In this document: positions 1-43,591 of the stretch, in pieces | Position numbering within the stretch: position 1 is the stretch's first letter | Layout of the letters: each line of letters opens with the position of its first letter | Source: Myxococcota bacterium | Lineage (GTDB): Bacteria; Myxococcota_A; Bradymonadia; UBA7976; UBA1532 | Length of the DNA: 43,591 bases | Assembly: GCA_963169045.1 (NCBI GenBank) | Contig: CAUJDF010000007.1 | Span: forward strand, 1-43,591 | Reading direction: 5' to 3' | The notes under the pieces: generated by a model | Seen by the model: only the letters and a program-made list of their open reading frames with translations | Databases searched by the model: none | What the model was told of the DNA's origin: nothing | Position numbers and translations under genes: made by a program

Positions 1-84
1 CGCGATGGGCGGCAGCACCGAAGCCGATACCGCGCCGGCGGGGTCGGGGGAGGACTGCACGCGACCTGGGTCGATTACATCGCG

Positions 85-627
85 GTGGGGCACGCGACGT
101 CGCCGCCGTTCACGCCGGCGCTCCGCGGATCGCTACTGCGCGGGGACCGCCGCGCCTTGCGCCGCGGCGGCGCGCTCCGTAGCATCGGCGGCGAATTCAC
201 GAGGAGGGACGGGCCGATCCGCGCCCTGGTCGCCATCGCGGCGCTCTTCGCCGCCGCCGCGTGTGAAGGCGAGGCCGGGGGCGCGGACTGCCATCCCGAC
301 GAGGAACGACCCACGTGCGCGCCCCTCTACGAGCCGACCTTCGACCAGCTGTTCGCGCGCACGCTGAAGCCGACCTGCGCGGCGAATGGGGGCAGCTGCC
401 ACGCGGCCGAGGGGCGCCAGGGGGGCCTGGTCCTCGACGACCCGGAGACGGCCTTCGCCGGCCTCGTGGAGGGCGGGCGGGTGACGGCGGGGGCGCCGGC
501 GTGCAGCCTGCTGATGGAGCGGCTCGACGCGCCGGCGGGCCCGCAGGCGATGCCGCCGGGGGCGCCGCTGTCCGAGGCCGAGCGGTGCGCCTTCCGCCTG
601 TGGATCGCCGACGGCGCGCGGCGCTGA
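85..627 (+). CDS. lipoprotein with a possible atypical cytochrome c heme site
   Basis: The sequence shows a lipoprotein signal: a hydrophobic stretch ending in a lipobox Cys (AAAC, about residue 60 from the GTG at 85). The mature part contains TCAANGGSCHAAEG, a CX6CH variant of a heme c site, followed by PQAMPPGAPLSEAERCAFRLWIADGA. The latter resembles the end of Planctomycete-type cytochrome c domains. The start is uncertain. The frame is open from the window edge, and a GTG (85) or TTG (157) start would give an overlong n-region. The only good Shine-Dalgarno (GAGGAGG, 200-206) sits before ATC at 217, so a non-AUG start is possible. The 3' end overlaps the next cytochrome gene by 28 bp, so the two are likely co-translated. 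Heme binding is inferred and weaker than for a CXXCH site. Confidence 0.6.
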   Translation: MGHATSPPFTPALRGSLLRGDRRALRRGGALRSIGGEFTRRDGPIRALVAIAALFAAAACEGEAGGADCHPDEERPTCAPLYEPTFDQLFARTLKPTCAANGGSCHAAEGRQGGLVLDDPETAFAGLVEGGRVTAGAPACSLLMERLDAPAGPQAMPPGAPLSEAERCAFRLWIADGARR

Positions 628-2009
628 TCCTCGCCGCGCTGCTCGCGGCCTGCGGATCGGAGACCGGCACCGAGCCCTCCGAGAACGAGGGGCTGAGCGC
701 CGAGGCGCTCCTCGATCCCGCCGCCTGCAAGGACTGCCACCCGGACCACTACCGGCAATGGTCCGGCAGCATGCACGCCTATGCCGGCGAGGACCCGGTG
801 TTCCGGGCGATGAACCGGCGCGGTCAGCGTGAGACCGGCGGCGCGCTGGGCGACTTCTGCATCCAGTGCCACGCGCCGCTGGCGGTCCGCATGGGGCTGA
901 CGTCCGACGGACAGAACCTCGACGAGCTGCCGGCGCACCTGCGCGGGGTCACCTGCGCCTGGTGCCATCAGATCGAGGCCGTCGAGGGGACGCACAACAA
1001 CCCCCTGCGCCTCGCCACCGATCGGGTGCTGCGCGGCGGCATCCGCGATCCGGTGCCCAACTCCGCCCACGCCGCGGCGTACTCGCCGCTGCACGACCGC
1101 GACGACCTGCGCTCGTCGAGCCTGTGCGGGAGCTGTCACGACATCGTGACACCGGCGGGGGTGCACCTCGAGCGGACGTACGCGGAGTGGCAGGCATCGC
1201 AGTACAGCAGCGACGACCCACAGCTGCGCAACACGTGCGGCGCCTGCCACATGCCGGGTCGCAACGCGCCGGCGGCGGACGCGCCGGGCGTGCGCGTGCG
1301 GCGCGTGCACGACCACTCGATGCCCGGCGTCGACATCGCGCTGACCCCCTTCCCCGAGGCGGAGGCCCAGCGCGAGCGCGTGCAGGCGGAGCTCGACACG
1401 CTGCTGACGACGGAGATCTGCGTCCTGACGGCGCCGACGGGCGCCCAGGTCGAGGTCTACCTCGAGAACGTCGCCGCGGGGCACGGCGTGCCGAGCGGCG
1501 CCACCCAGGACCGCCGCCTCTGGGTCGAGCTCGTGGCCTACGCGGGCGACCAGGTGCTGCACCAGAGCGGCGTCGTCGGCGACGGCGAGTCGGTGACGAC
1601 GCTCGGAGACCCCGACCTGTGGCTGCTGCGCGACCGCATGCTGAACGCGGCCGGCGACGAGGTGCACATGTTCTGGGAGGCGGCGCGCGTCGAAGGCGAG
1701 CAGCTGCCCGCCCCCTCCCTCGCGCCGCCCGGCGACCCGGCCTACGTCAACGTGCACGTGCCGCGGCGCTACGTCGTCGAAGGCGGGCCGCCCGACCGCG
1801 TCACCGTCCGCGCGCGCATGCGCCCGATGGACTTCGACGTGATCGACGACCTGATCGCGTCCGGCGACCTCGATCCCGCCGTGCGCGACCGCATCCCCAC
1901 CTTCACGCTGGCGGGCTCGGTGCTCGAGTGGACGCCCGAGGCCGCCGAGCGCCGCGTGTCGCCCCTCTCGCGCCGCGAGGCGCTGTGCGTGCCGCGCCTC
2001 GCGCGCTGA
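600..2009 (+). CDS. pentaheme c-type cytochrome lipoprotein (cytochrome c554-like)
   Basis: The GTG start at 600 gives a textbook lipoprotein signal (VDRRRRAALILAALLAAC, lipid Cys18). Five CXXCH heme c motifs lie at residues 43-47 (CKDCH), 87-91 (CIQCH), 119-123 (CAWCH), 176-180 (CGSCH) and 213-217 (CGACH). A later beta-rich region contains AAGHGVPSG followed by RRLWVELVAY, a pattern shared with the cytochrome encoded at 5926-8970, which has the same five-heme order. The family includes multiheme electron-transfer proteins of the cytochrome c554 type (established knowledge). The substrate and electron partner cannot be read from sequence. Lipid anchoring and heme ligation imply function outside the inner membrane. 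Five CXXCH motifs make the cytochrome call strong; electron carrier versus reductase is open. Confidence 0.88.
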   Translation: MDRRRRAALILAALLAACGSETGTEPSENEGLSAEALLDPAACKDCHPDHYRQWSGSMHAYAGEDPVFRAMNRRGQRETGGALGDFCIQCHAPLAVRMGLTSDGQNLDELPAHLRGVTCAWCHQIEAVEGTHNNPLRLATDRVLRGGIRDPVPNSAHAAAYSPLHDRDDLRSSSLCGSCHDIVTPAGVHLERTYAEWQASQYSSDDPQLRNTCGACHMPGRNAPAADAPGVRVRRVHDHSMPGVDIALTPFPEAEAQRERVQAELDTLLTTEICVLTAPTGAQVEVYLENVAAGHGVPSGATQDRRLWVELVAYAGDQVLHQSGVVGDGESVTTLGDPDLWLLRDRMLNAAGDEVHMFWEAARVEGEQLPAPSLAPPGDPAYVNVHVPRRYVVEGGPPDRVTVRARMRPMDFDVIDDLIASGDLDPAVRDRIPTFTLAGSVLEWTPEAAERRVSPLSRREALCVPRLAR

Positions 2010-2480
2010 TCAGCCCTCGATCCAGAAGGCGTAGAGGACCTCGTCGACGACGCCGCCGCAATCGAGGTCGATCGTGACCTCCCAGAGGCCGGGCATGAAG
2101 AGGTTCACCGGCTCGAGGACGTAGCGGCCGGGGGCGCCCTCGGGTGTGACGCGGGCGACGACCGGGGTGCCGTGCTGGTGGACGGGCATGCGCGGGTCGA
2201 CGGTGAGCGCGCAGTCGCTCCGTGGCCCGCCGTCGCGGTCGACGACCTCGAGCACCCAGCGGTTGTCGCCGCGTTCGGGCGGCGCGGGCACCGCGTCGAC
2301 GAGGCGCGTGAACACGCCGCCGTTGCGGCCGGTCTTCTCGAGGCCGGCGACGTAGGTGTCCCCCTGACGGTCGCCCGCGTCGGGCGGCGCCGCGTCGACG
2401 TCGTCGTCGCCGCCGGCGCCGCCGTCGCCACAGGCGGTGGCGACGCCGAGGAGGAGGAGGGCCAGCCACGGTCTGCGCAC
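2010..2480 (-). CDS. YtkA/FixH-like domain lipoprotein
   Basis: The GTG start (2480-2478) is preceded by GGGAGA at good spacing and gives a lipoprotein signal, VRRPWLALLLLGVATAC, with the lipid Cys at residue 17. An Asp/Ala-rich linker follows, then a compact beta domain with PRMPVHQHGTPVV, a Gly-rich turn, and VNLFMPGLWEVTIDL. The pattern 'PmpvHxHGt ... G.Y ... f.MpG.WevtI' is that of YtkA-like (PF13115-type) domains, which often occur near copper or cytochrome genes. The total is about 156 residues. It converges on the pentaheme gene with no gap between stop codons. Copper handling is only an inference from family habit and the nearby cytochromes. Confidence 0.72.
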   Translation of the reverse strand: MRRPWLALLLLGVATACGDGGAGGDDDVDAAPPDAGDRQGDTYVAGLEKTGRNGGVFTRLVDAVPAPPERGDNRWVLEVVDRDGGPRSDCALTVDPRMPVHQHGTPVVARVTPEGAPGRYVLEPVNLFMPGLWEVTIDLDCGGVVDEVLYAFWIEG

Positions 2481-2581
2481 GTCGTTCTCCCGTCCGGAAT
2501 CGGAGAGAGGGTACGCGCACGGCGGCGATTTGTGACAGCGCCGAGTTGAGGCGCCCGCGGACGCGCTGCTACAACCGGCCC

Positions 2582-3664
2582 ATGCGGATGGCGGCGTGGT
2601 GGTTCGTGGTGTGGGCGCTCTGCGGGTGCAACCCCGCCGCCGCGCCCTCGGCCGCCGAGGACTGCGCGAACCTGTCCGATCCGGCATGCGCGCCCGAGGC
2701 CCCGCCGGCGGCGTGCTCCGACGACGAGGCGCTGGCGCTCTACCGGCGGCGCATCGAGCCGCTGCTGAAGGACGAGCGGCCGTCGAGCTGCAATCGCTGC
2801 CACCTCACCGACCTCGACCTCGCGCTGTTCACGCGCGGGACGCCCTGCCAGACGATGGCGTGTCTCCACGAGAAGGAGCTCGTCGACTTCGAGACGCCCG
2901 AGCGCAGCTTGATCCTGCGGTGGATCCGGCGCGGCGACGTGGGTGGGGGCGACGCCGCCGGGGTGGCGGCGAAGCAGGAGTACGCGGCGTTCGAGGAGTG
3001 GATCACCTACAGCGCGCGATGCCACGCCGAGGTGTGCGCGCCGGCTGCCGATCCGTGCGGCGAGCGCGCGCCGGACGCGCGCGTCCCCGACGCCGCGCCG
3101 GCGCGGGACGCCGGGCCGGTCGCCGACGCGGCCACGCCGGACGCGCGGGTCGGCGACGCGGGCGAGGCCGCCGACGCTGCGACGGGCCGGCCCGACGGCG
3201 CGGCGGCAGACGCCGCGATGGCCGACGCGCGCGTGCCGGACGCGGCGCCGGACGCCGGCCCGCCCGACCCGTGCGGGGAGCCGGCGATGGCCGCGCTGTT
3301 CGAGGAGCGCGTCTTCCGCTGGCGCAACCGCTGCAACCACTGCCACTCGCCGCACGGCATCACCTCGGGCGTCGGCGGCGCGCCGCTGTGGATGGCCGAC
3401 GGCGAGGATTCGGCGGCGGCCCTGCAGACGATGCGTCTCGTGATCGAGCGCGGGCTCGTCGACGTCGGCGCGCCGGAGCGCAGCCTGCTCGTGCTCAAGC
3501 CGCTCAACCGCCGCGACGACGGCATCCGGCACGGCGGCGGCACCAAGTTCCCGAACACGGAGGACGAGGCGTATCTCGACTTCCGTGCCTGGATCGACCC
3601 TTACGCGGCGTGCGCCCGGCCCCCGGCGGCCGAGGGCGGCGCGCCCGACGGAGGCAGCCCTTGA
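2582..3664 (+). CDS. diheme lipoprotein with Asp/Ala-rich linker
   Basis: The ATG at 2582 (or 2588) opens a short signal ending in LCGC (lipid Cys16). There are two CXXCH motifs, CNRCH at residues 70-74 and CNHCH at 251-255. Each lies in a similar roughly 100-residue module ending in an 'ERSLILRWIRRGD' or 'ERSLLVLKPLNRRD' segment and an 'Y.aFeeWI' or 'YldFraWI' segment. This suggests an internal duplication of a monoheme cytochrome domain. A linker of about 70 residues rich in PDAA/PDAR separates the modules. The design suits an extracellular protein bridging two heme domains. The stop overlaps the TTG start of the next gene (TTGA). I see no clear Shine-Dalgarno. The redox role is inferred from the motifs. 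Confidence 0.8.
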   Translation: MRMAAWWFVVWALCGCNPAAAPSAAEDCANLSDPACAPEAPPAACSDDEALALYRRRIEPLLKDERPSSCNRCHLTDLDLALFTRGTPCQTMACLHEKELVDFETPERSLILRWIRRGDVGGGDAAGVAAKQEYAAFEEWITYSARCHAEVCAPAADPCGERAPDARVPDAAPARDAGPVADAATPDARVGDAGEAADAATGRPDGAAADAAMADARVPDAAPDAGPPDPCGEPAMAALFEERVFRWRNRCNHCHSPHGITSGVGGAPLWMADGEDSAAALQTMRLVIERGLVDVGAPERSLLVLKPLNRRDDGIRHGGGTKFPNTEDEAYLDFRAWIDPYAACARPPAAEGGAPDGGSP

Positions 3665-4323
3665 CGAAAACGGGGTGGGCCGTGGTCTGCGCGCTGGCGC
3701 TCGTGACCGCGTGCCAGGAGGAGGACGGCGGCGCCGCCGGCGGCGGCGGCGCGGGCGCCGACACGGACGGCGGGCGCAGCCACGACGACGGTGGGCACGG
3801 GCACCAGGACGGGGGGCGCGGGCACGACGACGCGGGCCACGATGGCGGCCACGGCCATGCGGACGGCGGCCACGCCGACGGCGGCCACGCCGACGGCGGC
3901 CACGCCGACGGCGGCCACGGCCACGACGGCGGCCACACCGGCATCGACGGCGGCCACGCCGACGGCGGCCACGGCCACGACGGCGGCCACACCGGCATCG
4001 ACGGCGGCCACGCCGACGGCGGCCACGGCCACGACGGCGGCCACGGTCACGGCGACGGCGGCGCGCCAGCCGACGACGCCGCGGCGCCCGTTCGCGACGT
4101 CGTCGCCTACTGCGACTGCATGCTCGTGACCTGCCACGACGTCTACCACTCGATCTGGGGTGCCGACGAAGGCGGCGCGCGCCGCGCGTGCTTCGCCGCC
4201 GCCGCCGCGCTGCCCGCCTCGGGCGCGGGCGACTCGCTCGAGTGCCGCCGCGACGCCTGCGCGGCGGCGGTCGAGGACGAGGCCGCGTGCCCGATGGCCG
4301 CCGGCCTCGAGGCGTGCCGCTAG
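3661..4323 (+). CDS. His/Asp/Gly-repeat lipoprotein with Cys-rich C-terminus
   Basis: The TTG start overlaps the stop of the diheme gene (TTGA). It gives a signal LTKTGWAVVCALALVTAC with the lipid Cys at 18. Residues of roughly 30-140 are built from repeats of GGHADGGH, GGHGHDGGH and GGHTGIDGGH, that is, dozens of His with Asp and Gly. The last 75 residues hold about eight Cys (CDCMLVTC, CRRDAC and others) and look like a small disulfide-bonded domain. His/Asp-rich tracts of this type commonly bind divalent metals such as zinc, nickel or copper, so metal sequestration at the cell surface is the natural inference. It is not a recognised named family. Coupling to the diheme gene suggests joint function. 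Confidence 0.75.
   Translation: MTKTGWAVVCALALVTACQEEDGGAAGGGGAGADTDGGRSHDDGGHGHQDGGRGHDDAGHDGGHGHADGGHADGGHADGGHADGGHGHDGGHTGIDGGHADGGHGHDGGHTGIDGGHADGGHGHDGGHGHGDGGAPADDAAAPVRDVVAYCDCMLVTCHDVYHSIWGADEGGARRACFAAAAALPASGAGDSLECRRDACAAAVEDEAACPMAAGLEACR
3841..4065 (+). repeat. tandem repeat encoding GGH(A)DGGH units
   Basis: Near-perfect short repeats (cacgccgacggcggc, 15 bp) are nested in a longer unit of about 66 bp that contains GGHADGGHGHDGGHTGID and occurs twice in full plus once in part. All units keep the reading frame of the lipoprotein. Copy number is likely to vary between strains through slippage. Confidence 0.8.
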
Positions 4324-4389
4324 TCCAGTGGAGTGCCCCCGAAGTTCGCGCGCCCGAGGCGCGAGCCATCGGCCCACCGGGCAAGGCGG

Positions 4390-4433
4390 GCCGACCCACT
4401 CCCTGCCGGCCGCGCACGGGGTGGCGGGTCGGC
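4390..4433. terminator. long stem-loop between convergent genes
   Basis: GCCGACCC (4390-4397) pairs with GGGTCGGC (4426-4433), and the inner CACTCCC/GGGGTGG extends the stem. A smaller hairpin (CGCGCC cga GGCGCG) lies near 4347. It sits in the 123-bp gap between the ends of the plus-strand His-rich gene and the minus-strand kelch gene. There is no U-run, so bidirectional termination is an inference from position. Confidence 0.4.
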
Positions 4434-4446
4434 GGCGTGCCGAGGA

Positions 4447-5778
4447 TCAGGGTCGGTAGACGTTGACCGCGGCGGTGGGGTGGTAGCCGGTGGCGGTGGC
4501 GCCCCCGGCGACGACGAGCCGGCCGGCCGCGGCGCCGCCCGCCGCGCCGTGGAGCGCCGCGGGCAGGTCGGGCAGCGGCGTCCAGCGATCGGCGGCGGGA
4601 TCGTAGGCGGCGGCGGTCGCGACGACGCCGTCGGGCCCGCCCTCGCCGCCGAACGCATAGAGGCGCCCGCCGAAGACGGCGTCGACGGCCACGCCCCGCG
4701 GCGCCGCGAGCGGGGCGCGGGCCCGCCACTCGCCCTCGGCGGGGTCGAAGGCCCAGGTCGAGCCGCGGACCGAGGCCAGCCCGCCCGCGGTGCCGCCCGC
4801 GGCGTAGACCACGCCGTCGATGGCGCCCGCCGCCAGGTGCGAACGGGGCTCCGGCAGGTCGGGCAGCCGCTCCCAGGCGCCCGTGGCGACGTCGAAGACG
4901 TGGCACAGCGCGACCGCCGACGCGGCCACGCCGCCGAGCAGGTAGACGCGCCTGCCGTCGACGGCCACCCCCGCGTCGCCGCGACCGGTGGCGGCGGGCA
5001 GGCCGGGCCCCGGCGTCCAGGCGTCGGCGTCCGGGTCGTACACGAAGCCGCGGCGATCGGGGACGAGGTGCCGGTCGAGGAAGCCGAGCACGTACAGGCG
5101 GCCGTCGACCGCGGCGAGGTTCGCGTGGTTCATCGGCACCGGGACGTCGGCGACGCGCCGCCAGCGGTCGGCGGCGGCGTCGTAGACCTCGACGGTGCGC
5201 TGGAGGCGGCCCTCGGCGTCGAAGCCGCCGACGACGTAGAGCCCATCGCCGAGGACGGCGGCGGACGCCTCCTGCCGCGGGCCGCCGGGGAGCGGCGCCG
5301 CGGCGATCCAGCCGCGGGGCGGCGACGCCGCGTCGGGCGGGTTGCCGTCGCGGGGCATCGCGTCGGCGGGCGCCGCCGCGTCGGGCGTCGCGCCGTCGCT
5401 TGCGCCCGCGTCCGGTGTGGCGGCGTCGCTCGTTCCCGCTTCGGACTCGGCGGCGTCGCCCGTCGCCGCGTCGGCTGCGGCGAAGGCGTCCGCGCGGGCG
5501 TCGGCGGCGATCGGCGCGGCATCCCGGGCCGACGTCGCGGCGTCGGCCGTCGTCCCGCGCCCGTCGCAGCCCACGAGCGCCAGCGCGACGGCGAGCGCGC
5601 GCCACCGGCGGCCAGGATGCGCCGCCGCGGCCGCGTCGTGGGGGCGCGCCCCGTCGCCCCCGCGCCGCGCGCCGGCGGTCGCCGATCCGTAGACGGCGGC
5701 GTCGGTCGCGCCGGCCCTTCGGCAGGCACGGGTCGCGTCGATCGCGATCGGTGCGCCGACGGCGGCGACGCGGCGCAT
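4447..5778 (-). CDS. kelch-repeat beta-propeller lipoprotein
   Basis: Six kelch-type blades are visible from motifs GLYVVGGF, RLYVLGFL, RVYLLGGV, VVYAAGGT, RLYAFGGE and RLVVAGGA. Each is followed by a 'YD...WR' or 'FD...W' strand, consistent with one complete six-bladed propeller. Before it lies a lipobox (LALVGC, Cys71 from the ATG at 5778) and a roughly 65-residue Asp/Ala linker. The start is odd: no ATG, GTG or TTG lies near the signal peptide, and the nearest in-frame ATG leaves a 55-residue leader before the hydrophobic core. The frame stays open further upstream with good third-position GC and includes a zinc-ribbon-like CRRGAPSCPACGS. The true start may be non-AUG, or a small upstream gene may be fused or frameshifted. 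Kelch propellers bind proteins or sugars; the ligand is unknown. Confidence 0.78.
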   Translation of the reverse strand: MRRVAAVGAPIAIDATRACRRAGATDAAVYGSATAGARRGGDGARPHDAAAAAHPGRRWRALAVALALVGCDGRGTTADAATSARDAAPIAADARADAFAAADAATGDAAESEAGTSDAATPDAGASDGATPDAAAPADAMPRDGNPPDAASPPRGWIAAAPLPGGPRQEASAAVLGDGLYVVGGFDAEGRLQRTVEVYDAAADRWRRVADVPVPMNHANLAAVDGRLYVLGFLDRHLVPDRRGFVYDPDADAWTPGPGLPAATGRGDAGVAVDGRRVYLLGGVAASAVALCHVFDVATGAWERLPDLPEPRSHLAAGAIDGVVYAAGGTAGGLASVRGSTWAFDPAEGEWRARAPLAAPRGVAVDAVFGGRLYAFGGEGGPDGVVATAAAYDPAADRWTPLPDLPAALHGAAGGAAAGRLVVAGGATATGYHPTAAVNVYRP

Positions 5779-5925
5779 CGGGGCGCGTCCGGGGGGCCTC
5801 GGGCCCGCCCGTCGTCGGCTGCCGCACGCCGGGCAGGAGGGCGCCCCGCGGCGACATGGAGGTGTCGGGGTGCCGTCGGGGGGGGTGGTCGCACCGCGCA
5901 TCGCGGGCAATGTACCATCCGCGCG

Positions 5926-8900
5926 ATGCGGCACCCGCTCCTCGTCCTGTTGCTCGTCGCGCTCCCCGCCTCGGCCCACCACGCCGACGACATCTTCACG
6001 GCGCCCGGCGATCCCGCCGGCACCATCGCCACCCCGTTCGCGCCGGCGGGCGACTGCCTCGCGTGCCACGCGAACGTCGACGCGCCGGACCGCGTCGCGC
6101 CCGGCGACGGGTGGCTCGGCTCGATGAAGGCCAACTCGTTCCGCGACCCGCTGTTCCAGGCGGCGCTGACGATCGCCAACCAGGACTTCCTCGAGTCCGG
6201 CACGTTCTGCCTGCGCTGCCACGCGCCCGTCGGCTGGATCGCCAACGAGGCGAGCCCCGCCGACGGCTCGGGCATGACCGAGGACGCGCGGCGCGACGGG
6301 GTCAGCTGCGCCTTCTGCCACCGTCTCGACGACGGCGACGACCGCGACGTGCCCGGGCCGCTCGTCGGCAACGGCGCGTACTACCTGTTCGACGACGCCG
6401 CCTACCGCTCGACGCGCCACGACACGCAGCCGCCCCACGCTGGCGGCCACGGCAAGCACCTGTCGTCCTCGTGGACGTGCGCCGGCTGCCACAGCCTCAC
6501 CAACCCCGTGCGCTCCTTCGTGGATCCCGAGGCGCCGGAGCGCGAGCTCGGGCCGGCCTTCCCGGCGCTGCGCACGTTCGAGGAGTGGCGCGACAGCGAC
6601 TTCGCGCGCGAGGGGGTCGAGTGCCAGACGTGCCACATGCCGCGCGCGCCGGGGCGCCTCGCGAGCGACCCCGAGGCCCGCCTGCGCCCCGACGTGGCCA
6701 CGCACGACTTCGCCGGCGGCAACGCCTGGGGCGCCCTCCTGCTCGACGCCGCCTACCCCGGCGAGCGCCCGGAGGCCTATGCCGCCGCCTACGACGCCGC
6801 CGTGGCCTCGCTGCGGCGCGCGGCGGGCCTGCGGATCGATGGCCTGCCCGCGGTGCTCGACGCCGACGGGCCCACGCCCCTGCGCGTCCGCGTCGAGAAC
6901 CGCGCCGGCCACAAGCTGCCCACGGGCTACGCCAACCTGCGCCGCGTGTGGCTCGAGGTCAGCGCCCGCCTGGACGATGACGAGCCGTTCTTCCTCTCGG
7001 GACGCTGGGATCCGCAGACCGCCTCGCCCGTCCCCTCCCCCGACCTGCGCACCTACGAGGCCCGCGCCGGCGTGGCGGGCGAAGGGCCCGGCTTCCACTT
7101 CATCCTCAACGACGCGATCTACCTCGACACGCGCCTGCCGCCCCGCGGCCTGCGCGCGCAGCCGGACACCCGCCCGGTCGGCCGCGACTACGCGCTGCCC
7201 GACGGCACGCAGCGCCATTGGGACGAGGCGCCGTACGTCCTGCCGGCGCCGCCGGCGCGCCGCGGGGTGGTGACGGTGACCGCGCGCCTGCTCTACCAGT
7301 CGGTCACGCCCGAGTACGTGGCCTTCCTGCGCGACGAGAACGTGCTCGACGGCCTCGGCCAGCGACTGCACGCGCTCTGGCAGCAGACGGGGCGCGCCGC
7401 GCCGATCGAGATGGCGCGCGCCGAGGCGCGCGTCCTCGTCGAGGACACGCCCGCCGGCGACGAGGTGTGCAACGGCGCCGACGATGATCGCGACGGCGTC
7501 GCCGACGAGGGCTTCGGCGAGGTGTCCTGCGGCGACGGCGCGTGCGCCCGGACGATGGCGGCGTGCCGCGACGGCGCGCTGCGCGCGTGCGAGCCCGGCG
7601 CGCCCGGCCGCGAGATCTGCGACGGCGAGGACGACGACTGCGACGGCGCCGTCGACGAGCAGGTGCCGGACCAGGTCTGCGGGCGCGGCCGCTGCCGCCG
7701 CGTCGTGGCCGGCTGTGCCGGCGAGTGCGAGCCGGGCGCGCCCGCCGCCGAGGCCTGCAACGGCGACGACGACGACTGCGACGGCGTCATCGACGAGGCG
7801 CTCGGCGAGGTCACGTGCGGCCGCGGCGCCTGCCGCGTCACGCTGCCCGCCTGCCGCGGCGGCGCGATGCGCCCGTGCGAGCCCGCCGCGCCCGACGTGG
7901 AGGTCTGCAACGACGTCGACGACGACTGCGACGGCACCGTCGACGAGGACGCCGTCACCGCGTGCGAGCGCGGTGTCTGCCGCTGGACGATCGCGCGCTG
8001 CGGCGCCGAGTGCGCCGCCGCGCCGCCGGACCTGGCGCAACCCGAGGTGTGTAACGGCGTCGACGACGACTGCGACGGCGTCACCGACGAGGACACCGGC
8101 GCGGCGGCGTGCGGCGAGGGCGCCTGCCGACGCGAGGTTCCCGCGTGCGCCGCCTGCGTCCCGGGCGAGCCCGAGGACGAAGTCTGCAACGGCGCCGACG
8201 ACGACTGCGACGGCGCCACCGACGAGGGCCAGGGCACGATCGCCTGCGGCGAGGGCGCCTGCCGCCGCGAGGTGGACGGCTGCGCGACGTGCGCCCCGGG
8301 CCCGCCCGCCGACGAGGCCTGCAACGGCATCGACGACGACTGCGACACCGAGGTCGACGAGGAGCAGGGCGAGACGGAGTGCGGCGTCGGCGCGTGCGCG
8401 CGTGCCGTGGCCGCCTGCGGGGAGGGCGCGCCCCTCCCGTGCGTGCCGGGGACGCCCGGCGCGGAGGTCTGCAACGGCGCCGACGACGACTGCGACGGCG
8501 CGACGGACGAGGGGGCGGGCACGGCCGCGTGCGGCACCGGCGCGTGCCGCCGCGAGGTGCCGGCGTGCGCGGCGTGCGTCCCCGGGGCGCCGGTGATCGA
8601 GGCGTGCAACGGCGCCGACGACGACTGCGACGGCGCCACCGACGAACGGCTCGGCGACGTGACGTGCGGGACCGGCGCCTGCGCGCGCACGGTGCCCGCG
8701 TGTCGCGACGGCGCGCTCGTCGAGTGCGTGGCCGGCGCGCCGGGCGCCGAGGTCTGCGACGGCCGGGACGGCGACTGCGACGAGCGCACGGACGAGGGCT
8801 GCACCGCCGACGGGGGCCGTCCGGACGCGGGCGGCGCTGCGGACGCGGGCGAGGCGCGCGGCGGTGGCGGCGGCGGCTGTCGCGCGGTCCAGGGCGGCGC

Positions 8901-8970
8901 CGGAGGCGGGCTGCTGCTGCTCCCGCTGGCCGTGCGATTCGTGCGACGGCGACGGCGCTCGCACCTATGA
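5926..8970 (+). CDS. pentaheme cytochrome fused to ten MopE-like repeats, MYXO-CTERM-like tail
   Basis: Signal peptide MRHPLLVLLLVALPASA is followed by five CXXCH motifs at residues 44 (CLACH), 95 (CLRCH), 128 (CAFCH), 185 (CAGCH) and 233 (CQTCH). A beta-rich domain with ENRAGHKLPTGYANLRRVWLEV-type sequence follows and parallels the cytochrome at 600-2009. From about residue 515 to 957 come ten 'CNGxDDDCDGxxDE' repeats, the acidic motif of MopE-type putative metal-binding repeats. The C-terminus has a Cys (about 985), a hydrophobic segment and Arg-rich end (LLLLPLAVRFVRRRRRS), the layout of MYXO-CTERM sorting signals. The protein is therefore predicted to be surface-anchored, with heme and Ca2+ or other metal-binding parts in one 1014-residue chain. 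In Methylococcus, surface MopE proteins bind copper and are encoded near a surface multiheme cytochrome c (family knowledge). Copper binding here is unproven. Confidence 0.87.
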   Translation: MRHPLLVLLLVALPASAHHADDIFTAPGDPAGTIATPFAPAGDCLACHANVDAPDRVAPGDGWLGSMKANSFRDPLFQAALTIANQDFLESGTFCLRCHAPVGWIANEASPADGSGMTEDARRDGVSCAFCHRLDDGDDRDVPGPLVGNGAYYLFDDAAYRSTRHDTQPPHAGGHGKHLSSSWTCAGCHSLTNPVRSFVDPEAPERELGPAFPALRTFEEWRDSDFAREGVECQTCHMPRAPGRLASDPEARLRPDVATHDFAGGNAWGALLLDAAYPGERPEAYAAAYDAAVASLRRAAGLRIDGLPAVLDADGPTPLRVRVENRAGHKLPTGYANLRRVWLEVSARLDDDEPFFLSGRWDPQTASPVPSPDLRTYEARAGVAGEGPGFHFILNDAIYLDTRLPPRGLRAQPDTRPVGRDYALPDGTQRHWDEAPYVLPAPPARRGVVTVTARLLYQSVTPEYVAFLRDENVLDGLGQRLHALWQQTGRAAPIEMARAEARVLVEDTPAGDEVCNGADDDRDGVADEGFGEVSCGDGACARTMAACRDGALRACEPGAPGREICDGEDDDCDGAVDEQVPDQVCGRGRCRRVVAGCAGECEPGAPAAEACNGDDDDCDGVIDEALGEVTCGRGACRVTLPACRGGAMRPCEPAAPDVEVCNDVDDDCDGTVDEDAVTACERGVCRWTIARCGAECAAAPPDLAQPEVCNGVDDDCDGVTDEDTGAAACGEGACRREVPACAACVPGEPEDEVCNGADDDCDGATDEGQGTIACGEGACRREVDGCATCAPGPPADEACNGIDDDCDTEVDEEQGETECGVGACARAVAACGEGAPLPCVPGTPGAEVCNGADDDCDGATDEGAGTAACGTGACRREVPACAACVPGAPVIEACNGADDDCDGATDERLGDVTCGTGACARTVPACRDGALVECVAGAPGAEVCDGRDGDCDERTDEGCTADGGRPDAGGAADAGEARGGGGGGCRAVQGGAGGGLLLLPLAVRFVRRRRRSHL

Positions 8971-8979
8971 TGCGCCGCC

Positions 8980-9726
8980 ATGCGCACCCTGAAGACGTGG
9001 ACGATCCTGACCGCGCTGGCGGTCCTGCCCGCATGTGACGACGGCGGTGGCGGCGGCGCGGACGCCGCCGCGGCCGGCGACGCCGCCCCCGCCGACGGCG
9101 CCGCGCTCGACGGCGCGATCGCAGACGCCGCCGCGCTCGACGGCGCGATCGCAGACGGCGCCGCGCTCGACGGCGCGATCGCAGACGCCGCCGCGCTCGA
9201 CGCCGCGCCCGCCGACGGCGCCGCGCCCGCCGACGGCGCCGCACCCGACGCCGCGCCCGCCGACGGCGCCGCACCCGACGCCGCGCCCGCCGACGCCGCC
9301 GCACCCGACGCCGCGCCCGCCGACGCCGCGCCCGCGGCGCGCCTCTGCGGCGCCGGGCTCGGCCACGCGCTCGACGCCGCCGCCGATGGCCTGTTCTACC
9401 CGAGCGAATCCGACTACCCGTTCGTGGTGGTCGTGGCCGCCGCCGAGGGCGCCGGCCCCATCCCCGCGGACGTCGCGCGCGCCTTCGATCCCGAGGCCGC
9501 CGGCGACGGCGAAGTGCGCGACTTCGCGGCGCTCTTCGATCGGCTGGCGGCGTACGACGACCCGGCGATCGCCGCGCGCTACGTCGCCCTGCGCGCCGTC
9601 CTCGAGGCGCACCTGACCGACCTCGCCGTCTACCGCTTCAACGAGATCGAGGTCCGCGTCCTCATCCTCGGCCGCACGGCCTGCGGCGAGATCGCCGGCG
9701 TGACCTCGGTCAGCATCGAGACCTGA
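8980..9726 (+). CDS. lipoprotein with nuclease A inhibitor (NuiA)-like domain
   Basis: The lipoprotein signal ends at Cys19 (LAVLPAC). A roughly 100-residue low-complexity linker of DGAALDGAIADAA and APADAAAPDA units follows. Residues of roughly 120-248 match the NuiA fold. AADGLFYPSESDYPFVVV recalls the cyanobacterial inhibitor's ASDGLLFMSESEYPFEV, and VYRFNEIEVRVLILG ... AGVTSVSIET recalls its VYRLGEVELDVYVIG ... AGISTKVVET. NuiA inhibits the sugar-nonspecific nuclease NucA in Anabaena (established knowledge). Lipid anchoring would put this copy outside the cytoplasmic membrane, so a role in protecting against secreted nucleases is plausible but inferred. No nuclease gene of the NucA type is visible nearby. 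It follows the cytochrome-MopE gene by 9 bp, so it may be co-transcribed. Confidence 0.78.
   Translation: MRTLKTWTILTALAVLPACDDGGGGGADAAAAGDAAPADGAALDGAIADAAALDGAIADGAALDGAIADAAALDAAPADGAAPADGAAPDAAPADGAAPDAAPADAAAPDAAPADAAPAARLCGAGLGHALDAAADGLFYPSESDYPFVVVVAAAEGAGPIPADVARAFDPEAAGDGEVRDFAALFDRLAAYDDPAIAARYVALRAVLEAHLTDLAVYRFNEIEVRVLILGRTACGEIAGVTSVSIET
9102..9330 (+). repeat. in-frame tandem repeats in the NuiA lipoprotein linker
   Basis: A 30-bp unit (encoding AALDGAIADA or AALDGAIADG) occurs about three times, followed by units encoding APADGAAPDA. This gives a flexible acidic/Ala linker between the lipid anchor and the folded domain. Confidence 0.75.
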
Positions 9727-9732
9727 AGGCGG

Positions 9733-10191
9733 TCAGCCCGGCAGCAGCGGCCGCCCCCAGCGCAGGAACGGCCACGGGATGTTCACCAGCACCACCAGGA
9801 GGGCGAAGGTGTACGCGTTCGCCGCCCGCCGGAAGCGCGCGGCGTCGTCCGGCGCGCGCTTCGCCCGCGCGTACCCCACCTGCGCGACGACCGCCGCGGC
9901 GAGCATCGCGAACGGGTGGTCCAGCCCGAAGAAGCGCACGCCCGTCACGCGCACCATCTGCCCGTAGTCGGACCACAGCAGGCCCGGCAGCGGGCTCGCC
10001 ACGTACAGCCCGATCCCGACGAGCAGCTGCAGGTTCATCAGCGTGGTGAACGCGAGCCCGGCGCGCGCGTCGGACGGCGTCCAGGCGACGCCGCGGAGCC
10101 GGCCTCGCCAGACGCGCAGCAGCGCCCACAGCGCCGCCGCGATCACGAGCCAGCGATTCAGACTGTGCGTGGTCAGCAACAGAGCGTACAT
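9733..10191 (-). CDS. small four-TM integral membrane protein, unknown function
   Basis: The ATG at 10191 opens a 152-residue protein with four hydrophobic helices: about residues 8-28 (SLNRWLVIAAALWALLRVW), 45-65 (AFTTLMNLQLLVGIGLYVAS), 87-105 (PFAMLAAAVVAQVGYA) and 122-142 (TFALLVVLVNIPWPFLRWG). A conserved-looking 'THSLNRW' lies at the start and 'DHPF' before helix 3; the His residues near helix starts recall heme-b membrane proteins, but I cannot assign that. It ends 7 bp beyond the convergent NuiA gene. I do not recognise a named family with confidence. Confidence 0.72.
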   Translation of the reverse strand: MYALLLTTHSLNRWLVIAAALWALLRVWRGRLRGVAWTPSDARAGLAFTTLMNLQLLVGIGLYVASPLPGLLWSDYGQMVRVTGVRFFGLDHPFAMLAAAVVAQVGYARAKRAPDDAARFRRAANAYTFALLVVLVNIPWPFLRWGRPLLPG

Positions 10192-10228
10192 GGCGCGGCA
10201 GCGTACCACCGCCCGGGCGCGCGCGGGG

Positions 10229-11653
10229 TCAGCGGCCGGGCGTGGGCGCGGCGAGCGTGAAGTCGGCGGCGTTGTCGTCGGTGTCCGTATGCGCGGCGTC
10301 GCGGGTGATGGCGCGACCGCCCGGCGCGGCGTCGATCGGGCGACCCTCGCCGGCGAAGACCTTGCCCTCGAAGTCGCCGTAGCCGACGGCGTCGACGACG
10401 AGGTTGCCGGCGCGGAGGACGACGCTGGCCGGCACGGCGCGCAGGTTGCGCCGAAGCACCGCGTCCGCCACCGCCGCCACGGCCTCGCCCGAGTTCCGCT
10501 GCCGCAACACGAAGTAGCCGTCCGCGGGGATGTCGCCGAAGAGCGGCTGTCGCAGGTAGACCTCGCCCGTGTGGCCGTTCACGCCCTGCAGCTCGAAGCC
10601 GCGCAGCGACGTGCCGGGCGCGCCCCAGAGCTCGAGAAAGGCGCCGGGGCTGCCGTCGTAGCGGTAGACGAGCTCGTTGATCAGGACGCGCGGCGCCACC
10701 CCGCACGCGTCGACGAGGCAGCCGCCGGGACACGGCGTCACGATCCGGTCGCGGCACGGGTCGTCGTCGGCCTCGCCGCACGTGGCGAGGCCGCCGTCCT
10801 CGCAGTACGAGAGGTTCGCGTCGCACTCGTCGACGCACGCGCCCGCGCACTCGCTCCACGCGCCCCAGCGATCGACGACGCAGAAGCGATGGCGGCTGCC
10901 GGAGCCGTGCGGTCCGCACGCTTCGGTCTGGCGCTCGTCGCCGGCGCAGTCGCCACGCTGCTCGCAGACGCTCCACGCGCCCCAGCGCCCGTCGGCGCAG
11001 GTGCGCTCGCGGTGCCCCTCGTCGCCGCACGGACCGACCTCGAGGACGCCGGAGATGCACTCGTCGGGGTCGTCGCACGGCCCGGCCTCGCCCAGCAGGC
11101 CGCGGACGCATCGCTGGACGGCGGTGCCCCGCCCGTTGCGTCCGCAGGTGATCGCCTCGTCGGCGGCGCAAGGCACCTGCCGCGTGTAGCACGGGCCCCA
11201 GCCTCCCCAGCGATCGCCGTAGCACTCGCGCTGGTAGACGGGGTGCGGCGGCTCCTCGCTGTCGTTGCAGAGGTCGACCTGCACGGCGCCGTCCTCGCAG
11301 CGCTCCTCGCAGCCGGACCAGCGGCGCCACTGGCCGCCGTCGCACACGCGCGCCTCGACCGTCGCGCCCCGGCGGTCGCACGGCCGCTCCTCGCGGCGCT
11401 CGTCGACGCACACGTCCGGGTCGTCGCACGGCCCGTCGTCGACCCAGGCGCCGTCCTCGCACGTCTGCGGACGACGGCCGCGCGCATTCAGCCCGCACGC
11501 CCTCGCGCCAGTCGCCCCGTCGGTACAGGGCCCGCCGGCGTCCGGCCCCGCGGCGTCGACGACGCCAGCGTCGCGGACCGCCGCCGCCTCGCCGTCTTCG
11601 CTGCCGCACCCCGCCAGCGCCAACAGCGCCAGCCGCCACACGATCGTTCTCAC
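10229..11653 (-). CDS. Cys-rich lipoprotein with TSP1-like modules and a lamin-tail domain
   Basis: The GTG start at 11653 has an AGGAG 4-5 bases upstream and gives a signal ending ALLALAGC (Cys16). Residues of roughly 45-300 carry repeated Cys-rich modules with W..W..C signatures (WRRWSGC, WGGWGPC, WGAWSVC, WGAWSEC), resembling thrombospondin type 1 patterns. From 'RVLINELVYRYDGSPGAFLELWG' region onward the last 150 residues match a lamin-tail domain (LTD): INELxY..., FLEL, LRGFELQG and DGYFVL are the usual landmarks. LTD proteins in bacteria are usually secreted or surface-bound, often with nucleases or adhesins (family knowledge). No catalytic domain is present here, so an adhesive or structural surface role is inferred. 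Confidence 0.78.
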   Translation of the reverse strand: MRTIVWRLALLALAGCGSEDGEAAAVRDAGVVDAAGPDAGGPCTDGATGARACGLNARGRRPQTCEDGAWVDDGPCDDPDVCVDERREERPCDRRGATVEARVCDGGQWRRWSGCEERCEDGAVQVDLCNDSEEPPHPVYQRECYGDRWGGWGPCYTRQVPCAADEAITCGRNGRGTAVQRCVRGLLGEAGPCDDPDECISGVLEVGPCGDEGHRERTCADGRWGAWSVCEQRGDCAGDERQTEACGPHGSGSRHRFCVVDRWGAWSECAGACVDECDANLSYCEDGGLATCGEADDDPCRDRIVTPCPGGCLVDACGVAPRVLINELVYRYDGSPGAFLELWGAPGTSLRGFELQGVNGHTGEVYLRQPLFGDIPADGYFVLRQRNSGEAVAAVADAVLRRNLRAVPASVVLRAGNLVVDAVGYGDFEGKVFAGEGRPIDAAPGGRAITRDAAHTDTDDNAADFTLAAPTPGR

Positions 11654-11732
11654 GGAGCTCCTCACGCTGCAGGCCACGGCCACCGGACGGCCGTGCTTCC
11701 ACGATCTCACGCCGCGCCGGGCTCGGCCCGGA

Positions 11733-12203
11733 TCAGCAGGCGCCGCCCTCACGCAGCCGGCGCGTCTCCGGATCGCACTCGACGCGGCGCCCCTCGACGC
11801 ACAGCGGCGTGCTCCCGGCGGGATCGCACGGCACCTCGCCGACGGCGCCGCACGCGCCCCGCCCCTCGCGCTCGACGCAGATCTGGCCGGCGCCGCAGCC
11901 GCGCGTGACCGGATACTCCGAGGCGGGATCGCACTCGGCGAGCAGGCCGTTGCTGCAGGCGGGCGGGTCGCCCGGCACGCACGGCAGCGCGCCGGCGGAC
12001 ACACAGCGCGGGCGCGGCGCATCGGCGGCGCATCGTTCCGCGCCGCAGGGCGTCTCGACGCTCGCGCCCGCGTCGTCGCACGTCAGGAGCGTGTTGGCCC
12101 GGCATCGCGGCGGCTCGTGCGGACAGCCGGCGTCGGCGGCCTCGTCCGGGGCCACGCACCCCGTTAGAATCCCGGCCGCCATGACACCGAAACTCATCGA
12201 CAG
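11733..12203 (-). CDS. short Cys-rich lipoprotein, antisense-overlapping the tatD start
   Basis: The mature protein is a string of about four Cys modules (for example LLAECDPASEYPVTRGCGAG and RRVECDPETRRLREGG), like those in neighbouring surface proteins. The likely lipobox is ILTGC. The start is problematic. ATG 12182 would leave only eight residues before the Cys; ATG 12203 (MSFGVMAAGILTGC) is also short and uncharged; ATG 12287 gives a good charged and hydrophobic signal but overlaps tatD by about 107 bp on the other strand. I give 12203 as a compromise. Function unknown; probably a cell-surface protein of the same group as the gene at 10229-11653. Confidence 0.62.
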   Translation of the reverse strand: MSMSFGVMAAGILTGCVAPDEAADAGCPHEPPRCRANTLLTCDDAGASVETPCGAERCAADAPRPRCVSAGALPCVPGDPPACSNGLLAECDPASEYPVTRGCGAGQICVEREGRGACGAVGEVPCDPAGSTPLCVEGRRVECDPETRRLREGGAC

Positions 12204-12951
12204 CCACGCCCACGTCAGCTTCGAAGGCTTCGCCGACGACCTCGACGCCGTCCTCGCGCGCGCCGCCGCCGCGGGGGTGGACCTCATGCTGAACGTCGGC
12301 ACCGACCTGGCCTCCTCGCTGCGCGCCCGCGACTTCGCCCACGCCCATCCGCAGGTGTGGGCGGCGGCGGGCATCCACCCCCACGAGGCCGACGCCTTCG
12401 ACGACGCCGACTGGCCGCGGCTCGCGGCGCTCTGGGCCGACCCGCGCGTGCGCGGCGTCGGCGAGACGGGGCTCGACTACTACTACGACCTCTCGAAACG
12501 CGAGCGCCAGCGCGCGCTCTTCCGGCGGCACCTCGAGGCGGCGGGCGGGGTGGGACGCCCGGTGATCATCCACTGCCGCGACGCATTCGACGATCTGTTC
12601 GCGCTGGTCGGCGAGGTGGGGCTGCCTGCGGGCGGCGTGCTCCACTGCTTCACCGGCGGCCCCGCCGAGGCCGAGCGCGCCGTGGCGATGGGCCTGCACG
12701 TGTCTTTCGCCGGCATCGTGACGTTCAAGAACGCCGGGGCGCTGCGCGAGGCGGCCGCGCTCGTGCCCGACGACCGCCTGCTCGTCGAGACCGACTGCCC
12801 CTACCTCGCGCCGGTGCCATGGCGCGGCAAGCGCAACGAGCCGGCCTTCGTCGTCGAGACGGCCCGCAAGCTCGCGGCGCTGCGCGGGATCTCGTACGAG
12901 GCCGTCTGCGCGCTCACGTACGCCAACACGGTGCGTCTGTTCGGGCTCTGA
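12181..12951 (+). CDS. tatD: TatD family metal-dependent hydrolase (DNase)
   Basis: The 256-residue protein has the usual TatD length and landmarks: N-terminal IDSHAHVSF (metal His9 and His11), GIHPHEA, GVGETGLDYYY (metal Glu), VIIHCRDA, GVLHCFTGG and LLVETDCPYLAPVPWRGKRNEP with the metal Asp. TatD enzymes are TIM-barrel metallohydrolases with 3'-5' exonuclease or DNase activity, acting in the cytoplasm in DNA repair and degradation (established knowledge). The ATG at 12181 shares bases with a possible ATG of the divergent Cys-rich lipoprotein gene. The family assignment is firm; the exact substrate is not. Confidence 0.95.
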   Translation: MTPKLIDSHAHVSFEGFADDLDAVLARAAAAGVDLMLNVGTDLASSLRARDFAHAHPQVWAAAGIHPHEADAFDDADWPRLAALWADPRVRGVGETGLDYYYDLSKRERQRALFRRHLEAAGGVGRPVIIHCRDAFDDLFALVGEVGLPAGGVLHCFTGGPAEAERAVAMGLHVSFAGIVTFKNAGALREAAALVPDDRLLVETDCPYLAPVPWRGKRNEPAFVVETARKLAALRGISYEAVCALTYANTVRLFGL

Positions 12952-12957
12952 CGCCCT

Positions 12958-13947
12958 TCACAGGCAACAGACGGTGACGGGGCCGGTGGGAAGCGCCTGG
13001 CCCTCGAGCTGGCCGCCGGACCCCTCGCAGCGGCCCGCCTCGAGGACGCCGCCGCCGAGACGGGACACGCCGTCGCCGTCGCTGGAATTCAACTGGACGC
13101 ACGGCCCGTCGCTGCGCACGGTCTCCTGGAAGAAGCCGAGGCTGCAGATCTCGACGTCGACCTCGCAGATCGCGCCGGCGGGGCTGCACTCGCACTCGGT
13201 GCAGTCGCGCTCGTCGACGAAGGCGGTGTGCAGCACGCGCCGCTGACCGAAGCCGACGGGGCAGGCCTCGTCTCCCTCGCGCACGACACACAGGTCGAAG
13301 GGCGCCGCCGCGGGCCGGCAGCGGCCGCCGTCGCAGTCCGCGGCCGGCGCGCCGCCGCCGCAGACCTGGAAGGTGTCGCGCCACGTGGGCGCCGGGATGT
13401 CGCGCGTCACGTTCTCGTTGCACTCGGCGGTCACGACCGCGCCGAGGCAGGCATCTTCGATCGGCGGCGAGTCGCAGGATCGGCTCGGCGCGAACGGGCC
13501 GCCTCCCTGTCCCGGCACCTCGACGTACAGACCGCACGTCACGTCGCCCTGACTGCAGCCGCAGCCGCACTGCGCCGCGCCCGGCAGGAGGCCGTCGAAG
13601 AGGGTGCGATCGAGGGTGGGCCAGCCACCGGCGCACGCCGCCTCGCCGACGGCGAACGGCCCCGACCAGCCCGCGGGCGCCGCGGGGACACAGACCTGCG
13701 CGGCGCCGCACCCCATGGGCGCCCCGCGATCGGGCGGGGGCCCCACGTCGCCATCCGTGGCCGGTCCGACGTCGCCATCCGTGGCCGGTCCGACGTCGCC
13801 GTCCGTCGCGCCGACGTCGCCGTCGCGGGCGCCGACCTCGGCGTCCTCCGCGCCCGGTGCGGCGTCGGGCGTTCCGCCGCCGCCGGTGGCCCGTTCGGCG
13901 AAGCACCCCGCGAGGACGAGGGCGGATGCGAGCAGCGCGGGCCTCAT
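12958..13947 (-). CDS. Cys-rich lipoprotein, unknown function
   Basis: The ATG at 13947 starts the signal MRPALLASALVLAGC (lipid Cys15). A linker carries three to four copies of a TDGDVGPA-type unit. The rest of the 329 residues is a Cys-rich secreted domain with pairs such as CGCGCSQGDVTCG, CDGGRC and CTECECSPAGAICEVDVEIC, ending in VTVCCL. The spacing suggests a disulfide-stabilised extracellular protein. I do not recognise a family. It converges on tatD (6 bp between stops) and diverges from the kinase gene at 14041 across a 93-bp promoter region. Confidence 0.75.
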   Translation of the reverse strand: MRPALLASALVLAGCFAERATGGGGTPDAAPGAEDAEVGARDGDVGATDGDVGPATDGDVGPATDGDVGPPPDRGAPMGCGAAQVCVPAAPAGWSGPFAVGEAACAGGWPTLDRTLFDGLLPGAAQCGCGCSQGDVTCGLYVEVPGQGGGPFAPSRSCDSPPIEDACLGAVVTAECNENVTRDIPAPTWRDTFQVCGGGAPAADCDGGRCRPAAAPFDLCVVREGDEACPVGFGQRRVLHTAFVDERDCTECECSPAGAICEVDVEICSLGFFQETVRSDGPCVQLNSSDGDGVSRLGGGVLEAGRCEGSGGQLEGQALPTGPVTVCCL

Positions 13948-14040
13948 GGGGGGTGCCTCCGGACCTTTTGGTCTCGACTCGTCCGGGATCTTGTCCCATG
14001 ATCCGCCGACCGTCCAGGCGCGCGGAACGCGAACGGATTC

Positions 14041-15504
14041 ATGAGCGAGAGCGAGCCCGAAGGCTGGTGTCCCGGCTGCGACGCCCCCGGCCGGGTGGGT
14101 GTGCTCTGCGCCACTCCAAGCTGCGCGCGGCGCGGCTACCACGCGGTGCCCGCGTCCTATCGCCCCGACGAGGGCGCCCCCCTCGACCCGCGCGTCGGCC
14201 TGGTCCTCGGCGAGCAGCTGCTCGTGCGCGTGCTCGGCGCCGGCGGCATGGGCACCGTGTACGAAGGCCTGCAGAACGCCGACAGCGCGGTCGCCCTGCG
14301 CACCGCGGTCAAGGTGCTCCACACGACCGAGTCCCACGCCGGCGCCGGCGAGCGTTTCCAGGCCGAGGGCGCCGCGCTGGCGCGCCTGTCCCACCCCAAC
14401 ATCGTCCGGCTGCTGAAGTTCGGGGTCGACCGCGAGCGGCCCTACATGGTCATGGAGTTCGTCGGCAACGCGCGCACGCTCGACCGCGCGCTCGCCGAGG
14501 GCCTCACGACGGCGCAGTGCCTCGACGTGCTGCGCGCCACGCTGCACGGGCTCGCCGGCGCCCACGCGGCGGGCATCGTCCACCGCGACGTCAAGCCGCA
14601 GAACATCATGCTGCAGCGGGTCGAGGGCAACCCGAACTTCGTGCGCCTCGTCGACTTCGGCCTCGCCAAGTTCACCGACCGCGGGTCGGGCACGCGCCTC
14701 ATCGCCGGGACGCCGCGCTACATGGCGCCCGAGCAGTTCCGCCGCGCCGAGATCGGGCCCTGGACGGACCTCTACGCCGTCGCACTCATCGCGCTGCAGA
14801 TGATCACCGGCCGCGAGCCGTGGGACGGCCTCACGTCCGACGAGGTCCTCGAGTGCAAGCTCGATCCGGCGAACGATCCGGCCCGACTGCTCGCGATCGA
14901 CGACGTCCCGCCCGAGCTGCTGCCGTTCTTCCGCAAGGCGCTGCACGTCGACCCGCAGGAGCGCTTCCGCGACACGGCCGCGCTGCTGCCCGCGCTCGAG
15001 GCGGCGTTCGCGCGCGTCGGCGAGCTTCGCCCGGCGACGGCCGCGCCGGCCGACGGACGCCTGCCGGCGACCCTCCTCAGCGAGCCCGACATCGAGCCGC
15101 CCGCGGCGAGCTCGCTCCGGTGGCTGGCCTGGGCGCTGCCGGCGACGGTGGCGGTGGGCGCGGCGGTGGCGTTCGGGCTCTGGTGGCTCGCGCCGCGGCC
15201 GGCCCCGTCGCCCGACGTGCCCGTGGCGGACGCCGCCGTCGCCCAGCGCGCGCCCGACGCCGCCGTCGCCCGGCGCGCGCCCGACGCCGCCGTCGCCCGG
15301 CGCGCGCCCGACGCCGCCGTCGCCCGGCGCGCGCCCGACGCCGCCGTCGCGGATGCCGCGGTGGCAGGACGCGTGCCCGACGCGGCTGCCGACGCCGGTC
15401 CGAAGCTGGCCGCCGCCAAGGACGCCGGCGCCCCGGCGAGCGAGGCGCGCCCGCGCAAGCCGCCCCGCAGGCCGCCCGTCGACGTCATGCCGATCTTCAA
15501 GTGA
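14041..15504 (+). CDS. transmembrane Ser/Thr protein kinase with N-terminal zinc ribbon
   Basis: The N-terminus has a Cys4 ribbon-like motif (CPGC at 10-13, then Cys23 and Cys28). The kinase domain spans about 55-325: glycine loop LGAGGMGTVY (65-74), catalytic Lys91, HRDVKPQN (181-188), DFG (205-207) and GTPRYMAPE activation segment. A single TM helix lies at about 361-383. The C-terminal tail outside is a low-complexity APDAAVARR repeat and a basic end, with no ligand-binding domain. All catalytic residues are present, so it should be active. PknB-type kinases in Myxococcota regulate development, envelope and metabolism (family knowledge). The TPR/PEGA gene starts 11 bp downstream and may belong to the same operon as partner or target. 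Confidence 0.93.
   Translation: MSESEPEGWCPGCDAPGRVGVLCATPSCARRGYHAVPASYRPDEGAPLDPRVGLVLGEQLLVRVLGAGGMGTVYEGLQNADSAVALRTAVKVLHTTESHAGAGERFQAEGAALARLSHPNIVRLLKFGVDRERPYMVMEFVGNARTLDRALAEGLTTAQCLDVLRATLHGLAGAHAAGIVHRDVKPQNIMLQRVEGNPNFVRLVDFGLAKFTDRGSGTRLIAGTPRYMAPEQFRRAEIGPWTDLYAVALIALQMITGREPWDGLTSDEVLECKLDPANDPARLLAIDDVPPELLPFFRKALHVDPQERFRDTAALLPALEAAFARVGELRPATAAPADGRLPATLLSEPDIEPPAASSLRWLAWALPATVAVGAAVAFGLWWLAPRPAPSPDVPVADAAVAQRAPDAAVARRAPDAAVARRAPDAAVARRAPDAAVADAAVAGRVPDAAADAGPKLAAAKDAGAPASEARPRKPPRRPPVDVMPIFK
15248..15355 (+). repeat. 27-bp tandem repeat in the kinase tail
   Basis: Four near-identical 27-bp copies encode RAPDAAVAR. They form a spacer after the TM helix. Copy number probably varies by slippage. 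Confidence 0.85.
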
Positions 15505-15514
15505 GACACCGCCG

Positions 15515-16477
15515 ATGAAACTCCTCCGCGCGCTGATCCCGCTGCTGATCGCGGGCGTCGCCACGGCCCAGGTCCCGCCGGCCGCCGTCCAGAAGGGCAA
15601 GCAGGCCTTCGAGCTGATGAAGCAGGCGCGCTACGAAGAGGCGCTGGGCGTCCTCGACGAGATCGACGCCATGGGCGTGCGCTCCTTCGCCGTCGCCTTC
15701 AACCGGGCGCGCTGCCTCGAGCAGCTGGGCCGCATCGAGGAGGCGATCGCTGCGCTGAAGTCCTACCTGCGCGACGAGGGCGCGAAGGTCCCGCCCGACC
15801 AGCTGAAGGAGGCCCACGAGAAGATCGCCGCCCTCAGCGCGCGCATCTACGGCTCGGTCGACGTGCAGTGCGCCGACGCCGGCCTCGCGGTGCGGGTCGA
15901 GGGCCGCGACGAGGCGCCCGCCCCCTGCCCCGCGCGCGTCGCCGACGTGCGCGTGGGCCGCCGCGAGGTCGTCGTCCTCCACGACGGCCGCGAGGTGCTG
16001 CGCCGGCCCGTCGACGTCGGTCCCGGCGTCGTCAACCCCGTGCGCGTCGAGGCGCTGGCCCGCCTCGGCGTCACCGCCGACGTCGCCGGCGCGCAGGTCG
16101 CGGTCGACGGGACCCCGTGGGGCCCGGCGCCGATCCTCGACCGCCTCGTCGCGCCGGGCGCGCACCGGGTCGTCGTGCAGGCCGAAGGTCACGACGAGGC
16201 CGTGCGGGAGGTGGCGCTCGAGCCCGGGGCCACGCTGAGCCTCCCGATGACCCTCGCGCGGGCGGGCGACGACGCCGGCGGCCCCGGCAACGGACCGTGG
16301 CTGCTGATGGGCGCCGGCGGCGCGCTGCTCCTCACCGGCGTCGTGCTCAACCTCGTGCAGGTCGACCTCGCCCACGACGGCGACGCCGCCGAGGCCAGCT
16401 ACAAGACCGGCGCCATCGCCGCCTACGGCGTCGGGGGCGCGCTCGCGGCGGCGGGCCTCGTCTGGTTCGTCTGGTAG
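15515..16477 (+). CDS. TPR and PEGA-like envelope protein
   Basis: Signal peptide MKLLRALIPLLIAGVATA. Residues of roughly 22-105 form TPR helices (KGKQAFELMKQARYEEALGVL; AFNRARCLEQLGRIEEAIAALKSYL). A beta region follows with a PEGA-like segment (GAQVAVDGTPWGPAPI ... APGAHRVVVQAEGHDEA, about 190-230). Two C-terminal hydrophobic helices lie at about 262-284 and 295-318. TPR-PEGA proteins are typical companions of Myxococcota Ser/Thr kinases and act at the envelope, with PEGA domains thought to bind surface polymers (family knowledge). It follows the kinase by 11 bp, so co-expression is likely. Its target is not evident. Confidence 0.82.
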   Translation: MKLLRALIPLLIAGVATAQVPPAAVQKGKQAFELMKQARYEEALGVLDEIDAMGVRSFAVAFNRARCLEQLGRIEEAIAALKSYLRDEGAKVPPDQLKEAHEKIAALSARIYGSVDVQCADAGLAVRVEGRDEAPAPCPARVADVRVGRREVVVLHDGREVLRRPVDVGPGVVNPVRVEALARLGVTADVAGAQVAVDGTPWGPAPILDRLVAPGAHRVVVQAEGHDEAVREVALEPGATLSLPMTLARAGDDAGGPGNGPWLLMGAGGALLLTGVVLNLVQVDLAHDGDAAEASYKTGAIAAYGVGGALAAAGLVWFVW

Positions 16478-16478
16478 G

Positions 16479-17528
16479 TCAGCGCACGCGGCCGCGGGCG
16501 GACCAGCCGCGGCCGTCGGCGTTGCGGATCTCGACCTCGTCGAACGCGGCGAACCAGCGCCGCAGCTCGTCGCGCGTGATGTAGTGCGTGATCGGCGGCG
16601 TGAGACGGTCGAGCGTGCGGCGCAGCTTGTACGTCCAGTCGCGGTCGGCCGACTCCTGCAGCGGGATGCGGTCGGCGACCGGCCCCAGGCCGGCGCGGCG
16701 GAGCAGGCGGACGGGCGTCCAGAGGCCGGCCTCGAGGCCCGCCGTCATCGCCGCCGCCGTGGCGACCTGCAGCGGGCGCGGCATGCGGTTCGTCACCGGG
16801 CGCAGCCAGGTCAGGTGGCTGACGCGGTAGCTGAGGCGCATCTCGTCGAGCCCGTAGACCCAGACGAGCACGCGACCGCCGGACCGGACGAGCGGCGTCA
16901 CCGACGCGAACGAGGCGGCGGGATCGGGCGTGTGGTGCAGCACGCCGTTCGAGTAGAGCGCGTCGAACGCGCCCCGGCGGAACGGCGGGCGGCGCAGGTC
17001 GCCCTGCACGTAGAACGAGGTGGGGCGTGGATCGCGCTTGCGGCCGACCTCGACGCCGCGCGAGAGGTCGAGGCCGACCATCGTGCGGGCGTGGCCGCCG
17101 ACGAGCCAGGCGTGGCGGCCCTCGCCGCAGCCGACGTCGAGCACGGTCTGGCCGGCGAAGTCGGCGGGCGCGACGCCGGGTTGGAAGCGATCCCACGTCG
17201 CGCGCCAGTCGTCGACCAGGTGCCGCTCGTCGGCGACGTCGACGTGCTGGTAGCTGTAGCCGATCAGCGTGTCGAGCACCGCCGGCTCGGGCTCGACGGC
17301 GTCTGCCAGCCCGGCCTGCACGTCGGGCCAGCGCCGCGCGAAGTCGGGGTAGGCGCCGCGCAGGAACGGGCCGAGCAGGTCGGGCGGCAACAGTCGCGGG
17401 ACGCCGCCGATGACGGGGTAGGCGCGCCCGCTCGGGGTGCGCAGCAGGCCCTCGTCGGGACCGCCTTCGAGCGTGAGGCCCGTTTCGCCCGTCACGGGAC
17501 AGACCAGCAGGTCGAGAAGTGCCTTCAT
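16479..17528 (-). CDS. class I SAM-dependent methyltransferase with Trm112-like N-terminus
   Basis: Residues 1-50 (MKALLDLLVCPVTGETGLTL... RAYPVIGGVPRLLP) match the Trm112-like zinc-ribbon fold, although most of the zinc Cys are missing. The methyltransferase core starts near 127 with VLDVGCGEG (129-137, SAM-binding motif I), then MVGLDLS (motif II), QGDLRRPPF, and ALYSNGVLHHTPDP (motif IV). The C-terminal region of about 130 residues is helical and probably binds the substrate. This architecture is common in enzymes methylating lipids, quinones or sugars near polysaccharide genes, but no such context exists here, so the substrate is unknown. It ends 1 bp after the TPR/PEGA gene in convergent orientation. 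Confidence 0.88.
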   Translation of the reverse strand: MKALLDLLVCPVTGETGLTLEGGPDEGLLRTPSGRAYPVIGGVPRLLPPDLLGPFLRGAYPDFARRWPDVQAGLADAVEPEPAVLDTLIGYSYQHVDVADERHLVDDWRATWDRFQPGVAPADFAGQTVLDVGCGEGRHAWLVGGHARTMVGLDLSRGVEVGRKRDPRPTSFYVQGDLRRPPFRRGAFDALYSNGVLHHTPDPAASFASVTPLVRSGGRVLVWVYGLDEMRLSYRVSHLTWLRPVTNRMPRPLQVATAAAMTAGLEAGLWTPVRLLRRAGLGPVADRIPLQESADRDWTYKLRRTLDRLTPPITHYITRDELRRWFAAFDEVEIRNADGRGWSARGRVR

Positions 17529-17661
17529 GGGCGCGGGTCATAGCACAGATCGGGCGCGGCGAGGCGGCGAACGTCGGCGCCCTTTCGCGATGGCATCCGG
17601 GGGCGAGATGACGTAGAAGGCGCGACACTGTCCGGACGCGAGACAGGGGGAGGAAGGCAGA

Positions 17662-18441
17662 ATGCGGACGCGGGAACGGTTGTCGCTCGTCTGTCTGACG
17701 ACGGTGCTGGCGGCGGCGCAGGTCGGGTGCGACGCCGAGGACGACGATGGCGGCGGCGCCGGCGGGGCCGGCGCTCAGGGCGGCGCCGGCGGTCAGGGCG
17801 GCGGCGCCGGCGGTCAGGGCGGCGGCGCCGGCGGTCAGGGCGGCGCCGGCGGAGCCGGCGGTCAGGGCGGCGCCGGCGGCGAGCCCGACGCGGGCGCCGG
17901 CGGCTTCGGCGGCGAGCCCGACGCCGGCGCCGGCGGCTTCGGCGGCGAGCCCGACGCCGGCGCCGGCGGCAGCGCGTTCACCGTCGTCTACATCCTCGAC
18001 GTCACCGAGGAGGAGAACACGACCGGCACGCCCGGCGTCGACGTCTGCGGGGTGTCGGTGACCTGCGACGGCAACGCCTTCGTCGGCGAGGCGGCGGACC
18101 TGGTCGCCGGCGCCGGTGAAGTCTGCCAGGTCGGCCGGCCCGAGTGCAGCGCCGATCGCGGCGACCCGAACGCCGCGCTCGACGACGGCGCGGCCTGCGA
18201 GGCGGGCTCCGTGCCCAGCGACTACGTCTCGATCGGCGTGAACGGCTCGCTCGCGGTCGGCTTCGCGCGCGACCTGCGCGGCTGCACCGTCGACATCGTC
18301 GAGAACAACCAGGGCGCCACGCCCGAAGCCTACGAGGTCTTCATCTGCGCCGACCTCGACGGCGCCGACTGCCTCGGCGGAGCGTCGCTGGCGAACGCCG
18401 CGCAGGGCGGCAACCTGAGCTTCGACGTGCCTCCCTTCTGA
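17662..18441 (+). CDS. Gly-rich repeat lipoprotein
   Basis: Signal ending AAAQVGC (Cys23), preceded by a GGAGG ribosome binding site 8-12 bases before the ATG. A Gly/Gln/Ala tract (GGAGGQGGGAGGQ) and three copies of GGEPDAGAGGF form a flexible linker to about residue 105. The folded part (about 150 residues) has paired Cys (VDVCGVSVTC, CQVGRPEC, CADLDGADC) and beta-rich sequence starting TVVYILDVTEE. The phrase 'PSDYVSIGVNGSLAVGF' suggests a carbohydrate-binding or jelly-roll-like extracellular domain, but I cannot name a family. The gene lies in the 133-bp divergent region from the methyltransferase; a small hairpin (CTGTC...GACAG, 17628-17646) precedes the RBS. Confidence 0.75.
   Translation: MRTRERLSLVCLTTVLAAAQVGCDAEDDDGGGAGGAGAQGGAGGQGGGAGGQGGGAGGQGGAGGAGGQGGAGGEPDAGAGGFGGEPDAGAGGFGGEPDAGAGGSAFTVVYILDVTEEENTTGTPGVDVCGVSVTCDGNAFVGEAADLVAGAGEVCQVGRPECSADRGDPNAALDDGAACEAGSVPSDYVSIGVNGSLAVGFARDLRGCTVDIVENNQGATPEAYEVFICADLDGADCLGGASLANAAQGGNLSFDVPPF
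17747..17970 (+). repeat. Gly-rich coding tandem repeat
   Basis: Units of ggcggcgccggcggtcag (GGAGGQ) repeat several times, followed by three copies of a 33-bp unit encoding GGEPDAGAGGF. All are in frame with the lipoprotein at 17662. Confidence 0.8.
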
Positions 18442-18512
18442 TGCGGCACGGAATTCGGTGACCACGCCGCGGTCGCGTGGTAGCTTGCCGCCATCTCTCA
18501 GGGACGGATGCA

Positions 18513-19235
18513 ATGCGAAACATCGGTCTGTTCGGCGCGCTCGTGGCGGCCCTCGGCGTCACTGGATGCGTCGAAGACGAAGAGGCCCCGTCCTTCTCGG
18601 GCCTCGAGGATGAGTGGCAGCTCTCGGAGCTGGTCTGGCAGCCGCGCGGCTTCGGCCTCGAGGCCCTCGACTACGGCGAGCTGCCCGACGGCGCGCCGTC
18701 CTGCCTCGTCGAGACGAGCGGGTCGAGCGTCGCGGCGGATTGCAGTCACACCTTCGACGCGGAGTTCCGCGAAGGCGGCGGGGTTCACGTCGAGACGAGC
18801 CTCGAGGCCGACGGCAGCCTCGGCGAGAAGCGGATCACGCTCGACGGACGGTGGCGGCAGCTCGACGAGCAGCGGTACTGCGACTCCGACAACGACTGCG
18901 AGACGTACGCGTCGCTCTGCACGCTCGACTTCTCCGGCTCCGCCGAGCGCACCGACGGCCGCGACTCCGAGGGTGCCTTCGCGCCGTTCGCCGGCACGTG
19001 GCAGGGCCACGTCGCGGTCACCCTCCGCTGCCAGGATCCCGAGCGGCAGGGCTCCGAAGGGTCGCACAGCATCACCTACGCCTTCGACGCCGAGGTCTTC
19101 GGCGACTCGGTCGAGGTCCGCTGGCGCAACCTCGAGTACCCCCAGTACACGCACGAGGTGCTCGTGCTCGAGACGCCCGCGGGGCTGCGCGTGACCGGCG
19201 GCGGCGACACGGTCGCGGTGCCGAGGCGGGATTGA
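18513..19235 (+). CDS. lipoprotein of unknown function
   Basis: The ATG at 18513 starts the signal MRNIGLFGALVAALGVTGC (Cys19). The mature 220 residues are mostly beta-strand-like, with 'EDEWQLSELVW', 'VHVETSLEADGSLGEKRITLDGRW', a Cys cluster CDSDNDCETYASLC and a final 'EYPQYTHEVLVLETPAGLRVTGGG'. The layout resembles secreted lipocalin- or META-like barrels, but I see no diagnostic motif. Its stop codon overlaps the TTG start of the next gene, so the two are probably translationally coupled. Confidence 0.75.
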   Translation: MRNIGLFGALVAALGVTGCVEDEEAPSFSGLEDEWQLSELVWQPRGFGLEALDYGELPDGAPSCLVETSGSSVAADCSHTFDAEFREGGGVHVETSLEADGSLGEKRITLDGRWRQLDEQRYCDSDNDCETYASLCTLDFSGSAERTDGRDSEGAFAPFAGTWQGHVAVTLRCQDPERQGSEGSHSITYAFDAEVFGDSVEVRWRNLEYPQYTHEVLVLETPAGLRVTGGGDTVAVPRRD

Positions 19236-19816
19236 TCGCGCCGCTGCTCGTCGCCGCCCTCCTTCAGGCGCCGCCCCCCCGCACCACCTTCGTCACCGTC
19301 CACGCCGGCATCCCCGCGCCGATCGCGGTCTACGGCTTCAAGGCGAGCGGGGGCAGCGTCGAGCAGCGCTACCCGGTGGCGTTTGGGCTGCGCGCCGCCG
19401 CGCGCGTCGCCGCGGACTGGCCGGCGTGGTGGGCCGTGCACGCCGAGACCGCGCGCATCCTCGCCGTCGACGGGGACGCGGAGGCCCGCACGTACTTCAC
19501 GACGTTCGGCCCCCTGGTGCTGTGGGCGCCGTGGACGTGGCGCGCCGATCCGCTGAGCGGCCCCCTCTTCGGCCTGGGACCCGATCTGTTGTTCAGCGGC
19601 ATCGTGGTCGACGAGTCGCTCCGCCTCGACACCTGGACGCTCGGCGGGCGCGCCGAGGTCCAGGCGGGCCTGCCGCTCGGCGACGCGTGGGCGCTGCACG
19701 CCGGCGCCAGCCTCGGCGCCTACCTGCCGCCGATGGACCGCGAGACGTGGTTCAACGTGCGCCTCGGACGCACGATCCTGGCCGTCGCCACGCTGGGCGC
19801 CACGTGGGCCGAGTGA
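19232..19816 (+). CDS. probable secreted or outer-membrane protein
   Basis: The TTG at 19232 (TTGA overlap with the upstream stop; GAGGCGGG just upstream) yields a short signal, LIAPLLVAALLQA, and a 180-residue mature protein. It contains alternating hydrophobic strands such as YPVAFGLRAAARVAADW, LRLDTWTLGGRAEVQAGLPL, WALHAGASLGAYLPP and WFNVRLGRTILAVATLGATW, as in small outer-membrane beta-barrels. The final residue is Glu rather than the usual aromatic. There is no known family match from memory. Coupling to the preceding lipoprotein suggests they work together at the outer membrane (inference). Confidence 0.62.
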   Translation: MIAPLLVAALLQAPPPRTTFVTVHAGIPAPIAVYGFKASGGSVEQRYPVAFGLRAAARVAADWPAWWAVHAETARILAVDGDAEARTYFTTFGPLVLWAPWTWRADPLSGPLFGLGPDLLFSGIVVDESLRLDTWTLGGRAEVQAGLPLGDAWALHAGASLGAYLPPMDRETWFNVRLGRTILAVATLGATWAE

Positions 19817-19916
19817 TCAACCCGTCGTATTCACCACGAGGCCGTCGCGAGACCGGTGAGGCTGAGCCGATGGCCGTCGCGTCGCAGCAGGCGGAGTGAT
19901 GAAGACGACGGGATCA
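19814..19916. repeat. imperfect inverted repeat filling a convergent intergenic gap
   Basis: TGATC-AAC-CCGTCGT-A-TTCACCAC (from 19814) is mirrored by GTGATGAAGACGACGGGATCA (to 19916), about 19 of 24 positions matching. The arms begin and end in the stop codons of the two convergent genes. A direct repeat GGCCGTCGCG occurs twice inside. It could be a bidirectional terminator, a structured RNA or a small repetitive element. Confidence 0.45.
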
Positions 19917-20849
19917 ACGGTCCGCCTCGGGGCTGACGCGCCGGAAGACATCCCGCAGCCATGCGTGCCCCGCGTCGCGGTGGTGCCGTTCGTGCCATCG
20001 CATCACGATCTTGAACGAAGGCAGCGTGATCGGCGGCGGCAGGATGCGGAGCGGCAGCGACTCGGCGAAGGCATGGGCCACGCGGGATGCCAGCGTCACC
20101 ACCAGGTCGGAGTGCGCGATCACGTGTGGGATGACGAGGAAGTGCGGCACCGCGAGCGCGATGCGGCGCACGCGCCCGAGCTCGGCGAGCGCGGTGTCGA
20201 CGGCGCCGCCGCGGCTGCCCCGCGGCGCGACGAAGGCGTGGGGCAGCGCGCACCACGTGTCGAGGTCGAGGCCGTCGCGCACGACGGGGTGGTCGGCGCG
20301 CACGACGCACACGAAGCGCTCCTCGAAGAGCGCCCGCTCGTAGAGGCCCGCCGGCGCGGGGCCCGCCGAGGCGACGCCGACCATCAGGTCGAGCTCGCCC
20401 GCGGCGAGGACCGCCGCGACGCTCTCCTCGGCGGGCGCGGACACCGCCCACAGGTCGACCCGCGGCGCCTCGGCGGCGAGCCGCGCCATCAGCGACGGCA
20501 TCAGCACGAACTGCGCATAGTCGGCGGCGGCCACGCGGAAGGCGCGCTCCGACGTCGCCGGGTCGAACGGCGCCGGCGCGGCGAGCGCCCGCTCGAGATC
20601 GGCCATCAGCGTGCGGAGCGGACCGGCCAGCTCGGCGCCGCGCGCGGTGGGCACGAGGCCGTCGGGACCGCGCACGAGCAGCTCGTCGCCCAGCGCCGCC
20701 CGGAGGCGGGCCAGCGCGTGGCTCACCGCGCTCTGCGAGAGGCCCAGGCGACGCGCCGCGCGCGTGACGTGGCGCATCTCGAGCACCGCGTCGAGCACAC
20801 GCAGCAGGTTCAGGTCGAGGTCGCGCAGCGGACGATGCATGGCGTTCAT
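19914..20849 (-). CDS. LysR-type transcriptional regulator
   Basis: The 311-residue protein has the LysR winged-helix N-terminus: LRDLDLNLLRVLDAVLEMRHVTRAARRLGLSQ then SAVSHALARLRAALGDELLVR (about residues 7-60). An effector-binding domain of about 220 residues follows, with RAFRVAAADYAQFVLMPSL, GELDLMVG and FVCVVRADHPVV. Start choices are ATG 20849 (MNAMHRP) or 20840 (MHRP). It is divergent from the NmrA/F420-reductase fusion across a 101-bp region that holds a palindrome. LysR regulators usually control the divergent gene and themselves, so the fusion gene is the likely target. The C-terminal HxRHHRDAGHAWLRD-type end resembles NodD/SyrM-like subgroups. The effector is unknown. Confidence 0.93.
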   Translation of the reverse strand: MNAMHRPLRDLDLNLLRVLDAVLEMRHVTRAARRLGLSQSAVSHALARLRAALGDELLVRGPDGLVPTARGAELAGPLRTLMADLERALAAPAPFDPATSERAFRVAAADYAQFVLMPSLMARLAAEAPRVDLWAVSAPAEESVAAVLAAGELDLMVGVASAGPAPAGLYERALFEERFVCVVRADHPVVRDGLDLDTWCALPHAFVAPRGSRGGAVDTALAELGRVRRIALAVPHFLVIPHVIAHSDLVVTLASRVAHAFAESLPLRILPPPITLPSFKIVMRWHERHHRDAGHAWLRDVFRRVSPEADR

Positions 20850-20880
20850 GATGCACGTGGCGAACGTGCACTTCCATCAT
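20848..20880. promoter_or_regulatory. palindromic operator between lysR and the fusion gene
   Basis: A perfect 7-bp inverted repeat, TGCACGT (20852-20858) and ACGTGCA (20864-20870) with a 5-bp spacer, is flanked by a further ATGAT...ATCAT pair (20848-20852, 20876-20880). It lies directly upstream of the LysR start and 70 bp before the divergent gene, where an LTTR would bind. Assignment to the LysR protein is by position. Confidence 0.6.
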
Positions 20881-20950
20881 GACCTCGCCACGGGCATCCT
20901 CAGCCTCGTCGAACCCATCGACACGAAACGCCAACACCGAGGAGAGACAC

Positions 20951-22486
20951 ATGTTGTACGCCATCGCCGGAGTCACGGGTCACACGGGTCGCGCGGCCGT
21001 TGAATCCCTGCTGTCGTCCGGGGCGCGGGTCCGGGTCATCGTGCGCGACGCCGCGAAGGGCGCCGCCTGGGCAGCGCGCGGGGCCGAGGTGGCCGTCGCC
21101 GATCTGACCGACGGGTCCTCGCTCGCCGTCGCGCTGCGCGGCGTCGACGGCGCCTACCTGCTGCTGCCGCCGCGCATGGCGCCGGGCTTCCGCGACTACC
21201 AGCGGACCACCGGCGAGGCCATCGTCGCCGCGGTCGAGGCGGCGCGCCCGCGCCACGTCGTCTTCCTGTCGAGCATCGGCGCCGAGCTGGCCGGAGGCAC
21301 GGGCCCCATCGCCGGCCTGCATCCCATCGAGGCGGGCCTGCGCGCCGTGCACGTGGCGCACCGCGAGGTGAACGTCACGCTGCTGCGCGCCGGCTACTTC
21401 ATGGAGAACCTGGGCGGATCGCTCGCCGCGCTGCCGCAGAACATCCTGCCGGGCTTCACGCCGACCGACGCGCCCATCCCGATGGTCGCCACCGTCGACA
21501 TCGGCCGCACCGCGGCGAACCTGCTGCGCGAGGGCGGCCAGGGCGCGCAGGTGGTGCAGATCGGCGGCCCGGACCGCACCCACGCCGACGCCGCCGCGGC
21601 GCTGACGCGGCTGCTCGGGCGCCCGATCCAACCCGTCGCGGCGCCGACGTCGACGGTGGCCGCGACGTTCCAGCAGTTCGGCTTCCCCGCCGACCTCGCG
21701 GCGCTCTACCAGGAGATGATGGAGGCGATGGTCGCCGGCCGCATCCGCTGGCAGGCCACCGGTCCCGGCGTGCGCCACATCGAGGGCACGACGTCGCTCG
21801 AGACGGTGCTCGCCGGCCTGCTCGCCCGCACGCCACTCCGCGTCGGCGTGCTCGGCTCGGGCCAGGTGGCGCAGGTGCTGGCGCGCGGCTTCGCCGGCGA
21901 GGGCCACACGGTCCGCATCGGCAGCCGCGACCCCGGCAAGCTCGCCGGCTTCGCGCAGGAGAGCGGCATCACCGCCGGCACCTTCGGCCAGGTGGCCGCC
22001 GAGGCCGACGTCGTGGTGCTCGCGGTGAAGGGCACGGCGGCCGAGGAGGTGGCGCGCGAGCTGGGGCCCGTCCTCGCCGGGCGCGTGGTGCTCGACGCGA
22101 CGAACCCGATCGCCGACGCGCCGCCCGACGGGGCCGTCGTCCGCTTCTTCACCGGCCCGAACGACTCGCTGCTCGAGCGCCTGCAGGCCGCCGCCCCGCA
22201 GGCCCGCTTCGTGAAGGCGTTCAGCTCCGTGGGCAACCACCTCATGATCCACCCGCGGCTCGCGGGCGGCCCGCCGACCATGTTCATCGCCGGCGACGAC
22301 GCGAGCGCCAAGACGCTCGCCACCGCGCTGCTCGACACGTTCGGCTGGGAGGCCGAGGACGTGGGCGACGCGCGCGGCGGCCGCGCCATCGAGCCGCTGT
22401 GCCAGCTCTGGTGCGCGCCGGGCTTCCTGCGCAACGACTGGACGCACGCCTTCAAGATGTTGCGGACGGTTCCGTCGGGCGGGTGA
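20951..22486 (+). CDS. NmrA-family NAD(P)-binding protein fused to F420-dependent NADP oxidoreductase-like domain
   Basis: The 511 residues hold two Rossmann domains. Domain 1 (about 1-290) begins [19 protein letters not shown], has [14 protein letters not shown], the SSIGAEL strand and [11 protein letters not shown], typical of NmrA/HSCARG-like atypical short-chain dehydrogenases. Domain 2 (from about 296) begins [19 protein letters not shown] with [22 protein letters not shown] and [10 protein letters not shown], typical of F420-dependent NADP oxidoreductases (FNO-like). A ribosome binding site (GGAGAG) lies 4 bases before ATG 20951. The second domain's end (KMLR) is as in the free enzymes. 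The fusion suggests linked NADP(H) sensing and redox, but the reaction is not known. Divergent to the LysR gene that may control it. Confidence 0.88.
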
Positions 22487-22542
22487 CGCATGTAGTCTCG
22501 CCCGCGCGGGCGGCACGGCGTCGCCCCGGAGGGGACGACCGC

Positions 22543-23460
22543 ATGGCCGGAAGCAGCCTGCTCGCGTTGATCGACGACATCGCCTCGATCCTCGACGACG
22601 TGGCCACCATGACCAAGGTGGCCGCGAAGAAGACGGCCGGGGTGCTCGGAGACGACCTCGCGCTCAACGCGCAGCAGGTCACCGGCGTCAAGCCCGACCG
22701 CGAGCTGCCCGTCGTCTGGGCGGTGGCGAAGGGCTCGACCGTCAACAAGGCCATCCTCGTCCCCGCCGCACTCGCCATCAGCGCCTTCCTGCCCTGGCTG
22801 ATCGTCCCGCTGCTCATGATCGGCGGCGCCTTCCTGTGCTTCGAAGGCTTCGAGAAGGTCGTCCACAAGCTCTTCCACCCGAAGGCGGAGAGCGAGGCCC
22901 ATGCCGAGCTCGTCGCGGCGGTGGCCGACCCCCAGGTCGACCTCGTCGCGTTCGAGAAGGACAAGATCAAAGGCGCGGTGCGCACCGACTTCATCCTCTC
23001 GGCGGAGATCATCGTCATCGCGCTCGGCACCGTGGCCGAGGCGTCCTTCGGGCGGCAGGTGGGCGTGCTCCTCGCCGTGTCGACGTTGATGACCGTCGGC
23101 GTGTACGGCCTGGTGGCGGGCATCGTGAAGCTCGACGACGCGGGCCTGTACCTGAGCCGCAAGCCCGGGACGGAGGCGATCGGCCGGGCCATCGTGGCCG
23201 CCGCGCCGTGGCTCATGAAGATCCTCGGCGTCGTCGGCACTGCGGCCATGTTCCTCGTCGGCGGCGGCATCGTCGCCCATGGCATCCCCGCGGTCGAGCA
23301 TCTCATCCACGCCGCCGCCGCCGCCGCCGGTCCGGTCGCCTTCCTCGTGCCCACCCTCCTCAACGGCGTGCTCGGCATCCTCGTCGGCGCCGTCGTGCTG
23401 GCGGTCGTCATGGTCATCAAGCGCGTCGCCCTGCGGGGCCGCGCCGCGCGGGGCGTCTGA
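22543..23460 (+). CDS. DUF808 family membrane protein (YedI-like)
   Basis: 305 residues. The N-terminal part ([43 protein letters not shown]) is the signature start of DUF808/YedI proteins. Hydrophobic helices follow at about 65-90 ([33 protein letters not shown] region), 150-185, 225-250 and 265-295. A soluble loop with [16 protein letters not shown] lies between. GGAGGGG precedes the ATG by 9 bases. The function of the family is unknown. The stop overlaps the ATG of the acetate kinase fusion (TGATG), so the two are translationally coupled, which hints at a link to short-chain acyl metabolism or transport (inference). Confidence 0.9.
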
Positions 23461-25208
23461 TGGAGGTCCTGGTCGTCAACTGCGGCAGCTCGAGCGTGAA
23501 GCTCGCGATCCTCGACGCGGAGACGGGCGCGCGGCGCGCGGCGGAGAAGGTCGAGCGGCTCGCGGGGCCCGAGGCGGTGGGCGCGGCCGTGGCCGAGGCG
23601 CTCGGCCGCCTCGACCTCGCGACCGTGGGCGCCGTCGGTCACCGCGTCGTCCACGGCGGCGAGGCCTTCGACGCGCCGGTGCGGGTCGACGACGACGTCG
23701 AGGCGCGCATCGAGACGCTCGCCGTGCTGGCGCCGCTGCACAACCCCGCCAACCTCGCCGGGATCCGGGCGGCCCGCGCCCGCCTGCCCGCGCTGCCGCA
23801 CGTCGCGGTCTTCGACACCGCGTTCCACGCCACGTTGCCGCGGCGCGCCCGGACGTACGCCATCCCGGCGGCGCTCGCCGAGAAGCACGGCCTTCGCCGG
23901 TACGGCTTCCACGGCACCAGCCACGCGTGGGTGGCGGCGCAGGCCGCCGCGTGGCTCGGCGACGACCTGGGTCACCTGCGCCTCGTCACGTGCCACCTCG
24001 GCAACGGCTGCAGCATGGCCGCCGTCGAGTACGGGCGCGCCGTCGAGACGAGCATGGGTCTCACCCCGGTCGAGGGGCTGGTGATGGGCACGCGCGCGGG
24101 CGACGTGGACGCGGGCCTGCTCGTGGAGCTCATGCGACGCGAGGGCCTCGACGCGGACGCCCTCGACCGCCTGCTCAACGAGGCGTCGGGCCTCGCCGGC
24201 CTCTCCGGCGTCGGCAACGACATGCGCGACATCGAGCGCGGCGCCGCCGAGGGCGACGAGCATTGCCGACTGGCGCTCCACGTCTTCTGCCACCGCGTCC
24301 GCAAGTACGTCGGCGCCTACGCGGCGGTGATGGGCGGCGTCGACGCGATCGTCTTCACCGCGGGCATCGGCGAGAACAGCGCCCTCGTCCGGCACCGTGT
24401 CGCCCAGCGCCTCGAGTTCCTCGGCGCGCGCCTCGACGAGGACCGCAACCGCGACGCCCGCGTCACCCCCGAGGCGCCGGTCGCCGAGATCGGCGAGCCC
24501 GGCGCGCGCGCGCGCCTGCTCGTGGTCCACACCGACGAGGCCCACGCCATCGCCCGCGCCACGGCGGCGCTCGCCGGCACGCGCGACGCGGTCGGCCCCG
24601 GCGCGATCCCGATCGCCATCTCGGCGCGGCACGTCCACCTCACCCAGGAGGCGGTGGAGGCGCTGTTCGGTCCGGGCCACACGCTGACGCCGTACAAGCC
24701 GCTGAGCCAGCCGGGACAGTACGCCTGCGTGGAGAAGGTCGACCTCGTCGGCCCGCGCGCGCGCATCGACGGCGTCCGCGTCCTCGGCCCGACGCGCCCG
24801 CGCTGTCAGGTCGAGATCGCCCGCACCGACGAGTTCGCGCTCGGCGTCGACGCCCCGGTGCGCGACTCGGGCGACGTCGGCAACAGCCCCGGCCTCACCC
24901 TCGTCGGCCCCGCCGGCCGCCTGACCCTCGCCGAGGGCCTGATCTGCGCGCGCCGGCACATCCACATGTCGCCCGCCGACGCCGCGCGCTTCGGCGTCGT
25001 GGACCGCGACGTCGTCGACGTCGCCGTCGACAGCGACGGGCGCGATCTGGTGTTCGGCGACGTGCTCGTGCGCGTCCACGAGCAGTTCGCGCTCGAGATG
25101 CACGTCGACACCGACGAGGCGAACGCCGCCGAGCTCCGCCCCGGCCACGAGGGCGTGCTCGAGCGCACGGGGGCGTCGGCGCGGCTCACGCGCCGCAAGG
25201 TCCGCTGA
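23460..25208 (+). CDS. acetate kinase fused to PduL-type phosphate acyltransferase
   Basis: Residues 1-375 are an acetate/propionate kinase: VLVVNCGSSSVKLAIL, GHRVVHGGE, LAPLHNPANL, VFDTAFHATLP, RRYGFHGTSH, HLGNGCSMAAVEYG and FTAGIGENSALVR are all in order. Residues of about 381-575 are a PduL phosphotransacylase: PIAISARHVHLTQEAVEALFG, YKPLSQPGQYA, VRVLGPTRPRCQVEIARTDE, RDSGD, CARRHIHMSPADAARFGV and EMHVDTDEANAAEL, with the metal-binding His motifs present. PduL makes acyl-phosphate from acyl-CoA and the kinase makes ATP plus acid (or the reverse), so the single 582-residue chain carries the full acyl-CoA to acetate pathway. Channelling of the acyl-phosphate is an attractive inference. No microcompartment targeting peptide or shell gene is seen. 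Confidence 0.94.
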   Translation: MEVLVVNCGSSSVKLAILDAETGARRAAEKVERLAGPEAVGAAVAEALGRLDLATVGAVGHRVVHGGEAFDAPVRVDDDVEARIETLAVLAPLHNPANLAGIRAARARLPALPHVAVFDTAFHATLPRRARTYAIPAALAEKHGLRRYGFHGTSHAWVAAQAAAWLGDDLGHLRLVTCHLGNGCSMAAVEYGRAVETSMGLTPVEGLVMGTRAGDVDAGLLVELMRREGLDADALDRLLNEASGLAGLSGVGNDMRDIERGAAEGDEHCRLALHVFCHRVRKYVGAYAAVMGGVDAIVFTAGIGENSALVRHRVAQRLEFLGARLDEDRNRDARVTPEAPVAEIGEPGARARLLVVHTDEAHAIARATAALAGTRDAVGPGAIPIAISARHVHLTQEAVEALFGPGHTLTPYKPLSQPGQYACVEKVDLVGPRARIDGVRVLGPTRPRCQVEIARTDEFALGVDAPVRDSGDVGNSPGLTLVGPAGRLTLAEGLICARRHIHMSPADAARFGVVDRDVVDVAVDSDGRDLVFGDVLVRVHEQFALEMHVDTDEANAAELRPGHEGVLERTGASARLTRRKVR

Positions 25209-25240
25209 ATCCGGCGGCGGCGGGGCGGCGTCGTCTCGGC

Positions 25241-25873
25241 ATGGCGGTGGTCGTCGATTGCCGGGAGCACGACGCGACGCTGCGCGAGGGCGCGGACCGC
25301 ATCGAGCCGCTGCGCGTCGACGGCACCGCCTACAGCTACGACCTGCGCGTGGAGTGCGCCGACGGCTCCGCCTACCGGCTCGAGCGCAAGACGTTCGGCG
25401 ACTTCGTGTGGAGCTGGCGCAAGGGCACGCTCGAGCGGCAGCTGTCGTACGTCGACGGCCTGGTTCTCGAGATGGAGGGCTTCGACGCCGAGCACCCGCT
25501 GCACCGCGCCGCGCTCAAGCACCTGAGCACCATCTCGGCGCACCTGTGGCTCGTCGTGAGCGCCGGCCCCGCGGGCACCGTGGAGCTGCTGCGCTACTTC
25601 GAGAAGCGGGGCTGCGCGCTCGACGTGCGCCCGGGCGCCGTCGCGCACCGGGCGCGTACGCCGCGCGAGGCGCTGCTCGCGACGCTGCCGCGCATCAACC
25701 CGCTGCGGATCGGCGCGGCGCTCGAGGCCCTGATCGACTGGGAGGCGCTCGTCGACGCGCTGCACCTCGAGCGCTGGACCGAGCTGCCGGCCATCGGCAA
25801 GGGCACCGTCGCGCGCGTGCGCGCCGCGCTGCTTCAGAGCAGCGCGCGCAGCGACGACGCCAGCAGCGCGTAA
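25241..25873 (+). CDS. ERCC4-type nuclease with helix-hairpin-helix C-terminus
   Basis: The 210-residue protein begins MAVVVDCREHD and has YRLERKTFGDFVWSW (residues 46-60). The pattern V.DxRE ... ERKxxxD is the catalytic core of ERCC4/XPF-type nucleases. The C-terminal portion (LERWTELPAIGKGTVARVRAAL) looks like a single HhH DNA-binding motif. Eukaryotic and archaeal XPF/Mus81 cut branched or flap DNA (established knowledge); short bacterial versions are little studied, so the substrate is unknown. The 3' end overlaps the convergent PLP-enzyme gene by 40 bp. It lies 33 bp after the AckA-PduL fusion. Confidence 0.82.
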   Translation: MAVVVDCREHDATLREGADRIEPLRVDGTAYSYDLRVECADGSAYRLERKTFGDFVWSWRKGTLERQLSYVDGLVLEMEGFDAEHPLHRAALKHLSTISAHLWLVVSAGPAGTVELLRYFEKRGCALDVRPGAVAHRARTPREALLATLPRINPLRIGAALEALIDWEALVDALHLERWTELPAIGKGTVARVRAALLQSSARSDDASSA

Positions 25874-27009
25874 TCCTCGGGGGCGTTGTAGAGCTGGGCC
25901 GAGATGCGGACGAGGCGGCGCGGCGGCGCCGGCCACGGCACCACCGGCACCTCGACGCCGTACCGCTCGAGCAGCGCCGTCTGCAGCGCATCGACGTAGA
26001 GGAACGACGCCGGCGGCGTCGGACCGCCGTCGGGCAGCGGCACCGCGGCCAGCGATCCGACGAGGTCGTCGGGGCACGGCGGCGCGACCCCGAGCGCCTC
26101 GCACAGCATGCGACGGCCCTCGAGCGCGAGCGCGCGGTTGCGCGTCCGGATCGCGTCCCAACCGCCGCCGATCGCCGCCATGTGCCGCAGCGCGGCCGGC
26201 ACGCACAGCCACGCCGTGGAGTCGCAGGTGCCCGTCCAGTCGAAGCTCACCTGGTAGCGCGAGCGCCCCGGCACGGGAAAACGCCAGCCGTGGCTGATCG
26301 CCAACGGGGCGGTTTCATTGCGTTTGTCGGCGCGCGTGTACAGGAAGCCGGCGCCCTTCGGCGCGCACGTCCACTTGTGGAAGTTGCCGGTGTACCAGGC
26401 GGCGCCGATCGCGCGCACGTCGAGCGGCAGCATGCCGGGGGCGTGGGCGCCGTCGACGAGCGTCTCGACGCCGCGCTCGGCCAGCGCCGCGACGAGGCGC
26501 CCGATCGGGAAGACGAGGCCGGTGGGGCTCGTGACGTGGTCGACGAGCGCGAGGCGCGTGCGCGGCGTGACCGCCGCGAGCAACGACGCCACGACGTCGT
26601 CGGCGCTCGCCAGCGGCCAGGGCACGCGGGCGACGACGACGCGCGCGCCGCTCCGCTCCGCGACGTACTCGAGCGCGTTCTTGCACGCGCCGTAGCCGTG
26701 GTCGTGGAACAGCAGCTCGTCACCCGCCTCGAGCGACAGGTGCCGCAGCACCGCGCTGACCGCGGACGTCGCGTTGGGGACGAACACGAAGCCCTCGGGA
26801 TCGGCGCCGACGAACGCCGCCGCCTCCGCCCGTGCCGCGTCGAGCCGGCCGAACAGCTCGCGCGCGAGGAAGCGCACCGGCTGCCGCTCGAGCTCGTCCT
26901 GCAGCGCCCGCTGCGCGTCGAGCACGGCGCGCGGCGTCGCCCCGAACGAGCCGTGGTTCAGGAACGTGATCCCGGGGTCGAGCCCCCATCCGGCGATGCG
27001 CGTGAACAT
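25834..27009 (-). CDS. class V aminotransferase-fold PLP enzyme (isopenicillin-N epimerase-like)
   Basis: 391 residues. FLNHGSFGATPRAVLDAQ (16-33) and FVPNATSAVSAVLRHL (76-91) are hallmarks of the isopenicillin-N epimerase/cysteine desulfurase-like branch. LVDHVTSPTGLVFPI (155-169), LVDGAHAPGMLPLDV (184-198, PLP Asp186) and GNFHKWTCAPKGAGFLY (208-224, catalytic Lys212) complete the PLP site. In this branch the substrate may be an amino acid lyase, epimerase or desulfurase reaction; ergothioneine-type C-S lyases (EgtE) are also relatives. No ergothioneine or beta-lactam genes are nearby, so the reaction is not assigned. Convergent overlap of 40 bp with the nuclease gene. Confidence 0.9.
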   Translation of the reverse strand: MFTRIAGWGLDPGITFLNHGSFGATPRAVLDAQRALQDELERQPVRFLARELFGRLDAARAEAAAFVGADPEGFVFVPNATSAVSAVLRHLSLEAGDELLFHDHGYGACKNALEYVAERSGARVVVARVPWPLASADDVVASLLAAVTPRTRLALVDHVTSPTGLVFPIGRLVAALAERGVETLVDGAHAPGMLPLDVRAIGAAWYTGNFHKWTCAPKGAGFLYTRADKRNETAPLAISHGWRFPVPGRSRYQVSFDWTGTCDSTAWLCVPAALRHMAAIGGGWDAIRTRNRALALEGRRMLCEALGVAPPCPDDLVGSLAAVPLPDGGPTPPASFLYVDALQTALLERYGVEVPVVPWPAPPRRLVRISAQLYNAPEDYALLASSLRALL

Positions 27010-27107
27010 GCGGCGATCATGCGCGCGAAATAGGTGTCGCGCGAGCCCGTGTTCCCGAGACGGATCGCGAGATCCACAGGCACGGAACCACGACCAGGAG
27101 GTGACAC

Positions 27108-27368
27108 ATGCGTACGCGCCTGTTCTTCGCTTCCCTGCTTTGGGCCGCCGTCCTGAGCGGCGGTGTCGCGTCCGCTTCGGCCGAGAAGGCCGGCGGCCCC
27201 GTCTCGGCGCTGCAGAAGCTCATCGGCGAGTGGCGCGAGAAGCTGCGCGCCCAGGCGCAGCCCACGTCGACCGGCGGCGGCCTGGCGACGCGGACGCCGG
27301 CGGCGTCCCAGCCGCCGGCGGGCCTCGGCGCGCCCGCCCCCACCGAGGCGCGCAAGACCGCGCAGTGA
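27108..27368 (+). CDS. small secreted protein, unknown function
   Basis: 86 residues with a signal peptide (MRTRLFFASLLWAAVLSGGVASA) and a short mature chain, EKAGGPVSALQKLIGEWREKL followed by a Pro/Thr/Ala-rich tail. One amphipathic helix is visible. The start is well supported by a strong Shine-Dalgarno (AGGAGG, 5-6 bases before ATG) and the gene is followed by a strong intrinsic terminator, so it is probably an expressed monocistronic gene. The divergent gene is the PLP enzyme; a GGATC-GCGA-GATCC palindrome (27062-27075) lies in the 98-bp promoter gap. No family recognised. Confidence 0.7.
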   Translation: MRTRLFFASLLWAAVLSGGVASASAEKAGGPVSALQKLIGEWREKLRAQAQPTSTGGGLATRTPAASQPPAGLGAPAPTEARKTAQ

Positions 27369-27377
27369 CTCGAAACG

Positions 27378-27430
27378 TCCGCCGGGTCGCGGGGTGACTG
27401 GACCCCGCTCCGCGGCCCGGCGGATTTCCT
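27378..27430 (+). terminator. intrinsic terminator after the small secreted protein gene
   Basis: TCCGCCGGG (27378-27386) pairs perfectly with CCCGGCGGA (27416-27424); inside, GCGGGGT (27389-27395) pairs with ACCCCGC (27402-27408). A T-rich TTTCCTTCCTT tract follows. It is the best terminator in the window and probably also serves the convergent DUF5995 gene. Confidence 0.8.
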
Positions 27431-27444
27431 TCCTTCGCGGGCGA

Positions 27445-28221
27445 TCAGTTCGCGTTCGGGTCGTGCTTGATGGCGTAGAGCCGGTCGATGATCTTCGGCA
27501 CGTCGTCGCTCTCGAGGTGCGTGACGAGCTTGATCGCGTAGCGGACCTGGCCGCCGGGGGCGCGGATGAGCTCCGCCAGCGAGTGCACGCGCTTGTCGAT
27601 GTAGCGCAGGGCCGCGGGGCGCGCCGCCGGATCGAGGTGCGCGAGCAGCTCGGCCACGTCCCATGCCTCCTTGCGCGCGTTGCGGATGCTGAAGTTCACG
27701 ATCGCCTCGTCGGCGTCGAGCCCGATCACGTCGAGCGCGCGGAAGCACGGCGAGAGGTCGCCGATGGCGTCCTGCATCGTGTCGACGAGATCCTCGAGCA
27801 GGTCGTTGATGCGCTCGAAGTCGTCGCGCAGCGCCTGCAGCTCGGCGCCGGGCGCCACGTCGGCGGCGGCGATGCCGAGGTCGTGGTTGATGTGCGCGTT
27901 CATGCCGAGGAGCAGGTGCTGTACCACGAGCAGGCCGCGCTCCTCGGCGGCGGCGAACGCGACGCGCCAGGCCTTGGGCAGGCGCTCGCCCTTCTCGTAG
28001 GCCTCGAGCGCCGCGAAGAAGAGGTTGGCGAACGCGGTGTCGAACCGGTTCATCCGCTCGCCGTCGTCGTAGCGGCCCTCGCGGATGCCGCGCGCCACCT
28101 CGACGGTGACCGCGCGGTACATGGCGGTGAAGTACCCGACACGACTGCGCTTTCTCCGCGCGTCGTCGATGAGGTCGTCCATGATCGAGACGACCTCGTC
28201 GATGGAACGGGCTTGTCGCAT
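27445..28221 (-). CDS. DUF5995 family protein
   Basis: 258 residues, all helical, cytoplasmic, no signal. Landmarks are IDEVVSIMDDLIDDARRK, GYFTAMYRAVT, GIREGRYDDGERMNRFDTAFANLFFAALEAYE, HLLLGMNAHINHDLGIA and VNFSIRNARKEAWDVAELL. The invariant HINHDL and NARxEAW motifs recall metal-dependent helical-bundle enzymes, and match DUF5995 proteins as I know them. The function is not established; the acidic/His motifs could bind a metal. The 100-bp divergent gap to the kinase gene probably holds both promoters. Confidence 0.83.
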   Translation of the reverse strand: MRQARSIDEVVSIMDDLIDDARRKRSRVGYFTAMYRAVTVEVARGIREGRYDDGERMNRFDTAFANLFFAALEAYEKGERLPKAWRVAFAAAEERGLLVVQHLLLGMNAHINHDLGIAAADVAPGAELQALRDDFERINDLLEDLVDTMQDAIGDLSPCFRALDVIGLDADEAIVNFSIRNARKEAWDVAELLAHLDPAARPAALRYIDKRVHSLAELIRAPGGQVRYAIKLVTHLESDDVPKIIDRLYAIKHDPNAN

Positions 28222-28321
28222 CCGGAGCCTCCGGTCGGGGTGACGGGCGACGATCGCACCGGCGCCGCCGGGGTGTCCAGCGGTTGCGCGCGGGGCCGCC
28301 GCCGGGCGAGAGTGCGGCCGC

Positions 28322-29608
28322 ATGATCTGCGCCGCCTGCGGAGAGACGACCGCCGACCCGACCACCTGCGCCGCGTGCGGGACCGATCCGCGCCTCGACG
28401 GGCGGTACGCGCTCGAGGCCGTCGTCGGGCGCGGCGCCACCGGCGTCACGTACCGCGCCACGCGCCTGCTCGACGGGGCCGCGGTCGCGGTGAAGGAGAT
28501 GGCGCTCCGCCACGCCGACCCCGACCACCGGCGCCTCGTCGACCGCGAGGTGCAGGTGCTCCGCCAGCTCTCGCACCCGCAGATCCCGAGGTACCTCGAG
28601 CACTTCGACGCCGGCGTCGGGCGCCACCGCCACCTCTGTCTCGTCTCGGAGTTCGTCGACGGCCGCACCCTGCACGACGAGCTGCGCGACCGCCGCTACA
28701 CCGAGGGCGAGGTGCTCGCCATCGTGCGCGAGGTGCTCGGCATCCTCATCTATCTGCAGGACCTGCGGCCGCCCGTCATCCACCGCGACATCAAGCCGGG
28801 CAACCTGATGCGGCGCGCCGCCGACGGGCGCCTCGTCCTGATCGACTTCGGCAGCGTGCGCGACGCCGTCGAGGACACGATCGGCGGGCGCACCATCGCC
28901 GGCACCTTCGGCTACATGGCGCCCGAGCAGTTCCGCGGCGAGGCGAAGCCGGCGACGGACCTGTACGCGGTCGGCGTCCTGGCGCTGGTGCTGCTGACGC
29001 GCCGCGAGCCGGACGCGCTGCTCGAGTCCGGCGATTCTGGGGCGTGGCGGCGCAAGGTGGTGTGCGCGCCGGCGACGCTGGCGTTCCTCGAGGCGCTGTT
29101 GGCGCCCGACGCCGACGACCGCCCCGCGGACGCGCGCGCCGCGCTGGCGCTGCTCGACGCGCCGCCCGCGCCCGCGGTCGCCGAGCCGCCGGCGCGTCCG
29201 TTCATCCCCGCCCGCCGGCGCAAGGGCCTCCGCCTCATCTCGCTGCTCGGCCCGCTCGCCTTCGCCTCGCTCTTCGTCACGCCCGTCTGCAGCGCCGGCA
29301 TCGGCAGGCTCGCCGGCTACAACGAGCCGGCCTTCGCGAAGCTGCGCGAGTGCCCGCTTGCGGTGGAGCTCCTCGGCGACGGCATCGGCTTCGCGACGTT
29401 CGGCTGCGCCACGGGCAGCGCGGAGGGGGGCGGCGGCGGGTGCGACGCGGACTGGAGCTACCCGGTGAGCGGCTCGCGCGACCGCGGCACCTACTACTTC
29501 AACGCCCGCCAGCGCGGCGGCCGCGCCTGGCAGGTGGCCGGCGTGCTCGAGGTCGGCGACCGCCGCGTCGACGTGGGCGCGTGCCGCGAGATGTCGCCCG
29601 ACGAGTGA
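28322..29608 (+). CDS. transmembrane Ser/Thr kinase with zinc ribbon and Coa1-like outer domain
   Basis: The N-terminus is a Cys4 zinc ribbon (C3-x2-C6 and C16-x2-C19). The kinase domain (about 28-282) has VGRGATGVTYRA, catalytic Lys58, alpha-C Glu76, HRDIKPGN (154-161), DFG (175-177) and GTFGYMAPEQF, so it should be active. A TM helix lies at about 302-324. The outer part, about 330-418, has the pattern LGDGIGFATFG ... YPVSGSRDRGTYYFNA ... WQVAGVLEVGDRRVDV, matching Coa1/Tim21-like domains found in cytochrome oxidase assembly factors and in some bacterial lipoproteins. This would be an extracytoplasmic sensor; its ligand is unknown. Transcribed alone, 62 bp before the metalloprotease gene. 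Confidence 0.92.
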   Translation: MICAACGETTADPTTCAACGTDPRLDGRYALEAVVGRGATGVTYRATRLLDGAAVAVKEMALRHADPDHRRLVDREVQVLRQLSHPQIPRYLEHFDAGVGRHRHLCLVSEFVDGRTLHDELRDRRYTEGEVLAIVREVLGILIYLQDLRPPVIHRDIKPGNLMRRAADGRLVLIDFGSVRDAVEDTIGGRTIAGTFGYMAPEQFRGEAKPATDLYAVGVLALVLLTRREPDALLESGDSGAWRRKVVCAPATLAFLEALLAPDADDRPADARAALALLDAPPAPAVAEPPARPFIPARRRKGLRLISLLGPLAFASLFVTPVCSAGIGRLAGYNEPAFAKLRECPLAVELLGDGIGFATFGCATGSAEGGGGGCDADWSYPVSGSRDRGTYYFNARQRGGRAWQVAGVLEVGDRRVDVGACREMSPDE

Positions 29609-29670
29609 AATCCGTGTCGTGACCCCGCCGGGTGCGTCGCCTCCCCCACAGCACCGAGGGAGGACGCCCC

Positions 29671-31845
29671 ATGCATCGCAAGCTCTTCGCCGCCGTGACG
29701 CTGCTCGCGGCCCCCGCCGCCGCCGAGACGTTCGACATCCGCGCCCGCATCTTCTGCCCGCCGAACGACGCGTACTGCAGCCAGAACAACTTCGCGCAGC
29801 TGCGGGACGACTGGCGCCGGCAGGTGGCCGAGATCAATCTGGAATTCCGACCGACGGGCTACTCGTTCCGGCCGCTCGACCCCATCGTCACCGTCGACGC
29901 GCGCCTCGCCGGCCTGACGAACACGTCGGGCACCTCGGCGACCGGCGACGACAACGCCGCCATCGTGTCGGACCTGCTGGACGTCGCCGACGACGCGCCG
30001 GGCGAGATCACGCTGCTGCTCGTGGGCGACCCCGACAAGTGCTGGAACGGCGTCCCGTGCCCCGGCAGCGACCTCGGCTTCGACGGCGACGACGTCGTGT
30101 TCTGCGGGCTGCCGCGCGGCGACTCGGGGCGCACGTACGCCCACGAGCTCGGCCACTTCTGGTGCCTGCGCCACACGTTCTCGGGCGCCGACGGCATGTA
30201 CGTCACCGAAGCGGACCACGACTACGACGCCGACGTGTGCCCCGAGCTCGGCGTGCTCGTCGACGACACGCCGCCCGACCCGCTCCGGCGCGAGCGGGGC
30301 GAGCGGGTCGGCGATGCCATCCCCGAATGGCACGACTACTGCGACGCCACCCAGAACACCGGCGTGGACGCCGGCAGCCCGCACGCGTCCATGTGCGACG
30401 TGACCTGCTACCGGCGCCTCGGCGGGGTGGACGTCGAGCTCACCCAGTACGCGCCGATGACCGAGAACGCGATGAGCTACTACGACTCGGGCGAGTGCCG
30501 CGGTCCGTTCGTGGTCGGCGGCGAGCGCTTCGAGGCCTTCACCGAGGCGCAGGCCGACGTGGTGCACGCGTGCCGCGAGCTCATCCCGTTGCGCGCTTCG
30601 CTCGTCGACGTGTGCGCGAACCGCGGCGGCGACACCGACCACGACGGCTGGTGCGATCTCGACGACGTCTGCCTGTTCGTCCCGAACACCGACCTCGCGA
30701 ACGCCGACGGCGACGCCTTCCCCGACGCCTGCGACCTGTGCCCCTTCACCGCCGCGGTCTCCAACACCGACCTCGACGGCGACGGGCAGGGCGACGCCTG
30801 CGACGCCGACGACGACAACGACGGCTGCACCGACGGCACCGACCAGAACCCGACGCAGGCCTCCGTCCCCGTCGGCTCGTTCCGGCGTCCGCTCTGCAAT
30901 CCCGAATACCAGATCCGCTACGGCTTCCAGGGGGACGACACCGACGGCGACGGCCGCCGCAACTGCACCGACACGGACGACGACAACGACGGCATCTCCG
31001 ACGGGTCGGACACCTGCCCGCTGCAGGCCGGCACCGGCTGCCACACCCTCGGCGCGCCGTGCGGCGAGCAGTCGCCGTTCGCGCGCTTCCAGTGCCGCCT
31101 CGGCGGCTGCAACGAGCTGCTCGTGCGCCTCGTCGACGCCGTCAACCCGGATCCGACCCGCGCGGTCGTCTTCGAGAAGTTCAGCATCGTCAACGAGGTG
31201 CTGTACGTGACGCCGCTCGCCGGCAAGACGCTCTCCGAGACGGCGATGCACGCGCTGTCGGCGCCGGCGCTGCCGAGCCGGCTCGGGCGCAACGTGGCCG
31301 TGGAGCTGATGAGCAAGCGCACCGGCGCGCGCGTGGCGCGGCTGTTCACCTTCGAACCGGACGACGCCGGCCTGGGCGACGTGCGCAGCGGCCGGATGCT
31401 CGCGCTCTTCCCGCCCGCGGGCGGCGCCGCGGCGCGCATCGCGGGCGTGTGGAGCGAGGGCGCCGCGCCCGGCCGCGTCCCCGCCGACGCCGAGGCGGAC
31501 CGCGTCCCCGACTTCGCTGACAACTGCACCGGCGCCGCCAACGCGCGCCAGACCGACACCGATCGCGACGGCTTCGGCGACGCCTGCGACCCCGACTTCG
31601 ACCAGGACCACCGCGTCGAGCGCTTCGAGGTGCAGCGCGTCGAGCAGTGCGCCGGCGTCGACCTCGTCCGCCCGCTCGCGCTCGACGACGACACGATCCT
31701 CACGCGCACCGACAAGCTGCTGCTGACGCGCCGCGCGACCTGCGAAGGCACCGACCTGAACGGCGACCGCCGCGTCGACGCGGTCGACGCCCGCATCGCC
31801 CGCGGGCTGCTCGACCGGCGCCCCGGCCCCTCGGCCTTCCGTTGA
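29671..31845 (+). CDS. secreted M43-like zinc metalloprotease with TSP3 repeats and dockerin-like end
   Basis: The signal peptide is residues 1-18. HELGHFWCLRH (158-168) is the HExxHxxxLxH zinc site, with Glu159 catalytic, and ENAMSYYDSG further on provides the Met-turn; this is the M43 (pappalysin/cytophagalysin) pattern. From about 325 come calcium-binding thrombospondin type 3-like repeats (DTDHDGWCDLDD, NTDLDGDGQGDACD, DDDNDGISDGSD, TDTDRDGFGDACD). The end, GTDLNGDRRVDAVDARIARGLL, looks like half a dockerin (DLNGD) but without a cohesin in view. It is a secreted protease stabilised by calcium, used to degrade external protein, as expected of predatory or saprophytic bacteria. The substrate is unknown. 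Confidence 0.9.
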   Translation: MHRKLFAAVTLLAAPAAAETFDIRARIFCPPNDAYCSQNNFAQLRDDWRRQVAEINLEFRPTGYSFRPLDPIVTVDARLAGLTNTSGTSATGDDNAAIVSDLLDVADDAPGEITLLLVGDPDKCWNGVPCPGSDLGFDGDDVVFCGLPRGDSGRTYAHELGHFWCLRHTFSGADGMYVTEADHDYDADVCPELGVLVDDTPPDPLRRERGERVGDAIPEWHDYCDATQNTGVDAGSPHASMCDVTCYRRLGGVDVELTQYAPMTENAMSYYDSGECRGPFVVGGERFEAFTEAQADVVHACRELIPLRASLVDVCANRGGDTDHDGWCDLDDVCLFVPNTDLANADGDAFPDACDLCPFTAAVSNTDLDGDGQGDACDADDDNDGCTDGTDQNPTQASVPVGSFRRPLCNPEYQIRYGFQGDDTDGDGRRNCTDTDDDNDGISDGSDTCPLQAGTGCHTLGAPCGEQSPFARFQCRLGGCNELLVRLVDAVNPDPTRAVVFEKFSIVNEVLYVTPLAGKTLSETAMHALSAPALPSRLGRNVAVELMSKRTGARVARLFTFEPDDAGLGDVRSGRMLALFPPAGGAAARIAGVWSEGAAPGRVPADAEADRVPDFADNCTGAANARQTDTDRDGFGDACDPDFDQDHRVERFEVQRVEQCAGVDLVRPLALDDDTILTRTDKLLLTRRATCEGTDLNGDRRVDAVDARIARGLLDRRPGPSAFR

Positions 31846-31879
31846 CGCATTCGGTGGCCTGCCTTAGCGTCGCCGCCCG

Positions 31880-32446
31880 ATGGACGAATCGGCGGAGACG
31901 GCGGCGCGGCAGGCCCTGGCGAAGGGAGAACGCCGCATGGTGCTCGACATCCTGATGCGCGCGTACGGCGACCTCCTGTATCGCCACTGCGCCGCGATGC
32001 TCCGCGACGCCGCCCTCACCGACGAGACGCACCAGACCGTGTTCGTGCAGGCCTGGCGCGACCTCGAGCGGTTCAAGGGCGATTCCTCTTTCAAATCATG
32101 GCTCTTTGCGATCGCGCGGCACCGCTGCCTCGACGCGCTGAAGATCCGCCGCCGGTTCTTCAAGCGCTTCGAGGCCCGCGAGACGCTGCCGGACGGCGCC
32201 GATCCGTCGCCGAGCGCGGAGGCGAAGCTGGCGCACGCCTCGCTCGGCGGACCGCTGTCGCGCTGCCTCGACAAGCTCACGCCCGAGGTCCGCAGCGCGG
32301 TGCTGCTGCGCTATCGCGAAGGCATCTCGTACACGGAGATGGCCGACATCGCCGGGGAGCAGGCGGGCACGCTGCAACGGCGGGTGGCCCGCGCGCTGCC
32401 GGCGCTGCGCGCCTGCCTCGAGGCCCAGGGGGTGGCGTCGCCATGA
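31880..32446 (+). CDS. ECF-type RNA polymerase sigma factor
   Basis: 188 residues: sigma region 2 (about 25-90: DETHQTVFVQAWRDLERFKG, SFKSWLFAIARHRCLDAL) and region 4 (about 128-180: LTPEVRSAVLLRYREGISYTEMADIAG, TLQRRVARALPAL). No regions 1 or 3, as usual for ECF factors. Its stop overlaps the ATG of the anti-sigma gene (ATGA), the standard ECF/anti-sigma coupling. The tandem secreted genes downstream (33102 and 33770) are the obvious candidate regulon members. I see no clear autoregulatory promoter upstream. Confidence 0.93.
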   Translation: MDESAETAARQALAKGERRMVLDILMRAYGDLLYRHCAAMLRDAALTDETHQTVFVQAWRDLERFKGDSSFKSWLFAIARHRCLDALKIRRRFFKRFEARETLPDGADPSPSAEAKLAHASLGGPLSRCLDKLTPEVRSAVLLRYREGISYTEMADIAGEQAGTLQRRVARALPALRACLEAQGVASP

Positions 32447-33084
32447 AATGCGACCGGTTCGCGAGGGAGGGGTCGCTGGCGCTCGAGCGCGGCGAGCCGC
32501 TCGACCCGCACTACGCGTCGTGCGCGGACTGCGCGGCCGCCCTGCGGGCCTACCGGGCCATCGCCGGCGACCTCGGCGGGCTCGCGGCCGACGCGGCGCC
32601 CTCGGGCGACTGGCAGGCGCGGGTGCACGCGCGCATCGCGCGGGAACGGGCGCCCCGGCGGCGCTGGTGGTGGCTGGCGCTCCCGGTCGCGGCGGCCGCG
32701 ACGCTGGCCTTGTGGGTGACGCGGCCGTCGCCGGTGACGCTCGGCCTCGACGTGCAGGTGCTGCCGGGTCCCGGCCAGGCGCGCGCCGAGACGCCGAAGG
32801 CCGGCGATCGCGTGGCGATCGTCGCCACCGTCGGCGGCGAGGCGGCCGAGCTGCGCGTCTATCGCGGGGACGAGGTGCTGCTGCGCTGCAGCGACGCCCC
32901 GCCCTGCGCGCGCGCCGAGGGGCGGGTGTCCGCCGAATTCGTTTTGCCGGGCCCCGGCCGGTACCGCACGCTGCTCGTCGTCGGCGAGGCGGCGGCGCCG
33001 TCCGGGGGCCTCGACGCCGACGTGAGCGCCGCCCGGGCGGCCGGCGCCCGCGTGCATCTTTCGGACGAGATCGCCGTCTGGTAG
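32443..33084 (+). CDS. ZAS-type anti-sigma factor, single TM
   Basis: 213 residues. The N-terminal zinc-binding anti-sigma motif is Cys3, His23, Cys27 and Cys30 (HxxxCxxC). A TM helix lies at about 72-92 (WWWLALPVAAAATLALWV). The C-terminal outer domain of about 110 residues is beta-rich (VQVLPGPGQARAETPKAGD, AELRVYRGDEVLLRC, EFVLPGPGRYRTLLVVGE) with two Cys. It holds the sigma factor at the membrane until a signal outside frees it (family knowledge). Overlaps the sigma gene by 4 bp. Confidence 0.88.
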   Translation: MKCDRFAREGSLALERGEPLDPHYASCADCAAALRAYRAIAGDLGGLAADAAPSGDWQARVHARIARERAPRRRWWWLALPVAAAATLALWVTRPSPVTLGLDVQVLPGPGQARAETPKAGDRVAIVATVGGEAAELRVYRGDEVLLRCSDAPPCARAEGRVSAEFVLPGPGRYRTLLVVGEAAAPSGGLDADVSAARAAGARVHLSDEIAVW

Positions 33085-33101
33085 CGGGAGGAGAGAGAGA
33101 C

Positions 33102-33761
33102 ATGCGCAGGTTCGCTCTTGTCGCGGCGCTGGCGGGCGCCGCCGCGCCGGCCGCCGCGTCGCCCGGGTTGCCGGGCGCGTCGCCGCAGATCCAGGCGATC
33201 ATGGTGCCGGGCCCCAAGCTCCTGGCCCGCTACTTCGTGGCGGTGCGACCGGATGCCTCGGCCACGGGCCGCGTCTTCCGCGTCCGCTCGAAGAGCTTCA
33301 GCAACCAGAAGGTCACCGTCATCGTGCGGCGGGTGACCAACCCCGGCGTCGTGGTCGCGAAGACGACCGGCACCATCAATCTGGTCTCGCAGCTCTCGGT
33401 GACGCTGCCGCTCAACGGCGGGAACACGCCCGTCTACTGCCTCACGGGTGAGCACCACTACCAGGTGAGCGTCTGGAGCGGCGACGGCCCCGCGCTCGAG
33501 GCGCTGACGCTGACGACGGTGCCGAATACGTCGCTCGTCGCCTGCCGTGGCACGCGCACGGCGTGGTTCGACCCGCCGGGGAGCTATCCGAACAACGTCG
33601 CGCCGGGCGCCGGCGCCGCCGGCGCGCCCCAGGCGTTCACCGACTGCCTCGAGCACGAGGCGGCGGTGGCGTTCAACCCGATGCTCCGGCCGGGCGAGGA
33701 TCCGTGGCCCGATCCCGATCCGGGCATCGCCGTCAATCCCGACCTGAACACCTGCCGGTGA
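33102..33761 (+). CDS. secreted protein, first of a tandem paralogue pair
   Basis: 219 residues with a signal peptide (MRRFALVAALAGAAAPAAA) after a GGGAGGAG ribosome binding site. It shares with the next gene the segments PKLLARYFVAVRPDAS, a beta region, GEHHYQVSVWSG, an ACRG turn and a C-terminal RPGEDPWPDPDPGIAVNPDL plus N-C-R end. Four Cys are conserved, suggesting two disulfides. The middle is an all-beta domain. No family recognised. It follows the ECF/anti-sigma pair closely and is likely controlled by it. The end of the first and start of the second copy are separated by 8 bp. Confidence 0.8.
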   Translation: MRRFALVAALAGAAAPAAASPGLPGASPQIQAIMVPGPKLLARYFVAVRPDASATGRVFRVRSKSFSNQKVTVIVRRVTNPGVVVAKTTGTINLVSQLSVTLPLNGGNTPVYCLTGEHHYQVSVWSGDGPALEALTLTTVPNTSLVACRGTRTAWFDPPGSYPNNVAPGAGAAGAPQAFTDCLEHEAAVAFNPMLRPGEDPWPDPDPGIAVNPDLNTCR

Positions 33762-33769
33762 GGATGCCC

Positions 33770-34456
33770 ATGCGCCGCTTCGTCCTGCTCGGTCTGCTCG
33801 CCGCCACGCCGGCGATGGCCACGCCCTCGCGCCCGGCCCCCGCGACCGGCCGCTCCGAGCGCCGCGCGCCGCCCCCGCAGCCCATCGCGGTGACGGTCGC
33901 GCCCAAGCTCCTCGCCCGCTACTTCGTGGCCGTCCGCCCCGACGCCTCGCTCGCCGCCACGCGCACCCTCCGCTTCAAGTCCAAGGGCAGCTACAGCGGC
34001 AAGGTCACCGTCGTCGCGCGGCGCGTGACCGCGCCGACGAGCGTCGTCACCCAGACGAACGGCACGGTCGGCGGCCGGTCGTCCGTATCGCTCACCCTGC
34101 CGGTCAACGGCTCGGGCACCCCGCCCTACTGCATCACCGGCGAGCACCATTATCAGGTGAGCGTCTGGAGCGGGACGCCGCCGGTCGACGAGCCGCTGAC
34201 CCTGCAGGTCGCCTCGAGCAGCCTCGTGCAGGCGTGCCGCGGCAACCGGTCCGTGTGGTTCGCGCCGCCCGTCAACTATCCGGGCGGCGCGGCGCCGGGG
34301 CCCGGGCCTGCGGGGGCGCCGCCGGCGTATCAGACGTGTCTCGACTGGGAGGCGAAGGTGAAAGCGCAGCCCGGCACGTACCGTCCCGGCGAGGATCCGT
34401 GGCCCGATCCCGATCCGGGCATCGCGGTGAATCCCGACCTGAACGCCTGTCGCTGA
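33770..34456 (+). CDS. secreted protein, second of the tandem paralogue pair
   Basis: 228 residues. ATG 33770 has a better-spaced GGTGAGG than ATG 33764. The signal is MRRFVLLGLLAATPAMA. The protein repeats the landmarks of the preceding gene: PKLLARYFVAVRPDAS, GEHHYQVSVWSG, ACRGNRSVWF, and an identical WPDPDPGIAVNPDL tail. The two differ mainly in a more Pro/Arg-rich N-terminus here. Duplicated secreted beta proteins of unknown function, likely part of the ECF regulon. Confidence 0.8.
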   Translation: MRRFVLLGLLAATPAMATPSRPAPATGRSERRAPPPQPIAVTVAPKLLARYFVAVRPDASLAATRTLRFKSKGSYSGKVTVVARRVTAPTSVVTQTNGTVGGRSSVSLTLPVNGSGTPPYCITGEHHYQVSVWSGTPPVDEPLTLQVASSSLVQACRGNRSVWFAPPVNYPGGAAPGPGPAGAPPAYQTCLDWEAKVKAQPGTYRPGEDPWPDPDPGIAVNPDLNACR

Positions 34457-34504
34457 CCCGCGCCCGCGCTTGCCGCTCGCGGAGGCGCGTCCGACCCTTC
34501 GGGC

Positions 34505-34732
34505 ATGGACTCTCGCGATCGCATCACGATCGAACCCGGCAAGCGCGGCGGCAAGCCGTGTCTGCGCGGCCTGCGCATCACGGTCTACGGCGTGCTCGAC
34601 TCTCTCGCCGGCGGGATGACCGAGGACGAGATCCTCGCCGACTTCCCGGACCTCGAGCGCGAAGACATCCGCGCCGCGCTCGCGTTCGCCGCCGACCGGG
34701 AGCGCCGCCTCGCCGGCGACTCCGCCGCCTGA
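34505..34732 (+). CDS. DUF433 antitoxin-like protein
   Basis: 75 residues: RITIEPGKRGGKPCLRGLRITVYGVLDSLAGGMTEDEILADFPDLEREDIRAALAFAADRE is the diagnostic DUF433 (VapB-like HTH) pattern, with the IxxxPxxxGGKPxIRGxRI start and MTxxEILxDFPxLxxxDIRAAL. These genes normally form a type II toxin-antitoxin pair with a DUF5615 PIN-like toxin gene directly downstream (established knowledge). The partner here is broken (see 34745-35088). Confidence 0.9.
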   Translation: MDSRDRITIEPGKRGGKPCLRGLRITVYGVLDSLAGGMTEDEILADFPDLEREDIRAALAFAADRERRLAGDSAA

Positions 34733-34744
34733 ACGCGCCCGGGG

Positions 34745-35088
34745 CGGCTCCTCTTCGACGAGAACCTCGGCTCGCGTACGAGCTCGCCGACCTCTTCCCG
34801 GGCTCGGCACACGTCCGACACGTCGGCCTCGGGCGGGCCGACGACGGCGCTGTCTGGGAGTACGCGGCGTCGGACGACTTCGCCATCGTGACGAAGGACG
34901 ACGACTTCCGGCAGCGCAGCTTCCTGTTCGGCGCGCCGCCGAAGGTCGCCTGGGTCCACATCGGCAGCTGCGCGACGGCCGACGTCGAGGCGCTGCTGCG
35001 CGCCCGTCGCGACGACGTGACGAGCTTCGGCGCCGATCCGACCGCCGCCCTGCTCGTGTTGTCGAAATCTGCGCAGCCGAGGTCGTGA
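34745..35088 (+). pseudogene. frameshifted DUF5615 PIN-like toxin
   Basis: RLLFDENL (34745-34768), the start of DUF5615 toxins, is read in the same frame as the antitoxin, after its TGA, and without any ATG/GTG/TTG start. The rest, RLAYELADLFPGSAHVRHVG and onward through DFAIVTKDDDF and PKVAWVHIG, continues in the +2 frame from about 34768 to 35088. Compared with the usual DENLSPRL, about 7 bp seem lost at the junction. The gene is therefore probably inactive, or was damaged in the source sequence. The metal Asp pair (DEN and KDDDF) is present but split between frames. Confidence 0.8.
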
Positions 35089-35095
35089 CCCCTCG

Positions 35096-37303
35096 TCAGC
35101 CCCCCGTCACGAAGAACGGCGCCCACACCCGCGTCGGCCCGGCCGCGGCGAGCTTGCGCTGCGCCCGCGCCACCGCGCCCACCGGGTCCTGCGCCCCGCC
35201 CTCTTCGTAGAACACCTCGACGAACCGCCGCGCGTCGGTGTCGTCGACCGACCAGAGCGCCGCGACGACGTGCCGCGCCCCCGCCGCGAGGAAGGCGGAC
35301 GCCACCGAGCCCCACATCTCGTCGCCGGGGCTCGCGCCGGACGCGCAGCTCGCGAGCACGACGAGGCGCGGGCGGATGCGCGACTCGAGGATGCGCCGCG
35401 CGTCGAACGGGCCGTCGGCGAGGCCGAGCCACGCGCCCGCCGCGCCGACGCCCGCGTGCGTCGCGACGTGCAGCACCGCCGCGTCCGCCGCGCCGCGCAC
35501 CTTCTCCGCGTTCGCCGCGGCCCCCACGAACGCCGACACGCCGAGCCGCGCCGCCACCGCCGTCGCCTCGCGGTACGCCTGCGGCAGGTCGCCGCGCGCG
35601 TCGCCGAGCACCACGGCGCCCGTCCCCGGGGATGCGGGCGCGCGCCGTAGGACAGAAAGCGCAGTCAATCCGGGCACATGCACGAGCGTGTGGTCCGCGA
35701 CGAGCGGGCGTCCGTCCACGCGCACCGCCGCGAACGGGACGCGCAGCAGCGGGCCGGCGGGGACGACGTGCACCGTCGCGCCGCGCGGCGGGCGCACGTC
35801 CGGCGGCAGCAGGAGCGCGCCGAGCGCCGCCGCCGACGCTTCGTCGTCCGGATCGCCGGCGAGCCGCAGCGCCGCCTTCTCGACCTCGGCCGGCGCCGCC
35901 GGCAGCGCCACGATGCGCGCGCGCCCGCCCTCGACGACCGTCAGCCACAGCTTGTCCTCGGCCGGGAACCAGACCAGCGCGTACGCGTCCCCGAGCGACG
36001 CGAGCACGTCGTCGACCGGCCGCATCGCCGCCGCCGCCGCCGGCAGGAGCGCCCGCAGCGCCGCGTCGTGCTCGCCCACCGCCGCCGCCGACGCGCGCTC
36101 GACGAACGCGTCGAGGAACATCCGCGCCAGCGCCCGCTCCTGCACCGCGAGCGCCCCGGGAACATCTCCGCTCGCGGCCCGCAGCGCGAACAGCGCCGCG
36201 TACGGCTCGCGCTTCGCCGCCAGGAACCACGCGCGCAGGTCGTCCTCGTCGAGATCGCGGCGCAACGTCTCGATGGCGTCGATGGCGCGCAGGAAGCCGG
36301 CCTCGGCGGCGGCCCGGTCGTCCGCCAGTCGGCCCTCGAGCAGCCCCAGCCGCCACGCCAGCTCCGGCGCCGGCGCGAGCTTTCGGCCCTCCGCGAGCAG
36401 GCGGCGCGCGTCGTCCGTCCGGCCCTGCCGCCACGCGAGCTCCGCCTTGCGGAACAGCAGGTTGACGCGGAACGACGCGTCCGGCGCCTGGTCCTGCACG
36501 GCGTCGGCGGCGTCGAGCGCCGGCCCCGCCAGGTCGAGGCGCCCCTCCTCGATCGCGGCCACCGCCTTGTTCAGGTGGATCGCCTTGAGCAGGTCGGGCC
36601 GCGGCTCCGCCTTCGCCAGCGCCTCCGCCTGCTCCAGGGACGAGCGCGCGAGCGCCGGCCGCCCCTCCGCGAGCCGCAAGTACCCGATCTTGGCGTGGAT
36701 CCAGGCACGGTCCCCCGGCGCGGCGTCGCCGAGCGCCTCTTCGGCGGAACGCCAGACGGCCTCCGCGCCGCGCCCGTCGCCGGCCTGCATCAGCACCGAG
36801 CCGCGCGCCAGCAGCACGAACCCGCGCAGCCGCCCGTCACCGGCCGCGAGCGCGCCCGTCTCCGCCACCTCGAGCCACGGGAGCGCCTCGGCGTACGCCC
36901 CGGCCTTCCAGTACGTCCCGGCGAGCGCCTGCGCGTCGCGGGCCGCCTCGCCGGGCTCGTCCGCGGCGCGGTGCAGGTCGAGCGCGCGCCGGTAGTCGGC
37001 GCGGCTCGCCTCCACGTCGCCGCGCCGCTCGTGGATCTTGCCCGCCACGCGCCGCAGCGTCGCCTCGGCCGGCGTGCCCTGCGCCCGTTCGAGCAGGGCG
37101 AGCGCCGCGTCATAGTCCCCGAAGTGGACGTGCGCGTGCGCCAGCGGCACCGCGACCCGCGGATCGGCGTCGAGCGCGGGCGGACAGACCTCGCGCACGG
37201 CGGCGTGGTCGCGCGCCCCGGCGGCCTCGGCGCACTTGTCGGTGGCGCCGCGGCAGCCGGCGAGCGCGCACGTGAGCAGGAGGAGGCGCCGCATCCGGGC
37301 CAT
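35096..37303 (-). CDS. TPR-CHAT domain lipoprotein (caspase-like peptidase)
   Basis: 735 residues. The signal MARMRRLLLLTCALAGC gives lipid Cys17. Residues of about 30-400 are TPR-like helices (YDAALALLERAQ, GDVEASRADYRRALDL, GAYAEALPWLEVA). The C-terminal third is a CHAT domain (caspase HetF Associated with TPRs) with VLHVATHAGV (catalytic His616) and VVLASCASGA (catalytic Cys653), the caspase-like His/Cys pair. CHAT proteases cut specific partners in several bacterial and immune-like systems (established knowledge). Lipid anchoring would place this one on the outer side of a membrane. No obvious substrate gene is adjacent. Also common in Myxococcota as orphan genes. Confidence 0.9.
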   Translation of the reverse strand: MARMRRLLLLTCALAGCRGATDKCAEAAGARDHAAVREVCPPALDADPRVAVPLAHAHVHFGDYDAALALLERAQGTPAEATLRRVAGKIHERRGDVEASRADYRRALDLHRAADEPGEAARDAQALAGTYWKAGAYAEALPWLEVAETGALAAGDGRLRGFVLLARGSVLMQAGDGRGAEAVWRSAEEALGDAAPGDRAWIHAKIGYLRLAEGRPALARSSLEQAEALAKAEPRPDLLKAIHLNKAVAAIEEGRLDLAGPALDAADAVQDQAPDASFRVNLLFRKAELAWRQGRTDDARRLLAEGRKLAPAPELAWRLGLLEGRLADDRAAAEAGFLRAIDAIETLRRDLDEDDLRAWFLAAKREPYAALFALRAASGDVPGALAVQERALARMFLDAFVERASAAAVGEHDAALRALLPAAAAAMRPVDDVLASLGDAYALVWFPAEDKLWLTVVEGGRARIVALPAAPAEVEKAALRLAGDPDDEASAAALGALLLPPDVRPPRGATVHVVPAGPLLRVPFAAVRVDGRPLVADHTLVHVPGLTALSVLRRAPASPGTGAVVLGDARGDLPQAYREATAVAARLGVSAFVGAAANAEKVRGAADAAVLHVATHAGVGAAGAWLGLADGPFDARRILESRIRPRLVVLASCASGASPGDEMWGSVASAFLAAGARHVVAALWSVDDTDARRFVEVFYEEGGAQDPVGAVARAQRKLAAAGPTRVWAPFFVTGG

Positions 37304-37744
37304 GCTCGGGGGAAACGCCGCCGCGCGCAAACACCCGACCGCGCTCCCGGTGCCGGAGCGACCGCGGCGCGACCCGCGCCCGGGCGCAGAGGGGAACGTC
37401 GGGCACGGATGTCTCGCGAGCGGTGGCTGCCCTGGCGGCTTTGGGCCTCTGGTGGGGGGGCGACCGCCGGCGCGCGCCACCTGCGGCACGCTCGACCGCC
37501 ACGCGCGCGTCTTCCCGGTCGCGCGGCCGCGCGCCCTGCAGTGCCGGGGGTTGCTCCACACCGTCACAGGCCGCCGCGCGTCTCTTCGCGCGCCTGGGCG
37601 CGAAGCGCCCGCTCGCCCGCTGCAGCGACCGACGCCCAGGCGTCGCGACCGCGAGGATCCCATCGAAGGCGCAGGCGCCGGGATCTTCCGCCACGCGCCC
37701 GTCCCGCCTATCATCGGTGGGATGTCAGCGGGGGAGCGATCGGG
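37304..37744. other. divergent intergenic region, 441 bp, no gene recognised
   Basis: It lies between the CHAT gene (minus) and the lipoprotein gene at 37745 (plus). A hairpin CGCTCC...GGAGCG is near 37341-37359. Open frames here are Arg-rich and lack any start with a ribosome binding site or recognisable domain. It probably contains both promoters; I see no clear -35/-10 pair. Confidence 0.5.
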
Positions 37745-38584
37745 ATGACACGCGAGGTCGCTGTGGCGGGGGCGCTCCTGCTCCTCGCCGCCTGTTCGGG
37801 CCCGACGGGGCGCGTCGTCGAGACGGCGGAGACGCGGGCCCCGCGCGGCGTCCACGTCGCCGCCGGGCCCGCCGCCGGCGCCGAGGGCATCTCCGGCTTC
37901 GCGCAGGTCGACGCGTTCTTCGACTACGCGCTCGTGAGCGCGCGCGCCAGCGGCAACACGACCGGCGGCGAGGTCGCGGCGCTCGCCGGCGTCGGCCTCG
38001 TCGGCATGGCGGGCATCAAGACGGTGACCGACGCGCCGCCGCCGATGACGGCCACCTGCACCCGCTACCGCGACACCACCCTCGACGAGCGCATCGCGAT
38101 CTCCAACGCGAACGCGAACTCGAACGGCCGCTTCGACTACGACGAGGGGCGTGTCTGCGCGGACGTGAAGTACCACGCCGACACGACCCCGGAGACGCCG
38201 TTCGCGGAGACGGAGTCGATGGGGCTCGTCCTGCTCGGGGGCGCGCGCAGCCGCGGGGCCTCCTGGGAAGAGGGCCGCTCGCTCGCGGGGAACCTGGCGC
38301 TGCGCCTGTACTACGGGGCCGACTTCGGCCACGTGACCGTGCCGGTGAGCAACGTCGAGGTCGGCATGCTGTGGCCCTTCGGCGATCCGCCCGCGGACCG
38401 CGTCTACGACGGGCAGCGGTCGCACACGCCGGGCTGGTACTTCGGCACGCAGCGGCGCCTCGCCTCCATCCTCGCGTTCGGCGCGGAGCTCGGCACGACC
38501 GGCTACGCCGAACGCGCCACCGACGGAAAGCTGGAGAGGGAATGGTTCGTCCGGCTGTGTCTCGGCGCCAGCTTCGACCTCTGA
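37745..38584 (+). CDS. lipoprotein, unknown function
   Basis: 279 residues. Signal MTREVAVAGALLLLAAC gives lipid Cys17. The mature chain is Gly/Ala-rich then has a beta-rich region with TATCTRYRDTTLDERIAISNA, DYDEGRVCADVKYH and a barrel-like end (LALRLYYGADFGHVTVPVSNVEVGMLWPF, GWYFGTQRRLASILAFGAELG, WFVRLCLGASFDL). The final aromatic-containing strand resembles an outer-membrane beta-barrel ending, though a lipid anchor would be unusual with one. No family recognised. Overlaps the next gene by 43 bp. Confidence 0.75.
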   Translation: MTREVAVAGALLLLAACSGPTGRVVETAETRAPRGVHVAAGPAAGAEGISGFAQVDAFFDYALVSARASGNTTGGEVAALAGVGLVGMAGIKTVTDAPPPMTATCTRYRDTTLDERIAISNANANSNGRFDYDEGRVCADVKYHADTTPETPFAETESMGLVLLGGARSRGASWEEGRSLAGNLALRLYYGADFGHVTVPVSNVEVGMLWPFGDPPADRVYDGQRSHTPGWYFGTQRRLASILAFGAELGTTGYAERATDGKLEREWFVRLCLGASFDL

Positions 38585-38907
38585 TCCTCGGCCTTTGGCT
38601 CTTGGGCTGCGGCGACGAGCTGCCCAACGCCACGCTCGAGGTCGCCGTCACGCTGCCGCAGGGCAAGGAAGCGAACCGCTTCCGCATGGACTGGCGCGGC
38701 CCCGAGCAGTTCACGCTGCGCGGCGACCTCGTCGAGCGCCTCGCGGTCGAGCGGCTGCGCACCGGCACCTACGACGTCCACGTCGTCCTGCGCTCGCAGT
38801 GGTTCCCCGACCCCGTCGCCGAGCGCGACTTCCGCGTGGAGCACCGCGGCGAGGGCACCTTCACCTTCGCGTTCGAATCCGCGGACTTCGTGCTGCCGCC
38901 GCAGTAG
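38542..38907 (+). CDS. small lipoprotein, unknown function
   Basis: 121 residues. The ATG at 38542 has GGAGAGG just upstream and lies within the end of the previous gene (43 bp overlap, different frame). The signal MVRPAVSRRQLRPLILGLWL with lipobox LLGC puts the lipid Cys at 23. The mature part is a single beta domain (LEVAVTLPQGKEANRFRMDW, LRTGTYDVHVVLRSQWF, FAFESADFVLPP). No family recognised; co-translation with the preceding lipoprotein suggests joint function. Confidence 0.75.
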   Translation: MVRPAVSRRQLRPLILGLWLLGCGDELPNATLEVAVTLPQGKEANRFRMDWRGPEQFTLRGDLVERLAVERLRTGTYDVHVVLRSQWFPDPVAERDFRVEHRGEGTFTFAFESADFVLPPQ

Positions 38908-38913
38908 ACCGCG

Positions 38914-38934
38914 CGCCCGGCGCCGGGGCCTTTT
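38914..38934 (+). terminator. possible intrinsic terminator
   Basis: CCCGGCGCCGGG forms a GC palindrome followed by GCCTTTT. The stem has almost no loop, so termination is only possible rather than clear. It follows the stop of the small lipoprotein gene. Confidence 0.35.
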
Positions 38935-38959
38935 CGGTTGGGCGGCCTACGCCGTCCGG

Positions 38960-39232
38960 GTGACTGACCGGAGCGTGAGCGCGCGGCCGCCGAGCGGAGC
39001 CGAGCGGCAGCGCGTCGAGCGGTTGTCGGCGCGGCAGCGCGATGTGCTCCGGCTCGCCGCGCGCGGCCTGACCAGCGCGGAGATCGGCGAGATCCTCGGC
39101 ATTTCGGCCGAGCGTCCACACCCACTTTCGCGCCCTCTTCGCCCGGCTCGAGGTCAGCAATCGCACCGAGGCCGCCGTGGCGTGGCGCGCCTGGGAGGCG
39201 CAGGCGGACTGCCCAGCACACGGTGACTTTGC
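38960..39232 (+). pseudogene. frameshifted LuxR-type HTH regulator
   Basis: LSARQRDVLRLAARGLTSAEIGEILGISAE (frame of the GTG at 38960) is the first half of a GerE/LuxR helix-turn-helix. After position 39113 the rest, VHTHFRALFARLEVSNRTEAAVAW, continues in the next frame; the original frame instead runs to a stop at 39224-39226. A canonical LuxR domain would read GISxxTVHTHFRALFARLEVSNRTEA. A small indel (net one extra or two missing bases) has thus broken the gene, or there is a sequencing error. No receiver or sensory domain is visible; it was a short stand-alone HTH protein. After the shift no stop appears before the convergent cyclase gene. Confidence 0.72.
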
Positions 39233-39251
39233 GAGGCGGCGGCCTCGGCGA

Positions 39252-40484
39252 TCAGCCGGGCTCGGCGAGGAGCCAGCCGCCGCCGTCGTCGAGCGCCACG
39301 TCGAAGCCGCGCGCCTGCAGCCGCTCCGCGAGGCCCCGCGCCACGCGGATGCCGCCGGGGCGGCTCGCACGCTCCATCGCGACGGCTCCGTCGACGGCGT
39401 CGCCCCACAGGTCGTAGGCGAAGCGCGCGCGTCCGACGACGCCGGCGACGGCGGGGCCGGTGTGCAGGCCGATTCGGAGCGACGGTCCGGAGGCGGCGGT
39501 CGCCTCGCGCAGCGCCAGGGCGAGCCGGGCGGCGGCCTCCTCGTGATCCGGGCGGGGCGCGGGCACGCCCGACGCCGCGAGCCAGCCGTCGCCGAGCGTC
39601 TTGATCTTCTCGACGCCGTGGGCGGCGCACAGCTCGTCGAAGCGGCCGTAGAGGCGGTCGAGCAACGCGCCGATCTCGGCGGGATCGGCGCCGTCGCAGA
39701 GCGGCGTGAAGCCGACGATGTCGGCGAGGACGACCGTGACGGCGTCGTACCGTTCGGCGACGCCCTCGCGGCCTTCGCGCAGGCGCGCGGCGATGGACGC
39801 GGGGAGCGCGTTGCGCAGGAGCGCGTCGGAGCGGGCGCGCGCCTCGGCGAGCAGGCGCCGGCGCTCGTAGCCGCGGCGCTCGAGGACCTCGAGCGTGCGC
39901 GACGTCCAGGCGCCGGCCACGTTCATCACGACGCCGAACAAGGCGACGACCGCCACCGGCGGCGGTTCGGGCGCGAGCGCGAGCAGGGCGAGGCCGGCGG
40001 CGGTCATGCCGGCGCCGAGCGGGACCGCGTACGCGAAGCGCAGGCGCGAGAAGGCGTAGACGCAGATCAGCGCGAGCTGGAAGGCCAGCACGGCGAACCA
40101 GGTCTGCTCCGCGTCGGCGGCGGGGACCATGACCCAGGACATCCCGAGCATGCCGAGGCACGCCGCGGTGGAGAGGCCGAGCAGGAACTCCTGGACGTGG
40201 TGGCGCAGGCGCGCGCGCCCCGGCTGCGTGCCGAGGTACCCGCCGCCCAGCAGCAGCGTCGCCACGACCGCGAAGCGCGGGACGAGGAGCCACGCGGCGA
40301 ACTCGGGGTAGACGAGGACGTCGTTGACGACGAAGCCGGCGAAGACGAGCGCCAGCACGAAGGCGCAGCGGCGCACGTACGGGGCGAGCTCCTGGCCGGC
40401 GTCGGCGCGGAAGGCGCGCTCCTCGGCGGGGTCCGCGAAGCGCAGGAGCAGCGGGTGCTGAACGAAGCGCGGGTCGCGGCTCAC
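39252..40484 (-). CDS. six-TM class III nucleotidyl cyclase, metal-site subunit (C1-like)
   Basis: The GTG start overlaps the stop of the upstream cyclase (GTGA). Six TM helices span about residues 40-195 (for example AFVLALVFAGFVVNDVLVYP, FAVVATLLLGGGYLG, VAVVALFGVVMNVAGAW), then a linker helix (ALLRNALPASIAARL), then the catalytic domain. It has metal Asp255 (VVLADIVGFT) and Asp299 (KIKTLGD), and base-binding Lys295 and Asp358 (YDLWG). The transition-state Asn and Arg (usually in WGDxVNxAxR) are replaced: WGDAVDGAVAM gives Asp365 and Ala369. Alone it should be inactive or very weak; paired with the upstream protein it can complete one site. It makes cAMP by prediction, since Lys/Asp specify adenine (family knowledge). 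Confidence 0.92.
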   Translation of the reverse strand: MSRDPRFVQHPLLLRFADPAEERAFRADAGQELAPYVRRCAFVLALVFAGFVVNDVLVYPEFAAWLLVPRFAVVATLLLGGGYLGTQPGRARLRHHVQEFLLGLSTAACLGMLGMSWVMVPAADAEQTWFAVLAFQLALICVYAFSRLRFAYAVPLGAGMTAAGLALLALAPEPPPVAVVALFGVVMNVAGAWTSRTLEVLERRGYERRRLLAEARARSDALLRNALPASIAARLREGREGVAERYDAVTVVLADIVGFTPLCDGADPAEIGALLDRLYGRFDELCAAHGVEKIKTLGDGWLAASGVPAPRPDHEEAAARLALALREATAASGPSLRIGLHTGPAVAGVVGRARFAYDLWGDAVDGAVAMERASRPGGIRVARGLAERLQARGFDVALDDGGGWLLAEPG

Positions 40485-41719
40485 GGGTCCAACCACGCCG
40501 CATCGACTTCGCCCTTGCCCTTCAGCGGGGTGGGGCCGCGGGGCGTGACGCGTCCGACGCCCGCGCGTCGCGCCGTGGCGAAGGTGGTCAACACGCGCCC
40601 GGGCTCGCCGGCCGCGTCGAGGCGCGCGGCGGTGTTGACGGTGTCGCCCCAGCAGTCGAAGGCGTAGCGCCTGCGCCCGATGACGCCGACGACGAGCGGT
40701 CCCGTGGCGAGGCCCACGCGCAGTCGGAGGACGACGCCGCGCTCGGCGGCGAGCGCGTCGACCTCGGCGAGCATCGCGAGGGCGAGCGCGGCGCCATCGG
40801 TGGCCGGATCGCCGGGCGGCGCGCCGGTCACGCCGACGGCGGCGATGTACGTGGCGCCGACCGTCTTGATGCGCTCGGCGCCGCGCGCGGTGACCAGCGC
40901 GTCGAGCCGGGCGACGACCGCGTCGAGGAGCTCCACGACGGCGAGCGGCGAGAGGCCGGCGGCGGCCTCGGCGAAGCCCCCGATGGTCGCGAAGAGGACG
41001 GCCGCGTCGGGGACGCGGTCGAGGCGGCTCGCGCCGGTCTCGAGGCGCTCGGCCCAGGCGCGCGGCATCACGTTGAGGAGCAGCGCCTCGGAGCGCGCCT
41101 GCTCCTCTGCCAGCTCCCGGGCCCGCAGGAAGGCGCGGCGCGCGGAGCGCTCGAGCCAGCGGGACACGACGAGCCCGACGGCGTTGGCGCCGAGGCCGAA
41201 CGTCGAGAAGGCGAGGAGCAGGCCGGGCGTCGGCGAGGCGCGCAGGAGGATGCCCGCGAGGAACAGGGCGGTGGCGGCGAGGCCGAGGCCCGCGGCGTAG
41301 CGGAAGCGCAGGCCCGTCGCGCCGTAGAGCGCCGTCAGGAACACGTTCAGCGCGAGGACGGCGGCGAAGGCGCGGCCGCCGGTCAGCGACGGGAAGATGA
41401 TCCACGAGATGCCGGACAGGCCGAGGAGCGTGACGGCGGCGACGTAGAGCAGCCAGGCCTGCGCGCCCTGCGCGAGGCGCTCCGCGGCGCGGCGTCCGAA
41501 GAACGCCGGCAGCGCCGGGAGCAGCAGCGCGATGGTCGCGCCGCGCACCGCCAGCAGGGCGCCGAGGCGGTCCGGCCAGAGCAGCGCGTCGAGCCCGGCG
41601 AACAGGACGAGGCCGGTGAGGAGGACGGCGAAGCCGCTCTTCAGAACACGCGTCTGCTCGGCGGCGTGCCACGCCCACCACGCGCGCTCGAGCGCGGCAT
41701 CGCCGAAACGGAGGGACAC
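40481..41719 (-). CDS. six-TM class III nucleotidyl cyclase, transition-state subunit (C2-like)
   Basis: GTG 41719 is chosen because GAGAGG lies 7 bases upstream; GTG 41734 is an alternative. Six TM helices (about 28-190), a linker helix (ALLLNVMPRAWAERL), then the cyclase fold. Both metal aspartates are gone: VLFATIGGF has Thr245 where Asp is expected, and IKTVGATYIAA has Ala289. Base-binding Lys285 and Asp355 (FDCWG) and transition-state Asn362 and Arg366 (WGDTVNTAARL) are intact. The 'IKTVGATYIAA' block resembles the mammalian C2 block IKTIGSTYMAA. Its stop overlaps the start of the partner gene by 4 bp, which favours equal amounts. It also follows the surface-protein gene by 24 bp, likely in one operon. 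Confidence 0.92.
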   Translation of the reverse strand: MSLRFGDAALERAWWAWHAAEQTRVLKSGFAVLLTGLVLFAGLDALLWPDRLGALLAVRGATIALLLPALPAFFGRRAAERLAQGAQAWLLYVAAVTLLGLSGISWIIFPSLTGGRAFAAVLALNVFLTALYGATGLRFRYAAGLGLAATALFLAGILLRASPTPGLLLAFSTFGLGANAVGLVVSRWLERSARRAFLRARELAEEQARSEALLLNVMPRAWAERLETGASRLDRVPDAAVLFATIGGFAEAAAGLSPLAVVELLDAVVARLDALVTARGAERIKTVGATYIAAVGVTGAPPGDPATDGAALALAMLAEVDALAAERGVVLRLRVGLATGPLVVGVIGRRRYAFDCWGDTVNTAARLDAAGEPGRVLTTFATARRAGVGRVTPRGPTPLKGKGEVDAAWLDP

Positions 41720-41743
41720 GCGCAAACCTCTCACACGCGCCGA

Positions 41744-43591
41744 TCAGGGGCAGCGATCCGTCCAGACGTAGCCGTCGGAGGTGACCACGAGGCCGCCCGG
41801 CTCGTGGTTCAGGTGCTCGACGAGGTAGCCGAGGTACCAGACGCCGTCCTGGAAGCGCAGATCGGGGCGCACGGCTTCGTCCGCCATGGTCATGTCGTCG
41901 CTCGGGTCGACCCAGCGGCGGCCCTCGACGAGGCGCTCGAACGCCCAGCCGTCGGGCGTGCGCCGGCCCAGCTCCAGCGAGGGGGCGGCCTCGACGCGTC
42001 CGCCGTCGGCGCGCGCGATCGAGACGGCGACGCGCAGCTCGCCGGCGCCGAACGCCGCGCTCACCCCCTCGAGATCGCCGACGACGGCGTCGTCGAGCAG
42101 CGCCTCGTCGATCCAGCCGGCGGCCTCGCGGCGCCACGCAGAGACACCGGTGCGGTCGCCCGTGACCACGATCGCGTCGTCGTCGGGACCGACGGCGAGC
42201 GCCAGGCGACCGGCGCTGCGCGCCACGCGCTCGCGCACCCAGCCACCGGGCCCCGACCGGGCGTACCACACGTGGTCGTGGAGGTCCTCGCCCGGCTTCA
42301 CGTAGGCGACGTGGAACGTGTCGGACGGGGGGAGCGCGGCGGTCGCCCGCGCGGTGCGGACGATGTGCGCGGGACGCGCGGCGGCGCCGACCCCCTCGGC
42401 CTCGATCACGTCTTCGACCCAGCCGTCGGCGCCGCGGTGCTTGTGGACGAGACGGCCGCGATCGACGAGGAACACGTGCGGGCGTCCCTGCCGGTCGAGC
42501 GCCAGCTGCGCGTAGAAGTCGCCCCGGTCGTGGACCGTCTCGGCGTGCAGCACGCCGCGCAGGTGGCGCAGCAGCAAGGTGCCCGCCACGCCCGAGCCCG
42601 CCATGTACAGCGAGCCGTCGGGCGCGCCCTCCCCGCCGAGCAGCGACTGGGCGAGCGCGTCGTGCCGGAAGCTCTCGCGCTCCCGCCCGAAGTTGCCGAC
42701 GAGGACCTCGTTGCGCGACGCCCCGCGGCGCGTGCGCGCGACGATCCCCACGTGGAAGTCGCCCGCCGCGTCGACCGCCCAGCGCGACATCGTGCTCACG
42801 TCGGCGAAGGGACCCATCGCGTGCACGCGGGGCTCGCAGCCGCCGCGGACGACGACCGGCGCCGGCCCCGGACAGCCCTCGTCGAGCTCGCCGTCGCAGT
42901 CGTCGTCGTGGCCGTCGCAGGCCTCGTCGGCGGGCCGCACCTCGCCCTCGCAGGCGCCGAGGACGCCGCCGGCGCAGGCGCGCACGCCCGCGGCGCAGCG
43001 GCCGACGCCCTCGGTGCCCGCGGGGCCGCCGTAGCAGGCGCGCGCCTCGGGCGGCGGACACACGGCGCACGCCGCGTCCCCGGCACAGTCGGCGTCGTCG
43101 CAGTCCGCGTCGCCGTCGCAGTCCTCGTCGGCGTCGCCGGCGCAGACCTCCGGCGCGGGGCGCGGTGCGCTGCAGCCGACCCACGCGCCGTCGGCGCAGC
43201 GCTCGACGCCGGCGCCGCAGGCCGACGCGCACGCGCGCTCGGCGTCCTGGGCGCAGTCGCCGCAGCCCTCGTCGACCCGGCCGTCGCAGTCCGCGTCGAC
43301 GCCGTCGCCACACGCCTCGGCCATCGGCAGGCGCTGCCCCTCGCACGCGCCGAGCGCGCCCTCGACGCAGGCGCGGACGCCGCGCCGGCACGCGCCGACG
43401 TCCGCCGTCGCCGCCGGACCGTCGTAGCACGCGCGCGCTTCCGGCGGCGGGCACACGGCGCACGCCGGGGCGCCCGCGCAGGCCGGATCGCCGCAGTCCG
43501 CCGGCTCCGGGCATCCCGCGCACGCCGGGGCGCCCGCGCAGGCCGGATCGCCGCAGTCCGCCGGCTCCGGGCATCCCGCGCACGCCGGGGC
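41744..43591 (-). CDS. surface protein with MopE-like repeats and beta-propeller-like region (5' end missing)
   Basis: The reading frame is open through the window edge, so the N-terminus and signal are missing; the apparent Val/Met at 43456 is internal. The visible N-terminal part is Cys-rich: a perfect 60-bp repeat encoding ACAGCPEPADCGDPACAGAP, then modules CPPPEARACYDGPAATADV and AEACGDGVDADCDGRVDEGC, VCAGDADEDCDGDADCDDADC and EACDGHDDDCDGELDEGC, the MopE-type acidic Cys repeats. The last 370 residues have recurring 'WAVDAAGDFHVGIVAR', 'DGSLYMAGSG', 'FYAQLALDRQGRPHVFLVDRG' and 'DTFHVAYVKPGED' units typical of a sialidase-like beta-propeller, without catalytic residues I can name. It is predicted to be a secreted, metal-binding surface protein heading the cyclase operon. 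Confidence 0.85.
   Translation of the reverse strand, partial: APACAGCPEPADCGDPACAGAPACAGCPEPADCGDPACAGAPACAVCPPPEARACYDGPAATADVGACRRGVRACVEGALGACEGQRLPMAEACGDGVDADCDGRVDEGCGDCAQDAERACASACGAGVERCADGAWVGCSAPRPAPEVCAGDADEDCDGDADCDDADCAGDAACAVCPPPEARACYGGPAGTEGVGRCAAGVRACAGGVLGACEGEVRPADEACDGHDDDCDGELDEGCPGPAPVVVRGGCEPRVHAMGPFADVSTMSRWAVDAAGDFHVGIVARTRRGASRNEVLVGNFGRERESFRHDALAQSLLGGEGAPDGSLYMAGSGVAGTLLLRHLRGVLHAETVHDRGDFYAQLALDRQGRPHVFLVDRGRLVHKHRGADGWVEDVIEAEGVGAAARPAHIVRTARATAALPPSDTFHVAYVKPGEDLHDHVWYARSGPGGWVRERVARSAGRLALAVGPDDDAIVVTGDRTGVSAWRREAAGWIDEALLDDAVVGDLEGVSAAFGAGELRVAVSIARADGGRVEAAPSLELGRRTPDGWAFERLVEGRRWVDPSDDMTMADEAVRPDLRFQDGVWYLGYLVEHLNHEPGGLVVTSDGYVWTDRCP
43461..43591 (-). repeat. 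perfect 60-bp tandem repeat at window edge
   Basis: Two complete identical 60-bp units (43461-43520, 43521-43580) and 11 bases of a third. They encode ACAGCPEPADCGDPACAGAP in frame. The array continues beyond the window. Identity to the base implies recent duplication or ongoing slippage. Confidence 0.95.

Follow-up and report, generated by a model that had tools for sequence, protein, structure and literature searches.

A coupled pair of membrane cyclase genes

Two overlapping genes in a draft Myxococcota genome very probably encode the two subunits of a membrane-bound class IIIa adenylyl cyclase that is an obligate heterodimer. The observations that carry this assignment are: the structure of the two genes; the pattern of their active-site residues; the conservation of that pattern in four diverged pairs; an origin by tandem duplication; and purifying selection on both members. 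The assignment rests on sequence and on models of single chains, without biochemical data or a model of the heterodimer.

The genes lie in a window of 43,591 nucleotides, the whole stretch of DNA analysed, which is an entire contig (C7) of the draft genome. The upstream, C2-like subunit (UP) is encoded at 40481..41719 on the minus strand and has 412 residues; its start is ambiguous, with GTG at 41719 and in-frame alternatives at 41725 and 41734. The downstream, C1-like subunit (DN) is encoded on the same strand at 39252..40484 and has 410 residues, with a GTG start. The DN start codon lies over the UP stop codon in a GTGA overlap (40481..40484, minus), an arrangement suited to translational coupling. 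The sequence-only reading from which this analysis began had placed both open reading frames, and identified the GTGA overlap, correctly.

That reading had also described both products as six transmembrane (6TM) helices followed by a class III catalytic domain, and the description holds. Six hydrophobic segments precede the catalytic domain in UP and six in DN, and the catalytic domains match Pfam PF00211 (Guanylate_cyc) at 122.8 bits (E 1.6e-35) in UP and 129.9 bits (E 1.1e-37) in DN, against a curated cut-off of 21.9. The two proteins are 36% identical across almost their whole length, the membrane part included. AlphaFold2 single-chain models (pLDDT 88.0 for UP, 83.2 for DN) render the same part of each chain as helical. 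Both models match full-length Rv1625c/Cya best and mammalian AC5/AC9 next, with soluble guanylyl cyclase matched as well. Whole-chain TM-scores are low (0.42-0.46), presumably reflecting a different angle between membrane and catalytic portions. When the catalytic domains are taken alone and scores are normalised by target, UP reaches about 0.84 against C1 or C2 chains of adenylyl cyclase, and DN reaches 0.85 against the Rv1625c catalytic domain and 0.74 against adenylyl cyclase C2. Both proteins thus satisfy the criteria for a class IIIa 6TM cyclase of the Rv1625c type: six segments, helical models, the Lys/Asp pair, and a best fold match to 7yzk.

The product of the gene preceding the pair (41744-43456, minus) is a repeat protein rich in Cys that weakly matches a MopE-type metal-binding motif; the open frame of this gene runs on to the contig end. 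Immediately beyond the downstream end of the pair, a short frame on the other strand (38960-39226, plus) carries a partial helix-turn-helix of the LuxR/sigma-region-4 type; it appears truncated or frameshifted. A TPR-CHAT protein, carrying a caspase-like CHAT domain, is encoded close to the pair (35096-37303, minus).

Division of active-site residues between the two proteins

Class III active sites sit at the dimer interface, with metals bound by one subunit and Lys, Asp, Asn and Arg supplied by the other. Six key positions can be read for each protein, in the order: metal 1, Lys, metal 2, Asp, Asn, Arg. Alignment to AC5, AC9 and Cya gives Thr245/Lys285/Ala289/Asp355/Asn362/Arg366 (TKADNR) for UP and Asp255/Lys295/Asp299/Asp358/Asp365/Ala369 (DKDDDA) for DN, confirming every residue assignment made from the sequence alone. 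In UP, the first metal position is lost at Thr245 (codon ACC, 40985..40987) and the second at Ala289 (40853..40855), while the transition-state pair is retained in the segment Asn362..Arg366 (40622..40636). In DN, the first metal aspartate is retained at Asp255 (codon GAC, 39720..39722) and the second at Asp299 (39588..39590), and Asp365..Ala369 (39378..39392) replace Asn..Arg. All of these codons are on the minus strand.

A further difference, absent from the sequence-only reading, lies at the C-terminus, where an RG...LKGKG segment is retained by UP and gone from DN in all four of the pairs described below. In mammalian adenylyl cyclases, the LKGKG lysine touches the triphosphate from the C2 side. 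The comparison of this lysine leaves out AC C1 and Cya, whose PDB fragments stop short of it. A homodimer needs the full set of six catalytic residues in a single polypeptide, which neither UP nor DN has in any of the four pairs. Instead, the mechanistic asymmetry of C1 and C2 is present: DN has the metal ligands without Asn/Arg, and UP has Lys, Asp, Asn and Arg without the metal ligands. A UP/UP dimer would lack metals and a DN/DN dimer would lack Asn/Arg, so that only UP/DN has one complete site. Loss at these positions is rare: of the 63 further class IIIa-type catalytic domains from bacteria that were compared, 61 have the complete six-residue set (DKDDNR), and the remaining two read EKDDNR and HKADNR.

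The inference that neither homodimer is active, and that the heterodimer has one good and one dead site, is supported by the class III mechanism and by complementation in a related enzyme: Rv1625c D300A and R376A are each inactive, and their co-expression restores activity (PMC4821796). Activity of the UP/DN pair itself remains inferred. A different division of roles would make UP a pseudo-cyclase that senses or inhibits, and DN a homodimeric enzyme with an unorthodox site. DN does hold both metal ligands, Lys and Asp, and mycobacterial cyclase-like proteins substituted at the Asn position are on record (PMC4886424). This arrangement is nevertheless improbable: DN also lacks the Arg, which is Ala in all four pairs, and the LKGKG segment; Rv1625c carrying R376A by itself is described as inactive (PMC4821796); and UP strictly keeps Lys, Asp, Asn, Arg and LKGKG, for which a mere regulator would have no use. 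Because DN retains Lys and Asp, weak homodimer activity in the absence of Asn/Arg is not excluded by sequence.

Nucleotide specificity is likewise an inference from residues. Lys285 and Asp355 of UP predict ATP as the substrate of the UP/DN heterodimer. Among split heterodimers of this fold, the classic example is soluble guanylyl cyclase, and both models match it, which raises the question of whether the product could be cGMP or another nucleotide. The Lys and Asp that specify adenine occur in UP of all four pairs, leaving very little room for a guanylyl cyclase. Soluble guanylyl cyclase alpha/beta and the chytrid rhodopsin-cyclase heterodimers (NeoR, PMC8815786) resemble the pair in being obligate class III heterodimers encoded by separate genes. 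They differ in being eukaryotic and guanylyl-specific, in bearing other sensor domains, and in not being 6TM class IIIa adenylyl cyclases. For an adenylyl cyclase, candidate cAMP readers exist, as the genome contains 29 matches to cNMP-binding domains.

Conservation of the pair across genomes

A first search, covering 379 genomes from across the phylum, identified orthologous pairs in two genomes of one genus (L071 and L072, in G297 and G229). A scan with one genome per species found both again and added a Polyangiaceae metagenome-assembled genome (L093, JADLFU010000091.1). The search proposed in the sequence-only reading, for coupled Myxococcota pairs with reciprocal losses, has thus yielded three more genomes. 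UP is 54, 54 and 40% identical to its three orthologues, and DN is 57, 55 and 42% identical to its own. The key residues are TKADNR, TKADNR, TKSDNR and TKADNR in the four UPs, and DKDDDA, DKDDSA, DKDDTA and DKDDEA in the four DNs. That reading had named homologues with a full residue set as an observation that would refute it; no member of either group has such a set, so the reading passes this test.

A 4-nt stop/start overlap joins the genes in every case: GTGA in the window, in L071 and in L093, and ATGA in L072. The flanking genes, named from their translations, differ: carA and carB lie downstream of the pair in L071 and L072; L093 has clpA/clpS and a beta-lactamase-like gene beside it; and the genes around the window pair are unrelated to those beside the orthologous pairs. 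The flanking genes give no functional lead, since neighbours vary between pairs. That UP and DN stay together while their neighbours differ indicates that the conserved unit is the pair itself, and no UP without a DN partner was seen in the genomes searched. Between the two closest genomes, dN is about 0.155 against a dS of 0.475 for UP, and about 0.171 against 0.702 for DN. With dN well below dS in each, both genes are under purifying selection.

These pairs bear on the simplest alternative, in which redundant cyclase duplicates drifted and their complementarity is a coincidence. Redundancy is possible, as the genome has other intact cyclases (for example, DKDDNR on contig C3). Drift would not, however, be expected to remove identical positions in four genomes at 40-57% identity while other key residues stay invariant. 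Nor does it fit with intact reading frames and overlaps, with the low dN relative to dS in the two closest genomes, or with retention of all six residues in 61 of the 63 other class IIIa domains. The conservation of the orthologous pairs largely rules out random decay, and the likelihood left to it is slight.

The distribution of the pair is patchy, with four occurrences among more than 560 genomes handled. Within the class to which the window belongs, 57 genomes yielded no pair other than the window's own. This patchiness could reflect frequent loss or horizontal transfer. All four pairs come from metagenome-assembled or draft genomes (n=4). The largest searches scored no more than the top 4-9 candidates in each genome, so that further pairs may have been missed.

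Tandem and fused relatives

A full-length tree, made with the active-site columns removed, recovers a UP group (support 100/100) and a DN group (100/99) as sisters (98/96), and the branching order within UP mirrors that within DN. A single tandem duplication, after which the two copies underwent reciprocal loss and were inherited jointly, explains the two groups, their sisterhood and the mirrored order. The asymmetric pattern accordingly traces in the tree to a single origin after which it was retained, rather than to four independent events.

The sister clade of UP and DN (97/96) contains two tandem pairs and a single-chain protein. In both tandem pairs, L155 (2419-5117; G568:C51) and L073 (G172:C920), both members are intact and overlap through ATGA, making them candidates for the state before the losses. 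The single-chain protein, L074 (3192-5909; G131:C36), is a 906-aa frame with two catalytic domains, each DKDDNR, and Pfam finds two stretches. A separate fusion elsewhere in the tree, L124 (2288-6115 minus; G470:C238), likewise has two intact domains (DKDDNR twice). These Myxococcota tandem and fused 6TM cyclases differ from UP/DN in having DKDDNR in both catalytic domains. A hydropathy scan of the fused frames finds fewer than 12 segments (9 in L074, 8 in L124), so that their description as 2x6TM rests on homology to the single proteins. Two hits in the same family that looked like two-domain proteins, L013 and L014 (open frame 967 aa), were set aside; they are single intact cyclases followed by other domains.

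A relative of L074, L123 (3654-5639; G172:C917), has a first catalytic domain that reads HKADNR, without metal ligands, followed by a second membrane domain. The C2-like domain comes first, and the frame ends at the contig end, within the fused chain. L123 is possibly a second case of asymmetry, this time in a fused chain; the contig end cuts its second catalytic domain.

Taken in aggregate, the tandem, fused and asymmetric forms outline a bacterial series: from a single gene to a coupled pair to a fused chain; in one branch, the asymmetry became fixed. On balance, it is likely, with appreciable doubt, that bacteria arrived independently of eukaryotes at the coupled pair (L155, L073), at fusion into one chain (L074, L123) and, through reciprocal losses, at an obligate heterodimer (the window pair and its three orthologues).

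Relationship to mammalian membrane cyclases

Mammalian AC1-AC9 share with the pair a layout of two units, each of six transmembrane helices and a class IIIa domain, with one active and one degenerate site. In both systems, one half has the metal ligands without the Asn/Arg pair, and the other has Lys, Asp, Asn, Arg and an LKGKG-type segment without the metals. In the alignment with UP and DN, the key positions of AC5 are DKDDTH in C1 and SKSDNR in C2, and those of AC9 are DSDDNL in C1 and SKADNR in C2; AC5 C1, like DN, retains Lys and Asp on the metal-bearing half. The mammalian enzymes differ in being one chain that runs from C1 to C2 (AC5, AC9), whereas the pair is two bacterial genes with the C2-like one first. 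UP/DN therefore fails the single-chain, C1-then-C2 criterion by which a mammalian cyclase by descent would be recognised. There is also no evidence that UP/DN is regulated by G proteins or forskolin, and a common asymmetric ancestor is not demonstrated. The earlier description of the pair as a split mammalian-type cyclase consequently applies to the logic, that is, the division of labour between halves, and not to descent, given that the gene order is opposite to that of mammals. It is concluded that UP/DN works like the mammalian enzyme, with activity inferred.

Could the asymmetry nonetheless be homologous, with the pair a bacterial descendant or relative of the eukaryotic C1/C2 lineage? Several similarities point that way: the top PDB domain score of UP is to human AC5 C2; the KTIGSTYMAA and KTIGATYMAA motifs of UP orthologues equal the AC5/AC9 C2 motifs; and, with active-site columns masked, approximately unbiased (AU) tests reject neither UP with C2 (p 0.65) nor DN with C1 (p 0.45). 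These tests, run on catalytic domains in a 37-row subset, rejected no grouping at all, and in one case the constraint gave a slightly better tree than the quick unconstrained search, which had thus not reached its optimum. In the 96-domain tree, mammalian C1 and C2 do not join DN and UP but are placed elsewhere, with weak support. The best-supported neighbours of the pair are instead bacterial tandem pairs with both sites intact, so that the asymmetry most simply arose within the bacterial clade. Reversed gene order, together with these intact tandem relatives, favours an independent origin of the UP/DN asymmetry; the catalytic-domain trees do not settle the matter, and homology remains an unlikely reading that cannot be dismissed.

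A proposed mechanism for the heterodimer

If UP and DN function as proposed, the gene overlap would couple their translation, such that the two subunits are made together. Pairing is predicted to involve the 6TM bundles, the helix below them and the catalytic domains. At the working interface, DN Asp255 and Asp299 would bind two metal ions. From the other side, UP Lys285 and Asp355 would recognise adenine, and UP Asn362, Arg366 and the LKGKG lysine would act on the ribose, the phosphate and the transition state, so that ATP could be converted to cAMP. The second interface, without metals and without Asn/Arg, is expected to be dead and may be regulatory. The two different 6TM domains could take two different inputs. 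Dimerisation, the cAMP product, and any role of the dead site or the membrane domains are inferences of the model.

The nearest structural counterpart is Rv1625c/Cya of Mycobacterium (7yzk, 7yzi, 4p2f), which has the same succession of six transmembrane helices, helix and class IIIa catalytic domain. Rv1625c/Cya differs in being a symmetric homodimer from one gene with two complete sites, whereas the losses in UP and DN are natural and fixed.

Implications for cyclase evolution

Bacterial class III cyclases are described as monomers that homodimerise, with fused dimeric class III cyclases unknown in bacteria (Schultz 2022, PMC9552081), and the literature assigns to early eukaryotes the steps by which membrane cyclases were duplicated and lost their symmetry. 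The open-access literature searched yielded no description of a heterodimeric membrane cyclase occurring naturally in bacteria; priority is uncertain, as subscription papers were outside the scope of the search. L074 and L124 are bacterial proteins of the mammalian membrane-cyclase layout, a type called unknown in the 2022 review (PMC9552081).

Bacterial cyclases with asymmetric halves are not in themselves a novelty, as soluble two-domain proteins like sAC occur in the same genome. Tandem cyclases of the sAC/ADCY10 type resemble UP/DN in combining a C1-like half (e.g. DKDVAL) and a C2-like half (e.g. RKMTNR), here in one chain. They differ in being soluble single chains of about 1340 aa without a 6TM anchor and with the C1-like half first. 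The window's genome encodes three such proteins (L157:115-4125 minus and L158:1492-5535, G000:C103; L159:949-4986, G000:C2), each of about 1340 aa with an N-terminal C1-like and then a C2-like domain, in the mammalian order; in L159, both cyclase domains look degenerate. sAC is closest to cyanobacterial and myxobacterial cyclases (PMC3918592). What is new here is the conserved two-gene form of a 6TM class IIIa cyclase, together with its intact tandem and fused relatives.

A bacterial heterodimer beside intact tandem and fused forms makes the steps from symmetry to asymmetry testable in simple proteins. One can ask what advantage comes with the sacrifice of a site, and whether the dead site has a regulatory function. 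A third question, under active discussion for mammalian membrane cyclases too, is whether each of the two different 6TM domains reads a signal of its own. If the proposed series is true, the Myxococcota would harbour extant intermediates in the evolution of adenylyl cyclases of the mammalian type, along a route once considered eukaryotic.
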